Positions 1 to 64,000 of a DNA stretch of 64,000 nt are shown here, in pieces. Source of the DNA: Pedobacter sp. AJM. GTDB lineage: Bacteria; Bacteroidota; Bacteroidia; Sphingobacteriales; Sphingobacteriaceae. A program made the translations under genes and the position numbers. A model generated the notes under the pieces. That model searched no databases and was not told the DNA's origin. It saw nothing but the letters and a program-made list of their open reading frames with translations. The stretch covers positions 1 to 64,000 of the forward strand of contig NZ_NHOT01000012.1 of the NCBI RefSeq assembly GCF_002197755.1, given 5' to 3'. How positions within the stretch are numbered: the stretch's first letter is position 1; each line of letters opens with the position of its first letter.

Positions 1-1
1 A

Positions 2-109
2 TTTGCACTTGCCATTACAATATCTGTTTTAATTGCTGTTTTAACCGTGAGCATTCAGTCGGTGAAGGTAGCGAAAGCGAACCCGGTTGATGCGCTTAAA
101 TATGAATAA
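2..109 (+). CDS. FtsX/MacB-type ABC permease, C-terminal fragment (cut by window edge)
   Basis: An open frame runs from the left edge to a TAA at 107-109. Its 35 residues end in VAKANPVDALKYE, the same C-terminus as the next complete permease at 188-2560, and include a hydrophobic last transmembrane stretch (FALAITISVLIAVLTVSI). It is the tail of a further member of the tandem permease array, truncated only by the window. The 78-bp spacer after it is the same one that separates later members, so it belongs to the same operon. Nothing can be said about its periplasmic domains. Confidence 0.88.
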   Translation, partial: FALAITISVLIAVLTVSIQSVKVAKANPVDALKYE

Positions 110-187
110 AAATAAGTGATAAGTTATACGTTTTAAGTCGTAAGTGAAAAACTTATAACTTAAAACTTACCACGTAAAACTACAAAA
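110..187 (+). repeat. 78-bp intergenic spacer repeat, copy 1
   Basis: First of four near-identical 78-bp spacers between consecutive permease genes (others at 2561-2638, 5018-5095 and 7475-7552). It contains an imperfect inverted repeat: two 23-nt arms, 17 of 23 positions matching by eye, separated by about 5 nt (GAAAA). The RNA could therefore form a hairpin in each inter-cistronic gap. No run of T follows it, so it does not look like an intrinsic terminator. Confidence 0.8.
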
Positions 188-2560
188 ATGTTCAAATTAA
201 ACTTGAAAATCGCCTTGCGAAACCTTTGGAAGCACAAGGGCTTCTCCTTAATAAATATTGGTGGCTTGGCTATAGGTTTAGCCAGTTGTATGCTGCTATT
301 ATTGTATGTGTCATACGAGTTTGGGTTTGATAGGCAGTTTAAGAATTACAATACAACTTATATTGCCCATACCAATATGACAGCCAATGGTAAAGTGCAC
401 AGTTGGGCCTGGACACCTGGTTTATTAGCCCCGGAGCTAAAAGAGAAATATGCCGGTATTGTAAATGCTGCGAGATCTTCTTATCCATTTGAGCAACTAA
501 TTAGCTATAATGATAAAAAAATTAAAAACAGAGGTTTGTTTGCTGACCCATCTTTTCTTGATATACTGGATTATAAATTTCTAAGTGGTAATGCGGTAAC
601 GCCACTTAAGGATATTAATAGCGTTATTTTAACTCAATCATTAGCAGAAAAATTATTTGCAGGCGAAAATCCTTTAGGTAAAATAGTGAAGCTGGATAAT
701 AAAGAGGGGTTAAAAGTTGAAGCGGTAATTGCTGATATACCAGCAAATAGCAGTATCAAATTCGATTATTTAATGCCCTGGAAATTAAATGAAAAAACAC
801 ACGAATGGATAGCTAAGCAGGGATGGGGGAGTAATTTCTGTTTAACCCTGGTACAACTTCAAAATACTAGTTTATTGGATGGAGTAAATGCTAAAGTTAA
901 AGATATTTATAAAACCCATGATAATGAATCAAATACCAACGAATTGTTTTTGCATCCCTTATCAAAATGGCATTTGTATAATGAATTCGAAAATGGGGTA
1001 ACTATTGGTGGAAAAATAGACCAACTGAAGATTTTCTTTATGCTGGCAATTTGTATCCTCCTTATTGCTTGTGTAAACTTTATGAATCTTTCTACCGCCC
1101 GATCAGAGAAAAGAGCAAAAGAAGTTGGTGTTCGCAAAGCAATTGGATCAAGCAGAAAATCATTGATAGCTCAGTTTATTCTGGAAAGCATTTTACTCTC
1201 TTTAATTGGAACTGTTGTTGCTTTTACTTTAGTTGAGATTAGTTTGCCGTACTTTAATACGCTGTTAAATATTAATCTGATTATTCAATACCATGATTGG
1301 AGAAATTGGGCGACTTTAACCGGATTAATTTTATTTACCGGCTTACTTGCAGGCAGTTATCCGGCATTTTACCTGTCATCTTTTGAACCTGTAAAAGTGC
1401 TTAAAGGCTTTAGACTCAAGACAGGATCGGCTATGTCGATTAGAAAAGTATTGGTTGTTTCTCAGTTCGTATTCGCGGCAAGTCTAATTGTTTGCACTGC
1501 AGTTATCTATCAGCAATTAAACTACATTAAAAACAAACCAATAGGCTATAATCAGGGTAATCTGATACAAATGGCAGCTGCAGGTGCTTTAACGAGTACA
1601 AAAAAAATCGACTTATTAAAAACGCAGCTTATCAAATCCGGTGCCGCCCAACACGTTTCTTTGATGAGTATGAATATTGATGAAGGTGGAAATAATACCT
1701 CAGATATCAGCTGGCAGGGCAAAAACCCCAATGAAAAGGTATTATTTAACCAAAGGGGGATTGGTTACGATTTTATAGCAACTACGGGTACTGAAATGAT
1801 TAAAGGAAGAGAATTTGCTGTCGAATTTCCAGGTGATTCTAACAAGGTTTTGATAAATGAAGCTGCTGTTAAAATAATGGGACTTAAAAATCCGGTGGGT
1901 ACAATAATTAATTATGGTGATTCCAAGGCTACTATTATAGGCGTAATGAAAGATTTTGTTGCAGAATCTCCATACCAAAAAGTAGCACCAATGATTTTTA
2001 ATAAAATATATAGTGACGAAGGAGGAGTAATCTTAATTCGACTAAATGAAGCGCAAAACATCAGTGCCTCACTGGTACAAATAGATGCACTCGTAAAAGC
2101 TATAAATCCGGATTATCCTGTGGATAGAAGATTTGTCAGCGAATCTTTCGAAGAAAAATTTCAGTCTGAAAAACTTTTAGGCACACTTTCAAACTGGTTC
2201 GGCGGTTTTGCGATATTCATCTCTTGCTTAGGCTTATTAGGATTAGCGCTTTTCATGGCCGAGCAACGTAAAAAAGAAATCAGCATCCGTAAAGTTTTGG
2301 GCGCGAGCACGAAAAATATTCTTACACTTTTAAATAAAGATTTTATCAAACTGGTGGCGATAGCCAACATCATTGCTTTTCCACTGGCTTATATCATTAT
2401 TAATAAATGGCTTTCATCTTTCGAATACCGGATAAGCATATCTATTATGCCTTTTGCATTGGCGATCGCTATTTCTATTATAATTGCCGTTTTAACCGTG
2501 AGCATTCAGTCGGTAAAGGTAGCGAAAGCGAACCCGGTTGATGCGCTTAAATATGAATAA
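188..2560 (+). CDS. FtsX/MacB-type ABC transporter permease (array member 1)
   Basis: A 790-residue inner-membrane permease of the duplicated type. It has an N-terminal transmembrane helix (about residues 18-42), a MacB-like periplasmic core domain, three transmembrane helices of a first FtsX domain with the cytoplasmic motif KRAKEVGVRKAIGSSR (about 310-325), then a second helix, second periplasmic domain and second FtsX domain with KKEISIRKVLGAS (about 698-710). In this family the FtsX domains couple to a LolD/MacB-like ATPase and move substrate on the periplasmic side (mechanotransmission) rather than by a classical channel. The substrate is unknown. Of its neighbours it looks most like the permease at 7553-9931. 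The ATG follows the 78-bp spacer, and all members begin with MFKLN. Confidence 0.92.
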   Translation: MFKLNLKIALRNLWKHKGFSLINIGGLAIGLASCMLLLLYVSYEFGFDRQFKNYNTTYIAHTNMTANGKVHSWAWTPGLLAPELKEKYAGIVNAARSSYPFEQLISYNDKKIKNRGLFADPSFLDILDYKFLSGNAVTPLKDINSVILTQSLAEKLFAGENPLGKIVKLDNKEGLKVEAVIADIPANSSIKFDYLMPWKLNEKTHEWIAKQGWGSNFCLTLVQLQNTSLLDGVNAKVKDIYKTHDNESNTNELFLHPLSKWHLYNEFENGVTIGGKIDQLKIFFMLAICILLIACVNFMNLSTARSEKRAKEVGVRKAIGSSRKSLIAQFILESILLSLIGTVVAFTLVEISLPYFNTLLNINLIIQYHDWRNWATLTGLILFTGLLAGSYPAFYLSSFEPVKVLKGFRLKTGSAMSIRKVLVVSQFVFAASLIVCTAVIYQQLNYIKNKPIGYNQGNLIQMAAAGALTSTKKIDLLKTQLIKSGAAQHVSLMSMNIDEGGNNTSDISWQGKNPNEKVLFNQRGIGYDFIATTGTEMIKGREFAVEFPGDSNKVLINEAAVKIMGLKNPVGTIINYGDSKATIIGVMKDFVAESPYQKVAPMIFNKIYSDEGGVILIRLNEAQNISASLVQIDALVKAINPDYPVDRRFVSESFEEKFQSEKLLGTLSNWFGGFAIFISCLGLLGLALFMAEQRKKEISIRKVLGASTKNILTLLNKDFIKLVAIANIIAFPLAYIIINKWLSSFEYRISISIMPFALAIAISIIIAVLTVSIQSVKVAKANPVDALKYE

Positions 2561-2638
2561 AAATAAGTGATAAGTTATACGTTTTAAGTCGTAAGTAAAA
2601 AACTTATAACTTAAAACTTACCACGTAAAACTACAAAA
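2561..2638 (+). repeat. 78-bp intergenic spacer repeat, copy 2
   Basis: Almost identical to the spacer at 110-187; I see one G-to-A change just before the centre of the inverted repeat. Together with the adjoining coding ends it is part of a 193-bp direct repeat (38-230 versus 2489-2681). Confidence 0.8.
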
Positions 2639-5017
2639 ATGTTCAAATTAAACTTGAAAATCGCCTTGCGAAACCTTTGGAGAAACCGGGGAATAACTGC
2701 CATTAATGTTGGTGGTTTAGCTATAGCTTTGGCTGCTTTTATTTTGGTAGCCATGTACTTTACCTATGAAACCAGCTTCGATCAGACAAATCCTAACTAC
2801 AATAATATTTATGTGGTTGGTAGAATTGAGCCTGATTTTAAAACCAATTACACTTCTCCTCCGCTCGTAAAAGCGATTAAGTTAAATTTTCCTGAAGTAG
2901 AAAATGCAGGGATCACCAAGATAAACCATTCATTGGAGTTGGCTATTAAAAATGGCAAAAATGCCATTTTTACGAAAAACATTTTGCAGGCAGATTACAA
3001 TGCCGCCAAAATTCTGGACATTAATCCAATAGGTGGCTTGATCCAGCCATCGGGTGATGTAGAAAGATTAACTTATCTGAATGTTGAAAACGTTAAAACA
3101 CTGTTTCCTGGTAAGAAAGACAATAAACCCGAAATGGTGAGCTTCGGATCTTCCAGTTCAGGAATAACCGGAACCATCGCCGGGGCTATTGTTAACAATG
3201 AGCATTCAAATTTTAGCTTCGACGGGGTATCCATAGGCAACGAGATTGGAAAAGGAGAAAACTATGGATATAATAATTATAATACCTTTATTCAGGTAAA
3301 ACCGGGAACGGATGTTGAAAATCTTCAAAACAAAATAACCAATTTATACAGAGCTGAGCTATTAAAAGGTGAAACCGATGTAAAGACAATTGAAGAAATT
3401 AAGGGCGTGTCTATATTTTTGGATCCTTTGGCTCATCAACATTTAAGGCCTAAAGCAGGAAATGATACCCCTTATAAAATTTTAATTGCACTTTCTGTTC
3501 TTGGTGTTTTAATCTTAGTGATTGCCTGTATTAATTTCACTAATCTCAGCATTGCTCAGGCCGCTAAAAGAGCGAAAGAGGTAGGCATTAAAAAAGTAAT
3601 GGGCGCCTATCGCCTTCAGCTAACTGCTCAATTTTTAACTGAAATATTTATTCAGTGCCTGTTTGCAACAATTATGGCATTGGTTTTTGCTGAATCGGCA
3701 TTGCCATACTTTAACAACTTATTCCAAATTAATTTAACAATATGGCATGCCAATAATGATCTGTTCTGGCAATTGCCTTTAATTTTATGTCTGATTACCT
3801 TAATTGCCGGAACTTATCCCGCTTTAGTGCTATCCGGTTTTAAACCGGCGTTGGTTTTGAAAGGGAATTTTTCGACCAGCAAACAAAGTTCCTGGTTGCG
3901 GAATGGATTATTGGTTTTTCAATTCAGTATCGCCGTAATTTTCATTATTGGCTTGTTTATCATTAACGCTCAGCTTAAATACATGAGGAGTGAGGATTTA
4001 GGTTTTACGGCAAACCAGGTCGTGTACATCAAGAACATCAGTATGTTTAATAAGCCTGAAAAATTCACTCCTGTTAGAGATAAAATCTTAAAAATTCCTG
4101 GAATAAAATCGGCAACCGTGACCACTGATATCCCTGATGGTGCAGAAGGTGGGGCTAATGGTTATACTTTCGAGGGCGTGCAATCCAGCCTTGATTTTAT
4201 AGATGTAGATTTTGATTATTTCGAGACGCTGGATATCAAGTTAAAAGAGGGGCGTTTTTTCTCAAAGTCATTTAGTACAGATACTGCGAATTCTGCTATA
4301 ATAAATGAGCGAACTGTTGCGAAATATGGCATGAAAAACCCCGTTGGAAAAACAATCAGAGGTTGCAATATTGATTATAAAATTGTTGGTGTAATTAAAG
4401 ATTTTAAGGCTCAAGGCTTTGAAAGTGCCGTTCAGCCAACCATTTACGCAATTAAAAATCCTTGCGGCAATTATAAGACGCAAATCATGCTAAAAATTGA
4501 GGAAAATAAAATGTCTGATGCTTTGGCTGCTTTGAAAGCACAATGGCCTCAAATTAACCCTCAGGATGGTGAAGATTTCAGGTATGAGTTTTTAGATGAA
4601 CTTTATGGCAAACTTTTTAAAAAACAAGAGCAGCTACAATCCGTGTTTTTTGCAGCGGCATTGCTCACCATTTTCATTGCTATTTTAGGTTTGTTTGCCT
4701 TTGCAAAATACATTACTAACGGTCGGATTAAAGAAATAGCTGTTCGCAAAATTTTAGGTGCAAGTGATGTTCAGATCTTCAAATTGATTAACAGTTCATT
4801 TTTTATCATGGTGCTTGCAGCTAACGTAATTTCATGGCCGGTCGCTTACATCCTTACTAAGAAATGGCTGGAAACTTTTGCCTACCGGATTGATTTACCT
4901 GTCCTTCCTTTTGTTAGCAGTGCAATCATTACCATTTTATTAACGGTGATAACGGTAAGCATTCAGGCAAAAAAAGCTGTGAGGGCTAATCCGGTTGATG
5001 CGTTGAAATACGAATAA
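2639..5017 (+). CDS. FtsX/MacB-type ABC transporter permease (array member 2)
   Basis: 792 residues with the same double FtsX plan as its neighbours. The first 45 bp and the last codons are nearly shared with member 1, but the helix-1 region (AINVGGLAIALAAFILVAMYF) and both periplasmic domains differ strongly, pointing to a different ligand or partner. The FtsX signature RAKEVGIKKVMGAYR lies near residues 314-328, and KEIAVRKILGAS near 699-710. It ends VRANPVDALKYE. No frameshift or internal stop is seen. It is cotranscribed with the rest of the array by position. Confidence 0.9.
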   Translation: MFKLNLKIALRNLWRNRGITAINVGGLAIALAAFILVAMYFTYETSFDQTNPNYNNIYVVGRIEPDFKTNYTSPPLVKAIKLNFPEVENAGITKINHSLELAIKNGKNAIFTKNILQADYNAAKILDINPIGGLIQPSGDVERLTYLNVENVKTLFPGKKDNKPEMVSFGSSSSGITGTIAGAIVNNEHSNFSFDGVSIGNEIGKGENYGYNNYNTFIQVKPGTDVENLQNKITNLYRAELLKGETDVKTIEEIKGVSIFLDPLAHQHLRPKAGNDTPYKILIALSVLGVLILVIACINFTNLSIAQAAKRAKEVGIKKVMGAYRLQLTAQFLTEIFIQCLFATIMALVFAESALPYFNNLFQINLTIWHANNDLFWQLPLILCLITLIAGTYPALVLSGFKPALVLKGNFSTSKQSSWLRNGLLVFQFSIAVIFIIGLFIINAQLKYMRSEDLGFTANQVVYIKNISMFNKPEKFTPVRDKILKIPGIKSATVTTDIPDGAEGGANGYTFEGVQSSLDFIDVDFDYFETLDIKLKEGRFFSKSFSTDTANSAIINERTVAKYGMKNPVGKTIRGCNIDYKIVGVIKDFKAQGFESAVQPTIYAIKNPCGNYKTQIMLKIEENKMSDALAALKAQWPQINPQDGEDFRYEFLDELYGKLFKKQEQLQSVFFAAALLTIFIAILGLFAFAKYITNGRIKEIAVRKILGASDVQIFKLINSSFFIMVLAANVISWPVAYILTKKWLETFAYRIDLPVLPFVSSAIITILLTVITVSIQAKKAVRANPVDALKYE

Positions 5018-5095
5018 AAATAAGGGATAAGTTATACGTTTTAAGTCGTAAGTGAAAAACTTATAACTTAAAACTTACCACGTAAAACTACAAAA
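5018..5095 (+). repeat. 78-bp intergenic spacer repeat, copy 3
   Basis: Near-identical copy of the spacer at 110-187, with a small change in the first bases (AAGGGATAAG instead of AAGTGATAAG). It keeps both arms of the inverted repeat. Confidence 0.8.
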
Positions 5096-7474
5096 ATGTT
5101 CAAATTAAACTTAAAAATCGCTTTGCGAAACCTTTGGAAGAATAAAACCTCCTCTTTCATTAACGTTATTGGTTTAGCTATCGGCTTAGCTGCTTGCTTA
5201 ATGTTGCTATCATATGTTTCTTACGAGTGGAATTTCGATAAACAGGCCAAAAACTGGAAAAATGTTTATGTAGCCATGACGAATGTTCCCGGAGAAGGTA
5301 ATAAAATCGCAGGTACTTTTAATGGTTCTACCACAGCATTGGGCCCGCTCTTGAAACAAAATTTACCGGAGGCGAAATACATTGCCCGTATGGATTATGG
5401 TACAAAAAGCCTCATTGCAAACGGACAAAATAGCTATAAAAAAAATTCTAAGTTTGCCGAACCCGATATCCTTAAACTGTACGATTATGAGTTTATTGCA
5501 GGCGACCCGAAAACGGCATTAAACAATCCACTTTCGGTTATTTTAACTGAAAGTACAGCTAGAACCTTATTTGGAACTGCTGATGTGCTGAATAAATCCG
5601 TTCGTTATCAGGATAAAGAAAACCTGACCATTACCGGTGTAATTAAAGATTTACCTGAAAATAGTTCTAACCGTTTCGACTTTTTAATGCCTTGGTCATT
5701 TTACGAGATTATTGACGACAGTGCAAAGGATTTAAACTGGACGAATTATAGTTTTGTAACCATGGTTTCGCTTAATCCGGATGCCAATATTGAGTTGGTA
5801 AACCGTAAAGTTAAGGATTTGGTAAAGGCAGCTACGCCTCAAACCCTGCAGTCGCAACCACATTTTTTATACCAGGCGAGCAGACTACATTTATTTGGCA
5901 AATTCGAAAATGGTAAAAGTGTAGGCGGCGACATTGAGCAAATCTGGCTTTTTGTTGGTTTGGCCTTTGGTATATTGCTAATCGCCTGCATTAATTTTAT
6001 GAACATGGCTACGGCCAAATCAGAAAAACGGTCAAAAGAAGTGGGCATCAAGAAAACCATCGGTGCTAATCGCAGTTCATTAATTTTTCAGTTTTTAACC
6101 GAATCAATGGTATTAACTCTGGTTGCTGTTGTCGTAGCAATAGCATTGATAGAACTTTGTCTACCCGCATTTAATTCGCTCCTCAATATAAATCTCGGGA
6201 TTTCATACTTCAATACGGCAAGTTGGGTTGGTATCCTGGGAATCGTAATTGTCACCGGATTAATTGCCGGCAGTTACCCGGCGTTTTATTTATCAGCTTT
6301 TAATCCAATTCAAACATTAAAAAGAAAGATTTCGGCTAAAGGATTTCTACGCATAAGTTTAAGGCAAGTGCTGGTTGTTGGTCAGTTTTGCTTCGCCATT
6401 ATTCTGATTATCGCAACTTTGGTCATCTATCGCCAAATTCAATACATCAAAAACAAGCCGGTTGGCTTCGATGTGAATGCTTTGGTGGAGATTCCTCAGG
6501 ATGGAGAATTAAAAACCAAATTCGAGTTATTCAAATCCGAACTGCTTAAATCCGGAGCGATAAAGTCGATGTATCAATCGTCTGTTAGTCTTTCTCATCA
6601 TGGTCGCAACTTTATGGATATTACATGGGATGGCATGACGAAGCCTGAAAATACTATCTTGTTTAACCAGGTGGCGACTTCGTATGATTTTATCAAAACA
6701 AATGGTATTAAATTACTCGAGGGGCGGGATTTCTCTAAAAACTTCGCATCAGATACCAGTGCCTTGCTGGTGAGTGCCTCGGCTGTGAAAGTATTTGGGT
6801 ATAAAAATCCTATTGGCAAAAGGGTAAATCTGTATGGTACAAATGCTTATATTATTGGTGTTTTTGACGATTATGTTTGGGATTCGCCTTATAAATCTAA
6901 TAACCCACAGGTTGTATTTTTAAATCCAAAGCAAACAGGTACCATTACAATGCGACTGAATAACGCAAACAGTTTGCAAAGTAATATTGAAACCATCAGC
7001 AGAATTGCAAAGGTTTTTAATCCGGCATATCCAACGGAAATTACTTTTATAAACTCCTTATATCAGGAGAAATACAAATCAGAAAAAACCTTAGGTATTC
7101 TCTCCAACTTGTTCGGCGGACTGGCAATTTTCGTGTCATGCCTGGGTTTATTCGGCTTGGTTGCTTACAGTGCCGAGCAAAGAACAAAGGAGTTTGGTGT
7201 GCGAAAAGTACTAGGCGCATCGGTTGCGGATTTAATGCAATTGCTGTCGCTTTCTTTTATCAAAATGATTGTAGTTGCCATTTTTATTGCGGTGCCGGTA
7301 AGTTATTTTGTGATGAATAAATGGCTGGATAACTTTGAGTTTCGTACTGAAATAAGCTGGTGGATAATTCCTATCGCAGCAATAGCAACTTTAACGATGG
7401 CTGTAATTACCGTGAGTTTTCAGGCTTATAAAACTGCAAAATCGAACCCGGTTGATGCGTTGAAATATGAATAA
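5096..7474 (+). CDS. FtsX/MacB-type ABC transporter permease (array member 3)
   Basis: 792 residues. Helix 1 is at about 20-45. The first periplasmic domain is followed by the FtsX motif KRSKEVGIKKTIGANR (about 309-324), and the second FtsX domain carries RTKEFGVRKVLGASV (about 700-714). The last three helices end in KSNPVDALKYE. The start is fixed by the shared MFKLNLKIALRNLWKNK opening directly after spacer copy 3. By family knowledge it acts as an inner-membrane partner of an ATPase such as the one at 14979-15674. The substrate cannot be read from the sequence. Confidence 0.9.
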   Translation: MFKLNLKIALRNLWKNKTSSFINVIGLAIGLAACLMLLSYVSYEWNFDKQAKNWKNVYVAMTNVPGEGNKIAGTFNGSTTALGPLLKQNLPEAKYIARMDYGTKSLIANGQNSYKKNSKFAEPDILKLYDYEFIAGDPKTALNNPLSVILTESTARTLFGTADVLNKSVRYQDKENLTITGVIKDLPENSSNRFDFLMPWSFYEIIDDSAKDLNWTNYSFVTMVSLNPDANIELVNRKVKDLVKAATPQTLQSQPHFLYQASRLHLFGKFENGKSVGGDIEQIWLFVGLAFGILLIACINFMNMATAKSEKRSKEVGIKKTIGANRSSLIFQFLTESMVLTLVAVVVAIALIELCLPAFNSLLNINLGISYFNTASWVGILGIVIVTGLIAGSYPAFYLSAFNPIQTLKRKISAKGFLRISLRQVLVVGQFCFAIILIIATLVIYRQIQYIKNKPVGFDVNALVEIPQDGELKTKFELFKSELLKSGAIKSMYQSSVSLSHHGRNFMDITWDGMTKPENTILFNQVATSYDFIKTNGIKLLEGRDFSKNFASDTSALLVSASAVKVFGYKNPIGKRVNLYGTNAYIIGVFDDYVWDSPYKSNNPQVVFLNPKQTGTITMRLNNANSLQSNIETISRIAKVFNPAYPTEITFINSLYQEKYKSEKTLGILSNLFGGLAIFVSCLGLFGLVAYSAEQRTKEFGVRKVLGASVADLMQLLSLSFIKMIVVAIFIAVPVSYFVMNKWLDNFEFRTEISWWIIPIAAIATLTMAVITVSFQAYKTAKSNPVDALKYE

Positions 7475-7552
7475 AAATAAGTAATAAGTTATACGTTTTA
7501 AGTTGTAAGTGAAAAACTTATAACTTAAAACTTACCACGTAAAACTACAAAA
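7475..7552 (+). repeat. 78-bp intergenic spacer repeat, copy 4
   Basis: Last copy of the 78-bp family. It has AAGTAATAAG at the start and AAGTTGTAAG in the left arm, which restores one base of pairing with the right arm. Later spacers in the array (9932-10005 and 12397-12465) belong to a different family. Confidence 0.8.
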
Positions 7553-9931
7553 ATGTTCAAATTAAACTTTAAAATCGCCTTGCGAAATCTTTGGAAAAAC
7601 AAGGGTTTTAGCCTGATTAATATTGGTGGATTAGCAATTGGCCTGGCTTGTTGTTTAATGTTAATGTTGTATGTAAATTATGAGTGGAGCTATGATAAGC
7701 AATATAAAAACCTCGATAATATTTATTCTGCCAAATTAAAACTGAAGATTAACGGAGAATTGACAACAACAGACGCTGTTCCATATAAATTAGCCGGCGC
7801 AATGCTTCAGGAAGTTCCAGGTATTAAAGATGCAGCAAGAATTTCGCAGAATAACATTAAATTATTCAGTTACAACGAAAATAAATTCAAGCTAACCTCA
7901 ATTTATGTAGATAAATCTTTTATAAAAATATTAAGCTACAATTTTATTTATGGCAACGCTGCTTCTGCTTTGGATGAGCCGGGATCTATTATTTTAACGG
8001 CCTCAACAGCTAAAAAATTATTTGGCACACAAAATCCCATAGGTCAGCGTATTAAATGGGATAACCTGAAAGCGCTAAAAGTTTCTGCTGTAATCGAAGA
8101 TTTGCCGAAAAATCAAAGTATTCAGTTTGAAGTTTTGCAACCATGGAGTTTCTTCGAACAAATTAATCCCGATATTCCAAATATGAGTTGGGGAAGTATT
8201 GACTGCAGCACCATATTTGAACTAAAAGACAATGTTTCTCCAGACGATATAAATGCCAGAATAAAAAAATTCTTAGTAACTAAAAAGCCTGAAGTAAAAC
8301 CGTATGTATACGAACCTTTCCTTTTCCCGATGAGCAAAATTCATTTATACAATGAATTTAAAAACGGGGTTGTAGTTGGAGGCAATATAGACCAGGTAAA
8401 ATTGTTTGCTTTTCTTGGTCTATGCGTACTGCTTATCGCCTGTATTAATTACATGAACCTGTCTACCGCAAGATCAGAAAAAAGGGCCCGTGAGGTTGGC
8501 GTTCGTAAAGCTTTAGGCTCTGCCCGAAGTGCATTAATGGGGCAGTTTATACTGGAATCAGTTTTGTTGTCGATTTTTGCAATGCTGATTGCTTTCGTAT
8601 TGTTGGAAATTTCTCTGCCATATTTTAACAATTTGCTGGATATCAAAATCCAGATTGATTATCATTCATATCTGTTTTGGAGCATTTTAATCGGTTTGGC
8701 CGTAATTACAGGATTATTGGCAGGTAGTTATCCCGCATTTTATTTATCATCCTTTATTCCGGTAAAGGTTTTGAAAGGTTTCAAAGGCAGTTCAGGTTCT
8801 TTGAGCATTCGTTGTTTATTGGTTGTACTTCAATTTAGTTTATCAATTTGCATGATTATTTCTGCAATTGTGGTGTACAGGCAAATTCAATACCTGAAGG
8901 ATAAGCCATTGGGTTTTGAGCAAAACAATATGGTACAATTAGATTTAGAGGGTGAATTAGGAAAGCCTTCCAAGCTGGAATTGTTCAAAAATCAATTATT
9001 AAAAGATGGTGCTGTTGTTTCTGCATCAGAATTTGCCCAAAAATTTACGAATGGCGGCTCTATCACAGGAGACATTAGTTGGCCAGGCAAACCTGCCGGA
9101 AATAATGCTATCATCAGCTGCAGAGCTGTCGGATTTAATTTTACAAATACGGTAGGTGCTAAAATTATTGCTGGCAGAGATTTCTCTAAAAATTTTCCTG
9201 CTGATACCAGCTCATCCGTATTATTAAATGAAACGGCCGTAAAACTGATGAACTTTAAAAACCCTGTCGGAACCATAATAAGCTGGGGAGATAACCAAAA
9301 TTTGAAAATTGTTGGTGTAATAAAAGATTACTTTAATGAACAGTTAGGTAAGGCCGTTGAGCCAACCGTTTTTTACTATAACATAAAAGATTGTGGTGTT
9401 TTGATGCTCCGTTTAAATCCCGATCAATCGCTGAATAAGTCTATAGAGACAATTAAAAATATCGGTCAGCAGATTAATCCGGCGTATCCTGCGCAAATTA
9501 GTTTTGTAGCAGAAGGTATGGCCGAAAAATTAAGAACAGAGAAATTACTAAGCGTACTTTCGAATATTTTCGGTGGTTTTGCCATTTTCATCTCTTGCCT
9601 TGGTTTATTAGGATTAGCGCTTTACATGGCAGAGCAAAGAAGCAAGGAGATCAGTATCCGCAAAGTTTTGGGTGCTAACCTGTCGGATATTCTGGTTTTG
9701 CTCAATAGGGATTTTATGAAATTGGTTATGATTTCGAATGTGATTGCAATTCCTGTCGCATACATTATTGTTACCCAATGGCTGCAAAAATATGATTATA
9801 AAACTGCAATAACACTTTGGCCTTTCATACTCGCTGTTTTAGCTTCTGTTTTTATAGCTGTTTTAACCGTGAGTTTGCAAACTTTCAAAGTAGCAAAAGC
9901 CAACGCGGTTGATGCATTGAAATATGAATGA
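7553..9931 (+). CDS. FtsX/MacB-type ABC transporter permease (array member 4)
   Basis: 792 residues. The helix-1 block GFSLINIGGLAIGLA and the second-FtsX block LGLALYMAEQRSKEISIRKVLGAN closely match member 1, so these two look like the most recent paralogues, while the periplasmic domains differ in detail. The first FtsX motif is KRAREVGVRKALGSAR near residues 309-324. The C-terminus has the variant KANAVDALKYE. It is the last gene preceded by the 78-bp spacer. Confidence 0.9.
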   Translation: MFKLNFKIALRNLWKNKGFSLINIGGLAIGLACCLMLMLYVNYEWSYDKQYKNLDNIYSAKLKLKINGELTTTDAVPYKLAGAMLQEVPGIKDAARISQNNIKLFSYNENKFKLTSIYVDKSFIKILSYNFIYGNAASALDEPGSIILTASTAKKLFGTQNPIGQRIKWDNLKALKVSAVIEDLPKNQSIQFEVLQPWSFFEQINPDIPNMSWGSIDCSTIFELKDNVSPDDINARIKKFLVTKKPEVKPYVYEPFLFPMSKIHLYNEFKNGVVVGGNIDQVKLFAFLGLCVLLIACINYMNLSTARSEKRAREVGVRKALGSARSALMGQFILESVLLSIFAMLIAFVLLEISLPYFNNLLDIKIQIDYHSYLFWSILIGLAVITGLLAGSYPAFYLSSFIPVKVLKGFKGSSGSLSIRCLLVVLQFSLSICMIISAIVVYRQIQYLKDKPLGFEQNNMVQLDLEGELGKPSKLELFKNQLLKDGAVVSASEFAQKFTNGGSITGDISWPGKPAGNNAIISCRAVGFNFTNTVGAKIIAGRDFSKNFPADTSSSVLLNETAVKLMNFKNPVGTIISWGDNQNLKIVGVIKDYFNEQLGKAVEPTVFYYNIKDCGVLMLRLNPDQSLNKSIETIKNIGQQINPAYPAQISFVAEGMAEKLRTEKLLSVLSNIFGGFAIFISCLGLLGLALYMAEQRSKEISIRKVLGANLSDILVLLNRDFMKLVMISNVIAIPVAYIIVTQWLQKYDYKTAITLWPFILAVLASVFIAVLTVSLQTFKVAKANAVDALKYE

Positions 9932-10005
9932 AAGCTTAAAGACCAAAGACTAAAGCGAATTGCTGGTGTCTTGATACTTGATACTAAATACTTGATACTA
10001 CAAAA
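9932..10005 (+). repeat. Second-family array spacer (74 bp)
   Basis: The spacer before array member 5 is unrelated to the 78-bp family but matches the 69-bp spacer at 12397-12465. Both contain GACCAAAGACTAA followed by a stretch built from repeated TACTTGATA words ending just before the ATG. I see no terminator in it, so transcription probably continues. Confidence 0.65.
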
Positions 10006-12396
10006 ATGTTCAAACTAAACCTAAAAATCGCCTGGCGAAATCTCTGGAGGAATAAGGGCTATACATTTATTAATGTGATCGGTCTTTCGATAGGGATGGC
10101 CAGTTGTATTCTTATTTTTTTATTTATCCGTTACCAATTAAGTTTTGATGAAGACTTTAAGAATGAAAACCGTATTTTCAGATTTGTTACCGATTGGAAA
10201 TATGAGGCATTTGATGATTATTCTGCTGGTGTTCCCATACCAGTGGTAAAAGTGGCAAAAGATGAAATTCCAGGATTAGAAAAAACAGCAGCAATCGTAA
10301 GAAGAGGTAGTATTGTCCGCGTTCAGGATCGGAAAGGAAGAGATATCATAAAAAGCGATGAAGATGTATATTATGCGGAGCCAGACTTCTTTGAGATTTT
10401 TGGTATTAACTGGATTTTTGGTCATCCAACTCAGGCATTAGGTCAACCAAATACTGTTGTGCTATCTGAAACAAGCGCGAAAAAATATTTTGGTAACGCT
10501 CAGAATGCCATGGGCAAAAGTCTTTTACTTGGGACTAAAAATATTTGTAAAGTAAGCGGCGTTTTCAAAGATATGCCCAAAAACAGCAGTTTTCCTTTAA
10601 AAATTGTAGTTGCCTATCAAAGTTTTCCGGATAAAGATGATAATTGCTGGGATTGTGTAAGTTCTGGCAATGAGTTCTATGTTTTGCTTCAGAAAGGTTT
10701 GAAAGCAGCAGATATGACTGTTGCTGTGAATCAGTTTAACAAAAAGCATTATGCAGATAAAAAGATTGCAGGCAATCAGGAAAATAAGCTTCAGGCATTA
10801 AAAGAAATTCATTTTAGTGAATTGTATGATAATTTTTCCGATACATCAATCGGCCGAACAGAAATTTATGGTTTGGTGATCATTGGGCTTTTTCTGGTTA
10901 TTACAGCTTGCATTAACTTTATTAATTTAAGTACGGCACAAGCCATTAACCGGGCGAAAGAGGTTGGTGTAAGAAAAGTAATGGGCGGTATGCGGAGGCA
11001 GCTGGTTTTACAATTTCTTCTGGAGACCTTTATGGTTACCCTTATTGCAATGTTGATAGCATGTGTACTGGCAGAACTGGGCATTCCTCATCTGCAAAAT
11101 TTATTCAAAGTAAGTATCCCTATAGGATTATTCCAGCATCCGGTCATATTTCTATTTATGGTTGTATTGGTCGTATTGGTTGGTTTTTTAGCAGGTTTTT
11201 ATCCGGCACTGATTATGTCGGGATTTCAACCTGCATTAGCCATTAAAAACAAGGCTGCATTAAACAGCGGAGGATTGAGTCTTCGTAAAATTTTGGTCAT
11301 TGTACAGTTTTCAATTTCTATTATACTGATCATAGCTACAATAGTGGTAATGAAGCAAATGGATTATATACAACAAAAACCTCTTGGTTTTAATTCCAGC
11401 GAAGTCGTCATGATTAGTATACCTACAGATAGTTTGAGTTTAACCAAACAAAATACTTTTAAAGAGCAAGCTTCAAAATTACCGGGTGTCGAAATGATCA
11501 GTTTTTGCCAGGACCCACCCTTATCGCAAAATGTAAACTCTTCTGATTTTACTTTTAACGGAATAAAAAATAAAGATTTTGAAGTACGAAGGATAAAGGC
11601 AGATGAAAACTACTTTAAACTGTTCAACTTAAAAATTATAGCCGGAAAGGTATTTTCAAAAAGTGATACGGCTAACGGTTACGTTGTAAATGAAACATTT
11701 CTTAAAAAAGTGCATATTATAAATCCGCAGGATGCAATAGGCAAGTTAATTAACTCTAATGGTCAGAATATCCCGATTGTAGGTGTGGTAAAAGATTTTA
11801 ATGATAAGTCATTAAAAGAAAGCATCTCAGGGCTCACCATTGCTGCAGGTAAAAACCAGTATTACAGGGCCGCTATCAAAATGGATACCAGGCAACTTAA
11901 ACTTGCGACGCAAAATATTGAATCATTATGGAACAGCACCTTTCCCGATCATGTTTATTATTCCTTTTTTGTTAATGACCGGATAAACAATTACTATGAA
12001 AACGAAAAAGTAACGGGGTTTTTATTCAAGGTATTTGCAGGCATTATCATCTTCATTTCTTTCATAGGTTTATTTGGATTAATTTCTTTCGTTGCAACAC
12101 AACGAACCAAAGAAGTGGCCATCAGAAAAGTTTTAGGCGCCTCAACCATAGAATTGGTGAAAATGTTAAACGGGTCATTCCTTATAATGGTTTTTATCGC
12201 AAATCTCGTAGCCTGGCCGCTGGCGTATTTATTCGTTTTCAAATGGCTTTCCGGCTTCGCTTATCGTATTGATATCAGCATCTGGCCATTCATTTTGGCA
12301 ATGGTAATATCTATGACAATAACTTTAATAACTGTGAGCATCCGCTCCTATAAAGCAGCTGTTTCCAATACGATTGATGCACTTAAATACGAATAA
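10006..12396 (+). CDS. FtsX/MacB-type ABC transporter permease (array member 5)
   Basis: 796 residues, again with two FtsX and two periplasmic core domains. The opening is MFKLNLKIAWRNLWRNKGYT, with W in place of L at residue 10, a variant shared with member 6. The FtsX motifs are NRAKEVGVRKVMGGMR (about 317-332) and RTKEVAIRKVLGAST (about 703-717). The end is SNTIDALKYE rather than the usual NPVDALKYE. With member 6 it forms a subgroup by start sequence and by upstream spacer. The exported or sensed substrate is unknown. Confidence 0.9.
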   Translation: MFKLNLKIAWRNLWRNKGYTFINVIGLSIGMASCILIFLFIRYQLSFDEDFKNENRIFRFVTDWKYEAFDDYSAGVPIPVVKVAKDEIPGLEKTAAIVRRGSIVRVQDRKGRDIIKSDEDVYYAEPDFFEIFGINWIFGHPTQALGQPNTVVLSETSAKKYFGNAQNAMGKSLLLGTKNICKVSGVFKDMPKNSSFPLKIVVAYQSFPDKDDNCWDCVSSGNEFYVLLQKGLKAADMTVAVNQFNKKHYADKKIAGNQENKLQALKEIHFSELYDNFSDTSIGRTEIYGLVIIGLFLVITACINFINLSTAQAINRAKEVGVRKVMGGMRRQLVLQFLLETFMVTLIAMLIACVLAELGIPHLQNLFKVSIPIGLFQHPVIFLFMVVLVVLVGFLAGFYPALIMSGFQPALAIKNKAALNSGGLSLRKILVIVQFSISIILIIATIVVMKQMDYIQQKPLGFNSSEVVMISIPTDSLSLTKQNTFKEQASKLPGVEMISFCQDPPLSQNVNSSDFTFNGIKNKDFEVRRIKADENYFKLFNLKIIAGKVFSKSDTANGYVVNETFLKKVHIINPQDAIGKLINSNGQNIPIVGVVKDFNDKSLKESISGLTIAAGKNQYYRAAIKMDTRQLKLATQNIESLWNSTFPDHVYYSFFVNDRINNYYENEKVTGFLFKVFAGIIIFISFIGLFGLISFVATQRTKEVAIRKVLGASTIELVKMLNGSFLIMVFIANLVAWPLAYLFVFKWLSGFAYRIDISIWPFILAMVISMTITLITVSIRSYKAAVSNTIDALKYE

Positions 12397-12465
12397 AGTT
12401 AAAAAGACCAAAGACTAAGCATTTGCTATTGTCCTGATACTTGATAATAAATACTTGATACCAAT
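12397..12465 (+). repeat. Second-family array spacer (69 bp)
   Basis: Homologous to 9932-10005: GACCAAAGACTAA near the start, then repeated TACTTGATA-type words up to the ATG of member 6. Internal word duplication is visible (TACTTGATAATAAATACTTG). Confidence 0.6.
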
Positions 12466-14871
12466 ATGTTCAAACTCAATCTAAAAATCGCTTGGCGTAA
12501 CCTCTGGAAAAATAAGTTATACGCTTCCATTAACATCTCAGGCTTGGCCATTGGGTTAACTGCCTTTGTATTGCTGCTGTTATATGTTAATTATGAGGAA
12601 AGTTATGATACATGGTCGCCAGATTTGAAGGATGTTTATCAGGTAAGGGCATATCATACATACAGTTCGCCAGATAACAGACAATATTGGCAAACGTCAA
12701 ATGAAAGTAGAATTGCAGCATTGCTGAAACAGAACATTCCGCAAATCAGTGCCATTACAAAAGTTGAAAATGATTGGTATCAAAATTATGCCCTGACGGT
12801 TAAGGGTCGTAAATCGCTCATGGTTAGGGGAATCCGCGATGCAGATTCGGCATTTTTTAACGTGATGCCATACCGGTTTTTAAAGGGCAATGGAATCACT
12901 GCCCTAAACAAACCCAAGAGCATTGTTTTAAAAAAAGAAGTGGCATTAAGACTTTTTGATACAGAAGATGTTATTGGTAAAACGATTAGCATAGTAAGGT
13001 GGGAAGGTGATGCCCTAACGGATTTTACTATTACAGGCGTAGTTGATGAGCCAGTTACGCCGCAAAGTGTTAATTTTTCCGGTATTATTCGTACCGGTAT
13101 GTTCGATAAAGATGATCAGCATCCATCTGTTCACAAGTATACAGAAATTTATGCCCGGTTGTTCAGCAAAGCTGACCTGAATCAGCTAAATGAAAATATT
13201 CGTAAAGTTTACACCAATAACCTTAAAAGTACATTTATCAACGGCCAAAATTCGTATGCAGATTATCTTAAATCTGGAAATGTGCCAGATTGTAAGCTGT
13301 TGCCCATCAATGAAGCGCATCAAAACCCGCCGTTTACCGCTGGCTGGACAGAAAAGATAAAGCCTGTTTCTCTGATCGTGACCTTTTTACTCTTAATCTC
13401 CATTATTAACTTTATTAACTTGGCTACAGCACAATCTTTTCAAAGGGCGAAGGAAGTTGGTGTTAAGAAAGTGCTTGGCTCCAATAAAGGCTTACTGATG
13501 AAGCAATTTTTAATGGAAACAGGACTGCAAAGTTTATTTGCTTTATTAATTTGTGGCGTGCTCATCGAATTATTTTTACCCGTTTTTAATGAGCAGCTCG
13601 ACTTACATATTACTTTCTGGTCAAATCAGAAATTGTTTTTTATACTGTTGCAGCTATTTGGATTATTCTTAATCATCACCCTGCTGGCCGGCTTTTATCC
13701 GGCAAAGGTGCTGTCAAATTACAAACCTGCTACGGTATTAAAAGGAGTTTTTTCTAACAGTCATAAAGGTTTGGCCTTACGTAACTTATTAATTGTATTG
13801 CAATTCGTGATTTCGGTCACATTGATTATTGCCATAGGAATTATGCAAAGGCAGGTAAGCTTTATGAATCAAAAAGATCTGGGTTTTGATAAGAGCCGTG
13901 TGATCAATATCAGTACTAACTATAACGAGAAAATAGCAAAGGAGATCAGGAGGGTTTCTGGTGTACAATATGTTGGCTCTACCACGCAAGTCATCGGAAA
14001 CACTTATGCCTATGCTGACAAGATTAATTTTAAAGGTAAAAAATTGGATTTAAATATGGTTACGGTAACCATGGAAGCATTCCCCGCCTTAGGTATAAAG
14101 CCATTACAGGGGCGTCTTTTTTCATCACTTTATAAACAAGATACTGTAAATACGGTAGTACTTAATGAATCTGCAGCGAAGGCATTGGGGGGCAATGTTG
14201 TTGGACAACAATTCAGGTCCTATGAAAATGTTTTTCAAATCATTGGTGTGATTAAAGATTATCATGCAGAATCGTTTGATAAAACTATTATTCCGACCAT
14301 TTATAAGGTGACTTATCTGGGGGGAATGAGTTCAAATGGAAATTTACTGGTTAGGTTTAACTCCGATCAATATGAGGGTATCATCAGAAAAATTGAGGAA
14401 GTATGGAAAAAATATTATCCAAATTACCCTATGAATTATGAATCTTTGAGTCACGCATTCACCAATAGTTTAGCAGAAAATAATCGTTTTATGAATATGA
14501 TGATTATATTCAGTGTTGTTTCCGTTTCTCTTTCTTTATCTGGTTTATTTGCCTTATCTACCTTTGTTTCGAAACGAAGAACAAAAGAAATTGCCGTAAG
14601 AAAGGTACTAGGCGCATCAAATATGCAAATCGTTAATCTGCTTAATAAATCCTTTCTGATTTTAGTTATGGTAGCTAACCTCATCAGCTGGCCTGTAGCC
14701 TATATCTTAATTAAAAAATGGCTTGATGGATTTGTTTATCGGATTGATATGCCGGTTTTACCCTTTATCATGGCCACAATTACCTCTGTAGTTATAGCCG
14801 TTTTAACCGTAAGCATTCAAGCCAGAAAGGCTGCTATTGCTAATCCTGTCAAGTCACTTAAATATGAATAG
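12466..14871 (+). CDS. FtsX/MacB-type ABC transporter permease (array member 6, last)
   Basis: 801 residues, the longest of the array. It shares the MFKLNLKIAWRNLWKNK start with member 5. The first FtsX domain has QRAKEVGVKKVLGSNK (about 326-341) and the second has RTKEIAVRKVLGASN (about 705-719). The C-terminus is ANPVKSLKYE. It is followed at 107 bp by the only ATPase gene of the cluster. The order permeases-then-ATPase suggests one ATPase serves several permeases, though this is inferred from context alone. Confidence 0.9.
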   Translation: MFKLNLKIAWRNLWKNKLYASINISGLAIGLTAFVLLLLYVNYEESYDTWSPDLKDVYQVRAYHTYSSPDNRQYWQTSNESRIAALLKQNIPQISAITKVENDWYQNYALTVKGRKSLMVRGIRDADSAFFNVMPYRFLKGNGITALNKPKSIVLKKEVALRLFDTEDVIGKTISIVRWEGDALTDFTITGVVDEPVTPQSVNFSGIIRTGMFDKDDQHPSVHKYTEIYARLFSKADLNQLNENIRKVYTNNLKSTFINGQNSYADYLKSGNVPDCKLLPINEAHQNPPFTAGWTEKIKPVSLIVTFLLLISIINFINLATAQSFQRAKEVGVKKVLGSNKGLLMKQFLMETGLQSLFALLICGVLIELFLPVFNEQLDLHITFWSNQKLFFILLQLFGLFLIITLLAGFYPAKVLSNYKPATVLKGVFSNSHKGLALRNLLIVLQFVISVTLIIAIGIMQRQVSFMNQKDLGFDKSRVINISTNYNEKIAKEIRRVSGVQYVGSTTQVIGNTYAYADKINFKGKKLDLNMVTVTMEAFPALGIKPLQGRLFSSLYKQDTVNTVVLNESAAKALGGNVVGQQFRSYENVFQIIGVIKDYHAESFDKTIIPTIYKVTYLGGMSSNGNLLVRFNSDQYEGIIRKIEEVWKKYYPNYPMNYESLSHAFTNSLAENNRFMNMMIIFSVVSVSLSLSGLFALSTFVSKRRTKEIAVRKVLGASNMQIVNLLNKSFLILVMVANLISWPVAYILIKKWLDGFVYRIDMPVLPFIMATITSVVIAVLTVSIQARKAAIANPVKSLKYE

Positions 14872-14978
14872 CGCAAAGCGGTTAGGTGGGGAGGCTAAAT
14901 GGTTTAGGTCTCTTCATCATATCGCTTCTAACCCCTAAACCTCTAACCTTGTTTAAACAATCTTGATACTAAAATAAA
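14872..14978 (+). other. Spacer between permease array and ATPase with inverted words
   Basis: 107 bp containing GGTTTAGG and CCTAAACC as inverted words, with GGTTAG and CTAACC further out, so a weak hairpin is possible. No T-run follows. It is built from short reshuffled words like several other spacers in this window, and may be a degraded palindromic repeat rather than a terminator. Confidence 0.4.
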
Positions 14979-15674
14979 ATGATCGAACTTAAAAACATTG
15001 AAAAATACTATTCCAGCAAAGGCATTAAACACTATGTATTGCGCCACGTCACCACCAGCATTAAACAGGGTGAATTTGTTTCCATCATGGGCCCATCCGG
15101 TGCCGGAAAATCCACTTTGCTGAATATTTTGGGGATGCTGGAAGAACCTACTTACGGCACTTATGAGTTTCTGGGCGAAGATGTAACTACCTTAAATGAG
15201 CGGAAAAGGATAGAACTTTACCGTAATCATATCGGTTTTGTGTTTCAGGCTTATCATTTAATTGATGAGATGACCGTTTACGAAAATATTGAAGCCCCGT
15301 TATTGTATAAAAAGGTTGGCAGTGCGGAAAGAGCCAGCAGAATTGCCGATTTATTAGATCGTTTTAATATTGTTGCGAAAAAAGACTTATTTCCAAACCA
15401 GCTTTCCGGAGGGCAGCAGCAACTGGTGGGCATTGCCAGGGCACTGGCCGCACAACCTAGCATTATTCTGGCTGATGAACCAACCGGTAACCTTCAGTCG
15501 GCACAGGCGGAAGAAATTATGCAGCTTTTTCAGAAATTAAATAAAGAAGATGGCATCACCATTATCCAGGTTACCCATGCAGAAAAGAACGCAACGTATG
15601 GTAGCCGTATTTTGCATATTGCTGATGGTGTGGTAAAAGATGACGTATCCGTAAAGCCTATTCAGGCAGTTTAA
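14979..15674 (+). CDS. ABC transporter ATPase, LolD/MacB family
   Basis: 231 residues, the usual length for a stand-alone LolD/MacB-type ATPase. Walker A GPSGAGKS lies at about residues 39-46, the Q-loop at FVFQAYHL (about 87-94), the signature LSGGQQQ near 142-148, Walker [12 protein letters not shown] near 161-172, and the switch histidine in QVTHAEK near 198. All catalytic residues are present. It would energise FtsX-type permeases, and the array upstream is the obvious partner. It ends convergently with the next gene, overlapping it by 17 bp at the 3' ends. Confidence 0.92.
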
Positions 15675-16764
15675 CTTTATATATCCGGTAAGGATAGTCT
15701 GTTCTGTCCTTGCCCTTATTGTATTTTTCCTGCCGGTTCAGTTGCGCGCAACTCAGGTACAGGTAGCCGTCATCACCTATACCGAAAGAATCTGGCCAGC
15801 TTAGCCTTTTATCGGTTACTAAGGTATGCAGCTTTCCGTCCGGGCTCACATATTTAACCGAATAATCAGGTGATGAACTGAGGTAAATATTTCCTTTTTT
15901 ATCGGCAATCATGCCATGACAAACGCCGGTTTCAGCCACCATTTCTACCCCTTCAGAAATCTGTGTTTCACTTAACCTGGTATCTGCCAAATATTCCGTT
16001 TTAATTCGGTACAGTTTAGTTTGATTAATGGCCCTGAAATAAAAATATGGATTGTCATGTGTTAAAGCTATCCCATTTACATTGGAAGTGAAGGGTTTGC
16101 CTGCATGATCCACCACATCACGATTATCTAAATGAAGGATAAAGCCTGGATTGGCTAATGTAGCTGTATCCTTTTGAAGTACTGTTCTTGACTTTCCGGT
16201 TTTCAATTCTAATACTACAATCGCACTTAAACCCGGATCTGATAAATAAGCCAGTTGTTTGTCGTGATCAACGACGATATCATTCAGTGCGCTTTTATCT
16301 TTTGGTAAATCGTCAAAATGGTAAACATTTACTACTTTGTTGTCTGCCAGGTTAATTTGTAATAATTTAAAATGGCCTTCTTTCTTTTGAGCCTGGTCAC
16401 TCCCGAAAATAGATGCACTGCCTCCAGGCCTGGAATCCAGGACCCATAAGAAATTCTTTTCATCAGCATATAAATCCTGTACGCTGACAAAATGGTTTCT
16501 CATATTGATGGTATCAGTTTTATTCCATTCCTCATCCGGAAAAGGCTTTCTTTCGCCGTTAACGATTTCTGTTAAACCATATAAATATGGCTCCCGCTTC
16601 GGAAATGACACAAACAGTCGGTTGGTTTTGGCGGAGACAGTCACCCCGATTGGCTGATATTTTCCAAAGGAAGCCACTTCCATAAGTTTAGATTCCTGAG
16701 CCATTATTTTGGTGTTAAATAAGATGCTGATAAAGAACAGTATAGGGAGGATGTATTTTTTCAT
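15658..16764 (-). CDS. Secreted yellow/MRJP-like (L-dopachrome tautomerase-related) protein
   Basis: 368 residues with an N-terminal signal peptide (MKKYILPILFFISILFNTKIMAQ, cleavage probably after MAQ). The body has repeated blade-like segments such as FLWVLDSR, LNDIVVDHDKQLAYLSDPG, GNIYLSSSPDYSVKYV and WPDSFGIGDDGYLYLSCAQLNR, consistent with a six-bladed propeller of the major royal jelly/SMP-30 superfamily. Bacterial members are exported and of uncertain function. It is divergent from the BtuF-like gene with an 80-bp gap. An enzymatic role (gluconolactonase-like) cannot be confirmed by eye. Confidence 0.75.
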   Translation of the reverse strand: MKKYILPILFFISILFNTKIMAQESKLMEVASFGKYQPIGVTVSAKTNRLFVSFPKREPYLYGLTEIVNGERKPFPDEEWNKTDTINMRNHFVSVQDLYADEKNFLWVLDSRPGGSASIFGSDQAQKKEGHFKLLQINLADNKVVNVYHFDDLPKDKSALNDIVVDHDKQLAYLSDPGLSAIVVLELKTGKSRTVLQKDTATLANPGFILHLDNRDVVDHAGKPFTSNVNGIALTHDNPYFYFRAINQTKLYRIKTEYLADTRLSETQISEGVEMVAETGVCHGMIADKKGNIYLSSSPDYSVKYVSPDGKLHTLVTDKRLSWPDSFGIGDDGYLYLSCAQLNRQEKYNKGKDRTDYPYRIYKVKLPE

Positions 16765-16832
16765 GAATGAATTCGCCAGGTCACTCTTGAATAACCTTAA
16801 ACTAAAGCAGAATGTTTTTCACCCGGTTAAGT

Positions 16833-16840
16833 TATCTTTG
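16833..16840 (+). promoter_or_regulatory. Promoter -7 box TATCTTTG, 4 nt before ATG
   Basis: Exact match to the Bacteroidota -7 consensus TAnnTTTG. Only four bases separate it from the ATG at 16845, so the transcript would start at or next to the start codon. No good TTTG -33 box is visible at the expected distance. Confidence 0.5.
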
Positions 16841-16844
16841 TTTT

Positions 16845-17645
16845 ATGCAGAAATCTTTTACAGACCAGATGGGGAAGGAGATCACCATTAATTTTCCACC
16901 AAAAAGAATTATTTCTATTGTACCCTCGCAAACTGAGCTGCTCTTCGATTTGGGGTTAGACCTGGAGATAATTGGTTTGACGAAGTTTTGTGTTCATCCG
17001 ATTGAAAAATTTGCAGAACGAACTAAAGTGGGAGGCACCAAAAAACTGAATATAGATTTAATTAGGGCGCTGAAACCGGATTTAATCATCGGCAATAAGG
17101 AGGAAAACGCGCAAAGTGATATTGAAGAATTGGCGATAGATTTCCCGGTGTGGATGAGTGATATTTTTACGTTGGAAGATGCCTTGGAAACCATTACTCA
17201 AATCGGAGCATTGGTTGATCGGGAGCCGGAAGCTGGTTACCTGAATCACCTGATTACTGCTGGTTTCAGAGATTTGCAAAGCCTTGCGTTGCAAAATAAG
17301 ATCGACAAAAAAGTGGCCTATCTGATCTGGCGGAAACCTTTTATGGCGGCCGGAAAAAATACTTTTATTAATCACATTTTGTCGCTGAACGGGATGAGCA
17401 ATGTCATAAAAGAAGACCGCTATCCGGAAATTACACTTGAGGAATTGCGCACGTTAAACTGCGACCTGATCCTGCTTTCATCAGAGCCCTATCCATTTGG
17501 TTCAAAGCATATTGATGAAATCCAGGCTGCTGTTCCAGATGTCAGGATCATGCTGGTTGATGGTGAAATGTTTAGCTGGTATGGCAGCCGTTTGGTAAAG
17601 GCCGTTCAATATTTTTTTGAGTTTCAGAAAGAACTTTATGGGTAG
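16845..17645 (+). CDS. BtuF-like substrate-binding (helical backbone metal receptor) protein
   Basis: 266 residues from the ATG at 16845 (MQKSFTDQMG). An upstream in-frame ATG at 16812 would add 11 residues that read through the promoter box, so I reject it. PKRIISIVPSQTELLFDLG and VGGTKKLNIDLIRALKPDLIIGNKEEN are hallmark segments of the type III periplasmic binding fold used for cobalamin or siderophore uptake. There is no signal peptide or lipobox, which is unusual for a periplasmic receptor; cytosolic members of this superfamily exist in Bacteroidota. No permease or ATPase is adjacent. Confidence 0.8.
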   Translation: MQKSFTDQMGKEITINFPPKRIISIVPSQTELLFDLGLDLEIIGLTKFCVHPIEKFAERTKVGGTKKLNIDLIRALKPDLIIGNKEENAQSDIEELAIDFPVWMSDIFTLEDALETITQIGALVDREPEAGYLNHLITAGFRDLQSLALQNKIDKKVAYLIWRKPFMAAGKNTFINHILSLNGMSNVIKEDRYPEITLEELRTLNCDLILLSSEPYPFGSKHIDEIQAAVPDVRIMLVDGEMFSWYGSRLVKAVQYFFEFQKELYG

Positions 17646-17696
17646 CATTTTTTAAATTGTCGCATTATTAAGATTTACCTCGTTATATCCGTAATT

Positions 17697-17999
17697 ATGA
17701 AAAAAACACTTGTATTATCACTATTTATAGCCATTTTTTCCGGCTGTACCTCTTTTAAAGATTCAAATACGGCAAATCGTGCAACAGCCACCGGAACCAT
17801 TGAAAAAATTGGCGTAACAACCTTTCAATATGGTACACATTTGCTTACCACTGCAAATAAGACTTATGCATTGAAAAGCGGCTCCATTAACCTTGATCAG
17901 TACATGAACAGAAAGGTGACGGTGAAAGGCAACAAGGTTAAAGGTTATCCTGTTGATGGCGGGCCTGAATTGTTAGATGTGACTTTAATTAAGTTTTAG
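17697..17999 (+). CDS. Small lipoprotein, unknown function
   Basis: 100 residues. The N-terminus MKKTLVLSLFIAIFSGCTS has a short signal and a lipobox-like FSGC, so it is probably a lipid-anchored envelope protein. The rest (GTIEKIGVTTFQYGTHLL...YALKSGSINLDQYMNRKVTVKGNKVKGYP) is beta-rich and resembles a small OB-like domain, as in proteins that wrap a short ligand. I do not recognise a specific family. A structured non-coding stretch lies immediately downstream. Confidence 0.7.
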   Translation: MKKTLVLSLFIAIFSGCTSFKDSNTANRATATGTIEKIGVTTFQYGTHLLTTANKTYALKSGSINLDQYMNRKVTVKGNKVKGYPVDGGPELLDVTLIKF

Positions 18000-18002
18000 A
18001 GT

Positions 18003-18081
18003 ACTCTTCCTGCTGGCCAACTTTGCTGCTGATGTCATTAATTTTATGCATTAGTACGGCGTGATCAGCAGGAGTGTTAGT
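18003..18081. other. Long-range inverted repeat downstream of the lipoprotein gene
   Basis: CTTCCTGCTG near the start pairs with CAGCAGGAG near the end, enclosing about 55 bp. It lies just after the stop codon of the small lipoprotein gene and just before a REP-like element. It could be a processed 3' UTR structure or a degenerate palindromic repeat. There is no T-tract. Confidence 0.35.
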
Positions 18082-18084
18082 TTA

Positions 18085-18150
18085 CTAAACCCGATTGTCG
18101 CGAAAAGCCCCGGTTTTTTCTACCGGGCTTGCAGCAAAAAGCGGGACTGC
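18085..18150 (+). repeat. REP-like palindromic element, CTAAACCCGA...GCGGGACTGC family, copy 1
   Basis: A 66-bp element that begins CTAAACCCGA, contains an inner hairpin (AAGCCCCGG...CCGGGCTT) and ends GCGGGACTGC. A related element occurs in reverse orientation at 58520-58583 with the same ends and a different hairpin loop. Two copies 40 kb apart indicate a dispersed intergenic repeat family. The inner hairpin with a T-rich loop might also help termination. Confidence 0.6.
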
Positions 18151-18269
18151 CGAAACCGATTAACACTGAAACTGCTTTTCTAATGAATTTTAAATAAAAT
18201 TTTTCTCCCTCAAAATTAAATACTTAGCGTTTTTGACTAAATATAATTGAAGATTTTTATGCGATACCT

Positions 18270-18299
18270 TTTGAATATTCAATCTTGTTTCTATCTTTG
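18270..18299 (+). promoter_or_regulatory. Promoter of tRNA-Leu(UAG): TTTG-N18-TATCTTTG
   Basis: TTTG at 18270-18273 and TATCTTTG at 18292-18299 match the Bacteroidota -33/-7 consensus with an 18-nt spacer. The tRNA begins 22 nt after the -7 box, consistent with a short 5' leader removed by RNase P. Confidence 0.7.
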
Positions 18300-18321
18300 C
18301 AGTCCTTACAACATCCTAACT

Positions 18322-18403
18322 GCGGAAGTGGCGTAATTGGTAGCCGCACCAGACTTAGGATCTGGCGCTTCACGGCGTGGGGGTTCGAGTCCCTTCTTCC
18401 GCA
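18322..18403 (+). tRNA. tRNA-Leu (anticodon UAG)
   Basis: 82 nt with acceptor GCGGAAG pairing CTTCCGC, discriminator A, D-loop with GG, anticodon stem CCAGA/TCTGG around loop CTTAGGA (anticodon UAG), a long class II variable arm and T-loop TTCGAGT. The CCA end is not encoded. A strong terminator follows at 18418. Confidence 0.95.
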
Positions 18404-18417
18404 CAACAAGATCAAGG

Positions 18418-18455
18418 CCGTTCCGATTTAAACATCGGAACGGTTTTGTTTTTTA
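18418..18455 (+). terminator. Intrinsic terminator after tRNA-Leu
   Basis: Perfect 10-bp stem CCGTTCCGAT / ATCGGAACGG with a 6-nt loop, followed by TTTTGTTTTTT. It separates the tRNA transcript from tig. Confidence 0.85.
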
Positions 18456-18539
18456 AAACATTGATTAATAACAACGGGGGTGATTTGCGAACATTAAGCT
18501 TGTCTCACATCTCACTTCTCAATACTCATATCTCAAAAA

Positions 18540-19889
18540 ATGAATATTACACAGGAAAAAACCGGCAACTTAAATGCTGTTGTAAAAATCAAGATCGCAC
18601 CTGCTGATTATAGTACCAAAGTAGAAAAAGCCATTAAAGACCAGGCTAAAAAAGCACAATTACCGGGTTTCCGTAAAGGAATGGTTCCGCCTGCCCACAT
18701 TAAAAAAATGTATGGCAAAAGTATTCTGGTTGAAGAAGTGAATAGCCTTTTAAATGACACTTTGTCTAATTACATCGCTGAACAAAAATTAGAAATTTTG
18801 GGTCAGCCGTTGCCGCAGTTGGAAAATGAGCGTGAATTTAAATGGGATAATACAGACGAATTTGAGTTCGATTATGAGTTGGGTTTAGCACCTGCCTTTG
18901 ATGTAAATGTATCTTCAAAAGATAAATACACAGAATATGTGATTAAGGCTAACGAAAAAACTTTAGAAGAGCGTGTTAAAAATATCCGTCGCAGTTATGG
19001 CAAAATGACCAATCCGGAGGTTTCAGCCGAAGGTGATGTATTATACGCTGAACTGGTGCAATTAGGTGCAGATGGTGCTGTTATCGAAGGTGGCATTGCA
19101 AATAGTGCAACGCTTCGTTTAGATTTAATTAAAGATGAGGCGATTTTGAAAACCTTAGTTGGTTTGAAAAAGGACGATGTGGTAGTCATTAACTTAACAA
19201 AAGCACTTGATGATCAAGCTGCGGTTGCAAAAGCATTAAATATCTCTGAAGAAGATGCTGCCGATTTAAAATCTGATTTCCAATTAACGGTTAAAAATGT
19301 GAACCGTTTAGAAGAGTCTGATTTAAACCAGGAGTTTTACAATAAAATTTTTCCGGATGGTGCTGTAACTGATGAAGCTGCTTTCAGGGCAAAAATTGCA
19401 GAAGAAGTAGAAGGCATGTTTAAACAGGATGCAGAACGTAAGTTATCTAACGATATTTATGAAGACCTGTTGAAAAAACATACTTTTGAATTACCTGATG
19501 AATTTTTACGTCGCTGGTTAAAAGCCACAAACGAAAAATTAACGGATGAAGAATTAGCGGAAGGTTATGATGATTTTGCTAAAAACCTGAAATGGACGTT
19601 GATTGAAAATAAAATCATTAAAGATAACAGCATCGAAATTAAATATGAAGATGTGGTTCAGGCTGCTAAAGCAAAACTGGATGCACAATTCAGAATGTAC
19701 AGCCCGGCTCCGCTTCCGGAAGATCAGCTGGCACAATACGCTGTTCAATTCTTACAGGAAAAAGAAAATGCTAACCGTGTTTTCGAAGAAGTAAAAGCAT
19801 TAAAAACTTTCGAACAAATTAAATCTATCGTTACGCTTGAGCAAAAGGATATTGATTACGATAAGTTTGTGGAGTTAGATAAAAAGTAG
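18540..19889 (+). CDS. tig: Trigger factor, ribosome-associated chaperone
   Basis: 449 residues. The N-terminal ribosome-binding domain contains LPGFRKGMVPPAHIKKMYG (about 38-56), which aligns with the FRKGKVP ribosome-docking signature. A middle region follows (EGDVLYAELVQLG..., about 160-240) where the PPIase domain sits in other bacteria; here it looks diverged, as is usual in Bacteroidota. The C-terminal helical arm domain makes up the rest. It binds nascent chains at the exit tunnel. The location before clpP-clpX is the classical tig-clpP-clpX order, here interrupted by one small gene. The leader consists of repeated TCTCAC-type words. Confidence 0.95.
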   Translation: MNITQEKTGNLNAVVKIKIAPADYSTKVEKAIKDQAKKAQLPGFRKGMVPPAHIKKMYGKSILVEEVNSLLNDTLSNYIAEQKLEILGQPLPQLENEREFKWDNTDEFEFDYELGLAPAFDVNVSSKDKYTEYVIKANEKTLEERVKNIRRSYGKMTNPEVSAEGDVLYAELVQLGADGAVIEGGIANSATLRLDLIKDEAILKTLVGLKKDDVVVINLTKALDDQAAVAKALNISEEDAADLKSDFQLTVKNVNRLEESDLNQEFYNKIFPDGAVTDEAAFRAKIAEEVEGMFKQDAERKLSNDIYEDLLKKHTFELPDEFLRRWLKATNEKLTDEELAEGYDDFAKNLKWTLIENKIIKDNSIEIKYEDVVQAAKAKLDAQFRMYSPAPLPEDQLAQYAVQFLQEKENANRVFEEVKALKTFEQIKSIVTLEQKDIDYDKFVELDKK

Positions 19890-19949
19890 GGTGTTTGGCG
19901 GTGGGCGTAAGGAGCTTTTAAATTGCCTGAACTATTCTTATATTTAGTA

Positions 19950-20309
19950 ATGGCTCAATTTAAATTTCAATCGCTCGAAGTTTGGCAGTTGTCAATAGCA
20001 TTAACTGATAAACTTCTTGATATTGCTGACCGATTGTCAGTAGATAAAAAATATAGATTTGCAGAGCAGCTCAATGGGGCTGCTCTTAGCATATCTAATA
20101 ATATTGCAGAGGGTTCCGGATCTGTTTCAAACAAGGAATTTGCTCATTATCTGAATATTGCGCATCGATCTGCTTTCGAAAATGCAAATATTTTGGTAGT
20201 ATTGGAAAGAAGAAAATATATTTCTGACACAGAACTGCTTTATTATCTGGAAGAATTGGATAAATTGGCACGGAAATTAACAAACTTCAGGAAATACTTA
20301 TTAAAATAA
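19950..20309 (+). CDS. Four-helix-bundle protein, S23/IVS family
   Basis: 119 residues from the ATG at 19950 (MAQFKFQSLEVWQLS); a TTG nine codons upstream is less likely. FQSLEVWQLSIALTDKLLDIA, LNGAALSISNNIAEGSGSVSNKEFAHYLNIARxS-type spacing and the closing helix LDKLARKLTNFRKYL are hallmarks of the four-helix-bundle family first found inside 23S rRNA intervening sequences. Here the gene is free-standing between tig and clpP, with no rRNA sequence around it, so it has interrupted the usual tig-clpP adjacency. Function is unknown; family members form pentamers in crystals. Confidence 0.88.
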   Translation: MAQFKFQSLEVWQLSIALTDKLLDIADRLSVDKKYRFAEQLNGAALSISNNIAEGSGSVSNKEFAHYLNIAHRSAFENANILVVLERRKYISDTELLYYLEELDKLARKLTNFRKYLLK

Positions 20310-20372
20310 TAATCCGGTTTGGCTCTCGTTATTCAGACGCTTAACGCCAAACTCCAAACGCAAGACAAGATT

Positions 20373-21080
20373 ATGAACATAGATTCACAAGAATTCAGAA
20401 AATTTGCCGTTAAACATCAGGGAATTGGCGGTTTACACGTAGATAAATTTATTGCACAGGCCAATCTGAACCCACAGAATATGACGCCATACATTATTGA
20501 AGAGCGTCAATTAAATGTGGCTCAGATGGATGTATTCTCGAGGTTAATGATGGATCGTATTATCTTTTTAGGTGATGCCATTCATGATCATAATGCGAAT
20601 ATCATCCAGGCGCAACTGTTGTTTTTACAATCTACAGATGCAGAGCGTGATATTCAGATTTATATTAATTCTCCGGGTGGTTCAGTATATGCCGGTTTAG
20701 GTATTTATGATACCATGCAGTACATTCAGCCGGATGTGGCTACCATTTGTACAGGTATGGCCGCATCAATGGGAGCAGTATTACTGGTTGCTGGTGCTAA
20801 AGGAAAGCGCGCTGCTTTACCACACTCAAGAGTAATGATTCACCAACCATCAGGCGGCGCACAGGGTGTGGCATCTGATATGGAGATCAATTTGAGAGAA
20901 ATGTTAAAATTGAAAAAAGAATTATACGATATTATTTCAGAGCACTCTGGTCAAACTTACGACTGGGTAGAGAAAGCTTCAGATCGTGATTACTGGATGA
21001 CAGCTGACGAGGCAAAAGGATTTGGTATGGTTGATGAAGTGTTATCGAGAAACGCGAAAAAAGATGGCGAAACAAAATAA
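20373..21080 (+). CDS. clpP: ATP-dependent Clp protease proteolytic subunit
   Basis: 235 residues from the ATG at 20373 (MNIDSQEFRKFAVKHQGIGG); the earlier TTG at 20319 lies in low-complexity leader sequence. The catalytic serine is in CTGMAASMGAVLL, the histidine in PHSRVMIHQPSGG, and the acidic residue in the ASDRDYWMTADEA region, completing the triad. GDAIHDHNANIIQAQLLFLQ and YINSPGGSVYAGLGIYDTMQ are standard ClpP blocks. It forms a tetradecameric chamber fed by ClpX encoded next. Its last 17 bases overlap clpX, indicating translational coupling. Confidence 0.96.
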   Translation: MNIDSQEFRKFAVKHQGIGGLHVDKFIAQANLNPQNMTPYIIEERQLNVAQMDVFSRLMMDRIIFLGDAIHDHNANIIQAQLLFLQSTDAERDIQIYINSPGGSVYAGLGIYDTMQYIQPDVATICTGMAASMGAVLLVAGAKGKRAALPHSRVMIHQPSGGAQGVASDMEINLREMLKLKKELYDIISEHSGQTYDWVEKASDRDYWMTADEAKGFGMVDEVLSRNAKKDGETK

Positions 21081-22305
21081 AGAATCCCGTTGCTCATTCT
21101 GCCATTCTGGCAAGCATGAAACGTTAATGTTAATTGAAGGTATGGATGCGTTTATCTGTGATAAATGCGTTACCCAGGCCAATCAGTTGCTTGCTCAGGA
21201 ATTAGGAACCAAAGGGACAAAAAATATTCAGGAGGCTATTAATTTATTAAAGCCTCTTGAAATTAAGCAACACCTTGATCAGTATGTCATTGGTCAGGAT
21301 GATGCTAAAAAGGTATTGTCGGTTGCGGTGTACAATCACTACAAGCGTTTAAATCAGAAGGTTGATAAAGAAGACGAGATTGAGATTGAAAAATCAAATA
21401 TCATGTTGGTGGGCGAAACCGGAACAGGTAAAACACTTTTAGCTAAAACCATTGCTAAAATTTTGCATGTGCCTTTTTGTATCTGTGATGCCACTGTTTT
21501 AACAGAAGCAGGTTACGTTGGTGAGGATGTTGAAAGTATCTTAACCCGTTTACTGCAGGCTGCTGATTATGATGTTGCTGCTGCAGAGCGTGGAATTGTT
21601 TATATTGATGAAGTGGACAAGGTTGCCCGTAAGAGCGATAACCCCTCCATCACCCGTGATGTATCTGGTGAAGGTGTGCAACAGGCATTACTGAAAATTT
21701 TAGAAGGAACGGTAGTGAATGTGCCACCTCAGGGCGGACGTAAACATCCGGATCAAAAGATGATTCCGGTAAATACCAATAACATCTTATTTATTTGTGG
21801 CGGAGCATTTGATGGTATTGAGCGCAAAATCGCCAATCGTTTACGCACGCAGGCAGTAGGGTACAAAGTAAAGAAAGATGAAACCGTTCTGGATCTTAAA
21901 AATCTCTATAAGTATATTACACCACAGGATTTGAAATCTTTTGGTTTAATCCCGGAGCTGATTGGACGTATTCCGGTGCTGTCTCACTTAAATCCTTTGG
22001 ATAAAGAATCTTTGCGTAATATTTTAACTGCGCCTAAAAATTCTTTAATTAAGCAATATGTGAAGCTTTTTGCATATGAAGAAGTAGATTTAGTGTTCGA
22101 AGATGATGTACTTGATTTTATTGTGGATAAGGCAATGGAATATAAACTGGGTGCACGTGGGTTAAGGTCAATTTGTGAAGCGATTATGCTGGATGCCATG
22201 TTTGATACACCCACACAAACGGATGTTAAGGAGTTGCATATTAATCTCGATTATGCGATAGAAAAATTTGAAAAGGCAGACTTTAAAAAGTTGCAGGCCG
22301 CATAA
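21064..22305 (+). CDS. clpX: ATP-dependent Clp protease ATP-binding subunit ClpX
   Basis: 413 residues from the ATG at 21064, inside the clpP end. The N-terminal C4 zinc domain is visible (CSFC near 10-13 and CDKC near 33-36), which fixes the start. Walker A GETGTGKT near 118-125, the pore loop GYVG near 151-154 and Walker [10 protein letters not shown] near 178-186 follow. The arginine-bearing sensor regions and the C-terminal small domain ([13 protein letters not shown]) are intact. It unfolds substrates and threads them into ClpP. A terminator follows 8 bp after the stop. Confidence 0.96.
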
Positions 22306-22312
22306 AAAAATC

Positions 22313-22345
22313 AAATCCTCTCGCGAAATCGGGGGGATTTTTTGT
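22313..22345 (+). terminator. Intrinsic terminator after clpX
   Basis: Stem AAATCCTCTCG / CGGGGGGATTT (with G-U pairs), loop CGAAAT, followed by TTTTTTG. It ends the tig-clpX block. Confidence 0.8.
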
Positions 22346-22387
22346 AAATACGCTTAGCGCCCGGCGCTCGGCGCTAAACTTAAGGTT

Positions 22388-23251
22388 ATGAATGAAGAAA
22401 AAGACGTAAAAAAAGACGAAGCCATTGTAGGGAAATCAAAAAAAGTAAAGGAAGTAGAAAGTCCGGTTAAATCTGGCCTAAAATCCAAGGATGAAATTGT
22501 TAAAAACTGGCTCCCGCGTTATACCGGTCGCCCGTTAGATCAGTTTGGTGATTATATCCTGCTTACCAATTTTAGCAAGTATGTGAGTATGTTTTCCGAA
22601 TGGAATGACAATGCGCCGATTATGGGTTTAGATAAACCAATGCAGAGCGTAACCGCAAATGGAATTACCATTATCAATTTCGGAATGGGTAGTCCGCTGG
22701 CGGCAACCATGATGGATCTGTTGACTGCGATTATGCCTAAGGCTGTTTTGTTTTTGGGTAAATGTGGTGGCTTGAAAAAGAAAAATCAACTGGGCGATCT
22801 AATTCTGCCAATTGCGGCCATCAGGGGAGAAGGAACATCAAATGATTATCTTCCTGCTGAGGTGCCGGCATTGCCAGCCTTCGCCTTACAGAAAGCCATT
22901 TCTACTACCATTCGTGATCATGGCAGAGATTACTGGACCGGAACTTGTTACACCACTAACCGCAGGGTTTGGGAACATGATAAGGAATTTAAAAAATACC
23001 TGAAAACCTTAAGGGCCATGGCCGTAGACATGGAAACTGCTACTGTATTTACCACCGCTTTTGCCAATAAAATACCTGCAGGTGCATTATTACTGGTTTC
23101 AGATCAACCCATGATTCCTGAAGGTGTAAAAACAGCTGAAAGCGATAGCAGTGTTACGGAGAAATATGTGGAGACACACCTAAGAATTGGAATCGATTCG
23201 CTTAAACAATTAATCAATAATGGCTTAACGGTTAAACATTTGTTGTTTTAA
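22388..23251 (+). CDS. amn: AMP nucleosidase
   Basis: 287 residues. A lysine/glutamate-rich, probably disordered N-terminal 40 residues precede a PNP/UDP phosphorylase-type catalytic domain: INFGMGSPLAATMMDLL (phosphate or ribose-phosphate site), LFLGKCGGLKKKNQLGDLILP, and VDMETATVFTTAFANKIPAGALLLVSDQP, where the E of VDMETA binds ribose and the D of VSDQP contacts the base. It would hydrolyse AMP to adenine and ribose 5-phosphate. Bacteroidota AMP nucleosidases are this short form. A small hairpin terminator follows at 23314. The leader is built from GGCGCT words. Confidence 0.85.
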   Translation: MNEEKDVKKDEAIVGKSKKVKEVESPVKSGLKSKDEIVKNWLPRYTGRPLDQFGDYILLTNFSKYVSMFSEWNDNAPIMGLDKPMQSVTANGITIINFGMGSPLAATMMDLLTAIMPKAVLFLGKCGGLKKKNQLGDLILPIAAIRGEGTSNDYLPAEVPALPAFALQKAISTTIRDHGRDYWTGTCYTTNRRVWEHDKEFKKYLKTLRAMAVDMETATVFTTAFANKIPAGALLLVSDQPMIPEGVKTAESDSSVTEKYVETHLRIGIDSLKQLINNGLTVKHLLF

Positions 23252-23257
23252 TCCTCA

Positions 23258-23287
23258 TCGTCATTGCAAGGAACGAAACAATCTTCA
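23258..23287 (+). repeat. Partial GTCATTGC...GCAATC repeat
   Basis: CGTCATTGCAAGGAACGAAACAATC resembles the start of each unit in the 31.2 kb array (CGTCATTGCGAGGAGG...GAAGCAATC). It is a short solitary remnant of the same family. Confidence 0.45.
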
Positions 23288-23313
23288 AGTTATAGTAAGT
23301 TATTCCTATTCAC

Positions 23314-23339
23314 AGATCAGCAAATGCTGGTCTTTTTTT
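23314..23339 (+). terminator. Intrinsic terminator after AMP nucleosidase
   Basis: AGATCAGC / GCTGGTCT stem with a short AAAT loop, followed by seven T. It lies 62 bp after the stop codon. Confidence 0.75.
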
Positions 23340-23412
23340 ATGCGCATAACAGATACTGAATTCAGAGCAGGTGTATTTGTGCTCAGTCTATTCGTCATCC
23401 AACAACGTGCAA

Positions 23413-24350
23413 TCTATCGGTTTGGTGTCTCACCAACTGAAAACGTTTTGACTTTAAATTGCTGATATTGAAGATTATTGATGTTGAAGGATATGCTGGT
23501 TGGTGAGACACCAAACCAGTAGGGGGCAGGAGCAATTTACTAAAAAATGTTTCCTGCTTAAACACAATAAGTGAAAGGTTATTCTTGCGAGATAAACGAC
23601 TAAGCCATCTTATTCCATCTATCGGTTTGGTGTCTCACCAACTGAAAACGTTTTGACTTTAAATTGCTGATATTGAAGATTATTGATGTTGAAGGATATG
23701 CTGGTTGGTGAGACACCAAACCAGTAGGGGGCAGGAGCAATTTACTAAAAAATGTTTCCTGCTTAAACACAATAAGTGAAAGGTTATTCTTGTGAGGATA
23801 AACGACTAAGCAATCTTATTCCATCTATCGGTTTGGTGTCTCACCAACCGAAAATGTTTTGACTTTAAATTGCTAATATTGAAGATTATTGATGTTGAAG
23901 AATATGCTGGTTGGTGAGACACCAAACCAGTAGGGTGCAGGAGCAATTTACTAAAAAATGTTTCCTTCTTAAACACAATAAGTGAAAGGTTATTCTTGCG
24001 AGGATAAACGACTAAGCCATCTTATTCCATATATCGGTTTGGTGTCTCACCAACCGGAAACGTTTTGACTTTAAATTGCTGATATTGAAGATTATTCACG
24101 TTGAAGGATATGCTGGTTGGTGAGACACCAAACCAGTAGGGTGGTGCAGGAGCATTTTACTAAAAAATGTTACCTGCTTAAACACAATAAGTGAAAGGTT
24201 ATTCTTGCGAGAATAAACGACTAAGCCATCTTATTCCATCTATCGGTTTGGTGTCTCACCAACCGGAAACGTTTTGACTTTTAATTGTTAATATGAAGAT
24301 TATTTACGTTGAAGGATATGCTGGTTGATGAAATACCATCCATTAGGGTT
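23413..24350. repeat. Five-unit tandem array of ~206-bp repeats with nested palindromes
   Basis: Units begin at 23413, 23618, 23824, 24030 and 24239 (periods 205, 206, 206, 209); the fifth is truncated after about 110 bp and its right arm is decayed. In units 1-4 a ~99-bp core is bounded by a perfect 19-bp inverted repeat (unit 1: 23419-23437 and 23499-23517). Each arm is itself a palindrome, TTGGTG-TCT-CACCAA on the left and TTGGTG-AGA-CACCAA on the right. The linker between cores holds another hairpin, GCAGGA...TCCTGC. There is no credible long ORF. The array lies between AMP nucleosidase (plus) and rpoD (minus), beyond both terminators. Confidence 0.92.
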
Positions 24351-24413
24351 TTTAAGAGCTTAATCGAAATATCTAAATAATATAAAAAGAACTTAACATG
24401 CTGGTAAACAAAA

Positions 24414-24437
24414 ACGGACCGACAATTGCCGATCCGT
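24414..24437 (-). terminator. Intrinsic terminator of rpoD
   Basis: On the minus strand, ACGGATCGGC pairs with GTCGGTCCGT (two G-U pairs) across an AATT loop, followed by TTTTTG. It sits 27 bp downstream of the rpoD stop. Confidence 0.75.
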
Positions 24438-24463
24438 TTCTAATTCAATTAGGATAATTAGTG

Positions 24464-25324
24464 TTAGCCTAAATATGATTTTAATATTTTACTTCTTGAA
24501 GTATGACGAAGGCGCTGAAGCGCTTTATCTTTGATCTGACGAACACGCTCACGCGTCAGGTTAAATTTCTCTCCGATTTCCTCTAAAGATAACGGGTGGT
24601 TTGAACCTAGTCCGAAGAATAATACAATGATTTCTCTCTCTCTTTCTGTTAAAGTAGACAGCGAACGTTTAATTTCTTCTGAAAGCGACTCATTGATTAA
24701 TGAACTATCAGTGTTGGGCTCATGGTTTTCCAATACATCCAATAAGGTATTCTCTTCACCCTGAACGAAAGGTGCATCCATAGAAACATGACGGCCTGAA
24801 TTACTTAAAGTATCAGAAATCTTATCAACCGTAGTTTCTAAAATATCAGCCAACTCTTCCGGAGAAGGTTCACGCTCATATTCCTGCTCCAATTTGGAGA
24901 AAGCTTTACTGATTTTGCTTAATGAACCTACCTGATTTAAAGGTAAACGCACAATACGGCTTTGCTCAGCAATGGCTTGCAAAATGGATTGACGAATCCA
25001 CCAAACGGCATAAGAGATGAATTTAAAACCTTTCGTTTCATCAAAACGTTTTGCCGCTTTAATTAAACCTAAATTTCCTTCATTAATTAAATCGCCTAAG
25101 GTTAAACCCTGATTTTGATACTGTTTTGCAACAGATACCACGAAACGTAAATTGGTTTTAGTTAATCGCTCTAATGCAGCCTGATCGCCTTCACGAATCT
25201 TTCTTGCTAAAATTACCTCTTCTTCTGCTGTTATTAAATCTACTTTACCAATTTCATGTAAGTATTTATCAAGTGATTGACTTTCACGGTTGGTAATGGA
25301 CTGCGTTATCTTGAGTTGTCTCAT
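24464..25324 (-). CDS. rpoD: Primary RNA polymerase sigma factor (sigma-70, Bacteroidota type)
   Basis: 286 residues, the length typical of the Bacteroidota primary sigma, which lacks the long N-terminal region 1.1. Region 1.2 starts at about residue 18 ([16 protein letters not shown]). Region 2 has [38 protein letters not shown] and [13 protein letters not shown] (2.3/2.4). Region 3 has [14 protein letters not shown], and region 4 has [16 protein letters not shown] plus the helix-turn-helix [24 protein letters not shown]. It directs transcription from TAnnTTTG promoters such as those seen here. Its own -7 box lies 37 bp upstream. Confidence 0.96.
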
Positions 25325-25361
25325 TTATACGTTTTGTGTGCTCTTTAATTATTGAAGTGTG

Positions 25362-25369
25362 CAAAGTTA
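25362..25369 (-). promoter_or_regulatory. rpoD promoter -7 box (TAACTTTG on minus strand)
   Basis: Exact TAnnTTTG match on the minus strand, giving a 5' UTR of about 33 nt. The -33 element is not well conserved at the expected spacing. Confidence 0.5.
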
Positions 25370-25545
25370 CGAAATTGTACGGCAATCCGAAAGGATAAAA
25401 TACTGAAAGTGTTGCTGTTTGCACATGTTTTTTATACTATTACTTGTAACAAAAATCATTCCAATAAAGTTTTTGTCACTCTTTATATATTGATTAGCTA
25501 ATTATTGCCTTTTACTTAATATTTATTGATTTGCAATAAATATAT

Positions 25546-25577
25546 TTTGCTTTGTAATAATAAATATTTTATGTTTG
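25546..25577 (+). promoter_or_regulatory. Promoter TTTG-N20-TATGTTTG upstream of the DUF2975 gene
   Basis: TTTG at 25546-25549 and TATGTTTG at 25570-25577 with a 20-nt spacer fit the Bacteroidota consensus well. Transcription would start near 25582 and yield a leader of 125-185 nt before the DUF2975 gene, depending on its start. Confidence 0.6.
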
Positions 25578-25707
25578 TAGCATATCCAGCATAAAAGATG
25601 ACGTTTCTTAGATTTGTTGTTGTCAACTTTAATAAAGTATAGGTCTCAATAATTTGAGTTTTCCTATTGCAGGTCATTAATATCATCCAGTGCACTATTT
25701 AAGTATA

Positions 25708-26256
25708 ATGATCAGCATTAATAAATTACATTCACCATCAGAATATACTCTTAAATTATCTCACATGAAAATTAAAAACCAGATCCGCTTCATTAAGATA
25801 GGATATATAACTACCCTGATTGCTGTATTCTTATCTTCACTTGATGAAGCAAAAAGGGGATTTATTGATGGCTATAATGCCGCTGGAAATGAAAATACGC
25901 CGGGATGGATGTATGGAATATTGTTATTATTTATTTCTTTTTTTATGCTGAGGGTGCTGGTATACCTTTATCGTTTCATCGATTCTGTGCAGCAGGGAAG
26001 TGTATTCAATGAAGAAAATACAATACGTTTAATGAGGATGGGATTTTATTGTACGTCTTTACCATTTTTACTTTTTGCGCTAAATGCGATCGATTATGTC
26101 AGGCATTCCGGTATTCAACATATGCAGTTGACTGAAATAATTAAACACGTTGATTTTGAGATATGGCTGCTTATTTTTGGCTTAACATTGCTTACAATAG
26201 CTTTTGTATTTCAAAAGGGAATTGAGCTCAAGCAGGAAAGTGACTTAACCATATAA
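25708..26256 (+). CDS. DUF2975 family membrane protein
   Basis: 182 residues from the ATG at 25708; an ATG at 25765 (MKIKNQIRF, 163 residues) is an equally good start, and a GTG at 25690 is less likely. There are four hydrophobic segments: IGYITTLIAVFLSSL, GILLLFISFFMLRVLVYLY, FYCTSLPFLLFALNAI and IWLLIFGLTLLTIAFVF. This matches the four-helix DUF2975 family. Such genes are usually followed by a small XRE regulator, as here with a 3-bp gap. The biochemical function is unknown. Confidence 0.78.
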   Translation: MISINKLHSPSEYTLKLSHMKIKNQIRFIKIGYITTLIAVFLSSLDEAKRGFIDGYNAAGNENTPGWMYGILLLFISFFMLRVLVYLYRFIDSVQQGSVFNEENTIRLMRMGFYCTSLPFLLFALNAIDYVRHSGIQHMQLTEIIKHVDFEIWLLIFGLTLLTIAFVFQKGIELKQESDLTI

Positions 26257-26259
26257 TTC

Positions 26260-26466
26260 ATGCCAATCATTATAAATTTAGATGTAATGCTTGCCCGCCG
26301 CAAGATGTCGCTTACTCAATTGAGTGAACTGGTTGGGATTACCATGTCAAATTTGTCTATTCTGAAAACCGGAAAGGCAAAAGCAATCCGCCTGGAAACG
26401 CTGGAGACAATTTGTCAAGTATTAGATTGCCAGCCAGGTGATCTGCTTGAATTTCGCAAAAGTTAG
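26260..26466 (+). CDS. Small XRE-type (YozG-like) transcriptional regulator
   Basis: 68 residues, almost entirely a Cro/C1-type helix-turn-helix: MLARRKMSLTQLSELVGITMSNLSILKTGKAKAIRLETLETICQVLDCQPGDLLEF. The recognition helix is around TMSNLSILKTG. The opening MPIIINLDVML and the ending CQPGDLLE are typical of the regulator paired with DUF2975 proteins. It probably controls its own operon. A strong terminator follows. Confidence 0.9.
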   Translation: MPIIINLDVMLARRKMSLTQLSELVGITMSNLSILKTGKAKAIRLETLETICQVLDCQPGDLLEFRKS

Positions 26467-26495
26467 TTTGTAATGAAAAGCATACCATAAAAAAA

Positions 26496-26524
26496 CTCCT
26501 GACCATCATCAGGAGCCTTTTTTA
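26496..26524. terminator. Bidirectional terminator between the XRE gene and clpB
   Basis: CTCCTGA / TCAGGAG stem with a 6-nt loop, an A-run before it and a T-run after it. It can end transcripts from both converging genes. Confidence 0.85.
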
Positions 26525-26538
26525 TGGATTAAAAATGT

Positions 26539-29151
26539 TTAATTCATTGCTTCATCTTGCTTTTGGTTCAGGAAGACAAAGTTATGATCGAACATGTCCA
26601 GCTTGATTTTGCTGTCTTTATCTACCTTGCCTGCCAGAATTTCTTTCGACAATTCATTCAGTATTCTTTTTTGAATCACCCTTTTTAGGGGTCTTGCACC
26701 AAACTGAGGATCGTAACCCAATTGAGCCAGCCAATCCAGGGCTTCATCACTGGCATCCATTTCAATGCCCATCTCAGCCAATGTTTGTTGTACCTGTCTG
26801 AATTGCAGTGCAACAATATCCCTGATTTCGTTCCGGTTTAATGGTGTGAACATAATCAATTCGTCAATTCTGTTCAGAAACTCCGGCCGAATGGTTTGTT
26901 TCAGGACTTCAAATAATTCATTCTTAGTTTTGGCAATTACTTCATCCCGGTTTTCATCACTCAGGTCTTTAAAGTTATCCTGAATCAGATGCGCACCGAT
27001 GTTCGATGTCATGATGATGATGGTATTTTTAAAATTAACTGTCCGGCCTTTGTTATCAGTCAGACGTCCATCATCCAGTACCTGCAGCAAAATGTTGAAT
27101 ACATCAGGATGTGCTTTTTCAATCTCATCTAATAAAACCACTGAGTAAGGTTTACGTCTTACGGCCTCAGTGAGCTGGCCACCTTCATCATAACCTACAT
27201 AGCCCGGAGGCGCTCCAATCAGTCGGGAAACGGCGTGGCGTTCCTGATACTCACTCATATCAATCCTGGTCAGTGCATTTTCATCATTGAATAAAAACTC
27301 TGCCAGTGCTTTAGCCAATTCAGTTTTACCCACACCAGTTGTTCCCAAGAAAATAAATGAACCGATTGGTTTACGTTTATCTTGTAAGCCTGCTCTAGAG
27401 CGGCGAATGGCATCAGAAATTGCTTCAATAGCCTCATCCTGTCCGGCTACACGATGGTGTAATTCAGCTTCCAGATTAAGCAGTTTTTCTCTTTCACTCG
27501 CAATCAGTTTGGTCACCGGAATACCCGTCCAGCGGCCAACCACACCTGCAATATCATCAGCAGTTACTTCTTCTTTAAGCATTCTGCTATCGGTTTGCTG
27601 ACTTTCCAGATCTGCCTTTAATTTTTCCACCTGATCCTGGGCTTCTTTAATTTTTCCGTAACGGATTTCGGCAACTTTTCCATAATCTCCGGCGCGTTCG
27701 GCCTGCTCAGCTTCCAGTTTATAATGTTCAATTTGTTCCAGCTGATTATTAACCGCATCTACCAGGTCTTTTTCACCTTGCCATTTGGCTTTAAAGGCAT
27801 CACGTTCTGCTGAAAGGTTGGCAATTTCTTCTGATAATTCCTGTACTTTACGATCGTCTTTTTCCCTTTTAATGGCTTCACGCTCAATTTCCAGTCGCAT
27901 AATTTCCCGATCTAATGCATCTACATTTTCAGGAACACTATCCATTTCCATGCGGAGTTTAGAGGCTGCTTCATCCATTAAATCGATCGCTTTATCCGGC
28001 AGGAAACGATCTGCAATATAGCGCTGGCTCATTTCCACCGCCGCAATAATGGCTTCATCTTTAATCCGCACTTTATGGTGTGTCTCGTAACGCTCTTTTA
28101 ATCCGCGGAGGATCGAAATTGCATCCTGTGTATCAGGTTCTTCTACCATCACCTTTTGGAAACGGCGTTCAAGTGCTTTATCTTTTTCCAAATATTTTTG
28201 ATACTCGTCTAAAGTAGTTGCACCAATGGCCCTTAATTCGCCTCTGGCTAAAGCCGGTTTTAAAATGTTAGCTGCATCCATGGCACCTTCACCACCGCCG
28301 GCACCCACTAAAGTGTGGATCTCATCGATAAAGAGTATAATGTCTCCATCACTTTGCGTCACCTCTTTTACAACGGCCTTTAAACGCTCTTCAAATTCAC
28401 CTTTGTACTTGGCTCCCGCAATTAGGGCACCCATATCGAGGGAGAAGACGGTTTTGCTTTTCAGGTTTTCAGGCACATCGCCTTTAATGATCCTGAAAGC
28501 AATGCCTTCGGCAATAGCTGTTTTACCCACGCCGGGCTCTCCAATTAAAATAGGGTTGTTTTTCGTTCTGCGGGATAAAATCTGAATCACCCGGCGTATT
28601 TCTTCATCACGGCCAATAACCGGGTCAAGTTTTCCGCTTTCGGCGTATTCATTTAAGTTTCTGGCGTATTTGCTGAGGGCCTGGTAAGTGGCTTCTGCGT
28701 TTTGATCGGTTACCCTGTTATCGCCACGTAAGGACACAATCGCTTTTTTCAGGTCCTTTTCGTTTACACCTTGTTCCTTTAAAAGTTTTGCGGTGCTATC
28801 ATTTACAGCCAAAATGCCCAATAAAAGGTGTTCTACCGAAACAAATTCATCTTTAAATTCCTTTAAAAATGTTTGTGCCTTTTGTAAAACGCTGTTGGTA
28901 TTGGATGACAGGTATACATTGCTTCCGCTTACTTTAGGGAATTTTGCAATATCTGCATCTAAATTCTGATTCAGCGCATTCAGGTTTACATTTAATTTTT
29001 TTAACACGTAAGAAACTACGTTTTCATCAACAGTGAGCAGACCTTTAAGCAGGTGTGCGGTTTCAATAGCCTGTTGCTGATTGCCCTGGGCTATTTCAGA
29101 AGCCTGTTGGATCGCTTCCTGGGCTTTTATAGTGAAATTGTTGAAGTTCAT
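26539..29151 (-). CDS. clpB: ATP-dependent disaggregase ClpB
   Basis: 870 residues, full length. The Clp-N domain spans about 1-145. The first AAA domain has Walker A GEPGVGKT (about 205-212) and Walker [17 protein letters not shown]. The middle coiled coil (about 400-530, rich in [25 protein letters not shown]...) is what distinguishes ClpB from ClpA/C. The second AAA domain has [12 protein letters not shown] and [20 protein letters not shown]. The C-terminus is acidic. It rescues aggregates with DnaK. Several antisense frames over this gene are shadows. Confidence 0.96.
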
Positions 29152-29449
29152 ATTTTCCTTTGGATCAAAACAAATGCCACGTCAGTTTTGATTTTTTAAT
29201 CGGAAATTTTGTCGCTTGTTTTGTTTTTAAGGTGACTAAATTTCTGATATTTAGTGGTTTATGCTGAATTTTTGTCTGAAATGCGGTAGATGAAAACCAA
29301 TATTAGAACAGGTTATTTTTTTAATAAGATTATCAGCAACTAATCCCTGCTGCTATTTTTGATGCACTTTTCCATTTACGGTACAGACTCATCTGTTATT
29401 AAATGACACCTGGTTAACCAACATCAAAAGAGTTTTTAGGCATAAAAAA
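29152..29449. other. Intergenic region upstream of clpB (298 bp)
   Basis: AT-rich, presumably holding the clpB promoter and heat-shock control. I see no clear TAnnTTTG box and no CIRCE-like TTAGCACTC-N9-GAGTGCTAA element. CTAAAT...ATTTAG forms a small palindrome near 29237-29253. There is no credible ORF. Confidence 0.4.
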
Positions 29450-29468
29450 AGCGAAGAATATCTTCGCT
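29450..29468 (-). terminator. Terminator of the SRPBCC gene
   Basis: AGCGAAGA-ATA-TCTTCGCT perfect hairpin. On the minus strand it is followed by a T-run (the plus strand shows seven A before it). It lies 24 bp past the stop of the gene at 29493. Confidence 0.85.
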
Positions 29469-29492
29469 ACGTTAAAATAGAATGAGGTTGAG

Positions 29493-29891
29493 TTATCCTA
29501 AGATATCTTTTAACCTTTCCGTCTGATGATCAACCAGTTTTTGTAGCGGACCGGAAGCCAGCATTTTCATCATCATATTTAAATCTGCGGTAATGATGTG
29601 TTTGGCAGTTGTTGTTCCATTGCCATTATCCGTTACCGTCCATTTTAATTCCACTTCAAAAGGTGCTTTTTCCGTTGGGATAGCGGTGAGTTCCTGATTT
29701 TCAACCCGGTTAGAGATTTTAATGGCCAGTTTGGCCATATTCTGAATGGTAAAACGTGCCTCATCTTCTGTCGATTCCCAGTTGTATATATTTTCGGGCA
29801 TTAACCTCTGATGGTTATTCATATTGGAGAGAAAAGCATAAACCTCAGCAACGGATCTGTTTACATCTACAGCGCTTTCAATAATTGTCAT
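29493..29891 (-). CDS. SRPBCC (START-like/polyketide cyclase fold) family protein
   Basis: 132 residues. It opens MTIIESAVDVNRSVAEVYAFLSNMNNHQRLMPENI, the first strand and helix of the SRPBCC hydrophobic-cavity fold, and ends in an amphipathic helix MMMKMLASGPLQKLVDHQTERLKDIL. Short members of this family bind lipid-like ligands or act as co-chaperone-like factors; no function can be assigned. It follows pyrE with a 47-bp gap, so it may be cotranscribed with it. Confidence 0.82.
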   Translation of the reverse strand: MTIIESAVDVNRSVAEVYAFLSNMNNHQRLMPENIYNWESTEDEARFTIQNMAKLAIKISNRVENQELTAIPTEKAPFEVELKWTVTDNGNGTTTAKHIITADLNMMMKMLASGPLQKLVDHQTERLKDILG

Positions 29892-29938
29892 TGTGTTTTC
29901 TTAATTTGATTATATATTTGGTTAGAGGCATCAATATT

Positions 29939-30589
29939 TTAACTCAATATTTGTCCCCATTCTGAAGGGTTTAAACGCCATTTGCTTAATAATTCCATAT
30001 CACTTTTTGCGATGATACTGTGTTCTGCAGCATAATCAATAAGTGCAGCATAATTGGATAGGGTAAGATAACGACATTTTGCAGCGGCGAAATTCTCATC
30101 TGCTTTTTCGAATCCATAGGTAAAAATTGCAGCCAGGCCGGCAACTGATAAACCTGCTGACCTCAACGCTTCAACAGCCTGTAAGCTGCTTTTCCCGGTA
30201 GAGATCAAATCTTCAATAACCACTACACGCTGTCCTTCTACCACTTCGCCTTCAATTAAGCTACCTGTGCCATGTTCTTTCGCTTTTGCCCGCACATAAA
30301 TAAAAGGAAGGCCAAGTTCCTGTGCAACCAAAACACCCTGTGGGATTCCGGCTGTAGCAACGCCTGCAATTACATCAACTGAACCGAATTCTTCCTGAAT
30401 GGCTTGTGCAAGCTTTTGGCGGATGTATGTTCTCACCTGAGGATGGGAAAGGGTAACACGGTTATCGCAATAAATAGGCGACTTCCAACCAGATGCCCAG
30501 GTAAAAGGATTATTAGGTTGTAATTTAATTGCCTTTATTTGTAATAAAAATTCCGCTACCTTTAATTCAATATCACTTTTATTATACAT
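29939..30589 (-). CDS. pyrE: Orotate phosphoribosyltransferase
   Basis: 216 residues. It transfers phosphoribose from PRPP to orotate in UMP synthesis. FTWASGWKSPIYCDNRVTLS is the substrate loop, and the PRPP-binding motif is RVVVIEDLISTGKSSLQAVEALRSAG (about 118-143; canonical VxVVEDxxTTG). AKEHGTGSLIEG carries the mobile loop with conserved K and H. The start MYNKSDIELKVAEFLLQIKAIKL matches the family. The start codon overlaps the divergent NUDIX start codon by 2 bp, and a TAATTTTG box lies 4 nt upstream inside the NUDIX gene. pyrF lies elsewhere at 48.6 kb. Confidence 0.94.
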   Translation of the reverse strand: MYNKSDIELKVAEFLLQIKAIKLQPNNPFTWASGWKSPIYCDNRVTLSHPQVRTYIRQKLAQAIQEEFGSVDVIAGVATAGIPQGVLVAQELGLPFIYVRAKAKEHGTGSLIEGEVVEGQRVVVIEDLISTGKSSLQAVEALRSAGLSVAGLAAIFTYGFEKADENFAAAKCRYLTLSNYAALIDYAAEHSIIAKSDMELLSKWRLNPSEWGQILS

Positions 30590-31199
30590 GGCCCAAAATT
30601 ACAGAATTTATATCAACGATAACACTTTGTTTATATCAGATGTTTTACCAGAGCAGAAGGAAAAGATTCAACAACTTGAATTTCAAGATTTTGATTTACA
30701 AACATTTTATAAAAAATTAAAGAACGGATCTAAAAAAAGCTACTTGTTTTTAACTAAAAATCCGGAAGAAACCTTTAAAAAGCTTAAAAAGAATTGTGAG
30801 ATCATAAAAGCTGCCGGTGGCTTGGTAGAAAGTGCAAACGGAAATTTCTTATTTATTTTCAGAAACAAAAAGTGGGATTTACCAAAAGGTAAGCTTGAAC
30901 TGGGCGAAAGTATGAAGGAAGCTGCTGTCAGGGAAGTGGAGGAGGAATGTGGGATTAAAATATTCAAACGCGAAGAGAAACTTTGTAAAACGTACCATGT
31001 TTATCCAAACGGATCAAAAATGGTGATCAAGAAAACAAACTGGTACAAGATGAAGGTTAAGGGTGAGCCAAAATTAATTCCTCAAAAGGAGGAGGGGATT
31101 GATGAAGCAGTCTGGCTGGATAAAAATCACCTTACTCCGATAGTTAAAAATACTTTTCCATCGATTATGGATGTAATGAGGGCCGGAGGAATATTGTAA
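30588..31199 (+). CDS. NUDIX hydrolase
   Basis: 203 residues. A 65-residue N-terminal region precedes a NUDIX domain with the full box G-x5-E-x7-REVxEExGI at about 103-125 (GKLELGESMKEAAVREVEEECGI), so the metal-binding glutamates are all present. The C-terminus IVKNTFPSIMDVMRAGGIL resembles other Bacteroidota NUDIX proteins found next to pyrE. The substrate (nucleoside diphosphate derivative) is not predictable. ATG at 30588 shares two bases with the opposite ATG of pyrE. Confidence 0.9.
   Translation: MAQNYRIYINDNTLFISDVLPEQKEKIQQLEFQDFDLQTFYKKLKNGSKKSYLFLTKNPEETFKKLKKNCEIIKAAGGLVESANGNFLFIFRNKKWDLPKGKLELGESMKEAAVREVEEECGIKIFKREEKLCKTYHVYPNGSKMVIKKTNWYKMKVKGEPKLIPQKEEGIDEAVWLDKNHLTPIVKNTFPSIMDVMRAGGIL
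30594..30601 (-). promoter_or_regulatory. pyrE promoter -7 box TAATTTTG, 4 nt before ATG
   Basis: On the minus strand an exact TAnnTTTG box ends four bases before the pyrE ATG, inside codons 3-5 of the NUDIX gene. It predicts a leaderless pyrE mRNA. The -33 element is weak. Confidence 0.5.
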
Positions 31200-31200
31200 C

Positions 31201-31772
31201 TTTACAATTGCGAGGAGGTAAGACGAAGCAATCTTTTTTGCTGAGATTTTTCAATGGAGATTGCTTCAGCAAATGAAAAATTTGCTTCACAATGACGATA
31301 TTTCGTGGAGATGCACTGGTCTAATCGTCCTGCAGAATGGAGTTCAGCATCTTTTAGATAAGATGCTTAAATCAACTAAGGAAAACGATTTTCAAGTAGA
31401 ATCGTCATTGCGAAGAGGTACGCCGAAGCAATCTTTTTTGCTGAGATTTTTCAATGGAGATTGCTTCAGCAAATGAAAAATTTGCTTCGCAATGACGATA
31501 TTTCGTGGAAATGCACTGGTCTAATCGTTCTGATGGATTGAGTTCAGCATCTTCTAGATAAGATCCTAAAATGAATGAAGAAAACGATTTTTAAGTAGAA
31601 TCGTCATTGCGAGGAGGTACGACGAAGCAATCTTTTTTGCTGAGATTTTTCAATGAAGATTGCTTCAGCAAATGAAAAATTTGCTTCGCAATAACGATTT
31701 TTCGTGGAAATGCACTGGTCTAATCGTCCTGCAGAATGGAGTTCAGTACCTTTTTAGATAAGATGCTGAAAC
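31201..31772. repeat. Three-unit tandem array of ~200-bp palindromic repeats
   Basis: Units start near 31201, 31402 and 31601 (periods about 200). Each has an outer inverted repeat (unit 2: TCGTCATTGCGAAG at 31402-31415 and CTTCGCAATGACGA at 31485-31498) enclosing an inner one (GAAGCAATCT...AGATTGCTTC). A tail carries TTCAGCATCTT...AAGATGCTGAA. A 71-codon frame inside is an accident of the repeats. It occupies the whole gap between the NUDIX gene and coaD and may act as a bidirectional transcription end. Confidence 0.9.
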
Positions 31773-31793
31773 AGGATTCTAATAAAAAAACGC

Positions 31794-32255
31794 CTATAAA
31801 AACCCTAAAGCTTCTTTAGGCACAAAAGGACTCACATCGCCATGGTTTCTTAAAATATCTCGGACAATGGTTGAGCTGATGGCAGAGTATTCCGGTTTGC
31901 TGAGCAGCAAAATGGTTTCCACTTCAGGCATCATGGTTTGGTTAATTTGTGCAATGGCTCTTTCGTATTCAAAATCTGATGCGGAACGAATCCCACGTAC
32001 CATGTAGGTGGCGTTTATTTTTCTGCAGAAATCTACCGTTAGGCCCTGATAGGTTTGTATTTCTATGTTTTGATAATCAGCGAAAACCGTTTCCAGGATA
32101 TGGAGCCTTTGTTCTGCCGTCAGAAAATTTTGCTTGGAACTATTCAATCCGATTCCGATCACTATTTTATCAAAAAGGGGAGTGGCACGTTGCAGAATGT
32201 TGACGTGTGCAATGGTAATCGGATCAAACGAGCCCGGAAACAGCGCTATTTTCAT
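31794..32255 (-). CDS. coaD: Phosphopantetheine adenylyltransferase
   Basis: 153 residues, standard length. It makes dephospho-CoA from 4'-phosphopantetheine and ATP. The nucleotidyltransferase motif FPGSFDPITIAHVNIL (residues 5-20) keeps the histidine of the TxxH motif, with IA in place of the usual NG/LG. YMVRGIRSASDFEYE and the ISSTIVRDI motif (about 128-136) are intact. It is downstream of rsmD with a 48-bp gap. A TATATTTG box lies 4 nt before its ATG, so it can be transcribed on its own. Confidence 0.95.
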   Translation of the reverse strand: MKIALFPGSFDPITIAHVNILQRATPLFDKIVIGIGLNSSKQNFLTAEQRLHILETVFADYQNIEIQTYQGLTVDFCRKINATYMVRGIRSASDFEYERAIAQINQTMMPEVETILLLSKPEYSAISSTIVRDILRNHGDVSPFVPKEALGFL

Positions 32256-32259
32256 GATT

Positions 32260-32267
32260 CAAATATA
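32260..32267 (-). promoter_or_regulatory. coaD promoter -7 box TATATTTG, 4 nt before ATG
   Basis: Exact TAnnTTTG on the minus strand with four bases to the coaD ATG, predicting a leaderless transcript. No clear -33 TTTG. Confidence 0.5.
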
Positions 32268-32303
32268 GATTTTTAAGCGGAAAGGTGAAAGGTTTAGCCA
32301 AGC

Positions 32304-32840
32304 TTAAACATATTCAAAAAAACTAAACGATGAGTTTCCATATTTGCGGGTTTCAGTATAGCCTGGCTGATTGCCCATTCTCATATTGCTTTGGTGCTCC
32401 ACAATTAATAATCCGTGTGGCTTAAGCAATTGCCTTTCCTGAACCAGAACCGGGAGCTGTGGGATATTGGGCATATGATACGGCGGATCGGCAAAAATCA
32501 AATCATAAGCACCTGTCATCTGCTTCAGGAGCTTGAAAACATCCGCCTTACGCACTTCCACCTGCTTAAATTCATATTTTTGTGCGGCACTTTTTACCCA
32601 GTTTATACAGCCATAATCCATATCGACCGCTAAAATCTTTTCTGCATTGCGGGAAGCAAATTCAAAAGTCAGGTTTCCTGTTCCGCAGAATAAATCAAGT
32701 ACGGTGCAGGTTTCAAAATCAAATCTGTTGTTTAAAATATTAAAAAGTGCTTCTTTGGCCATATCCGTAGTGGGGCGGACAGGCAGGTTTGCCGGTGGCT
32801 GCAAACGGATCCCTTTTAGTTTTCCTCCAATTATTCGCAT
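32304..32840 (-). CDS. rsmD: 16S rRNA (guanine966-N2)-methyltransferase RsmD
   Basis: 178 residues. N-terminal MRIIGGKLKGIRLQPP and PVRPTTDMAKEALFNIL are the RNA-side signature of RsmD. SAM motif I is VLDLFCGTGNLTFEFASRNA (about 47-66), and the catalytic motif IV is ADPPY (about 117-121). It methylates G966 near the decoding site. Its start overlaps the end of the DUF3822 gene by 10 bp, so the two are translated from one message. Confidence 0.93.
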   Translation of the reverse strand: MRIIGGKLKGIRLQPPANLPVRPTTDMAKEALFNILNNRFDFETCTVLDLFCGTGNLTFEFASRNAEKILAVDMDYGCINWVKSAAQKYEFKQVEVRKADVFKLLKQMTGAYDLIFADPPYHMPNIPQLPVLVQERQLLKPHGLLIVEHQSNMRMGNQPGYTETRKYGNSSFSFFEYV

Positions 32841-33637
32841 AAGCTTAAGGCCAGCAAACCGCTGAAATAGTGTTTAGGCATATCCGCCAGCAATTCACAA
32901 TGTTGTTTTTCAGCAGGAAGGAAGAAGTAGAGGTTATTAAAATATTTTAGTAGTGTATTGTAATTATCATCATCTTCATTTATAATTCCCTGAAGGTATA
33001 CGGGACAAGATTCCGTGAGGGCTAATTGATCTATGATCAGTAACAGAAAATAATTAAATTCTTCGGCTGTTTCTGCTGAGTAATGATTCTGAAAGTTAAT
33101 TTTTTTATCCTTTATAAAAAGTACATTAAAGGAAGATGCTGTAAAATCAATCAACAAGGCATTGCCGGTTAACTGGGTAAACAAAGCAAGTAAAGGCGAA
33201 GAATGCGGATACACAACTGTGCTTTCCGGAAGTTTCTCTTCTATTTTTTCTGCTAAAGAAAAAACAGTATTAAAGCCAAGATGCTGGTGGCTTTTGCTTA
33301 ATATCTTTCCTTCAGAACCTAAAAAATTAGCATAAACGGATAGATCATCGGCATTAAACCACTCATTCGGAATAAAAACAAAATTTGAGGAGTGTATGGC
33401 AGCTTTTATAGAGCCATAAGAATGGGAAAGATGATGATCTGATTCAAAAGCATCCTGTAAAACAAGTGGCAAATCTTCACAGCCTTGCTGATCAAAAATG
33501 ATCTTAACTTGTTCTGAGTCCTGATCAACCACTGCATATGAAAAACTATCGTTTGTTATTTTCAATAATAACTGATAGTTCACTGATGCATCAGCTTTAA
33601 AATCCGGGTCTACCAATAATAGGCTGTTATTACTCAT
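32831..33637 (-). CDS. DUF3822 family protein
   Basis: 268 residues. It opens MSNNSLLLVDPDFKADASVNYQLLLKITNDSFSYAVVD, and has FVFIPNEWFNADDLSVYANFLG and TGNALLIDFTASSFNVLFIKDKKINFQNHYSAETAEEFNYFLLLIIDQL. This is the Bacteroidota DUF3822 family, with an actin/ribokinase-like ATPase-type fold suggested by these strand patterns but without obvious nucleotide motifs. It is usually upstream of rsmD, as here. Function unknown. The promoter TATTTTTG ends 5 nt before the ATG. Confidence 0.85.
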   Translation of the reverse strand: MSNNSLLLVDPDFKADASVNYQLLLKITNDSFSYAVVDQDSEQVKIIFDQQGCEDLPLVLQDAFESDHHLSHSYGSIKAAIHSSNFVFIPNEWFNADDLSVYANFLGSEGKILSKSHQHLGFNTVFSLAEKIEEKLPESTVVYPHSSPLLALFTQLTGNALLIDFTASSFNVLFIKDKKINFQNHYSAETAEEFNYFLLLIIDQLALTESCPVYLQGIINEDDDNYNTLLKYFNNLYFFLPAEKQHCELLADMPKHYFSGLLALSLCE

Positions 33638-33642
33638 TATCG

Positions 33643-33675
33643 CAAAAATAGCGTTTTTTGGAGATTAACCGCAAA
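33643..33675 (-). promoter_or_regulatory. Promoter TTTG-N21-TATTTTTG of the DUF3822-rsmD operon
   Basis: On the minus strand, TTTG (33672-33675) and TATTTTTG (33643-33650) are 21 nt apart. The box ends 5 nt before the ATG at 33637, predicting no usable leader. This is the best two-part match among the leaderless candidates. Confidence 0.6.
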
Positions 33676-33946
33676 GGGCACAAAGTTTTTTCATAAAGCA
33701 TCTTCAGTTGGAAAGGAGATCTGGTCCTTTTCAAGGAATAACCTTTATATGTATGAGTTATCTAAAGATAGATTAATATGAAAATCTCATTTATATTTCT
33801 GTAATTCTGCAGTAAATTGTTTGGGTATTTTTTATCTGCCTGAATAAAAAATCTGTATGTACAGGAGTTAAATCAATCAAATCTTTTGACCAAAATCAAA
33901 CCTTTCATTTATTAAAAATTTGAAATATTCGGCTTAAATTCGAAAC
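33676..33946. other. Intergenic region between DUF3822 and the DAC-like gene (271 bp)
   Basis: AT-rich. The only elements I see are a TAAATTCG box (one mismatch to TAnnTTTG) at 33935-33942, four bases before the ATG of the DAC-like gene, and a T-rich tract near 33826. No ORF or hairpin of note. Confidence 0.4.
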
Positions 33947-35086
33947 ATGAGTTACACGCCTACTTACAAAGCCGCGAACACGGTTGCTGCCAAAATTGAG
34001 CAACATTTTATTCGCTTGCATCAAAATGCCGCAGCACAGGGAGAGGTTGATCTGGCTTCACAACCAGACAGGAAAACAATAGAGGCGTTGATAGACGTGG
34101 CTTTCTGGAGCAGCCTGCGGAAAGAAGAAGGGCACTCACCGCGTATATCTGTTGCTTTTTTACCGCCTTCGCAAACTTCAAACCCTTTAAGGTTTGCTAA
34201 ACCCTTACCTTTAAATGCCAATACCCTGACTAAAATTGCACCTGGTATAGAGCGTTCCGGGATCCATTTGGGGGTATGGGAAGAAGATGGTGAATTATAC
34301 ATCTGGGGCACCACCTTAAATATCCCTAATTTTTGTTTTGTAGTAGATGTTTCTGAACCTGGATTGATTGTGATCAAACACCGCCGGATTTACGGCATTG
34401 GAAAATACACCAATGTAGCGGTTTTAAAGGGTGAACAAATCAGAATTGTGGATGACACTTCCTGTACGAATCGTGATTGCCCGCCGATTTTAAAAGCTTT
34501 ACTGGATTTAACGGTATTGGCCAGTTGGAATGATCCGATTAATATCCTGATTCAGTTTTCGGTTTCTATGCGTGGGCACGGGCGTGGTGGTGCGCTATTA
34601 ATTGTACCTAAAGAAAATACCAAATGGAAAGAGTCTATCATTCAGCCCATCCAATATTTAATTGAACCTCCTTTCTCCGGTTTATCAAACCTGGCTAAAC
34701 AAAGCGGTAACCAGACAGAAATTTTCTCACAAGGTGCATTAAGGCGCGAAGTGGAACACCTGGCGGGATTAACCGCCGTTGACGGGGCCACCATTATAAA
34801 TGATCAATTTGATCTGATTGCTTTTGGGGCAAAGATTGGCCGGGCTAAAGGTAAGCCTACTGTTGAGCAGATTGCCTTTTCTGAACCGATTCTTGGCGGA
34901 GAAGATAAACTGTTATACCCGGGTCAGCTAGGTGGAACAAGACATTTTTCAGTGGCACAATTTGTAAATGATCAGCCTGAAGCCATTGGATTAGTGGCTT
35001 CACAGGATGGACATTTTACGATCTTCAGCTGGAGCAAACAGCAAAAAATGGTGATGGCACACCGGATTGAAACTTTATTATTGTAA
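33947..35086 (+). CDS. DAC (DisA_N-like) domain protein with DACNV-type N-terminal sensor
   Basis: 379 residues, soluble. Residues about 1-200 resemble the DACNV sensor region described for proteins fused to diadenylate cyclase (DAC) domains. Residues about 205-375 look like the DAC domain: RGHGRGGALLIVP as the first core strand, D279-G280-A281 in VDGATIINDQFDLIAFG as the DGA motif, and LGGTRHFSVAQF (R332, H333, F334) where active cyclases have RHR. The DGA motif is intact but the last arginine of RHR is F, so it may make a dinucleotide, bind one, or be inactive. The gene stands alone. Confidence 0.78.
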   Translation: MSYTPTYKAANTVAAKIEQHFIRLHQNAAAQGEVDLASQPDRKTIEALIDVAFWSSLRKEEGHSPRISVAFLPPSQTSNPLRFAKPLPLNANTLTKIAPGIERSGIHLGVWEEDGELYIWGTTLNIPNFCFVVDVSEPGLIVIKHRRIYGIGKYTNVAVLKGEQIRIVDDTSCTNRDCPPILKALLDLTVLASWNDPINILIQFSVSMRGHGRGGALLIVPKENTKWKESIIQPIQYLIEPPFSGLSNLAKQSGNQTEIFSQGALRREVEHLAGLTAVDGATIINDQFDLIAFGAKIGRAKGKPTVEQIAFSEPILGGEDKLLYPGQLGGTRHFSVAQFVNDQPEAIGLVASQDGHFTIFSWSKQQKMVMAHRIETLLL

Positions 35087-35333
35087 AATAAATTACGCCA
35101 TTGCTTTACTGTTGCAAGGATTCGCTGGAAATTTATTTCGTTTACGTATTTTGCAGGGTTAACATTAAAAAGAGCTGGTAGCTTTGCCTGCTAAACTGTA
35201 TGGTATATCCCATTTTTATCGGAGATGTAACGGAAAGACGGAGCCTTGAGCCCGATTAGCAGCACAATTGCTTTCCAATTCATTACAGCACTTGCTTTTC
35301 AAAACAATTTAACAATAAAACGATTCAATAATA

Positions 35334-36767
35334 ATGTACCCGGATAAAAGTCAACTCATTGCCGATGCTTATGAACATATACCTACTAAAGAGCAATTGC
35401 TTTTTTGCGAACGGATGTCCAGGTTTTTGCAGGAGGAAGATGAGTATCGCTGTTTTGTATTAAAAGGTTATGCCGGAACGGGTAAAACGACATCTGTTGC
35501 AGCTTTGGTGAAAGTGTTGTCGAAATTTAACTTAAAGAGTGAGCTGCTGGCACCAACAGGCCGGGCGGCAAAGGTAATGAGCCAGTATGCTGCGCGGAAG
35601 GCCTTAACCATTCATAAAAGAATTTACCGGAAACGCTCTGCGGCATCGCCGGAAATGCAGTTTCAGATGGCCCCAAATCTTTCTGAAAATACCCTGTTTA
35701 TCATCGATGAGGCCTCTATGATTGCCGATGAATTTAACGAGACGGGTTCCTCTATTTTAAGGGATTTATTAGAATTTGTCTATAATACTAAAAATTGTTT
35801 TTTGCTATTTGTTGGCGATACGGCACAATTGCCCCCGGTGGGGAGTTTAGATAGTCCGGCTTTAAACGAACAATACTTAAAGGATAAATTTGCACTAACC
35901 ATTACTTCAGTAGAATTGAAAGAGGTGGTTCGCCAGGGAAAAAAATCAGGTATCCTGGCTAATGCCACCATGCTTCGGAATCAAATTTCTAAAAATCCCG
36001 ATAAACCCCTGCCCAAATTCCTAACCAAAAATTATACTGACATTTACAATATGGCGGGTGCCAGGCTGGTAGAAGGATTAGAATATGCCTACCGTAAGTT
36101 TGGAATGGAGAATACACTGGTGGTTTGCCGTTCTAATAAATCGGCTAATATTTACAACCAGCAAATCCGCGCCAGGTTGTTGTACCGCGAAGAAGAGTTA
36201 ACTGGTGGTGATCAGATTATGGTGGTGCGCAATAATTATTTCTGGCTTCCGGAAAATGAGGAAACGGCTTTTATCGCCAATGGAGATATGGCTAAAGTGA
36301 TCCGCGTCAGGGGAGAAGAAGAACGTTATGGTTTCCGCTTTGCGGATGCTACTTTAGAGTTTATGGATTTTCCGGCAGCCGGGCAAATCAGTTGCAAGGT
36401 GATGTTGGATACCTTAAACCTCGAATCCGCAAACCTGCCATACGAGCAAAATAAAAAGCTTTTTGATGGACTGAATGAAGATTATGAACACATTGCCAAT
36501 AAGCGCCAAAGGATGCTCGCCATCAAGGCTGATCCATTTTATAATGCCTTGCAAATTAAATTTGCTTACGCGGTAACCTGTCATAAAGCACAGGGCGGAC
36601 AATGGGACGCCGTTTTTGCAGACCAGGGTTATTTAACCGAAGAAATGATCGATCTGGACTTTCTGCGTTGGTTATACACGGCCGTAACCCGGGCCAGGAA
36701 AGAGTTATATTTAGTTAATTTTGCGCCTCAGCTCTTTGCCAAAACAGCTCAGGCAGATTATTTTTAA
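35334..36767 (+). CDS. RecD-like/UvrD-type ATP-dependent DNA helicase
   Basis: 477 residues. Walker A GYAGTGKTTS lies near residues 45-54, motif Ia LAPTGRAAKVM near 79-89, Walker B LFIIDEASMI near 121-130, and motif III VGDTAQLPPVGS near 160-171. The C-terminal UvrD_C_2-type segment FAYAVTCHKAQGGQWDAVFADQG and WLYTAVTRARKELYLVNF carries motifs V and VI. Compared with RecD it lacks a long N-terminal domain, as in the short Bacteroidota AAA helicases of the RecD/Dda class. No RecBC is nearby, so it probably acts alone. Confidence 0.88.
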   Translation: MYPDKSQLIADAYEHIPTKEQLLFCERMSRFLQEEDEYRCFVLKGYAGTGKTTSVAALVKVLSKFNLKSELLAPTGRAAKVMSQYAARKALTIHKRIYRKRSAASPEMQFQMAPNLSENTLFIIDEASMIADEFNETGSSILRDLLEFVYNTKNCFLLFVGDTAQLPPVGSLDSPALNEQYLKDKFALTITSVELKEVVRQGKKSGILANATMLRNQISKNPDKPLPKFLTKNYTDIYNMAGARLVEGLEYAYRKFGMENTLVVCRSNKSANIYNQQIRARLLYREEELTGGDQIMVVRNNYFWLPENEETAFIANGDMAKVIRVRGEEERYGFRFADATLEFMDFPAAGQISCKVMLDTLNLESANLPYEQNKKLFDGLNEDYEHIANKRQRMLAIKADPFYNALQIKFAYAVTCHKAQGGQWDAVFADQGYLTEEMIDLDFLRWLYTAVTRARKELYLVNFAPQLFAKTAQADYF

Positions 36768-36957
36768 GCGGCTAAACTTCCTGTGGAAATACGGATTTTT
36801 ATCTGAGCGAAAACCTGAAGCAAGTTTAGTTGCAGATCGCAGCTTAATTCTGCCCAATAAAAAATGTTTTAATGATGCAGGCATTTCAAAAATTACAATA
36901 ATATCTGCAGCTAAACCATTCTAAATTCTTACCTTGAATGGCTAACCTCAATACCTC

Positions 36958-37623
36958 ATGAAATTTGCATTTAGCCTTAAAAATAAGCTGAAAATTGCTT
37001 TCCTGCTCTTTTGTATGATGTGCTGCATGTTGTTAATCCGGTTTTTGGAAGATAAAAGTGTAGCAACAATTAATGAATCATTTATCTCTATGTATAATGA
37101 TCGGCTGGTTCCGGCAACTGATTTGTACTTCATTGCCGAAAATCTTTACCAGAAAAATATGATTTTTAATGATGCGCTAATCAATAATTCTTTGCCATTA
37201 AGTGGTCAGGCAAAAATTGATCAGTATAACTTCAAGATTGACTCAGTGATTCAGAAATACCAACTCACGTTACTGGTTAAGCAGGAAGAGGTATTTCTGA
37301 ATGATCTAAAAAGTGCCTTAGGTCAGCAAAAGCAACTGGAGTTAAAGGTGCTGAAAATGGCGGAAGAAGATGCACTTAGAATTTATCAGTCTGAAGGAAA
37401 AAAAATAGCTAACCAAACACTCGTCAAACTTTCTGCGCTGATTAAAATTCAATCAAATGTGGGTCATGAATTAATAAAGGATTCCAAAATCTTTGTTTCC
37501 GGAACCAAAATATATTCTTCCCTGCAGGGAATTTTAGCCGTCCTTATCGGGGTGATGGTTGTTTCCATTATTTCCGCGTCCAATATAGTTAAAATTCAGA
37601 ACGAGAAGTTTAATTTAAATTAA
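36958..37623 (+). CDS. Membrane protein with MCP-like four-helix-bundle extracytoplasmic domain
   Basis: 221 residues. TM1 is at about 10-29 (LKIAFLLFCMMCCMLLIRFL) and TM2 at about 187-206 (GILAVLIGVMVVSIISASNIV). The 155 residues between are helical and polar, with ESFISMYNDRLVPATDLYFIAENLYQKNMIFNDAL resembling the 4HB sensor domain of chemoreceptors. After TM2 only about 15 residues follow, so there is no HAMP, kinase or methyl-accepting module. It would be a sensor without an output, or a partner of another protein. It starts at the ATG at 36958. Confidence 0.75.
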   Translation: MKFAFSLKNKLKIAFLLFCMMCCMLLIRFLEDKSVATINESFISMYNDRLVPATDLYFIAENLYQKNMIFNDALINNSLPLSGQAKIDQYNFKIDSVIQKYQLTLLVKQEEVFLNDLKSALGQQKQLELKVLKMAEEDALRIYQSEGKKIANQTLVKLSALIKIQSNVGHELIKDSKIFVSGTKIYSSLQGILAVLIGVMVVSIISASNIVKIQNEKFNLN

Positions 37624-37627
37624 GATT

Positions 37628-37692
37628 CCGCAGATTACTCATTTAGCATGCTGAATTTATTTCAGCACCTATCCAAGATTCGTAATCTGCGG
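37628..37692. terminator. Bidirectional hairpin between converging genes
   Basis: Perfect 11-bp inverted repeat CCGCAGATTAC / GTAATCTGCGG separated by 43 bp that contain a second hairpin GCTGAA/TTCAGC and TCATTTAG/CTAAATGA words. It fills the gap between the 4HB gene and the CvfB-like gene. The inner part resembles the GTCATGCTGAA-type repeat at 50510. Termination is inferred from position only. Confidence 0.5.
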
Positions 37693-37705
37693 CTAAATGA
37701 CTCAG

Positions 37706-38551
37706 TTATTCTGCATCCTCATCCGTTACCAGGCGGATTGAATCATCAGAAAGTACTATCAATCGTTCTTTATAAAGCGAACCAATCGTTTTCTTAAAGG
37801 CACTTTTGCTGATCTGGAAACGGTGATAAATTTCTTCAGGTGAGCTTTTATCACCCAGCTCGATCAGGCCGCCATTCTTTTTTAATGCATTTAAAATGAC
37901 TTCTTTTGAATCTAAAATATGCCCGTAACCACTGGGTTGTAAAGTCAGGTCAATTTTACCTTCTACACGGATTTTTTTGATCCAGCCCTTACGATAATCT
38001 CCAATCTGAATGTTATCAAAAACCTCGTTATGGTAAAGTAAGCCAATATAGGTATTGTTGATAATGGCATTGAAGCCCAGGTCAGTTTCTTCCGTAATCA
38101 GTAAACTCACCTCATCACCTTCTTCGAAATCGAAATTTTCTTCTTCAACAAAATCATAAAGTTTTGAGGAGGCCAGCAAACGGTCGCTGTTTTCATCCAG
38201 GTAAAGGTAAACCACATATTTATAGCCTTTTTGCATCGGCCTTTTCTGTTCTTTTGTAGGAACGTAAACATCTTTATCAATGCCCAGATCCATGAAAATG
38301 CCGTCATCTCCGTCAGAAACCACTTTTAAGAAAGCAAAATCGCCTACTTCAGCATAAGCTTTTTGTGTGGTTCCGGTTAAGCGACCGTCTTTTTGAATGT
38401 AAACAAAAACCTTTGCGTTATCACCTATTTCCAGGCCCTTTGGAACGTACTGATAAGGTAATATCACCAGTTTATCACCATCCGTTAAGTTTAAGCCAGC
38501 TTCGGTTTTACTTAAAACCCTTAATTCATTATATTTTCCTATTTCAATCAT
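37706..38551 (-). CDS. S1-like RNA-binding protein, CvfB family
   Basis: 281 residues with the CvfB/YitL layout: three S1-like OB segments (N-terminal IEIGKYNELRVLSKTEAGLNL, GDFAFLKVVSDGDDGIFMDLGIDKDVYVPTKEQKRPM, and GDEVSLLITEETDLGFNAIINNTYIGLLYHNEVF) and a C-terminal winged helix SSPEEIYHRFQISKSAFKKTIGSLYKERLI. It is expected to bind RNA in the cytoplasm. A TATCTTTG promoter box lies 36 bp upstream, and the leader between contains three alternating AACCATT/AATGGTT words that can form either of two hairpins. Confidence 0.88.
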   Translation of the reverse strand: MIEIGKYNELRVLSKTEAGLNLTDGDKLVILPYQYVPKGLEIGDNAKVFVYIQKDGRLTGTTQKAYAEVGDFAFLKVVSDGDDGIFMDLGIDKDVYVPTKEQKRPMQKGYKYVVYLYLDENSDRLLASSKLYDFVEEENFDFEEGDEVSLLITEETDLGFNAIINNTYIGLLYHNEVFDNIQIGDYRKGWIKKIRVEGKIDLTLQPSGYGHILDSKEVILNALKKNGGLIELGDKSSPEEIYHRFQISKSAFKKTIGSLYKERLIVLSDDSIRLVTDEDAE

Positions 38552-38587
38552 CGTAATGGTTAACCATTTTCTTCAATGGTTTTTGTA

Positions 38588-38595
38588 CAAAGATA
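38588..38595 (-). promoter_or_regulatory. Promoter -7 box TATCTTTG of the CvfB-like gene
   Basis: Exact TAnnTTTG on the minus strand, 36 bp before the ATG, with a leader that contains mutually exclusive inverted words (AACCATT, AATGGTT, AACCATT). Confidence 0.55.
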
Positions 38596-38668
38596 CTAAT
38601 CTTTAAAGGCAAGATCTGATTTAAATTTTTTATATAATTTAGCTGCTCATTTAATCTATTTTTACCAT

Positions 38669-39268
38669 ATGAATAAGCAGATTCCAGATTTTTTTTTGAG
38701 CGACGAGTATTTTATTGATGAAAAAGTGAACTTCCTGAAGTTTGCAAATGAGTATAAGGTTTACAATGATCAGGGTACGCAGATCGGGGTGATTAAACAG
38801 CGTATAAGTGGCTGGCAGAAGGCTTTAACCTTACTGGTTGATAAACGGATGATGCCTTTTAAACTGGAGATTACGGATGTAAACGGTCAGTTGCAGGCCA
38901 CCATTAGCCGGGGCTGGACTTTCTGGATGTCGAAAATTATCGTGACTGATCCGATGGGTGTTGAAGTGGGCATTATCAAGCAGAAGTTCAAACTGTTTAA
39001 ACCAACATTCACCATATCAAACCCTGTATCAGGAACGGAAATTGCCAAAATAACCGGCGATTGGAAGGCCTGGAATTTTAACATCACCAATAATACTGGC
39101 GCCGAGGTCGGTAAGATTAGTAAGAAATGGGCGGGTGCATTAAAAGAAGTGTTCACCACAGCCGATAAATACAATGTATCGATAGATCCTGGTTATGCAG
39201 AAAGCGACCAGAAAGTGGCCATCGTATGTACAGCCATTACCATTGATATGGTTTTAAAAGAAAGCTAA
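38669..39268 (+). CDS. LURP-one-related/phospholipid-scramblase-like protein
   Basis: 199 residues made of repeated beta-strand units: YFIDEKVNFLKFANEYKVYNDQGTQIGVIKQR, FKLEITDVNGQLQATISRGWTFWMSKIIVTDPMGVEVGIIKQK, FTISNPVSGTEIAKITGDWKAWNFNITNNTGAEVGKISKKWAG. The recurrent (x)xxTxxxGxxVGxI pattern is that of the LURP-one/tubby-like scramblase fold. The C-terminus has a hydrophobic helix (KVAIVCTAITIDMVL) as in scramblases, which could enter a membrane. Function in bacteria is not established. Confidence 0.82.
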   Translation: MNKQIPDFFLSDEYFIDEKVNFLKFANEYKVYNDQGTQIGVIKQRISGWQKALTLLVDKRMMPFKLEITDVNGQLQATISRGWTFWMSKIIVTDPMGVEVGIIKQKFKLFKPTFTISNPVSGTEIAKITGDWKAWNFNITNNTGAEVGKISKKWAGALKEVFTTADKYNVSIDPGYAESDQKVAIVCTAITIDMVLKES

Positions 39269-39385
39269 TCAATTTTAAAAGGTGAATGGTTAATTTGTAG
39301 CATCCGGATATTCCTCAGCCACTTTATTAATCATTCGCCTTTTATATTTTAATATTTTATTGCCGGCAGTATCAAATAATTGGGT

Positions 39386-39393
39386 TAAATTTG
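39386..39393 (+). promoter_or_regulatory. Promoter -7 box TAAATTTG upstream of the ABC exporter pair
   Basis: Exact TAnnTTTG, 16 bp before the ATG at 39410. TTG at 39360-39362 could be the -33 element with a 23-nt spacer, slightly long. Confidence 0.45.
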
Positions 39394-39409
39394 ATCTGTC
39401 CACTATTTA

Positions 39410-41155
39410 ATGAACTACATGACAAAACCCAAAGAAGCTAAAAAACCAAGCGTTTTTAGTTTACTGGCATCCTATAAAGGCTTAATCTTTTCACTTATTT
39501 TATTTGCCCTGCTCAGTAACGGCATTAACTTATTGCTGCCAAAAATTATTGCCCATGGCATCGATTCATATACCAGCAAAACATTTAATCTGGATTCGGT
39601 TTTGTTTCAGTTTGCCATTGCCATCGTATTGGTTTTTATCTTTACCTATTTGCAGAGTATTGTTCAAACCTATGCATCAGAACGGGTAGCCAGAGATTTA
39701 AGGTCAAAACTTTCTGATCAGATTTCTCGTCAGAGCCACGCTTATGTTATCGAAGCCAATCCGTCCAAATTACTCACCAACTTAACTTCAGATGCAGATT
39801 CCATTAAAATGTTTGTGTCGCAGGCGATTGTGTCACTCGCATCGTCAATATTTTTAATTGTTGGGGCGAGCATTTTGCTCCTCATGATCAATTGGAAACT
39901 TGCCCTTTGTGTAATTGCTATTGTACCAATCATAGGGATTGCATTTTACCTGGTATTGAAAAAAGTGAGGGTGCTCTTTATCAAAAGTCGCGAAGTGATC
40001 GACTGGCTGAATAAAGTAATCAGCGAGAGTATTCTGGGGTCAGCGCTGATTCGTGTGATCAATTCCCAACAGCTTGAATACCAGAAGTTTTTAGATGCCA
40101 ATGCCAAAGCACGTGATCTTGGCCTATCCATTCTCCGTTTATTTGCAGGGCTGATTCCCATCATTGTTTTTATTTCGAACCTTTCCGGCCTTACAATTCT
40201 TGTACTTGGAGGCCATTTTGTGATCACAGGTACCATGACGCTTGGTGAATTTGCGGCGTTTAACAGTTACCTGGCACTGATTATATTTCCGATTTTGGTG
40301 ATCGGTTTTATGAGTAATGTCATAGCCCAGGCTACTGCTTCCTATCAACGCATTGAAAGTGTACTACATGCACCTGAATTAAAGCATCCCGGTACCCTAA
40401 CCAATGTACTAACCGGTTATGTTGAAGCCCGGAATATTGAATTAAACTTTGGTCAGAAACCCATTTTAAAGCAGGTTTCTTTTGCTGCAAAGGCAGGGTC
40501 CAGAACAGCCATTATTGGTCCTACGGCTGCCGGAAAAACGCAACTGCTTTATATTTTGACCGGATTGATCGAACCCCAGACCGGTGAAATTCTTTATGAT
40601 CATCAAGAAATCAACAGCTATAAACAGGAGAATTTTCACCAGCAGGTTGGCTTTGTTTTTCAGGACAGTATTATTTTTAACATGAGCATTCGTGAGAATA
40701 TCGCCTTTAGCAATACGGTTACTGACGAATCTTTGGCGATGGCCATTCAAACCGCAGAACTAAAGGATTTTATTGATGCCTTACCTGAAAAACTGGATAC
40801 CATTGTTTCTGAACGTGGAAACAGCCTTTCGGGTGGACAGAAGCAACGCATCATGCTGGCCAGGGCATTGGCCGTAAACCCTAAAATTTTGTTGCTGGAT
40901 GATTTTACCGCCAGGGTAGATGCCAATACCGAAAAGCGGATTCTTGAAAATATCCAGCAGCATTATCCAGGTATAACCCTGATCTCCGTGACACAGAAAA
41001 TTGCCGCAGTTGAAAATTACGATCAGGTGATTTTATTGATGCAGGGGGAAGTTATTGCTACCGGAACACACCAGGAATTGATTCAGCACAGCCCTGAATA
41101 TGTTCAAATTTACAATTCACAACAGAGCACAAGCAATTATGAATTACAATCTTAA
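39410..41155 (+). CDS. ABC exporter half-transporter, subunit with degenerate catalytic residues
   Basis: 581 residues: six-helix ABC1-type membrane domain (about 20-310) and a nucleotide-binding domain (about 335-575). Walker A GPTAAGKT is near 370 and the signature LSGGQKQR near 475, both canonical. However, after Walker B the sequence is LLLDDFTARVD (D in place of catalytic E, near 496), and the switch histidine is replaced by glutamine (ISVTQKIA, near 528). Such changes mark the degenerate-site subunit of a heterodimeric exporter. The partner gene overlaps by 17 bp. ATG codons at 39410 and 39419 are both possible. Confidence 0.88.
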   Translation: MNYMTKPKEAKKPSVFSLLASYKGLIFSLILFALLSNGINLLLPKIIAHGIDSYTSKTFNLDSVLFQFAIAIVLVFIFTYLQSIVQTYASERVARDLRSKLSDQISRQSHAYVIEANPSKLLTNLTSDADSIKMFVSQAIVSLASSIFLIVGASILLLMINWKLALCVIAIVPIIGIAFYLVLKKVRVLFIKSREVIDWLNKVISESILGSALIRVINSQQLEYQKFLDANAKARDLGLSILRLFAGLIPIIVFISNLSGLTILVLGGHFVITGTMTLGEFAAFNSYLALIIFPILVIGFMSNVIAQATASYQRIESVLHAPELKHPGTLTNVLTGYVEARNIELNFGQKPILKQVSFAAKAGSRTAIIGPTAAGKTQLLYILTGLIEPQTGEILYDHQEINSYKQENFHQQVGFVFQDSIIFNMSIRENIAFSNTVTDESLAMAIQTAELKDFIDALPEKLDTIVSERGNSLSGGQKQRIMLARALAVNPKILLLDDFTARVDANTEKRILENIQQHYPGITLISVTQKIAAVENYDQVILLMQGEVIATGTHQELIQHSPEYVQIYNSQQSTSNYELQS

Positions 41156-42899
41156 CCAGCTCAACGACGAGCAGGAAAAGCAATCTACCTACCAGGCGCT
41201 TAAAAGATTGCTGAAATTCATCTCTGCGGAACGAAAGAATCTTATACTGGCCTTAATCGCTATCCTTATTAATTCGGGATTACTTTTACTCGGGCCACTT
41301 TTGGTGGGGCATACCATTGATGCTTATATCAGAACCAAGCAGTTTCATGGTGTGCTGGTTTTTGGCGGCATTCTTTTGGGCATGTACTTAATTGCCATGG
41401 TTACCGGATATATCCAAACCAAACTGATGGGAGGTATCGGCCAAAGAATGTTATATACCCTTAGAAATGCCATTTTTAATAAGTTGCAGGAATTGCCGGT
41501 TTCTTTTTTCAACCAGAATAAGGCCGGTGATTTAATTTCAAGGGTAAACAGTGATACAGACAAGCTGAATCAGTTTTTTTCTCAATCGCTGATGCAGTTT
41601 ATCGGGAGTATTGTCACCATGATTGGTGCAGGTGTGTTTTTGTTATCTATTAATTTGGAACTTGGTGCCGCCGCCCTTTCACCAGCCATTGCCATTGTCG
41701 TTTTTACCATGGTGTTATCGCCCTGGATAAAGCGTAAAAATGCTAAAAACCTGAAAAGCGTAGGCGGACTAAGTGCTGAGGTTCAGGAAAGCCTGAATAA
41801 TTTTAAGGTGATTATAGCTTTCAACCGCCGCGATTATTTTAGGCGACGTTTTGATGAGGCCAACCAAGAAAACTACAAAACCGCCATTGGTGCAGGCCTG
41901 GCCAATAATATTTTTGTTCCGGTTTATGGGCTGCTTTCCAGTATCGCACAATTAATCGTTTTGCTTTTCGGTATACACCTCATTTCTACAGGCCAGTTTT
42001 CTTTAGGTTTTCTGGTGAGTTATTTATCTTATTGTACCAATTTTTATAATCCGCTGAGGCAATTGGCAGCATTATGGACCAGTTTTCAGGTAGCTATGGC
42101 CAGTTGGGATCGTATTTCTAAAATTTTATTGCTGGAGAACAACCTGCAGGTAATCAAAAATGAGGAGACCGCTACTTCGGATGCCCTGATCGAATTTAAG
42201 GATGTTCACTTCTCTTACGATGATTCAAAAGAAATTCTGCATCACATCAACCTGAAGTTTGAAAAAGGGAAAACCTACGCCCTCATCGGGCCAACAGGCG
42301 GCGGTAAAACCACTACGGCGTCATTGATTTCACGTTTATACGACGCTACAAAAGGAACTGTTTTATTAAACGGAAAGGATATCCGGTCTTTCAGCGCAGA
42401 AGAGCGCACGCAGAAAATTGGCTTTATTTTACAAGAACCCTTTTTGTTTACCGGGACGGTTAAAGATAATATCCTTTATGGGAACAGCCAGTATAAAGAT
42501 GTGAGCGATGATGAACTCACCAGGATTATCGAACAAGCGAATTTAAATGCATTGCTGGCAATTTTTGATGAAGGTATCAGTACTAAAATTGCTTCAGGGT
42601 CAGACAGCATTAGTTTAGGTCAGAAGCAACTCATTGCATTTATGCGGGCTGTGCTCCGAAACCCTGAATTACTGATTTTAGATGAAGCAACTGCAAATAT
42701 TGATACCATTACAGAACAATTACTAAGTAGTATCTTAAATAAACTATCAAAGGAAACCACCTTAGTCATCATTGCCCACCGGTTAAACACCATTGAAAAT
42801 GCTGATGAAATTTATTTCGTGAATGAAGGAGAGGTGCAACAAGCCGGAACTTTGAATGATGCATTAAACATGCTGACAAAAGGGAAGCGGGTAAGTTAG
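41139..42899 (+). CDS. ABC exporter half-transporter, subunit with intact Walker B and altered signature
   Basis: 586 residues from the ATG at 41139 (MNYNLNQLNDEQEK), inside the end of the previous gene; the upstream ATG at 41100 would overlap 56 bp and adds unrelated residues. The membrane domain is at about 45-330. Walker A GPTGGGKT is near 385, LLILDEATANID carries the catalytic Glu near 515, and IAHRLNTI the switch histidine near 544. The signature is ISLGQKQ instead of LSGGQ. It complements the first subunit: the competent site forms from this Walker B and the partner LSGGQ. Substrate unknown; lipid or drug export is typical. Confidence 0.88.
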   Translation: MNYNLNQLNDEQEKQSTYQALKRLLKFISAERKNLILALIAILINSGLLLLGPLLVGHTIDAYIRTKQFHGVLVFGGILLGMYLIAMVTGYIQTKLMGGIGQRMLYTLRNAIFNKLQELPVSFFNQNKAGDLISRVNSDTDKLNQFFSQSLMQFIGSIVTMIGAGVFLLSINLELGAAALSPAIAIVVFTMVLSPWIKRKNAKNLKSVGGLSAEVQESLNNFKVIIAFNRRDYFRRRFDEANQENYKTAIGAGLANNIFVPVYGLLSSIAQLIVLLFGIHLISTGQFSLGFLVSYLSYCTNFYNPLRQLAALWTSFQVAMASWDRISKILLLENNLQVIKNEETATSDALIEFKDVHFSYDDSKEILHHINLKFEKGKTYALIGPTGGGKTTTASLISRLYDATKGTVLLNGKDIRSFSAEERTQKIGFILQEPFLFTGTVKDNILYGNSQYKDVSDDELTRIIEQANLNALLAIFDEGISTKIASGSDSISLGQKQLIAFMRAVLRNPELLILDEATANIDTITEQLLSSILNKLSKETTLVIIAHRLNTIENADEIYFVNEGEVQQAGTLNDALNMLTKGKRVS

Positions 42900-42934
42900 C
42901 ATATAAGTCTGGTTTCACCCCGTTACCTGGAAAA

Positions 42935-42971
42935 TGATACACTGGTTGGCAATTTACCAGCCAGTGTATCA
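42935..42971 (-). terminator. Terminator of sppA
   Basis: TGATACACTGG / CCAGTGTATCA perfect 11-bp stem with an inner TTGG...CCAG extension. On the minus strand it is followed by TTTTCC. It lies between two converging genes. Confidence 0.7.
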
Positions 42972-42978
42972 AAAGAAA

Positions 42979-44745
42979 TTATCTGATAACTGCTTCAAAA
43001 GGCATCCTGGCCTGAATGCCTGAACTAGCCATTACCTTTTTCATTTGCTGGTAAAGCATGTAATGATCGCCCAGCTCTTGTTTGGTGTAGTATGTTTTGA
43101 TTTTATCTGTACTTTCATCCATTAAAGATTTAAGGGGATCAATCACATCAGGGTATTCCACCACTTTAAAATCTTTTATTTTAGCTTTCTTCGCTGCAGC
43201 GTTAATGGCATCATTAAAGCTGCCGATACGATCTGCCAGGCCAATCTGAACGGCATCCGTACCAATCCACACATGTCCACCGCCAATGCTGTCGATATAA
43301 GCTTTGCTTTTCTTTCTGCCATCCGCTACACGACTTACAAAGCCGCTGTAAACCCGGTTTAGTTCATTCTGAATAATAAATCTCTCGCCAGCAGTCATCG
43401 GCCTGTTGGTTGCCATGATATCAGCATACTGACCGGTTTTAACCCCGTCAAAAGTAATTCCCAGTTTATTGGTCATCAGGTTTTGAAAATTCGGAATGAT
43501 TCCAAAAACACCGATTGAACCCGTAATGGTATTGGGCTGAACAAATATACTGTCAGCTGCACAGCCGATATAATATCCGCCAGAAGCAGCCACATCACCA
43601 AAGGAGGCAATAACTGGTTTTTCTTTTTTAGTCAGTACAATTTCCCGCCAGATCACATCCGAAGCTAGTGCACTTCCGCCAGGAGAATTTACGCGAATCA
43701 CCACCGCTTTGATGTCATCATCCAAACGTGCCTTTCTGATGGCTCTGGATATGCGTTCAGAACCAATTTGATTATCATTGCCTTCACCACCGCTAATTTC
43801 TCCGTTGGCATAAATAACAGCGACTTTGTTTTTGCTGCTGCCCGCATCGCTGTTGTTCTTTGCATAATCATTGATTGCAACCGACCGGATATTTTCACCT
43901 TTGGTTCTGCCTGAAATGCCCTTAAGTTCCTCCAGGATCTGATCTTTGTATTTCAGGCCATCAATCATTTTATAGTTTAAAGCATCCTGAGGTTGTTGAA
44001 TTTTGTATTGATCAGCAATGGAAAACAAGCTATCACGTTCCATATTTCTGCTTTTGGCAATATCAGTTAAAAAAGTATTGTATAAGCCACCCACATAAGC
44101 CGTAACCTGCTGGCGGTTATAATCACTCATTTTATCTAAAATAAAGGGTTCAACAGCACTTTTATAGTTACCCACTCTAATTACCTGCATCTCTACGCCA
44201 GCCTTTTCCAACGTGCCCTTAAAAAAAGTAAGTTCAGAACTGAATCCTTTAAATTCCAGCGCACCTTCCGGATTTAAATAAATTTTATCTGCTACTGATG
44301 CCAGGTAATAAGCACCTTGCGTATACACTTCACTGTATGAGATGATTTTTTTATGCGATTTTTTAAAATCAATTAATGCATTCCTCACCTCGCGCATGGT
44401 TGCAAAACCCGCATTCGGGCTGCTCACGTTTAGGTAGATGCATTTAATATTATCATCTGTTTTGGCCTTTTTTATTGATTTCAACAAGTCGTTTAATCCA
44501 ATTCCGTCCTTTTCTGCACTGCCCACTATCGGGAGGTTGCCAAAAGGATTTTTAGGCGTCCGCTCGGTGATGGGCTGGTCAAGGTTTAAAAACAGAATGG
44601 AATTATTCGATACTGTAACCGATTTATCATCATCCAATGATGAAATGGCACCGAAAATAATCACAATTACGATAATAAATATAATCACCACAGAAAGGAA
44701 AAAACCCAGCATGGAGGCAAAGAGATACTTGAAAAAATCTTTCAT
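42979..44745 (-). CDS. sppA: Signal peptide peptidase SppA, 67K type
   Basis: 588 residues, the long fused form. One N-terminal membrane anchor (about 9-33) is followed by two tandem S49 peptidase domains. The catalytic lysine lies in VGNYKSAVEPF (K195) of the first domain and the catalytic serine in VAASGGYYIG (S388) of the second, matching the Ser-Lys dyad of the E. coli enzyme. It degrades leftover signal peptides in the inner membrane, facing the periplasm. It is divergent from folK with 38 bp between them. Confidence 0.95.
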   Translation of the reverse strand: MKDFFKYLFASMLGFFLSVVIIFIIVIVIIFGAISSLDDDKSVTVSNNSILFLNLDQPITERTPKNPFGNLPIVGSAEKDGIGLNDLLKSIKKAKTDDNIKCIYLNVSSPNAGFATMREVRNALIDFKKSHKKIISYSEVYTQGAYYLASVADKIYLNPEGALEFKGFSSELTFFKGTLEKAGVEMQVIRVGNYKSAVEPFILDKMSDYNRQQVTAYVGGLYNTFLTDIAKSRNMERDSLFSIADQYKIQQPQDALNYKMIDGLKYKDQILEELKGISGRTKGENIRSVAINDYAKNNSDAGSSKNKVAVIYANGEISGGEGNDNQIGSERISRAIRKARLDDDIKAVVIRVNSPGGSALASDVIWREIVLTKKEKPVIASFGDVAASGGYYIGCAADSIFVQPNTITGSIGVFGIIPNFQNLMTNKLGITFDGVKTGQYADIMATNRPMTAGERFIIQNELNRVYSGFVSRVADGRKKSKAYIDSIGGGHVWIGTDAVQIGLADRIGSFNDAINAAAKKAKIKDFKVVEYPDVIDPLKSLMDESTDKIKTYYTKQELGDHYMLYQQMKKVMASSGIQARMPFEAVIR

Positions 44746-44753
44746 TTAAATGT

Positions 44754-44761
44754 TAGTTTTG
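44754..44761 (+). promoter_or_regulatory. folK promoter -7 box TAGTTTTG
   Basis: Exact TAnnTTTG, 22 bp before the folK ATG. TTG at 44729-44731 is a possible -33 element with a 22-nt spacer, inside the first codons of sppA. Confidence 0.5.
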
Positions 44762-44783
44762 TGGCGTAAAGATATAAAAATAC

Positions 44784-45290
44784 ATGACGGTTAATACGGC
44801 TTTAGAGTATACGATTGCTTATTTGTTACTCGGTGGAAATTTAGGGAACAGGGAGGATAATTTAAGTCGGGCCATTTCTTTAATTGGGCTGGAAATTGGC
44901 GAGGTCGTATCGGTTTCCTCCATTTACGAGACGGCGGCATGGGGTAAGGAAAATCAGCCTGCTTTTTTAAATCAGGCGGTTGCGGTAAAAACTGGTTTTA
45001 CAGCCCTGGAGGTATTGCAAAAAGCACTTCATATTGAACAATCTCTTGGAAGGGTGCGTAAAGAAAAATGGGGTGAACGGTTGATTGATATCGACCTGAT
45101 CCTGTTTGGCGATGCAGTGATTGATATTCAAAATCTACTTCATGTACCGCATCCCCACATGCAGGAACGGAAGTTCGTCATGGCACCGCTGGCCGAAATT
45201 GCACCCGAAGTTGTTCATCCCGTTTTAGGACAAACGGTTCAGAATATCTATGAAAATATTACGGATGTTTTGGAAATTAGGAAATTGTAA
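44784..45290 (+). CDS. folK: 2-amino-4-hydroxy-6-hydroxymethyldihydropteridine pyrophosphokinase
   Basis: 168 residues. It transfers pyrophosphate from ATP to the pterin in folate synthesis. AYLLLGGNLGNREDNLSRA is the N-terminal pterin-side motif, SSIYETAAWG the loop 2 region, and RWGERLIDIDLILFGD-type (WGERLIDIDLILFGD) with two metal-binding aspartates is the catalytic signature. VPHPHMQERKFVMAPLAEIAPEVVHP completes the active site. No other folate gene is adjacent. Confidence 0.94.
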   Translation: MTVNTALEYTIAYLLLGGNLGNREDNLSRAISLIGLEIGEVVSVSSIYETAAWGKENQPAFLNQAVAVKTGFTALEVLQKALHIEQSLGRVRKEKWGERLIDIDLILFGDAVIDIQNLLHVPHPHMQERKFVMAPLAEIAPEVVHPVLGQTVQNIYENITDVLEIRKL

Positions 45291-45302
45291 TGATTAGTTT
45301 TG
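45269..45302 (+). promoter_or_regulatory. Promoter TTTG-N22-TAGTTTTG, ending 4 nt before the HPt ATG
   Basis: TTTG at 45269-45272 and TAGTTTTG at 45295-45302. The box ends four bases before the ATG at 45307, so the HPt mRNA would be leaderless. Confidence 0.55.
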
Positions 45303-45306
45303 CTTT

Positions 45307-45678
45307 ATGCAAAATATCGATGATCATCATCCTTTAGATTTATCATACCTCGTTGGAATGGTGGGACATCATCCTGAATTTATGATCGAGATTTTTGATA
45401 CATTTATTCAGCAAACCCCGATCTATCTGGCAGAAATGGATGATGCTCTGGCCCTGAAAAACTGGGATGAAGTAAGCAGATGTGCTCATAAACTGAAACC
45501 GACATTTAGTTATATCGGCCGCAATGATATAAAGGATTTTGTAGAGGAAATTGAACTGAAGGCCCGAAATCATGATGTGAACCAAATTCCTGCTGCTATA
45601 GAACGGCTGAAAATAATCGTGCAGATCATCTATTCACAGCTGGATTCGGTTAAGAAAGATATTCAACCCCTCAACTGA
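45307..45678 (+). CDS. Stand-alone HPt (histidine phosphotransfer) domain protein
   Basis: 123 residues, all helical. The phosphorylatable histidine is in SRCAHKLKPTFSYIG (H59 by my count), matching the AHxLKG motif with P in place of G. The first helices (LSYLVGMVGHHPEFMIEIFDTFIQQTPIYLAEMDDAL) follow the HPt pattern. It would relay phosphate between response-regulator receivers. No histidine kinase or receiver gene is in the window, so its partners are elsewhere. Confidence 0.85.
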   Translation: MQNIDDHHPLDLSYLVGMVGHHPEFMIEIFDTFIQQTPIYLAEMDDALALKNWDEVSRCAHKLKPTFSYIGRNDIKDFVEEIELKARNHDVNQIPAAIERLKIIVQIIYSQLDSVKKDIQPLN

Positions 45679-45712
45679 CCCTGGGTGTCTTTAAGCATTT
45701 ATTATTCAGCTG

Positions 45713-46405
45713 TTAACTGATCTTTTCCGCAACATGTTTAAAATGCAAAACAGATAAGGCAATATACAATACCAGTACAAAAGGAATGGCAGCGAATTGT
45801 AATACGGCTATTAAAGCAGCCGAGAGGATCAGAAAAATGAATTTAATTTTGTTTTTTGCCCAGCTTAGATCACTGAATTTTAAAGAGAATATCTTAATCT
45901 CGCTGATCAGTAAGAAACTGGTGATTGCTATAATGGATATAAGCAGGATGGTTGATCCGATTATACTGGGGTAATCATCGTAAATATATGGTAGCGAGCA
46001 GATAAATAAAGTATTCATTGGTGTATTTAGTCCGATGAAATCTTCCGTTTGTCTTTCATCGTTATTAAATTTTGCCAATCTTAAAGCAGAAAAAATGGTA
46101 ATCAAAAAGCCCAGGTATGGAAGGTATGCAGAAGTGTAATCGCTTAATTGCAGTAAGTTAAACATGATTACCCCTGGTAAAAATCCAAAGCTGACCATAT
46201 CTGCCAGGGAATCCAGGTCTTTGCCAATGGCCGATTTTACATTTAATAAACGAGCCACCATTCCATCAAAAAAATCAAAAATTCCGGAAAGAATAACAAA
46301 ATACGCGGCAATTTTTAAGTCGCCTTTAAATGCAAAAACAATTCCGATGCAACCTGAAAAAAGGTTTGCACAGGTGATTGCATTGGGGATATTTTTTTTT
46401 AGCAT
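45713..46405 (-). CDS. pssA: CDP-diacylglycerol--serine O-phosphatidyltransferase
   Basis: 230 residues from the ATG at 46405 (MLKKNIPNAITCANLFSGC). An ATG 7 codons earlier lies within repetitive spacer DNA and is less likely. The CDP-alcohol phosphotransferase motif is complete: FDFFDGMVARLLNVKSAIGKDLDSLAD gives D-x3-DG-x2-AR-x8-G-x3-D-x3-D. Six to eight hydrophobic helices make it an integral inner-membrane enzyme that forms phosphatidylserine, precursor of phosphatidylethanolamine. It is downstream of rho on the same strand. Confidence 0.9.
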   Translation of the reverse strand: MLKKNIPNAITCANLFSGCIGIVFAFKGDLKIAAYFVILSGIFDFFDGMVARLLNVKSAIGKDLDSLADMVSFGFLPGVIMFNLLQLSDYTSAYLPYLGFLITIFSALRLAKFNNDERQTEDFIGLNTPMNTLFICSLPYIYDDYPSIIGSTILLISIIAITSFLLISEIKIFSLKFSDLSWAKNKIKFIFLILSAALIAVLQFAAIPFVLVLYIALSVLHFKHVAEKIS

Positions 46406-46426
46406 GGGGTTATGCGCTAAGCGCAT

Positions 46427-46470
46427 GGGGTTTGAAACGCATTACGCCAAACCCCAAACGCCAAACTTAT
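46427..46470. other. Word-repeat spacer between rho and pssA
   Basis: Built from ACGCCAAAC and CCCAAACGC words plus GCGCTAAGCGC-type palindromes. The clpP leader (20341-20363) uses the same words (ACGCCAAACTCCAAACGC). No promoter or terminator is recognised. Confidence 0.45.
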
Positions 46471-48192
46471 TTAGCTATTCATCGAAATTAGGAATTCTTC
46501 GTTGCTTTTAGTGCCTTTTATCTGTGCCTGTACAAATTCCATCGCCTCCTGGCTGTTCATGTCTGCCAGGTGGTTACGTAAAATCCATACACGTTGCAGA
46601 ATATCTCTATCCAATAATAAATCATCACGGCGGGTGCTTGATGCGGTAATATCAATTGCCGGGAAGATGCGTTTGTTCGATAATTTACGGTCTAACTGTA
46701 ACTCCATGTTACCCGTTCCTTTAAATTCTTCGAAAATCACTTCATCCATTTTAGAACCTGTATCCGTTAATGCAGTTGCCAAAATGGTTAATGAACCACC
46801 ATTTTCGATATTACGGGCCGCTCCAAAGAAACGTTTTGGTTTGTGCAGGGCATTGGCATCCACACCACCGGATAAAATTTTACCCGAAGCCGGAGCAGTG
46901 GTATTGTAAGCCCTGGCCAAACGGGTAATCGAATCCAGTAAAATGACCACATCATGTCCGCTTTCTACCAAACGCTTGGATTTCTCTAAAACAATATTGG
47001 CAATTTTTACATGGCGCTCAGCTGGCTCATCAAAAGTAGAAGCAATTACTTCGGCACGCACACTGCGGGCCATATCTGTTACCTCTTCCGGACGTTCGTC
47101 AATTAATAAAATAATTAAATAAACTTCAGGGTGGTTTTTAGCGATGGCATTTGCCACTTCTTTCAGTAAATTGGTTTTACCGGTTTTAGGTTGCGCTACA
47201 ATCAAACCACGCTGTCCTTTTCCAATTGGTGTAAATAAATCCATAATACGGGTAGAATAATTACTGTTGTCCGTAAATAAATTTAATTTTTCTGTTGGAA
47301 ATAAGGGGGTTAAATAATCGAAAGGTACACGATCCCTTACCTCGGCAGGAATTCTGCCATTGATGGTTTCCACACGAACTAAAGGGAAATATTTTTCGCC
47401 TTCTTTTGGCGGACGGATACTGCCCTTAACGGTATCGCCGGTTTTTAGGCCGAAAAGTTTGATTTGCGACTGTGATACATAAATATCATCAGGAGAGGTT
47501 AAGTAGTTATAATCCGCAGAACGTAAGAAACCGTAACCATCAGGCATAATTTCTAAAACACCTTCATTTGTGATCACGTTATCAAAATCTAAATTAGAAT
47601 AACTGTTTTCGTTTTTATGGTGGTTGCCGCCTCCGGGTTGTTTCTGCTGGCGGTTATCTTCGCGCTGTGGTTTTTCTTGTTTTTCCCGTGGCTCTTGCTT
47701 TTGTTTCTGAACAGGTAATACTTCCGCACTTTCTTCAATCAGGGCAGAAATGGGTTTAACACTTTCTTCCTGCTCTGCAATTCTGTCTGGTTGTTTTTCT
47801 GCCCTTTGCTGGTGCTGCGGCTCATCAAATAAAGTAACCGATTCCCTTTTTCTTTCAACAGGTGTAACGGATTCATCTTTACTCAATCTTGCTCTTTTCT
47901 TCACAGGCTTATCCGTTGCACTGGCTGCTGCTGTAGCAATCTTTGGAGTCTTTTCAGCTTTAACTGCTTTGGTTTTGGTTACAGCAGGTGCTGCTACACT
48001 GGCTTCTGCAACTGCTGGTTCACTATAAGGATCGGTACCTGTTTTGGCGGCATTTATAATTTCCTGCTGATGCAGAAGTACTTCAACAAGGTCTATCTTT
48101 CTTAAGGAATCGGCACCTTCAATGCCATAAGATTTTGCAAGCTCACGTAATTCTGGTGTGAGCTTATCATTTAATTCTGTTTTGCTAAACAT
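46471..48192 (-). CDS. rho: Transcription termination factor Rho, with long disordered insert
   Basis: 573 residues, about 150 longer than E. coli Rho. A SAP-like N-terminus ([30 protein letters not shown]) is followed by about 145 residues of low-complexity A/K/E/Q/R sequence, an insertion known in Bacteroidota Rho. The RNA-binding cold-shock-like domain follows ([30 protein letters not shown]), then the ATPase with Walker [14 protein letters not shown] (near 335), [16 protein letters not shown], and [16 protein letters not shown]. It is the hexameric RNA translocase ending transcripts without hairpins. The insert may bind RNA or phase separate. Confidence 0.95.
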
Positions 48193-48612
48193 TCTGAATA
48201 TATATGTTTCAAGAAATTTTTCATTTTTTTATAACGGATGTTTCCGGTTATAAATCTGTCAGGGCTAAAATATGTTAGTTTTAAAAAGCCAGACATTTCA
48301 TGCGTATAAATTCTTAGGCTATAAAACCAAAAATGAGTGATTAACTTGAAGCCTCAAAATGGTTTCATAATTGTTTACATGCTGAATAAAAAACGATGAA
48401 TCGTTTTCAAAAAATGGTAACAAAAAACAAGTTTTGATAATTTTTTCTGGGATATTCAGATAAACGGTTGAGAAATTATGATGCAATTGTATGTATTTGA
48501 AACGTAATCCGCAAGAAAAAGTTTAAAATGTTTATAAAATAATGAATGTGAAAATATTTTAATCGTCTAAAAATCTTAAAAAACATCATATTTGCAGCAA
48601 ATAAGCACATAT
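48193..48612. other. AT-rich intergenic region between rho and pyrF
   Basis: 420 bp, divergent. It must hold the rho promoter and leader. I see a CATATTTG near-match to TAnnTTTG at 48588-48595 serving pyrF, but no hairpin, repeat or ORF. It is long enough for an autoregulatory rho leader; nothing in the sequence proves one. Confidence 0.4.
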
Positions 48613-49443
48613 ATGACCAAGCAACAACTTTTCGGGCAGATACAGAAAAAACGTTCTTTTTTATGTGTTGGGCTGGATTCTTCTCTGGATAAAATTCCCC
48701 AGCACTTATTACAATATGAAAATCCGATTTTGGAATTCAATAAGCAGATTATTGATGCCACAAAAGATTTGTGTGTAGCATATAAACCAAACACAGCTTT
48801 TTATGAGTGTTACGGGAAGAAAGGCTGGGAGAATTTAATTGAAACCTGGAAATACATGCCTAAAGATATTTTCAGTATTGCAGATGCCAAGCGTGGCGAT
48901 ATCGGCAACACTTCGGCCATGTATGCAGAAACTTTTTTTAATGAAAAATCTTCAGAAATGAGTTTCGATTCTGTTACAGTGGCACCCTATATGGGAAGTG
49001 ATTCGGTTACACCTTTTTTAACATTTCAAAATAAATGGGTGATCTTACTGGCTTTAACATCCAATACCGGGCATGCTGACTTTCAGTTACAGGAAACCGG
49101 AACCGACAGGCTTTTTGAAAAAGTATTAAAAACCGCTCAGCAATGGGCTACCGATGAACAGATGATGTACGTAGTAGGGGCCACACGTGGTGCTGCCTTT
49201 GCTGATATCCGGAAACTGGCACCTGATCATTTTTTATTGGTTCCTGGTGTAGGTGCACAGGGCGGTGATTTAAAGGAAGTTTGCCAATATGGATTGAATG
49301 CACAATGTGGCTTGTTAGTGAACTCATCCCGGGGCATTATTTATGCCGGAAATGGCGAAGATTTTGCTGAAAAGGCAAGGGCAGAGGCATTGAAGCTGCA
49401 GAAAGAAATGGAGCAGATTTTAATCGGGGCCGGTTTAATTTAG
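48613..49443 (+). CDS. pyrF: Orotidine 5'-phosphate decarboxylase (type 2)
   Basis: 276 residues from the ATG at 48613; a TTG 7 codons earlier is weaker. The length fits the longer type 2 family. [14 protein letters not shown] binds phosphate and ribose. The catalytic Asp-Lys-x-x-Asp is in [20 protein letters not shown] (DAKRGD), and [17 protein letters not shown] with [11 protein letters not shown] is the phosphate loop. It makes UMP from OMP, the product of PyrE encoded at 29.9 kb. Confidence 0.95.
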
Positions 49444-49587
49444 CCAAGTATTTTCAGATTTTTCACAGGTTAGTTTTGATAAGCTACCCATACACGAAAA
49501 GTGATTTGCTTTTTGTATATGCCGTGTTTCCAGGTAATAACATTTTTCTTTACGTAAGGCAGCACATCCTTTACGGCTGATTTCCAC

Positions 49588-50499
49588 ATGATGAAACCCC
49601 CATTAGATTTAAAACTTATACTGGCCTTAACAGGTGTAGCCCTGATTTGGGGAACTACCTATCTGGGGATCCGCATTGCCGTATCTTCAATTCCAGCCTG
49701 GTACGTCACCGCCATCCGCCAAAGCATTGCTTCACTGATTATTCTGTTAATACTGATTAAACAAAAAGAACTCAAGTGGATTGGCTGGTCGGCTTTTAAA
49801 AGGCAGATTATACTTTCCATTTTAATGGTGGTTATTGCAAACGGGTTAACCACCGTAGCTGAAAAAACCATTCCAAGTGGCTTAACATCTTTAATTAATG
49901 CTACCTCACCATTGATGGTATTTCTGGGTTGTGTTTTTCTGGGAATTCAAAAACCAAGCCTGAAAGGCTTTACCGGTGTTTTTATTGGCTTTTTAGGTGT
50001 TGTGTTTATTTTTCGGGATGGAATTACCGATTTGATGGAACCAGGTTACCGGAACGGCATCATTGCCCTTGTTTTAGCCGTTACCGGCTGGACAATAGGC
50101 ACCATTTACTCTAAAAAACACAGTGGCAAGCCACAGTATATCTTTTTAAATTTATTTTACCAATTCGTTTTTTCAGCACTCGTTCAGTGGTGCCTGGCGT
50201 TCATTTTTTCAGGCCAGGCTGAAGTAAGTGCCTGGAAAACAGAAAGTATTTTTGCAGCGGTTTACCTGGCCATATTTGGTTCTGTACTGGCCTTTTTTTG
50301 TTACCATTATGCGCTGAAAAAAGTGACCGCATCAGAGGTCTCCATCCTTACGTATTTCAATACTGTGATCGCGATATTTTTAGGATGGCTGATGCTGAAT
50401 GAGGAAGTTGGTGTAGATTTGATTGTGGCTACAATACTGATTATTGCAGGGGTTTTTATTACCAATTATAAGAAGAAAGCACAATTCAAGCCGCTGTAG
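49588..50499 (+). CDS. EamA/DMT-superfamily transporter
   Basis: 303 residues with about ten transmembrane helices in two EamA repeats: LALTGVALIWGTTYLGIRIAVSSIPAWYVTAIRQ opens the first and IIALVLAVTGWTIGTIYSKK the second. Motifs typical of the RhaT/EamA family are present (WGTTYLGIR, INATSPLMVFLGCVFLG, TASEVSILTYFNTVIAIFLGWLMLNE). It is an inner-membrane metabolite exporter or permease of unknown substrate. A palindromic repeat follows the stop. Confidence 0.88.
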   Translation: MMKPPLDLKLILALTGVALIWGTTYLGIRIAVSSIPAWYVTAIRQSIASLIILLILIKQKELKWIGWSAFKRQIILSILMVVIANGLTTVAEKTIPSGLTSLINATSPLMVFLGCVFLGIQKPSLKGFTGVFIGFLGVVFIFRDGITDLMEPGYRNGIIALVLAVTGWTIGTIYSKKHSGKPQYIFLNLFYQFVFSALVQWCLAFIFSGQAEVSAWKTESIFAAVYLAIFGSVLAFFCYHYALKKVTASEVSILTYFNTVIAIFLGWLMLNEEVGVDLIVATILIIAGVFITNYKKKAQFKPL

Positions 50500-50509
50500 A
50501 TGAATTACT

Positions 50510-50577
50510 TTCGTCATGCTGAATGCATTTTCAGCATCTTTTACCAGAACACCCTGAAATAAATTCAGGGTGACGAA
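50510..50577. repeat. Palindromic intergenic element (TTCGTCA...TGACGAA)
   Basis: The outer inverted repeat TTCGTCA/TGACGAA encloses two hairpins, ATGCTGAAT...TTCAGCAT and ACCCTGAA...TTCAGGGT. It sits just after the DMT gene and may end its transcript. A partial relative occurs at 37628-37692. Confidence 0.6.
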
Positions 50578-50621
50578 TGAAATGGTATAAAACTTAAAGG
50601 AATATTTTTTATCTTCAGTAA

Positions 50622-51926
50622 ATGAACTTTTCTGAAGATTTCCTGCATTATGTCTGGCAATTCAAATCATTTGATCATGTTGATTTAAGAACTGCTGACG
50701 CGCAAACACTTCAAATTATCCATCATGGATTTCTGAATAAAGATGCAGGTCCTGATTTTAGCCAGGCAAAAATTCAGATTGCTGAAACGCTATGGGCCGG
50801 AAATGTAGAAATCCACCTTAAATCGTCTGATTGGCTAAAGCACCGCCATCAAAACGACAAGGCTTATGAGAATGTAATTCTGCACGTGGTATATGAACAC
50901 GATGTAGAAATCAACCGGATGGATGGATCGGTGATACCTGTACTCATCTTAAAAAATAGAATAGCAAGGGAGCTGCTGGAGAAATATGAAAATCTTTTTC
51001 TTAACTTAAATGATTTTCCATGTGCCGCGCAGATTGCATCAGTGAATCGTGTGATTATCGATTCTTTCCTTTCCAGGACTTTAACGGAAAGGTTTGAGGA
51101 AAAAACGGAGCTACTGTTTAAAAGTCTGGAGGAGGCCAAGGGCAACTGGGATGAAATTTTTTATCAGTTCATGGCCAGGAATTTCGGTTTTAAGGTGAAT
51201 GCTTTACCTTTTGAGTTTCTGGCAAAAGCCATGCCTTCATCAATTTACAGGAAACACAAAGATAATCCCTTTCAGGTTGAAGCTTTGGTTTATGGTGCTG
51301 CAGGTTTTTTAAACCATCATGCTGAAGAAGAATACCCGCGCAAACTTAAAGCGGAATTTCTTTTTCTTCAGAAAAAATATAAGATTAAACCCATAGAAAT
51401 GTCTAATTGGAAATTTATGAGGATGAGGCCTCAGAATTTTCCTACACTTCGTTTAGCACAGTTTGCTGCATTAATTTCAAAGTCTAACCATCTCTTTTCA
51501 AAAATTATAGCCATAAAAGATATTGGTGAATTAGGCCGGCTTTTCGAAAAACTGCCGGTTAATCCTTATTGGGAGGAACATTATCATTTTCATAAAAAAG
51601 CGGCAGGTGTAAATACGCAGATCGGTAAAAAATCTATCGAAAATATTTTATTAAACACTGTTGCGCTATTCTTATTTGCTTATGGAAAGCATATTGGAAT
51701 GCAGGACTATATCGACAGGGCAATTTGCCTGCTGGAAAGTTTGCCGGCAGAAAAGAATGCCATTACAGAAAAGTTTACCGGGGCGGGGGTGAGCATTGAA
51801 AAAGCCTTTGCCTCTCAGGCCGTTTTACAGCTAAAAAAGCAATATTGTGATCAGAAGAAATGCTTACGGTGTGGCATAGGCATCAGCATATTAAAGCCTG
51901 ATCTGAATAACATTCATCATACCTGA
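50622..51926 (+). CDS. DUF2851 family protein
   Basis: 434 residues, the usual length. MNFSEDFLHYVWQFKSFD, LQIIHHGFLNKDAGPDFSQAKIQIAETLWAGNVEIHLKSSDWLKHRHQND and the C-terminal QYCDQKKCLRCGIGISIL (a small CxxxxCxxC cysteine cluster) are characteristic of this Bacteroidota family. GPDF...GNVEIH...DW resembles a nuclease-like E/D-rich core (PD-(D/E)XK-like arrangement), which is only a suggestion. Function unknown. Confidence 0.85.
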   Translation: MNFSEDFLHYVWQFKSFDHVDLRTADAQTLQIIHHGFLNKDAGPDFSQAKIQIAETLWAGNVEIHLKSSDWLKHRHQNDKAYENVILHVVYEHDVEINRMDGSVIPVLILKNRIARELLEKYENLFLNLNDFPCAAQIASVNRVIIDSFLSRTLTERFEEKTELLFKSLEEAKGNWDEIFYQFMARNFGFKVNALPFEFLAKAMPSSIYRKHKDNPFQVEALVYGAAGFLNHHAEEEYPRKLKAEFLFLQKKYKIKPIEMSNWKFMRMRPQNFPTLRLAQFAALISKSNHLFSKIIAIKDIGELGRLFEKLPVNPYWEEHYHFHKKAAGVNTQIGKKSIENILLNTVALFLFAYGKHIGMQDYIDRAICLLESLPAEKNAITEKFTGAGVSIEKAFASQAVLQLKKQYCDQKKCLRCGIGISILKPDLNNIHHT

Positions 51927-52185
51927 TGATGAACAACATCCAGTCATCGGTTAAATATGAGTGTACCGTAAAAATACTTTTTTTTAGTCAGCATAAACCT
52001 TATTACTGAAGGGTATAATTACCCTTTTATCAAATAAGATCGTTTGCGCATTTATTAATCTGTTATCTTAGTGGTAGTTATAGTTAAATCAATGGGACGA
52101 TTTAGATTAACAAAAACCAAGCAGTCAGGGTATGCTGTATGATTTTAAAACTAAAACCAGGCATTTGGATGGATGCGGGTTAACA
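51927..52185. other. Intergenic region after DUF2851, with possible short leader ORFs
   Basis: Contains two tiny frames, a 16-codon frame from the ATG near 52092 (MGRFRLTKTKQSGYAV) and an overlapping 14-codon frame, just upstream of a strong terminator at 52186. A leader-peptide/attenuator or small RNA is possible, but nothing confirms translation. Confidence 0.3.
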
Positions 52186-52221
52186 GTTAAAGCCTTACCA
52201 AAGTAGGGCTTTAACTTTTTT
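52186..52221 (+). terminator. Intrinsic terminator without an upstream gene within 250 bp
   Basis: GTTAAAGCC / GGCTTTAAC perfect 9-bp stem (extended by TTAC/GTAG), followed by TTTTTT. It lies 260 bp after the DUF2851 stop, suggesting a long 3' UTR or a small RNA ending here. Confidence 0.75.
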
Positions 52222-52298
52222 AAAATGATTACCCATGGCATATACCATAAAAAAAATTAAAACACCGAGATCAAACTTTATGGCGTTAGAAAGGTTTT

Positions 52299-52520
52299 AT
52301 GATTATGGAATTCCCACACGAACTTAGAGAGCATTTTCCGGATAAAATTATCGAGGTAAGAGGTAATGCCGATGCTTTAACTGTTATATTGCATGCAGCG
52401 GTGGATATTGAAAAGTTTAAGAATGAATTGAAAAAGAAATTTGCACATTTAGATGAGCAGCAGATCCTTTTTATAAAACACGAGAACAGGCAGGATTTTG
52501 ATAAACTGGTGCTGGATTAA
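52299..52520 (+). CDS. Small protein of unknown function
   Basis: 73 residues (ATG at 52299, or ATG at 52305, MEFPHELREHFPDKII, 71 residues). It is charged, with a beta-alpha look: EHFPDKIIEVRGNADALTVILHAAVDIEKFKNELKKKFAHLDEQQILFIKHENRQDFDKL. I do not recognise the family. It has no signal or membrane segment. A 30-codon frame (52235-52327) overlaps its start and is probably not a gene. Confidence 0.6.
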   Translation: MIMEFPHELREHFPDKIIEVRGNADALTVILHAAVDIEKFKNELKKKFAHLDEQQILFIKHENRQDFDKLVLD

Positions 52521-52649
52521 CTTCTTTATCGGTATCATATTTAATTCATGCATTTTTATCTAAATATTATACCTAAATTAGTATTCAATTGGCATTATTA
52601 TTTTGCTTGATTTATTTTTCTATTGCGTTGGATTTAAAATAAGCTTAAA

Positions 52650-52868
52650 ATGTTTCAGAGAATCATCACCTATTTTGAACAGCAAAGTTTCGGCGTGTCA
52701 ACTTATCTTGCCAATAAGTTAAACATGAGTACGGCTAAGGTTCGTTTATTTTTTATCTATTCGTCATTTCTGGCGGTTGGCTTCCCCATATTGTTTTACT
52801 TTCTGGCCGCAGTGGTGCTGGACATCAGGACTTACATGAAAAAAATGCGGTTGAGAATCTGGGAGTAG
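52650..52868 (+). CDS. PspC-domain-like small membrane protein
   Basis: 72 residues. A short N-terminal helix (FQRIITYFEQQSFGVSTYLANKLNMSTAKVRLFFIYSSFLAVGFPILFYFLAAVVLDI) contains one or two membrane spans and matches the PspC pattern of a DNA-binding-like helix followed by a hydrophobic hairpin. PspC proteins act in envelope stress or with phage-shock factors. It is the short, single-domain form. No PspA or sensor is adjacent. Confidence 0.72.
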   Translation: MFQRIITYFEQQSFGVSTYLANKLNMSTAKVRLFFIYSSFLAVGFPILFYFLAAVVLDIRTYMKKMRLRIWE

Positions 52869-52910
52869 ATCAGTGGGTCATGTACAGCTGACGATTCACC
52901 ATGACAGAAA

Positions 52911-53564
52911 CTAATCTTCTCTTAATATTTCGGCAATTTCATGAAAACCCTTTTCAGCAGCTAAATCTGCGGGTAGTTTTCCGCCTTCCATTCTTAAACC
53001 TACTTCAGCACCATGTTCCAGCAGGAGAATGATCAACGCGATATTGCCCAGCTGTGCTGCGGTATGTAATGGGGCTAAGCCTGCTTTTTGGCAAACATTA
53101 GGATAGGCACCTGCATCCAGAAGCATTTTAGTCAGGTTGACATGATTTGATGCCACAGCAGAGTGGATCGGAAAGACATTAAAGCCATTTTTAGAGGGAA
53201 TGTTCACATCTGCACCCTTGAGTATAAGAAACCGCGCCAAATCTTCATGGCCAAAATAACAGGCCAAACCCAGCGGTGTAAATCCATCATCAGACCAGGT
53301 ATTGATATGCTCCGGATTTTGGAAAACGAGTAATGTTGCCGTATCAAATTTACCTGCCGCACAAGCCTCAAACAAGTTTAAATCAGCTGTAAATTCCACA
53401 ATCAAATCGACAATTTGCTGCTTTTTGTAATAGCAGGCCAATAATAAGGGAGAAATCTGATGTGATGTGTTGGTATTGGCCAATGCCGGGTTTTCGATCA
53501 AAATATCTTTAACTGCCTGAAAATTTCCCAGCGTTATCTGTTCTTCAAGTTTCGCTATGCTCAT
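52911..53564 (-). CDS. Ankyrin-repeat protein
   Basis: 217 residues with about five to six ankyrin repeats, for example NTSHQISPLLLACYYKKQQIVDLIVEFTADLN, SDDGFTPLGLACYFGHEDLARFLILKGADVNIPSK, VFPIHSAVASNHVNLTKMLLDAGAYPNV and GLAPLHTAAQLGNIALIILLLEHGAEV. It is a protein-binding solenoid without signal or membrane segment. Partners unknown. Confidence 0.9.
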   Translation of the reverse strand: MSIAKLEEQITLGNFQAVKDILIENPALANTNTSHQISPLLLACYYKKQQIVDLIVEFTADLNLFEACAAGKFDTATLLVFQNPEHINTWSDDGFTPLGLACYFGHEDLARFLILKGADVNIPSKNGFNVFPIHSAVASNHVNLTKMLLDAGAYPNVCQKAGLAPLHTAAQLGNIALIILLLEHGAEVGLRMEGGKLPADLAAEKGFHEIAEILRED

Positions 53565-53690
53565 GTAGAATTAATCTTTTGTAAAAACTGACTTAAAGTA
53601 GTGAAAAATTAATAATTATTTAATTTTTGAAACTTTTTGCCGTATTTTTTTCTGACAAAAAGAATATCTGGTATGGCTTTTAAATAAAAA

Positions 53691-53720
53691 CCCCGTTTCG
53701 CCACTCCTGGCCAAACGGGG
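53691..53720 (-). terminator. Terminator-like hairpin in the leader of the ankyrin gene
   Basis: CCCCGTTT.GCCA / TGGC.AAACGGGG stem (12 of 13 paired), CTCC loop. On the minus strand it is followed by TTTTTATTT. No minus-strand gene ends upstream of it, since ftsK to its right is on the plus strand, so it could be an attenuator 126 bp before the ankyrin gene or the end of a small minus-strand RNA. Confidence 0.6.
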
Positions 53721-53869
53721 GTAAAACCTAAAACAAATCCGTTTCATTTGACAAAACGTACAACTGTGTGCTGTTAAATCATAGACGTGATTTTGAGCTA
53801 AAGGTTTAACTGCTGATCATTCTTTTATGTAGTGGATATTTTAAATCATGATAGATACAACTATATATT

Positions 53870-53877
53870 TATATTTG
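53870..53877 (+). promoter_or_regulatory. ftsK promoter -7 box TATATTTG
   Basis: Exact TAnnTTTG, 26 bp before the ftsK ATG at 53904. No convincing TTTG -33 element. Confidence 0.45.
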
Positions 53878-53903
53878 TTCGTTAATCATTATTAGGATAG
53901 AAA

Positions 53904-56501
53904 ATGGCGGTAAGGGGAAACCAGTTTAAAACCAATACATTCAGAGATAAAGGTGCTGAAAATGCATCAGGCAGGTCATCTTTTAATCGCCAGCCTAAAG
54001 GAAAAAGAGAGTATCTGCCGAGCTTCGACTTGCAGGATGGCCGTGCTGTGAAAATTGCAGGACTGTTTTTTGTCATCCTTTCCTTATATTTCTTAATCGC
54101 TTTTACGTCCTATTTATTTACCTGGCAGGACGATCAGAGTTATGTGATCGACGCCAACGGCGGCTGGGGGAATTTATTCAAGACAGCAGAGGAGTTGAAA
54201 GATGCCGGTGTGACTACGCCTGTTGTTCAGAACTGGCTGGGAAAGTTCGGTGCGCTGTTATCGCATCAGTTTATTTATGAGTGGTTTGGCATTGCCTCCT
54301 TTTTATTTGTACTGGCGTTTTTTATTATCGGCTACCGCTTATTGTTTAAAGTCAAAATCCTTTCCATTTCTAAAACACTGGGGTATAGTTTTTTCTTTCT
54401 GTTGTTCATTTCCCTAACCTTAGGTTTTGCACATGGCTTCTGGGCAGAATCGCCACATTATGTAGAAGGTGAGTTTGGCTACTGGAGCAACAAATTACTG
54501 GCTGCGCAGATTGGTGCCGCCGGGGTTGCCGGTTTAATTGCCTTTGCAGGCTTATCCATTCTGATCATTGCCTATAACATTGATTTTAAATTTCCCGAAC
54601 GTAAAGAAAAGGAAGTTTATCTCGACAATGAAACGCCTGATTTTGTAAATGAGGTGCGCGAGAAATTTGCCAACAAAAGAGAAGAAGATGAACGCTCTGC
54701 ACCAATCGAATTTCCTGTTCGGGATAAATCGGGAACAGGAAATGAAAGAAAGCAGCAGAACGTGGTTTTACAGCCCAGCCGGTTTGAACAAAAAGAAGTA
54801 GAAGATGTGGTAATTGCACCAGTAGTGTTATCGCCAATGGCCACCAATTTACCCATTGCCACTTCGGTGGCTGAATCCATGCCCCTAACAGTTGAGCCTG
54901 TAATTGATGAAGAAAAAGAACCTGTTTTTACCATAGAAAAAACAGAAGAAGATAAAAAATCAGATGACCTGGTCGAACAGTTTGGTAATTACGATGAAAA
55001 GCTGGATTTGTCCGGCTATAAATACCCTACGGTAGATTTACTGGAAAATTATGGTACCAATAAGATTTCAGTTAATGCCGAAGAACTGGAAGCCAATAAA
55101 AACAAGATTGTAGAAACCCTTAATCATTATAACATCGAAATTGATAAGATTAAGGCAACCATTGGTCCAACGGTTACGCTCTATGAAATTATCCCGGCAC
55201 CTGGTGTCCGGATTTCAAAGATCAAAAACCTGGAAGATGATATTGCACTCTCTTTAGCGGCATTAGGGATCCGGATTATTGCACCCATGCCCGGAAAAGG
55301 AACCATTGGTATTGAAGTACCGAATCAACATCCGGAAATGGTGCCGATGCGCAGTATTCTGAACACCGAAAAATGGACATCCAATACGATGGATCTGCCG
55401 ATCGCACTCGGTAAAACGATCAGTAATGAAGTTTTTATTGCTGATTTAGCCAAAATGCCCCACTTATTGGTTGCCGGGGCAACAGGGCAGGGTAAGTCAG
55501 TAGGGATTAACTCCATACTGGTTTCGCTGTTATTTAAAAAACATCCTGCACAGTTAAAATTTGTACTGGTTGATCCGAAAAAAGTAGAATTAACCTTATT
55601 CAACAGAATTGAACGCCATTTCCTGGCCAAGCTACCGGGAGAAGCGGATGCGATCATCACCGACACCAAAAAGGTGGTAAACACCCTGAATTCACTTTGT
55701 ATCGAGATGGATCAGCGCTATGATCTATTGAAAGATGCACAGGTCAGAAACCTGAAGGAATACAATGATAAATTCATCAAACGGAAGTTAAATCCAAACA
55801 ACGGACACCGCTTTTTACCTTTTATTGTATTGGTGGTGGATGAGTTCGCCGATTTAATGATGACCGCTGGTAAAGAAGTGGAGGCGCCCATTGCCCGTTT
55901 GGCACAGCTGGCACGGGCCATCGGGATTCACCTGGTACTGGCGACACAGCGTCCGTCTGTGAATATCATTACCGGAACCATCAAAGCCAACTTCCCGGCC
56001 AGGTTAGCCTTCAGGGTTTTATCTAAAATTGATTCGCGTACCATTTTGGATAGTGGTGGTGCCGACCAGCTGATCGGCAGGGGAGATATGCTCTTATCTA
56101 CCGGAAGCGACTTAATCCGCCTACAATGTGCATTTGTGGATACACCAGAGGTGGATCGGATTTCTGAATTTATCGGCAATCAACGTGGTTATGCTGATGC
56201 GTATCAACTGCCTGAATATATCGATGAAGCTGGTGAAGGCAGTAAGGCAGATTTTGATCCGAATGAGCGTGATAAGTTTTTTGAGGATGCTGCAAGGCTG
56301 ATTGTGATGCACCAGCAAGGTTCTACCTCCCTCATTCAGCGTAAACTGAAGCTGGGCTATAACCGTGCCGGCCGGATCATTGATCAACTGGAAGCTGCCG
56401 GTATTGTCGGTCCTTTTGAAGGCAGTAAGGCACGTGAAGTTTTATATCCGGATGAATATTCTTTGGAACAATTCTTGAATGAGATGAATAGCAAAGATTA
56501 G
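53904..56501 (+). CDS. ftsK: DNA translocase FtsK
   Basis: 865 residues. Four membrane helices lie in the first ~220 residues, then an acidic/proline-poor linker (about 230-370), then the RecA-like motor: Walker A GATGQGKS (about 527-534), Walker B FIVLVVDEFADLM (about 641-653), and arginine-finger segments AFRVLSKIDSRTILDSGGADQLIGRGDML. The C-terminal winged-helix gamma domain is DAARLIVMHQQGSTSLIQRKLKLGYNRAGRIIDQLEAAGIVGPFEGSKAREVL, which reads KOPS-like sites. It pumps chromosome DNA through the closing septum. LolA follows at 60 bp. Confidence 0.95.
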   Translation: MAVRGNQFKTNTFRDKGAENASGRSSFNRQPKGKREYLPSFDLQDGRAVKIAGLFFVILSLYFLIAFTSYLFTWQDDQSYVIDANGGWGNLFKTAEELKDAGVTTPVVQNWLGKFGALLSHQFIYEWFGIASFLFVLAFFIIGYRLLFKVKILSISKTLGYSFFFLLFISLTLGFAHGFWAESPHYVEGEFGYWSNKLLAAQIGAAGVAGLIAFAGLSILIIAYNIDFKFPERKEKEVYLDNETPDFVNEVREKFANKREEDERSAPIEFPVRDKSGTGNERKQQNVVLQPSRFEQKEVEDVVIAPVVLSPMATNLPIATSVAESMPLTVEPVIDEEKEPVFTIEKTEEDKKSDDLVEQFGNYDEKLDLSGYKYPTVDLLENYGTNKISVNAEELEANKNKIVETLNHYNIEIDKIKATIGPTVTLYEIIPAPGVRISKIKNLEDDIALSLAALGIRIIAPMPGKGTIGIEVPNQHPEMVPMRSILNTEKWTSNTMDLPIALGKTISNEVFIADLAKMPHLLVAGATGQGKSVGINSILVSLLFKKHPAQLKFVLVDPKKVELTLFNRIERHFLAKLPGEADAIITDTKKVVNTLNSLCIEMDQRYDLLKDAQVRNLKEYNDKFIKRKLNPNNGHRFLPFIVLVVDEFADLMMTAGKEVEAPIARLAQLARAIGIHLVLATQRPSVNIITGTIKANFPARLAFRVLSKIDSRTILDSGGADQLIGRGDMLLSTGSDLIRLQCAFVDTPEVDRISEFIGNQRGYADAYQLPEYIDEAGEGSKADFDPNERDKFFEDAARLIVMHQQGSTSLIQRKLKLGYNRAGRIIDQLEAAGIVGPFEGSKAREVLYPDEYSLEQFLNEMNSKD

Positions 56502-56561
56502 ATTAAACCAATCGTAAAAAATCTACTCTGACCTTTCACAAGAAAATTTAAAAGCACAAAA

Positions 56562-57212
56562 ATGAAGAAATTAATTTCAGCAGTCATGGTGGTTGTTGCC
56601 TTTACCACATCAACTTATGCCCAGACTGATGCCAGGGCTAAAGCAATTTTAGCAGAAGTAAGTAAAAAATATAAGTCGTACAACGTAGTTAAAACAGATT
56701 TTTCTTTCACATTGGATAACCCCAAAGCAAAGGTGAAGGAAACACAGCAAGGTACCTTGTATGTTAAGGCCAACTCCAATAAGTATAAGGTGGCCATGAC
56801 CAATCAGGAATTGTTCAGTGATGGTAAAAGCCAGTGGACTTATCTTAAAAAAGACAAAGAAGTTCAGGTGAGTAACGTAGATAACAGTGGTGATGCCATT
56901 AATCCGGCTAAAATCTTTACCGTTTATGAAAAAGGTTTTAAATATGTTTATACCGGGGAAGAAAAGGCTGGTGCGAAAACCTATCAGATGATTGATTTAA
57001 CACCGGTTGATACCAAAAAATCAATCTTTAAAGTTCGCTTAAGTATTGATAAGGCTGCCAAACAGATTGCAAATGTGGTGTTGTTTGATAAGAATGGAAA
57101 CAAATACACGTATAACGTGAAAACTTTCTCGCCCAATGTGAATGTACCGGAAACGACTTTTGCCTTTGATGCCAAAAAATATCCTGGTGTGGAAGTAGTT
57201 GATTTGCGGTAA
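56562..57212 (+). CDS. lolA: LolA-like outer-membrane lipoprotein carrier
   Basis: 216 residues with a signal peptide (MKKLISAVMVVVAFTTSTYA, cut before QTD). The mature part is beta-rich with the LolA pattern: VVKTDFSFTLDNPKAKVKETQQGTLYVKANSNKYKVAMTNQELFSDGKSQWTYLKKDKEVQVSN and a C-terminal FAFDAKKYPGVEVVDL. It would shuttle lipoproteins across the periplasm. LolA next to ftsK is a common order in many bacteria and supports the call. Confidence 0.88.
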   Translation: MKKLISAVMVVVAFTTSTYAQTDARAKAILAEVSKKYKSYNVVKTDFSFTLDNPKAKVKETQQGTLYVKANSNKYKVAMTNQELFSDGKSQWTYLKKDKEVQVSNVDNSGDAINPAKIFTVYEKGFKYVYTGEEKAGAKTYQMIDLTPVDTKKSIFKVRLSIDKAAKQIANVVLFDKNGNKYTYNVKTFSPNVNVPETTFAFDAKKYPGVEVVDLR

Positions 57213-57482
57213 CAGCTTCAGCAGACGGCGCTTGTTTCAGCGCTATAGATATGATAAGCGATTTAATCAGGATATTCCCTGGTTAGATCGCTTTTTCTTT
57301 GATATACCTTTTACTTCCTATTTAATTACAAGTCATGCGTATCCACTGGATATCCGGTTTTGTAATTTAAGTTCTTTTTTAGTTACGGGAACGATTGCAT
57401 AGATATATATGATTTATGATACATTATTGTAGTTTAATTATTAATTTCATCATCATTAATAACCAAATATAATTCTATTATC
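57213..57482. other. Intergenic region before the PL9-like gene (270 bp)
   Basis: AT-rich. I see no terminator with a T-run, no repeat and no exact TAnnTTTG box. A 67-codon frame beginning in the lolA end is a chance frame. Confidence 0.35.
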
Positions 57483-58385
57483 ATGAAAAAAAACTCAGGT
57501 ATTCTCGTACTCGGGATGGCTATTGCATTGTTCGGATGCAAGAAAGACAACACTACAACGGCTGAAGTTGCAGATGGTCAATCCATCGTTCAGCCAAACA
57601 AATTGGGATTGGCAGCTGCGGCTGTAAGTGCTACAGTAACTACTGAAGCAGCTTTAAAAACTGCCATATCAAATGCCCAACCGGGCGATGTGATCACGGT
57701 AAGTGGTACCATCTATCTCACCAGCACCCTGCAGTTACTTAAAAGTGGTACATCCGGTTCTAAAATTAATTTTACCGGTGGCATATTGGATTGTTCCCGT
57801 ATTTCCGGTGCCAACTGGGGTGTAAAAGTAAATGGAAGTTACTGGAATATTACCAATATGACGATCAGAAACGCACCTGACTGCGGGATTGTTTTCCAAA
57901 CCGGGGGCTACAATTATGTCAATAAGGTAACAACCTATGGAAACAAAGATTCCGGACTTCAGATTTATAACGGCGGTCACCATAACAGCATTAATAATTC
58001 CACCTCATACGATAATTATGATGTGGCCAATGGAGGTGAAAATGCAGATGGTTATGCCTGTAAGTTATCTGCCGGAGCGGGTAATCAGTTTAACGCCTGC
58101 AATGCCTACCACAATTCTGATGATGGCTGGGATTTATACGGACAACCTTATACGGTTGTCATGAACAATTGTACGGCCACCAATAATGGTTATGGTACCA
58201 ATGGTGATGGAAATGGCTTCAAGCTGGGCAGTGCCGGGCAAAATGTTGCGCATACGGTGACCAATTGCACCGCCAGCAATAACAAAGGAAGCGGTTATGA
58301 TGGAAATGGAAATGCTGGCCACATCACAACCACAGGCAGCGGTGGCTCCGGTAATGTAAAAGGACTTTTTAACCGGATTAACTAA
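57483..58385 (+). CDS. PL9-like right-handed parallel beta-helix lipoprotein
   Basis: 300 residues. The signal ends in a lipobox (AIALFGCKKD), so it is a lipoprotein. The body has beta-helix coils with many N and G: GGILDCSRISGANWGVKVNGSYWNITNMTIRNAPDCGIVFQTGG, NADGYACKLSAGAGNQFNACNAYHNSDDGWDLYGQPYTVVMNNC. NADGYACKL...NSDDGWDLY is the core pattern of pectate lyase family 9, with acidic residues and K where PL9 enzymes have their calcium and catalytic base. At 300 residues it is at the short end. The substrate is likely pectin-like polysaccharide, but no sus-like genes are adjacent. Confidence 0.78.
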   Translation: MKKNSGILVLGMAIALFGCKKDNTTTAEVADGQSIVQPNKLGLAAAAVSATVTTEAALKTAISNAQPGDVITVSGTIYLTSTLQLLKSGTSGSKINFTGGILDCSRISGANWGVKVNGSYWNITNMTIRNAPDCGIVFQTGGYNYVNKVTTYGNKDSGLQIYNGGHHNSINNSTSYDNYDVANGGENADGYACKLSAGAGNQFNACNAYHNSDDGWDLYGQPYTVVMNNCTATNNGYGTNGDGNGFKLGSAGQNVAHTVTNCTASNNKGSGYDGNGNAGHITTTGSGGSGNVKGLFNRIN

Positions 58386-58519
58386 GATCCTGCGCTTCGT
58401 GAAAGGTTCAGTTGGAAACAGCTGAACCTTTTTTGTTTTATTTAAAGCAGATTTCAGGTATATCGTAGGACCATATATGGCTTTTTTTGAAAAGCAATAG
58501 CCGTAATGCTTAGGTTGCA

Positions 58520-58583
58520 GCAGTCCCGCCATTCGCTATAGGCCCGATGAAGAATCGGGCGCTGCCGCTGCTGTCGGGTTTAG
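58520..58583 (-). repeat. REP-like palindromic element, CTAAACCCGA...GCGGGACTGC family, copy 2
   Basis: Reverse-strand relative of 18085-18150. Read on the minus strand it begins CTAAACCCGA, contains an inner hairpin GCCCGATT...AATCGGGC-like (CCCGAT/ATCGGG around TCTTC-type loop) and ends GCGGGACTGC. Ends are conserved while the inner stem differs, as expected of a REP-like family. Confidence 0.6.
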
Positions 58584-58646
58584 GTGGCCTGGTGCTTTTA
58601 AGAGACAATAAGTGTCGAGGATCTGGATGACAGGTTTACAAACAAT

Positions 58647-58727
58647 CATCATCCCGACCGTAGCGGAGAGATCTTTTAATCCAGTCCAAAGATCTCTCCA
58701 CTCCGCATTGCTCCGGTCGGGATGACG
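58647..58727. repeat. Long palindromic element, CATCCCGACCG...CGGTCGGGATG
   Basis: The 11-bp perfect outer arms CATCCCGACCG (58650-58660) and CGGTCGGGATG (58714-58724) enclose GCGGAGAGATCTTT and AAAGATCTCTCC arms with a small loop. It is a strong, near-continuous hairpin of about 75 nt in the 500-bp gap after the PL9-like gene. Its architecture matches the CGTCATTGC-type elements elsewhere, but the sequence is different. Confidence 0.65.
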
Positions 58728-58879
58728 CCAATCTTAGCATATGCCATTGATAAAATGATAGGGCTTTCATGATCGATTGTTAATAGAACCCCAATTTTCT
58801 GGATATTTTTATTTTAGAAATGAACATGGTGATTGATAAAATTTTCATCATGTATTTATGAATGCTCCACAGATTTCTC

Positions 58880-58887
58880 TAAGTTTG
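58880..58887 (+). promoter_or_regulatory. Promoter -7 box TAAGTTTG, 5 nt before ATG
   Basis: Exact TAnnTTTG ending five bases before the ATG at 58893. Predicts a leaderless message. No clear -33 box. Confidence 0.45.
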
Positions 58888-58892
58888 TTCTA

Positions 58893-59165
58893 ATGTCGTT
58901 GCCTTTAACCAATCATTCATTAGAAAAATTAGAGCAATTGCTTTTGGCGATGGGTTTTAAGGTTCGTTATGAAAAAGGAAACTTTAAAACCGGCTCTTGC
59001 CTGTTGGAGCATAACAGGATAATCGTGGTCAATAAGTTTTCAAACCTGGAAGGGAAAATCGCAGCCCTGGTTGCCCTGATTAAGCAAACCAGTCCTGATG
59101 TACATCTGTTGGATGAAAAACAACGGCAATTTTTTCATACACTACAGCAAACGGAGTTATTTTGA
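58893..59165 (+). CDS. Small protein of unknown function
   Basis: 90 residues from the ATG at 58893 (MSLPLTNHSLEKLEQLLLAMGFKVRYEKGNFKTGSCLLEH); the longer frame from 58833 would cross the promoter box. It is soluble, with strand-helix character and a conserved-looking core KVRYEKGNFKTGSCLLEHNRIIVVNKFSNLEGKIAALVALIKQ. I recall similar proteins beside metallo-hydrolase genes in Bacteroidota but know no function. The next gene starts 49 bp later on the same strand, so the two are probably cotranscribed. Confidence 0.72.
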   Translation: MSLPLTNHSLEKLEQLLLAMGFKVRYEKGNFKTGSCLLEHNRIIVVNKFSNLEGKIAALVALIKQTSPDVHLLDEKQRQFFHTLQQTELF

Positions 59166-59214
59166 TACAGATAAAGACAGCAGATGACATGTTAAGAAAG
59201 GAAGGTCATATACA

Positions 59215-59979
59215 ATGAAAGTTACTTTCTTAGGTACCGGCACTTCACAGGGCGTTCCGGTAATTGCCTGTGATTGCGAAGTTTGCCGCTCTGATGATCG
59301 GAAAAATAACCGGTTAAGGACTTCTGTTTTAATAGAAACCGGAGATAAAACCATTGTAGTGGATAGCGGGCCTGATTTCCGGTATCAGCTTCTTCGTGCG
59401 CAGGTAAAGGATCTGGATGCGGTACTGTTTACACATGAACATAAGGATCACATTGCAGGTTTAGACGATATCAGGCCGTTTAATTACCTGTTGCAAAAGG
59501 TAATAGATGTTTATGCCACCGAAAGGGTTCAAACGGCTTTAAAAAGGGAGTTCTATTATATTTTTGCGGAAACCAAATACCATGGTTTGCCGCAAATTAA
59601 CCTGCATACCGTTACCAATGGAGAAGATTTTAAAATTGGCGAAACGACCATCATTCCACTTGAAGTAATGCACCATTTATTGCCGATTACAGGCTACCGG
59701 ATTGGCGACTTTACGTACATCACCGATGCCAAAACCATATCAGAACAGAGTTTTGAAAAAATAAAAGGAACAAAAATATTGGTGATTAATGCATTACAGA
59801 AAGAACCCCATATTTCACATTTTACTCTGGACGAAGCCATTGCCTTTGCAGAAAAGGTTGGGGCAGAAACGACGTACCTGACACATATCAGCCATAATTT
59901 AGGCCTACATGCGGAGGTAGAAAAAGATTTACCAGCGCATATCAGGCTGGCTTATGACGGGCTGAATTTCGAATGTTAG
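59215..59979 (+). CDS. MBL-fold metallo-hydrolase (PhnP/lipoate-protein-ligase-associated type)
   Basis: 254 residues. MKVTFLGTGTSQGVPVIACDCEVC is the hallmark start, with the cysteine pair of the PhnP-like group (CDCEVCRS). The metal-binding signature THEHKDHIAGLDDIRPFN (HxHxDH variant) is near 80-97, the LEVMHHLLPITGYRIGDFTYITDAK histidine near 151, and LTHISHNLG near 227. It is most likely a phosphodiesterase or cyclic-phosphate hydrolase. It is preceded by GGAAGG, one of the few purine-rich leader sites seen here. Confidence 0.88.
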   Translation: MKVTFLGTGTSQGVPVIACDCEVCRSDDRKNNRLRTSVLIETGDKTIVVDSGPDFRYQLLRAQVKDLDAVLFTHEHKDHIAGLDDIRPFNYLLQKVIDVYATERVQTALKREFYYIFAETKYHGLPQINLHTVTNGEDFKIGETTIIPLEVMHHLLPITGYRIGDFTYITDAKTISEQSFEKIKGTKILVINALQKEPHISHFTLDEAIAFAEKVGAETTYLTHISHNLGLHAEVEKDLPAHIRLAYDGLNFEC

Positions 59980-60013
59980 CGTTATCTAACCTAAAAGCTT
60001 CAGTCATTTGTGA

Positions 60014-60652
60014 TCAAAAAATGAAACTGCCGCAATACGTACTCCCAGATATCTCCATTCTATCGTCTGCAATGAAAGCCATCCAGGTGTGAAATGTATT
60101 TCCTTTATAAAAAGAAGGAATTTCCAGGCTTTCCCTTTCTTTTGACCGTCTGGCGCCGCTTGTTTCATAGATGGCCGTTTTGTTGTCCACATCATAAACC
60201 ATTAACATCACCTGGTCATTTTGCCTGGTGTAATCGCCGTTAGCATTATCCGTCCAGCTGAAATGTACACCCTCATCGTCGTGTTCCAGCTTAACCCCCT
60301 CCACACCGCTGAGGTTTCCAAAGCTTAAACGCACAGCGGCATAGTCAATTTCGCCGGCGGCATTTTGGGCATTCAGCATGTTATAGGATTTCGCCACATT
60401 ATGGGCGGTCATTTCGCGCTTTTTCGACTCCAGGTTAAAACCAATCCGGATAAAACCAACTATAGGGCTCAAGAAGGTCTGCATCATAGTAAAACGGGAT
60501 CTGCAGGCCTTTTGATCAGCAGTACCGGTTTTGTTTTTGATGGATTTTCTGCGTTTACTCCTGATCACCCATTTCCCGTTCAGGTAATAACCGGTCACGG
60601 CGCCCACCGACCCGGTGAAACCCCCGTTAATTCCGTTTTCTATTTTTCCCAT
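60014..60652 (-). CDS. DUF6266 family protein
   Basis: 212 residues. The opening MGKIENGINGGFTGSVGAVTGYYLNGKWVIRSKRRKSIKNKTG is characteristic of DUF6266, common in Pedobacter. It is followed by QKACRSRFTMMQTFLSPIVGFIRIGFN and beta-rich C-terminal segments (HFSWTDNANGDYTRQNDQVMLMVYDV). There is no signal peptide. Function unknown. No homologue sits next to it. Confidence 0.82.
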   Translation of the reverse strand: MGKIENGINGGFTGSVGAVTGYYLNGKWVIRSKRRKSIKNKTGTADQKACRSRFTMMQTFLSPIVGFIRIGFNLESKKREMTAHNVAKSYNMLNAQNAAGEIDYAAVRLSFGNLSGVEGVKLEHDDEGVHFSWTDNANGDYTRQNDQVMLMVYDVDNKTAIYETSGARRSKERESLEIPSFYKGNTFHTWMAFIADDRMEISGSTYCGSFIF

Positions 60653-60969
60653 GATGGCATTAGTTTATGTAATACAATATAGCAAATTGCTGATTAATAA
60701 ACCAATAAGTTGTATTTGCTTCTGACTTACGCCGGCTTTTATTCGGGTACAATTGTCAGAAGTCCGACGAAACCCCGACTTAAATGCGGCGAAAGTCCGT
60801 CAAAACAGTTAGGCGGTTGTATCTGCCTTTATATGGTGTCCCACAACTAAAATAAGGTTACCATAGGAAGTTGTGTTACTGTATCGGGTTGACCAGGTTA
60901 AGATTAGCTTTCTAGAATATCAGTTCAAAAAATATTTGATGAATGTTGCAAAGCGCTATGGTTAATTTA
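60653..60969. other. Intergenic region upstream of the tRNA-Leu(GAG) locus (317 bp)
   Basis: Contains the DUF6266 leader and the upstream part of the tRNA promoter. I see short words (TCCGACGAAACCCCGAC, GCGGCGAAAGTCCG) but no full hairpin, ORF or repeat copy. Confidence 0.35.
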
Positions 60970-60977
60970 TATATTTG
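60970..60977 (+). promoter_or_regulatory. Promoter -7 box TATATTTG of the tRNA-Leu(GAG) locus
   Basis: Exact TAnnTTTG. TTG at 60946-60948 gives a spacer of about 21 nt. It lies 12 bp before the first, broken tRNA copy, so both that fragment and the intact tRNA would be in the same transcript. Confidence 0.6.
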
Positions 60978-60988
60978 CAACAATTCAA

Positions 60989-61030
60989 ACCCAGGTGGGC
61001 GGTCCCGATAGCTATCGGGATGGTAGACGC
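60989..61030 (+). pseudogene. 5' tRNA-Leu fragment broken by an 18-bp palindrome
   Basis: ACCCAGGTGGGCGG and TGGTAGACGC match the acceptor/D-arm part of the intact tRNA at 61056. Between them, in the D-loop position, stands TCCCGATAGCTATCGGGA (61003-61020), a perfect 18-bp palindrome. After the D-arm the similarity stops. It cannot fold as a tRNA. Confidence 0.75.
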
Positions 61031-61055
61031 TTTCGGGAATGATTAAGTAGTAAAT

Positions 61056-61139
61056 ACCCAGGTGGCGAAATTGGTAGACGCACCAGCTTGAGGGGCTGGC
61101 GCCTGTATGGGTGTGGGAGTTCGAATCTCCTCTTGGGTA
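61056..61139 (+). tRNA. tRNA-Leu (anticodon GAG), intact
   Basis: 84 nt. Acceptor ACCCAGG/CTTGGGT (one G-U), discriminator A, D-arm GGCGAAATTGGTAGACGC, anticodon stem CCAGC/GCTGG around TTGAGGG (anticodon GAG), class II variable arm, T-loop TTCGAAT. CCA is not encoded. It is the only complete copy among three similar sequences here. Confidence 0.95.
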
Positions 61140-61140
61140 C

Positions 61141-61175
61141 AAAGAGTTTGGTTTTTACCAAACTCTTTCTTGTTA
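61141..61175 (+). terminator. Terminator after tRNA-Leu(GAG)
   Basis: AAAGAGTTTGG / CCAAACTCTTT perfect 11-bp stem with a TTTTTA loop, followed by CTTGTT. It ends 9 bp before the ATG of the GIY-YIG gene, so that gene depends on read-through or an internal start. Confidence 0.75.
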
Positions 61176-61176
61176 T

Positions 61177-61461
61177 ATGGCGTCAGTTTATATTCTTTTC
61201 TCCAAAAAATTGAACCGTTATTATACTGGTAGTTGCCTGGATTTATCCCAACGACTAGATGAGCATTTACAAGGTGTTTATCCTGATAGTTTTACGAGCA
61301 AAGCTACTGACTGGGAACTTTTTCTTCATATCAATGATTTGGCATACCAGCAAGCCAGACAGATTGAACTGCATATTAAAAAAATGAAAAGTAGAACTTA
61401 CATAGAAAACCTAAAAAAATACGAAGATATTCAGACCAAGCTGATTATGCTGTACAGATAA
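61177..61461 (+). CDS. GIY-YIG nuclease domain protein
   Basis: 94 residues from the ATG at 61177 (MASVYILFSKKLNRYYTGSCLDLSQRLDEHLQG). The longer frame from 61111 would read through the tRNA and its terminator and is rejected. VYIL...YYTG is the GIY-YIG strand pair (T in place of I), with the R of RLDEH and the helix RQIELHIKKMKSRTYIENL completing the single-domain nuclease common in Bacteroidota. The gene lies between the intact tRNA-Leu and a broken tRNA-Leu copy that begins 1 bp after its stop, so it looks inserted at, or mobilised with, the tRNA. Confidence 0.9.
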   Translation: MASVYILFSKKLNRYYTGSCLDLSQRLDEHLQGVYPDSFTSKATDWELFLHINDLAYQQARQIELHIKKMKSRTYIENLKKYEDIQTKLIMLYR

Positions 61462-61462
61462 T

Positions 61463-61571
61463 GGTGGCGACCCCGATTGCTATCGGGGTGGTAGACGCAC
61501 CAGCTTGAGGGGCTGGCGCCTGTATGGGTGTGGGAGTTCGATCCGATAGCTATCGGATCTCCTCTTGGGTA
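61463..61571 (+). pseudogene. tRNA-Leu(GAG) copy broken by two palindromes
   Basis: Starts GGTGGCGA, runs through the D-arm, anticodon and variable arm identically to 61072-61124 (53 bp perfect, at 61489-61541) and ends TCTCCTCTTGGGTA. The acceptor 5' strand is missing. CCCCGATTGCTATCGGGG (61471-61488) is inserted in the D-loop and ATCCGATAGCTATCGGAT (61541-61558) in the T-loop. Both are related to the palindrome in the first fragment. It cannot be a functional tRNA. Confidence 0.8.
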
Positions 61572-61707
61572 CGCTAAAAGCTTCAGTTTATATCTTACCT
61601 GACCAAGCCAATAATGTAACTTAAAAGGCTGGTTTTTTCTGGCCTTGATACATATCAATTTCAAGCAATCTGGTGATTTGATTAATAGCTTTCTGGATTA
61701 AACAGAA

Positions 61708-61736
61708 AAGCCGTATCAATTTTTTTGATACGGCTT
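61708..61736. terminator. Terminator between the tRNA-Leu locus and the endonuclease gene
   Basis: AAGCCGTATCAA / TTGATACGGCTT perfect 12-bp stem, 5-T loop. On the minus strand it is followed by TTTTCTG, so it mainly serves the endonuclease gene. Confidence 0.75.
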
Positions 61737-61801
61737 GTTTATGGGATGCAAATTTCGCCTCTGTAAGGGTAATAGCTATATCCTCAAGTTAATAACTGAT
61801 T

Positions 61802-63232
61802 TTAGTTACCAGGATCTTTCACTTTCTCCACCACGTCTTGTATGTTCTGCGGTAAATTTGAAAGTAAATTATAACCCGTTGCACTTTCTATATCGCGGAC
61901 AGACACAATATAGTTCTTCCAGCTTGGATTTGTGCTGTTGACGTTGGGTGTGTTGATGGCAATAACCCTTGTCGAACTACTCACGCGGCTGATATCATTG
62001 TCTCCCGTTTTTAGCAGTACAGCCACTTTCCATACGTTTGCCGGCACGGTAACTTTGCCATTGTTGATGGTGTTCACTACCGACGCGCTTGCCGAACCAA
62101 TGCCGCCTGTGCCATAACTGCCCATGATCACATAAACCTCGTATCCGTTCAATGCCTGGGCGCGGAGATAGCTTTCAAAAGATTCCCATGTTTTCTGGTT
62201 GTTGTTCGGTGCCTGAGGGATCATGTTGGTCATCAGGAAAGTTGCTGAATTGGCAGTATTTGAGCTTGTACGGTCACCGCTTGGACAGTTATGACCCCTG
62301 TCAAAACCGGAACCTGAATAGCTGTTGCTCTGTACCTGGTACCAATTTGCCGGCAGGCCAGTAAATGAAGCGAAATCGTCTTTTCTGCTTGCTGCACCAG
62401 TAAAGTTGTTCGGATCCAGGTGCCAGCTTACCCAGTTTGGTGTTCCGCGGGTCATGCTGTAACTCTCGGTGTAATATTTTTGATCGATCAGGTAATTTTC
62501 TGCTGAAACCAGGTTGGCCGTAGCGCCTGATGGGTTACCAAAAAGTAAGTTTGAATTATCACCTCCGGCCGGTGGTGCATCCGCACCTGCATCCGGCGTG
62601 CCTCTTCCAGGGGTTGCTGTGGAGCCGCCGTTATCCACAGGATCCGTATCCGCTCCACCTACGGTAATGCCCGGATCACCTGTACCTTTAAAGATGATAT
62701 CGTCGATGTTGATCCTGGTTGTACCGGCTTTTTTGATCTGAAAGCGTATTTTGCCTGTTGTATTCACCTTAAAGGAATCGGTCACCAGTGTGGTGCTGGT
62801 TTCTGTAATATCCGTACCTAACTGCGTGAAGGTTTTACCACCATCGGTAGAAGCCAGAAGCTGCCAGGTTGAACTGGCATCGGTTCCATATTTGGCATGG
62901 GAAACGTAAATCATTTGAGTCCCTGCGATATCAAAGTTCATGGACAGGTAACCTGTTCTTAACCGGACAGATTTCGCGCCGTCCTTGGCATCAGCTGAAA
63001 GATTGCCCAGCAGCGCATCGCTGAATGTCCATTTGCCGGTTAGTAGCTGAACACTGTCTAACGCATAAGCGCCTTTGCTGCCGGATTCGAAAGTCTCTGT
63101 TATGGCATAAGCAGTTGGCGATTTTGGTGGTGTGGTTGGTGTTTCATCTCCGATGCTTGTTTTTTTTGAACAGGAGGATAGGATCAGGATGCCGATAAAT
63201 CCTGAATAGGTAAGGATGTTTTTTAATTTCAT
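61802..63232 (-). CDS. DNA/RNA non-specific endonuclease (NucA type), lipoprotein
   Basis: 476 residues. The signal ends in LILSSC, a lipobox, so the mature protein is lipid-anchored at the surface or periplasm. Residues about 40-190 form a jelly-roll/CBM-like beta domain (AYAITETFESGSKGAYALDSVQLLTGKWTF). A proline/glycine linker with PVDNGGST...PGRGTPDAGADAPPAGG follows, then the nuclease with the active-site DRGH motif SGFDRGHNCPSGDRT (about 310-324) and an Asn in FLMTNMIPQAPNNNQKTWE that binds Mg. It probably degrades extracellular nucleic acid for nutrients. It ends 65 bp from the terminator. Confidence 0.92.
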   Translation of the reverse strand: MKLKNILTYSGFIGILILSSCSKKTSIGDETPTTPPKSPTAYAITETFESGSKGAYALDSVQLLTGKWTFSDALLGNLSADAKDGAKSVRLRTGYLSMNFDIAGTQMIYVSHAKYGTDASSTWQLLASTDGGKTFTQLGTDITETSTTLVTDSFKVNTTGKIRFQIKKAGTTRINIDDIIFKGTGDPGITVGGADTDPVDNGGSTATPGRGTPDAGADAPPAGGDNSNLLFGNPSGATANLVSAENYLIDQKYYTESYSMTRGTPNWVSWHLDPNNFTGAASRKDDFASFTGLPANWYQVQSNSYSGSGFDRGHNCPSGDRTSSNTANSATFLMTNMIPQAPNNNQKTWESFESYLRAQALNGYEVYVIMGSYGTGGIGSASASVVNTINNGKVTVPANVWKVAVLLKTGDNDISRVSSSTRVIAINTPNVNSTNPSWKNYIVSVRDIESATGYNLLSNLPQNIQDVVEKVKDPGN

Positions 63233-63590
63233 GCTTTGATTTTAATGTCTAGTTGTTTGCGTTAACATAGATCATTTTTCAATGCGGCACGAAGGTATGG
63301 AGAAAAGATGTCTGTTGTGTTAAGTTAATGTTAACACAAAGTAGGTGATTGTAATTGGGTAGAATGCTGGTGTTTAATGCTCGTTTCGCCACGGTAACTA
63401 CCTGTTTCACCACGTTCGATGATTGGTTTTGATTTCTTTGGCTGATTTATTTGGCTGAATTGATAGGGGAAGTCTCTGTTAACCAACCCAAATTAATTAA
63501 CTGTTATAAACTGGTCCGGCAAATTTATACTTACTGTTTTTCTCAGCTTTTGCTGTATGATATCAAAAATCATTGATTTATTAAGTTTTT
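63233..63590. other. Intergenic region upstream of the endonuclease gene (358 bp)
   Basis: Holds the endonuclease promoter. GTTAATGTTAACAC-type palindromic words occur near 63321-63337. No gene, tRNA or repeat copy is visible. Confidence 0.35.
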
Positions 63591-63594
63591 GAAA

Positions 63595-63640
63595 AGCACA
63601 AGTCAGCCACAACAGTTCCGCAACTCCCAAGACTTGTGCT
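63595..63640. other. Inverted repeat AGCACAAGTC...GACTTGTGCT
   Basis: Two perfect 10-bp arms (63595-63604 and 63631-63640) separated by 26 bp. It may be a terminator hairpin of the partial minus-strand frame to the right, or an operator. There is no T-run immediately after the right arm on either strand. Confidence 0.5.
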
Positions 63641-63818
63641 AAGAAAGGAGATGTAAATTATTATTAATGGAATTCATTGGATTGTTTGTTTCCAAAGTTG
63701 TAAGTTTAAACTATTATAATATTTCTCAGATAACTTCGCTCTCATTATGAAAACAGAAATCTTGACTTCTTCATTTTCTATATTTTGTAGAAAGAATATT
63801 GTCTTCAACCCAAATAAT

Positions 63819-63998
63819 TCAAATCTTACTTCTTTTTGGATTCAAAAATTGGCTTATATTGACTTTGGTTAAACCAATAAAAGTCTTTAAACTGCGAGGC
63901 TTGTTAAGCCTTTGATTTACACTAAATATTAATGTGTATCCTTTTGAAATGGATTTAGGCCCTATCTCTAACTTCTTATAACCATTGTTTACTATGCC
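63819..63998 (-). CDS. Probable C-terminal part of a protein running off the right edge
   Basis: An open minus-strand frame from the window edge reads 59 codons to a TGA at 63819-63821, ending YTLIFSVNQRLNKPRSLKT...NISQFLNPKRSKI. It has protein-like composition but no recognisable domain. The flanking DNA (63650-64000) is visibly more AT-rich than the rest of the window, so it may be acquired. The start lies outside the window. An open run of this length could still be chance. Confidence 0.4.
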   Translation of the reverse strand, partial: GIVNNGYKKLEIGPKSISKGYTLIFSVNQRLNKPRSLKTFIGLTKVNISQFLNPKRSKI

Positions 63999-64000
63999 GA

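Follow-up and report, generated by a model that had tools for sequence, protein, structure and literature searches.

The tRNA-Leu(GAG) locus and its nuclease gene

The window, by which we mean the whole stretch of 64,000 nucleotides of Pedobacter sp. AJM DNA that was analysed, contains at its tRNA-Leu(GAG) locus a single intact tRNA gene (61056–61140, forward strand; ARAGORN), with which Rfam agrees (RF00005, 61056–61139). It is followed on the same strand by a terminator-like hairpin, seen as an inverted repeat at 61141–61168, and by a GIY-YIG nuclease gene of 94 amino acids (61177–61461; ATG at 61177, TAA at 61459–61461; PF01541). Two broken tRNA copies, also on the forward strand, surround this pair. 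The upstream one (60989–61030) consists of the first ~26 nt of tRNA-Leu with the palindrome TCCCGATAGCTATCGGGA (61003–61020, no strand assigned; repeat analysis and motif count) filling its D loop. In the downstream, displaced copy (61463–61572), tRNA homology (GGTGGCGA) restarts 1 bp past the nuclease stop codon, and two hairpins are present. The near-perfect palindrome CCCCGATTGCTATCGGGG (61471–61488, no strand) stands in place of the D-loop AAT, and the 15-nt insert TCCGATAGCTATCGG (61542–61556, no strand), recognised by repeat and bracketed-segment analysis, lies in the T loop between GTTCGA and ATCTCC, with tRNA homology on both sides. An exact 53-bp direct repeat, one copy within the intact tRNA (61072–61124) and the other within the displaced one (61489–61541), both on the forward strand, brackets the nuclease gene.

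The first-pass annotation had placed a GIY-YIG gene and two broken tRNA copies beside an intact tRNA-Leu(GAG), and had claimed a 53-bp perfect repeat around the gene, a third copy beginning 1 bp after the stop codon and a terminator after the intact tRNA. All of these held (ARAGORN, Rfam and PF01541 for the genes and copies; an exact repeat; position 61463), the terminator as a terminator-like hairpin. The palindromes, the tandem arrays, the spread over the phylum and the REP-flanked sister clade described below had been missed.

Palindromes of the CCGATAGCTATCGG type, perfect or nearly so, interrupt both broken copies. The motif CGATAGCTATCG, with at most one mismatch, matches three times in the 64 kb (one match being the mismatched one), always at this locus, when 0.05 matches are expected; CCGATAGCTATCGG occurs seven times in the 4.88-Mb genome and its reversed control not at all. 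The upstream fragment is probably the remnant of an earlier insertion, and the terminator-like hairpin is probably carried by the element. Directly after the displaced copy, a short segment on the forward strand (61573–61594) might be a deleted remnant of a second tandem element, in which the start of the element terminator is fused to the start of the GIY-YIG gene; this is only inferred from sequence alone, by comparison by eye with the element start of another locus (L027). A group I intron with an intron-encoded endonuclease can be ruled out, because the tRNA is contiguous (ARAGORN) and an Rfam scan of 60900–61750 found no group I intron.

The window protein matches PF01541 at E 2.1e-8 (34.8 bits against a cut-off of 22.6), and no other Pfam family is found at E 0.001 or better. 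With GIY-YIG as the only family and no tyrosine (HUH) transposase, identity of the protein as a RAYT of the REPtron type is excluded. The catalytic Y, Y, R, H and E are all present, and Y4, Y15, G17, R25, H29 and E63 are invariant over 16 aligned rows. The AlphaFold model (pLDDT 94.1) has one domain, and no DNA-binding domain is seen in it beyond the 93-residue fold. By profile, the closest solved structures are those of UPF0213 (1zg2, 2.6e-12, and 1ywl), followed by SLX1 (7cq2, 1.3e-6). A single fold search of the PDB gave no match under E 1e-3; its ranks 1–4, 6, 8, 10 and 13 are GIY-YIG domains of UPF0213, I-TevI, Slx1 and UvrC. The fold relatives UPF0213, SLX1 and I-TevI are structure-specific or homing nucleases. 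The nearest named relatives of the protein are found in P. ginsenosidimutans (93%) and P. terrae (90%). Between copies of the Leu-GAG gene dN/dS is 0.06–0.39 in pairs with measurable dS, from which we conclude, on small counts, that the gene is under purifying selection.

Displaced tRNA ends within the genus

The tRNA-Leu(GAG) gene is present in all 99 genomes of the genus. Presence and absence of the nuclease gene were counted over 90 loci, nine further genus genomes being left out. Ten of the 90 have a GIY-YIG match no more than 600 bp from the tRNA: the window (L022), L027, L030, L035, L041, L044, L045, L064, L076 and L105. By inspection the gene is broken by a frameshift, a stop or truncation in L030, L041, L064 and L076, and L105 has two copies, one of them broken. 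The order is reversed in L064 and L105, where a palindrome-bearing displaced copy is followed by the GIY-YIG gene and then by the intact tRNA. An eleventh locus, L021, has a decayed gene (~0.9 kb off) and a broken tRNA end some 0.9–1.1 kb downstream of the intact tRNA. The gene is thus not fixed at this site; its unbroken presence in all relatives is the outcome that the first-pass annotation had named as one that would refute it. In one further genome (G004, L313) a gene of the window type is found ~2.5 kb from tRNA-Leu(GAG). Palindrome-bearing 5' fragments also occur without a nearby GIY-YIG gene (L023, L033, L052, L054, L089 and L093; the palindrome of L052 is imperfect), and L044 contains five tandem units of ~65 bp of such a fragment.

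Six of the eight loci with the gene after the tRNA have a recognisable 3' copy and could be compared with the other 84 loci; L041 and L076 were excluded as too decayed. In five of the six (L027, L030, L035, L044 and L045) the DNA following the broken copy can be aligned from its very start with the DNA that follows the intact tRNA in loci having no gene. For example, L027 and L063 are 88% identical over the 162 bp after the broken and the intact copy, respectively. The comparison for L045 rests on L031 and L034, which have neither gene nor palindrome, and not on L021, which is not a clean comparator, the same flank being found there after the intact tRNA and after the broken end. The broken copy is the displaced end of the host tRNA gene, because its 3' flank matches the intact-tRNA flank of gene-less genomes in five of the six loci. 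The window is the sole miss: at E 1e-3 no other locus has a counterpart of the flank behind its broken copy. For these loci it is thereby shown that an element entered the tRNA gene, leaving a rebuilt tRNA on one side and the displaced end on the other, the window itself remaining without a flank match.

Outside the six loci compared, the flank after the intact tRNA of the filled loci matched L041 and L076, which have the decayed gene, as well as L043 and L091, which have no gene and a terminator of the window type; that of L030 has a 22-bp match to L038. The intact tRNA of the window is identical to that of gene-less loci (L019 and L022 each match at 100%). In L035, L044 and L045 the intact and displaced tRNA-Leu differ in the variable arm. 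In the absence of a host tree we do not claim these differences as evidence of foreign tRNA bodies.

Other tRNA genes, hairpins and the REP-flanked sister clade

The layout is not confined to tRNA-Leu(GAG) or to the genus. A profile of the tRNA-type proteins has a match in 193 of 296 Bacteroidota genomes at E 0.001, a threshold that also lets in REP-type proteins. When the best locus in each of the 30 best genomes was taken, own genome included, a co-directional tRNA was found 3–211 nt upstream of the domain in 28 of the 30. The tRNAs called at these loci are Val, Asp, Ala, Met, Arg, Asn and Pro, with a hairpin-bearing "Ile" in the own genome. As for the two exceptions, in L207 the gene is followed by a hairpin-bearing remnant that resembles a tRNA, and L198, which is near a contig edge, has the hairpin. 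Among 55 named loci found with sequence patterns of the window protein, a tRNA lies no more than ~450 bp away in 33 or 34, depending on which of two domains is chosen in L260, and in the second of two counts all these tRNAs were co-directional. The remaining 21 or 22 have no tRNA within that distance or no open frame (the latter being the case in two). Remnants resembling a tRNA were recognised by eye after the gene in L249, L252, L260, L263, L264, L266, L279, L285 and L301, and REPs accompany L294 and also L296, whose record is titled as that of an alphaproteobacterium; the rest of the tRNA-less named loci are at contig edges or show nothing that could be placed by eye.

In a further 20 chosen loci of the genus, a tRNA lies within 450 bp of the GIY-YIG domain in 16, and the other four comprise three with hairpin-bearing tRNA remnants (L315, L319 and L320) and the G004 case mentioned above (L313). 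Ten of the 20 (L303–L312) encode proteins of ~82 amino acids and have tRNA-Ser(GGA) or tRNA-Arg(CCT) downstream of the gene; in the three flanks inspected (L304, L306 and L308) a displaced 5' copy precedes the gene. The reversed layout, with different hairpin sequences, is also found in Patescibacteria (L282, Asp; L286, Ser). No tRNA lies within 450 bp in L280, L290, L292 and L298, and no displaced copy was recognised in L287, L300 and L302. Tandem arrays reach eight copies at Leu-TAA in G058 and at least five at Asp in G391. It should be kept in mind that the loci across isotypes were themselves found by searching for the GIY-YIG gene.

Hairpins are a regular feature of the displaced copies. 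In 34 of 44 GIY-YIG domains and in 26 of 30 loci, the 105 nt after the domain contain a TCC..GGA hairpin of 5 bp or more, when mononucleotide shuffles give an expectation of 0.29. In order to avoid circularity, a second count was limited to segments bracketed by sequence homologous to the intact tRNA on either side. Such segments, 57 distinct ones, were obtained from 45 of the 69 loci with an upstream tRNA. A stem of at least 6 bp is present in 52 of them and missing in five, and the mean stem is 6.9 compared to 3.5 in shuffled segments. The bracketed segments often replace the anticodon arm or occupy the T loop. The hairpins of the displaced copies are mostly of the form TCC[C]G...[C]GGA and stand where the anticodon, D or T arm was, and their inner stems vary from locus to locus with the pairing kept (TCCCGAT, TCCCGAC, TCCCGCC, TCCCGAA, TCCCGAG, TCCGTTAG and TCCGCC). 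In RNA folding, the window's displaced copy (z -3.4) and the Val-like copy of the own genome (z -3.5) outdo all 200 shuffles; the 5' fragment (z -2.2) and the L192 copy (z -2.9) follow, and folding is not unusual for the short L194 piece (z -0.7) or the intact tRNA (z -1.2).

Each nuclease lineage is largely faithful to one tRNA isotype. On the tree of 80 tRNA-type proteins the isotype label, taken from the nearest co-directional tRNA with the "Ile" copies relabelled Val, changes 26 times compared to 55.8 times when shuffled (0/200 shuffles as low). The hairpin-bearing arm changes 7 times against 12.2 (1/500 as low; 37 rows), eight loci being left out for having both arms hit or an ambiguous place. 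The Met cassettes fall into two protein groups with hairpins in different arms, the T arm in three and the anticodon side in five, which points to the nuclease and not to the tRNA. Near copies make up part of the clustering of isotype and arm, and shared host ancestry could do so too.

The small GIY-YIG loci of the genus, 53 of which were collected with the own genome included, fall into two classes: 18 have a tRNA at the gene and 35 have none. The sample is not random, comprising the 30 best matches (one per genome) and 20 hand-chosen loci, partly selected for arrays. Around the 35 tRNA-less genes, GTCA-tagged REP-like repeats, scored by counting the GTCA motif, have a density of 4.5 per kb in the nearest 350 bp, which falls to 0.39 per kb more than 900 bp away; at least one is present in 33 of the 35 (none in L174 and L185); in the tRNA class the same two zones have 0.32 and 0 per kb. 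In a protein tree of 64 rows and few columns, 35 REP-labelled rows are placed on one side of a single branch (99/98), and 28 tRNA rows and the contig-edge row L185 on the other. As the REP label was given to every row without a tRNA, this is in effect a test of tRNA against no tRNA. Only 7 of the best 30 GIY-YIG loci of the genus have a tRNA, which had left the impression that most such loci are unrelated to tRNAs; this was abandoned, the rest having proved to be the REP-flanked sister clade.

A REP-type profile has a match in 94 of 148 genomes. None of its 30 best loci has a tRNA within 450 bp, and a GTCA-tagged REP is found within 400 bp in 29 of them, on both sides in 27 (L238 has none; L220 and L237 have one on one side only). 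The expectation of the first-pass annotation that GIY-YIG genes would be enriched next to tRNAs accordingly held for the tRNA-type clade (28/30 and 33 or 34/55) as against 0/30 in the sister clade. Twenty records of alphaproteobacterial plasmids also matched. In two of the four plasmid loci opened, those of Neorhizobium (L323) and Azospirillum (L325), the GIY-YIG gene is flanked on both sides by inverted CGTC hairpins, which are absent from the other two (L324 and L326).

The window palindrome itself is found inside REP-like repeats of the own genome, and in 16 of 29 genomic contexts it lies within 20 nt of a GTCA/TGAC tag (5.3% expected). It is present in 36 of the 99 genus genomes, in up to 137 copies, and these are 36 of the 64 genomes with more than two GIY-YIG domains and none of the 35 others. 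The last comparison is uncorrected for kinship, and we have set the link between palindrome and GIY-YIG copy number aside as proof, since it is confounded by kinship. The palindrome and tag data hint, without proving it, that the two branches are both concerned with DNA hairpins.

A putative tRNA-homing cassette

The patchiness, the arrays, the isotype fidelity and the hairpins in displaced copies are shown. The finding is real and general, and its layout is found at many tRNA genes across a bacterial phylum. We consider it likely that it reflects a minimal chromosomal tRNA-homing GIY-YIG cassette of ~0.4 kb with a hairpin-sealed displaced copy, in which the cutting, the homing and the sealing are inferred. 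The cassette would comprise the 3' body of a tRNA-Leu gene, the terminator and the GIY-YIG gene. It would insert near the 5' end of the host tRNA-Leu(GAG) gene, a working tRNA would be rebuilt from the host 5' end and the 3' body of the element, and the host 3' part would be displaced to the far side of the nuclease gene. The first-pass annotation had offered an element that duplicates tRNA sequence on insertion and a homing-type nuclease at a tRNA site as alternatives; both are supported, as one and the same thing, with cleavage by the protein remaining an inference.

As the first step, the nuclease is predicted to cut a tRNA gene that has no cassette, within one of the tRNA arms. Repair from the donor may then follow, with the two tRNA copies flanking the nuclease gene serving as portable homology arms, as inferred from the layout and the flank matching; the cassette could therefore move between species with different other flanks. 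The hairpins in the displaced copy, which are shown, may seal it against cutting or recombination, and the tandem arrays, which are shown as such while their cause is inferred, may come from unequal exchange or from the intact copy being cut again. No cleavage, homing or transfer has been observed, and only the footprint, namely presence or absence of the gene and the displaced ends, supports the view that the nuclease cleaves the tRNA gene. A nuclease cutting this tRNA would also cut its own locus, because the intact tRNA equals that of gene-less loci, and there is no shown answer to this. The phage enzyme SegB poses the same puzzle, for which its authors cite inefficient cutting of the donor allele and repair capacity (PMC13096335). 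It also counts against the cassette that tblastn with the window protein or the Val-type protein found no relative in 50,697 phage records, so that the vehicle of transfer is not identified. The lack of a further DNA-binding domain, the missing flank match of the window, the bracketed segments obtained at only 45 of 69 loci, the five of 57 segments short of a 6-bp stem and the 21 or 22 of 55 named loci without a nearby tRNA or an open frame weigh on the same side.

Free-standing GIY-YIG homing endonucleases at tRNA genes are known already. SegB of T-even phages is such an enzyme, adjoins tRNA genes and is reported to cut inside them and to cause the tRNA region to amplify in tandem (PMC13096335). 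The fold, the free-standing gene and the position beside tRNA genes are shared with the cassette, whose gene, however, is chromosomal, encodes a single domain and has an intact copy of one tRNA on one side and a displaced copy of that tRNA on the other; the displaced copies contain hairpins, and no phage relative was found. SegB is longer than one domain and has a separate DNA-binding region after the catalytic one; the region that homing endonucleases of this kind have is missing in the 94-aa, one-domain window protein. UPF0213 and SLX1, the closest solved structures by profile, are likewise small GIY-YIG nucleases, which to our knowledge are not parts of tRNA cassettes. Islands with a tyrosine integrase also rebuild the tRNA and leave a displaced tRNA end at their far side. 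The cassette differs from them in its size of ~0.4 kb, in having no integrase recognisable by eye and in the hairpins of the displaced copy. REPtrons, composed of REPs and REP-associated tyrosine transposases, and the GTAG and CGTC REPs of Di Nocera et al. (2013, PMC3733652) resemble the sister clade in that a small nuclease gene is flanked by its own hairpin repeats, but the enzyme here is GIY-YIG and not a tyrosine transposase, and the place of flanking hairpins is taken by tRNA copies in the tRNA branch. The chromosomal two-copy tRNA sandwich, the hairpin-plugged displaced copy and the REP-flanked sister clade are, as far as we know, without counterpart in described systems, and the open-access literature searched, judged by title and the start of the abstract, contained nothing on chromosomal tRNA-GIY-YIG cassettes or on GIY-YIG genes with CGTC REPs. 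If the cassette reading is true, Bacteroidota harbour a common and seemingly undescribed family of tRNA-targeting mobile elements, below 0.5 kb and with one gene, by which tRNA genes are partly replaced without killing the cell.

Among the rival explanations, the one that survives best, and remains possible, is that the palindromes are independent miniature mobile hairpins favouring DNA hairpin loops, pseudo-tRNAs and REPs being their landing sites and the GIY-YIG gene unrelated. It is supported by the proximity of the palindrome to the GTCA/TGAC tag, by its occurrence in own-genome REP-like repeats and by its wide and multicopy distribution in the genus. Against it, the hairpins often replace a tRNA arm, their inner sequences vary by locus, 26 of the 30 phylum loci have a TCC..GGA hairpin after the gene, and the palindrome is confined to genomes with more than two GIY-YIG domains (36/64 vs 0/35, kinship uncorrected).

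It is less probable, and in our opinion unlikely, that the displaced tRNA is a functional small RNA (a decoy, an insulator or an mRNA 3' end) and the GIY-YIG gene a domesticated host gene using the tRNA promoter. The folding of the displaced copy, the purifying selection on the nuclease and the co-direction of gene and tRNA in all 28 loci with an upstream tRNA speak in favour. The patchy presence (10/90), the decayed copies in L030, L041, L064 and L076 and the arrays point instead to a selfish element, and layouts with the displaced copy upstream also occur.

Very unlikely is a third explanation, in which the tRNA copies are scars of a tRNA-targeting integrative element with its recombinase in trans, the GIY-YIG gene being cargo. 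Integration of islands into tRNA genes does give a rebuilt tRNA on one side and a displaced 3' part on the other, and the flank match of the displaced ends fits equally well. However, no recombinase was recognised by eye, without a library search, among the translations of open reading frames above 60 aa in 56000–64000, and the GIY-YIG gene is common to loci over many isotypes, although these were searched for by that gene; the hairpins and the match of isotype to nuclease are left unexplained. Finally, a plain tandem tRNA duplication around an unrelated open reading frame, followed by decay, can be all but excluded: unequal exchange can yield direct repeats and arrays, but the survey contradicts it, with one layout common to 28 of the 30 best phylum loci over many isotypes and a single protein clade, and bracketed hairpins far above chance.

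Beyond the tRNA-homing cassette, the sister clade permits a wider and more speculative view. According to Di Nocera et al. (2013, PMC3733652), the CGTC REP superfamily has no transposase of its own, and the word GIY is absent from the main text of that paper. The GIY-YIG nuclease of the sister clade is a possible candidate for the enzyme of this superfamily, and the movement of CGTC-tagged REPs, a question left from 2013, becomes directly testable through the sister clade. A bolder reading, towards which we lean rather less than away from it, is that small single-domain GIY-YIG nucleases are the enzymes of hairpin-based selfish DNA at large. One branch would be tRNA-homing and plug the displaced arm, its sister would serve GTCA/CGTC REPs, and both would act on DNA hairpin arms (tRNA arms and REP stems) and create hairpins where they cut.

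The own genome (G000; 4.88 Mb in 28 contigs) has five PF01541 matches, one of them the gene of the window. Two lie in long frames (615 and 457 aa), which we take to be UvrC and an exonuclease-type protein, and another is flanked by REP-like repeats. One further match, at a contig edge, adjoins two copies called tRNA-Ile(UAU) by ARAGORN. The first of these, apart from the anticodon arm and the positions next to it, is the same as the tRNA-Val of L138, and the anticodon arm is replaced by TCCCGAC-TTTATCA-GTCGGGA. Gene finders can be misled by these elements, hairpin-plugged copies of tRNA-Val being called tRNA-Ile(UAU) by ARAGORN.

REP hairpins around a sister clade of GIY-YIG nucleases

The small GIY-YIG nucleases have a sister clade whose genes are flanked by REP hairpins tagged with GTCA/CGTC, at 33 of the 35 loci in the genus set. 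Such hairpins were also found beside the sister-clade genes in 29/30 loci of the phylum survey, and at GIY-YIG genes in two of the four alphaproteobacterial plasmid loci that were opened. The loci concerned are G000:C2:210-518 (L002) in the genome carrying the window, L109-L138, L218-L247 from the phylum survey and the plasmid loci L323 (Neorhizobium) and L325 (Azospirillum). It is conceivable that this nuclease is the missing enzyme of the CGTC REPs, for which we regard it as a candidate.

Three interspersed repeat units were observed in the same genome at G000:C24:480-1500 (L013), each with the palindrome CCGATAGCTATCGG. The palindrome is bounded there by GCGGGAT and ATGACGA, a REP-like context.

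Arrays and other layouts of tRNA-associated genes

Units of a GIY-YIG gene and a displaced tRNA copy form tandem arrays, eight units at tRNA-Leu(UAA) in G058:C1:2860188-2863216 (L168) and at least five at tRNA-Asp in G391:C1:2945594-2947090 (L200). At L303-L312 a GIY-YIG type of 82 aa is followed by tRNA-Ser(GGA) or tRNA-Arg(CCT), and a displaced 5' tRNA copy lies upstream of the gene in all three flanks printed. The reversed layout, in which the displaced copy precedes the gene and the intact tRNA follows it, occurs in Patescibacteria at L282 and L286, whose records bear the titles Magasanikbacteria and Portnoybacteria; TGCGCCCAAGGCGCA is an example of the hairpins there.

Altered tRNA sequences and the downstream gene

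At the tRNA-Leu(GAG) locus of G003 (L021), a terminator-like flank is present twice, 1.1 kb apart (1586-1640 and 2667-2720, tRNA orientation); one copy lies 3' of the intact tRNA-Leu and the other 3' of a GIY-YIG gene that has decayed and is accompanied by a broken tRNA end. At L319 and L320 a tRNA-like 3' end is visible shortly upstream of the GIY-YIG frame, yet ARAGORN found no whole tRNA there. This end might represent an interrupted or truncated tRNA-Leu.

ARAGORN called tRNA-Ile(UAU) at G000:C6:141-220 and 580-659 (L001), and also at L124. Compared directly with a tRNA-Val, the L001 sequence resembles the latter, with a TCCCG..CGGGA hairpin replacing the anticodon arm. The comparison covers L001, and L124 is known from the ARAGORN call only; the tRNA-Ile(UAU) calls in this group are possibly artefacts.

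Downstream in the window, a minus-strand gene (61802-63232) was read by eye from the sequence. Without database support, we tentatively suggest a lipoprotein-like product whose C-terminal half resembles DNA/RNA non-specific endonucleases.
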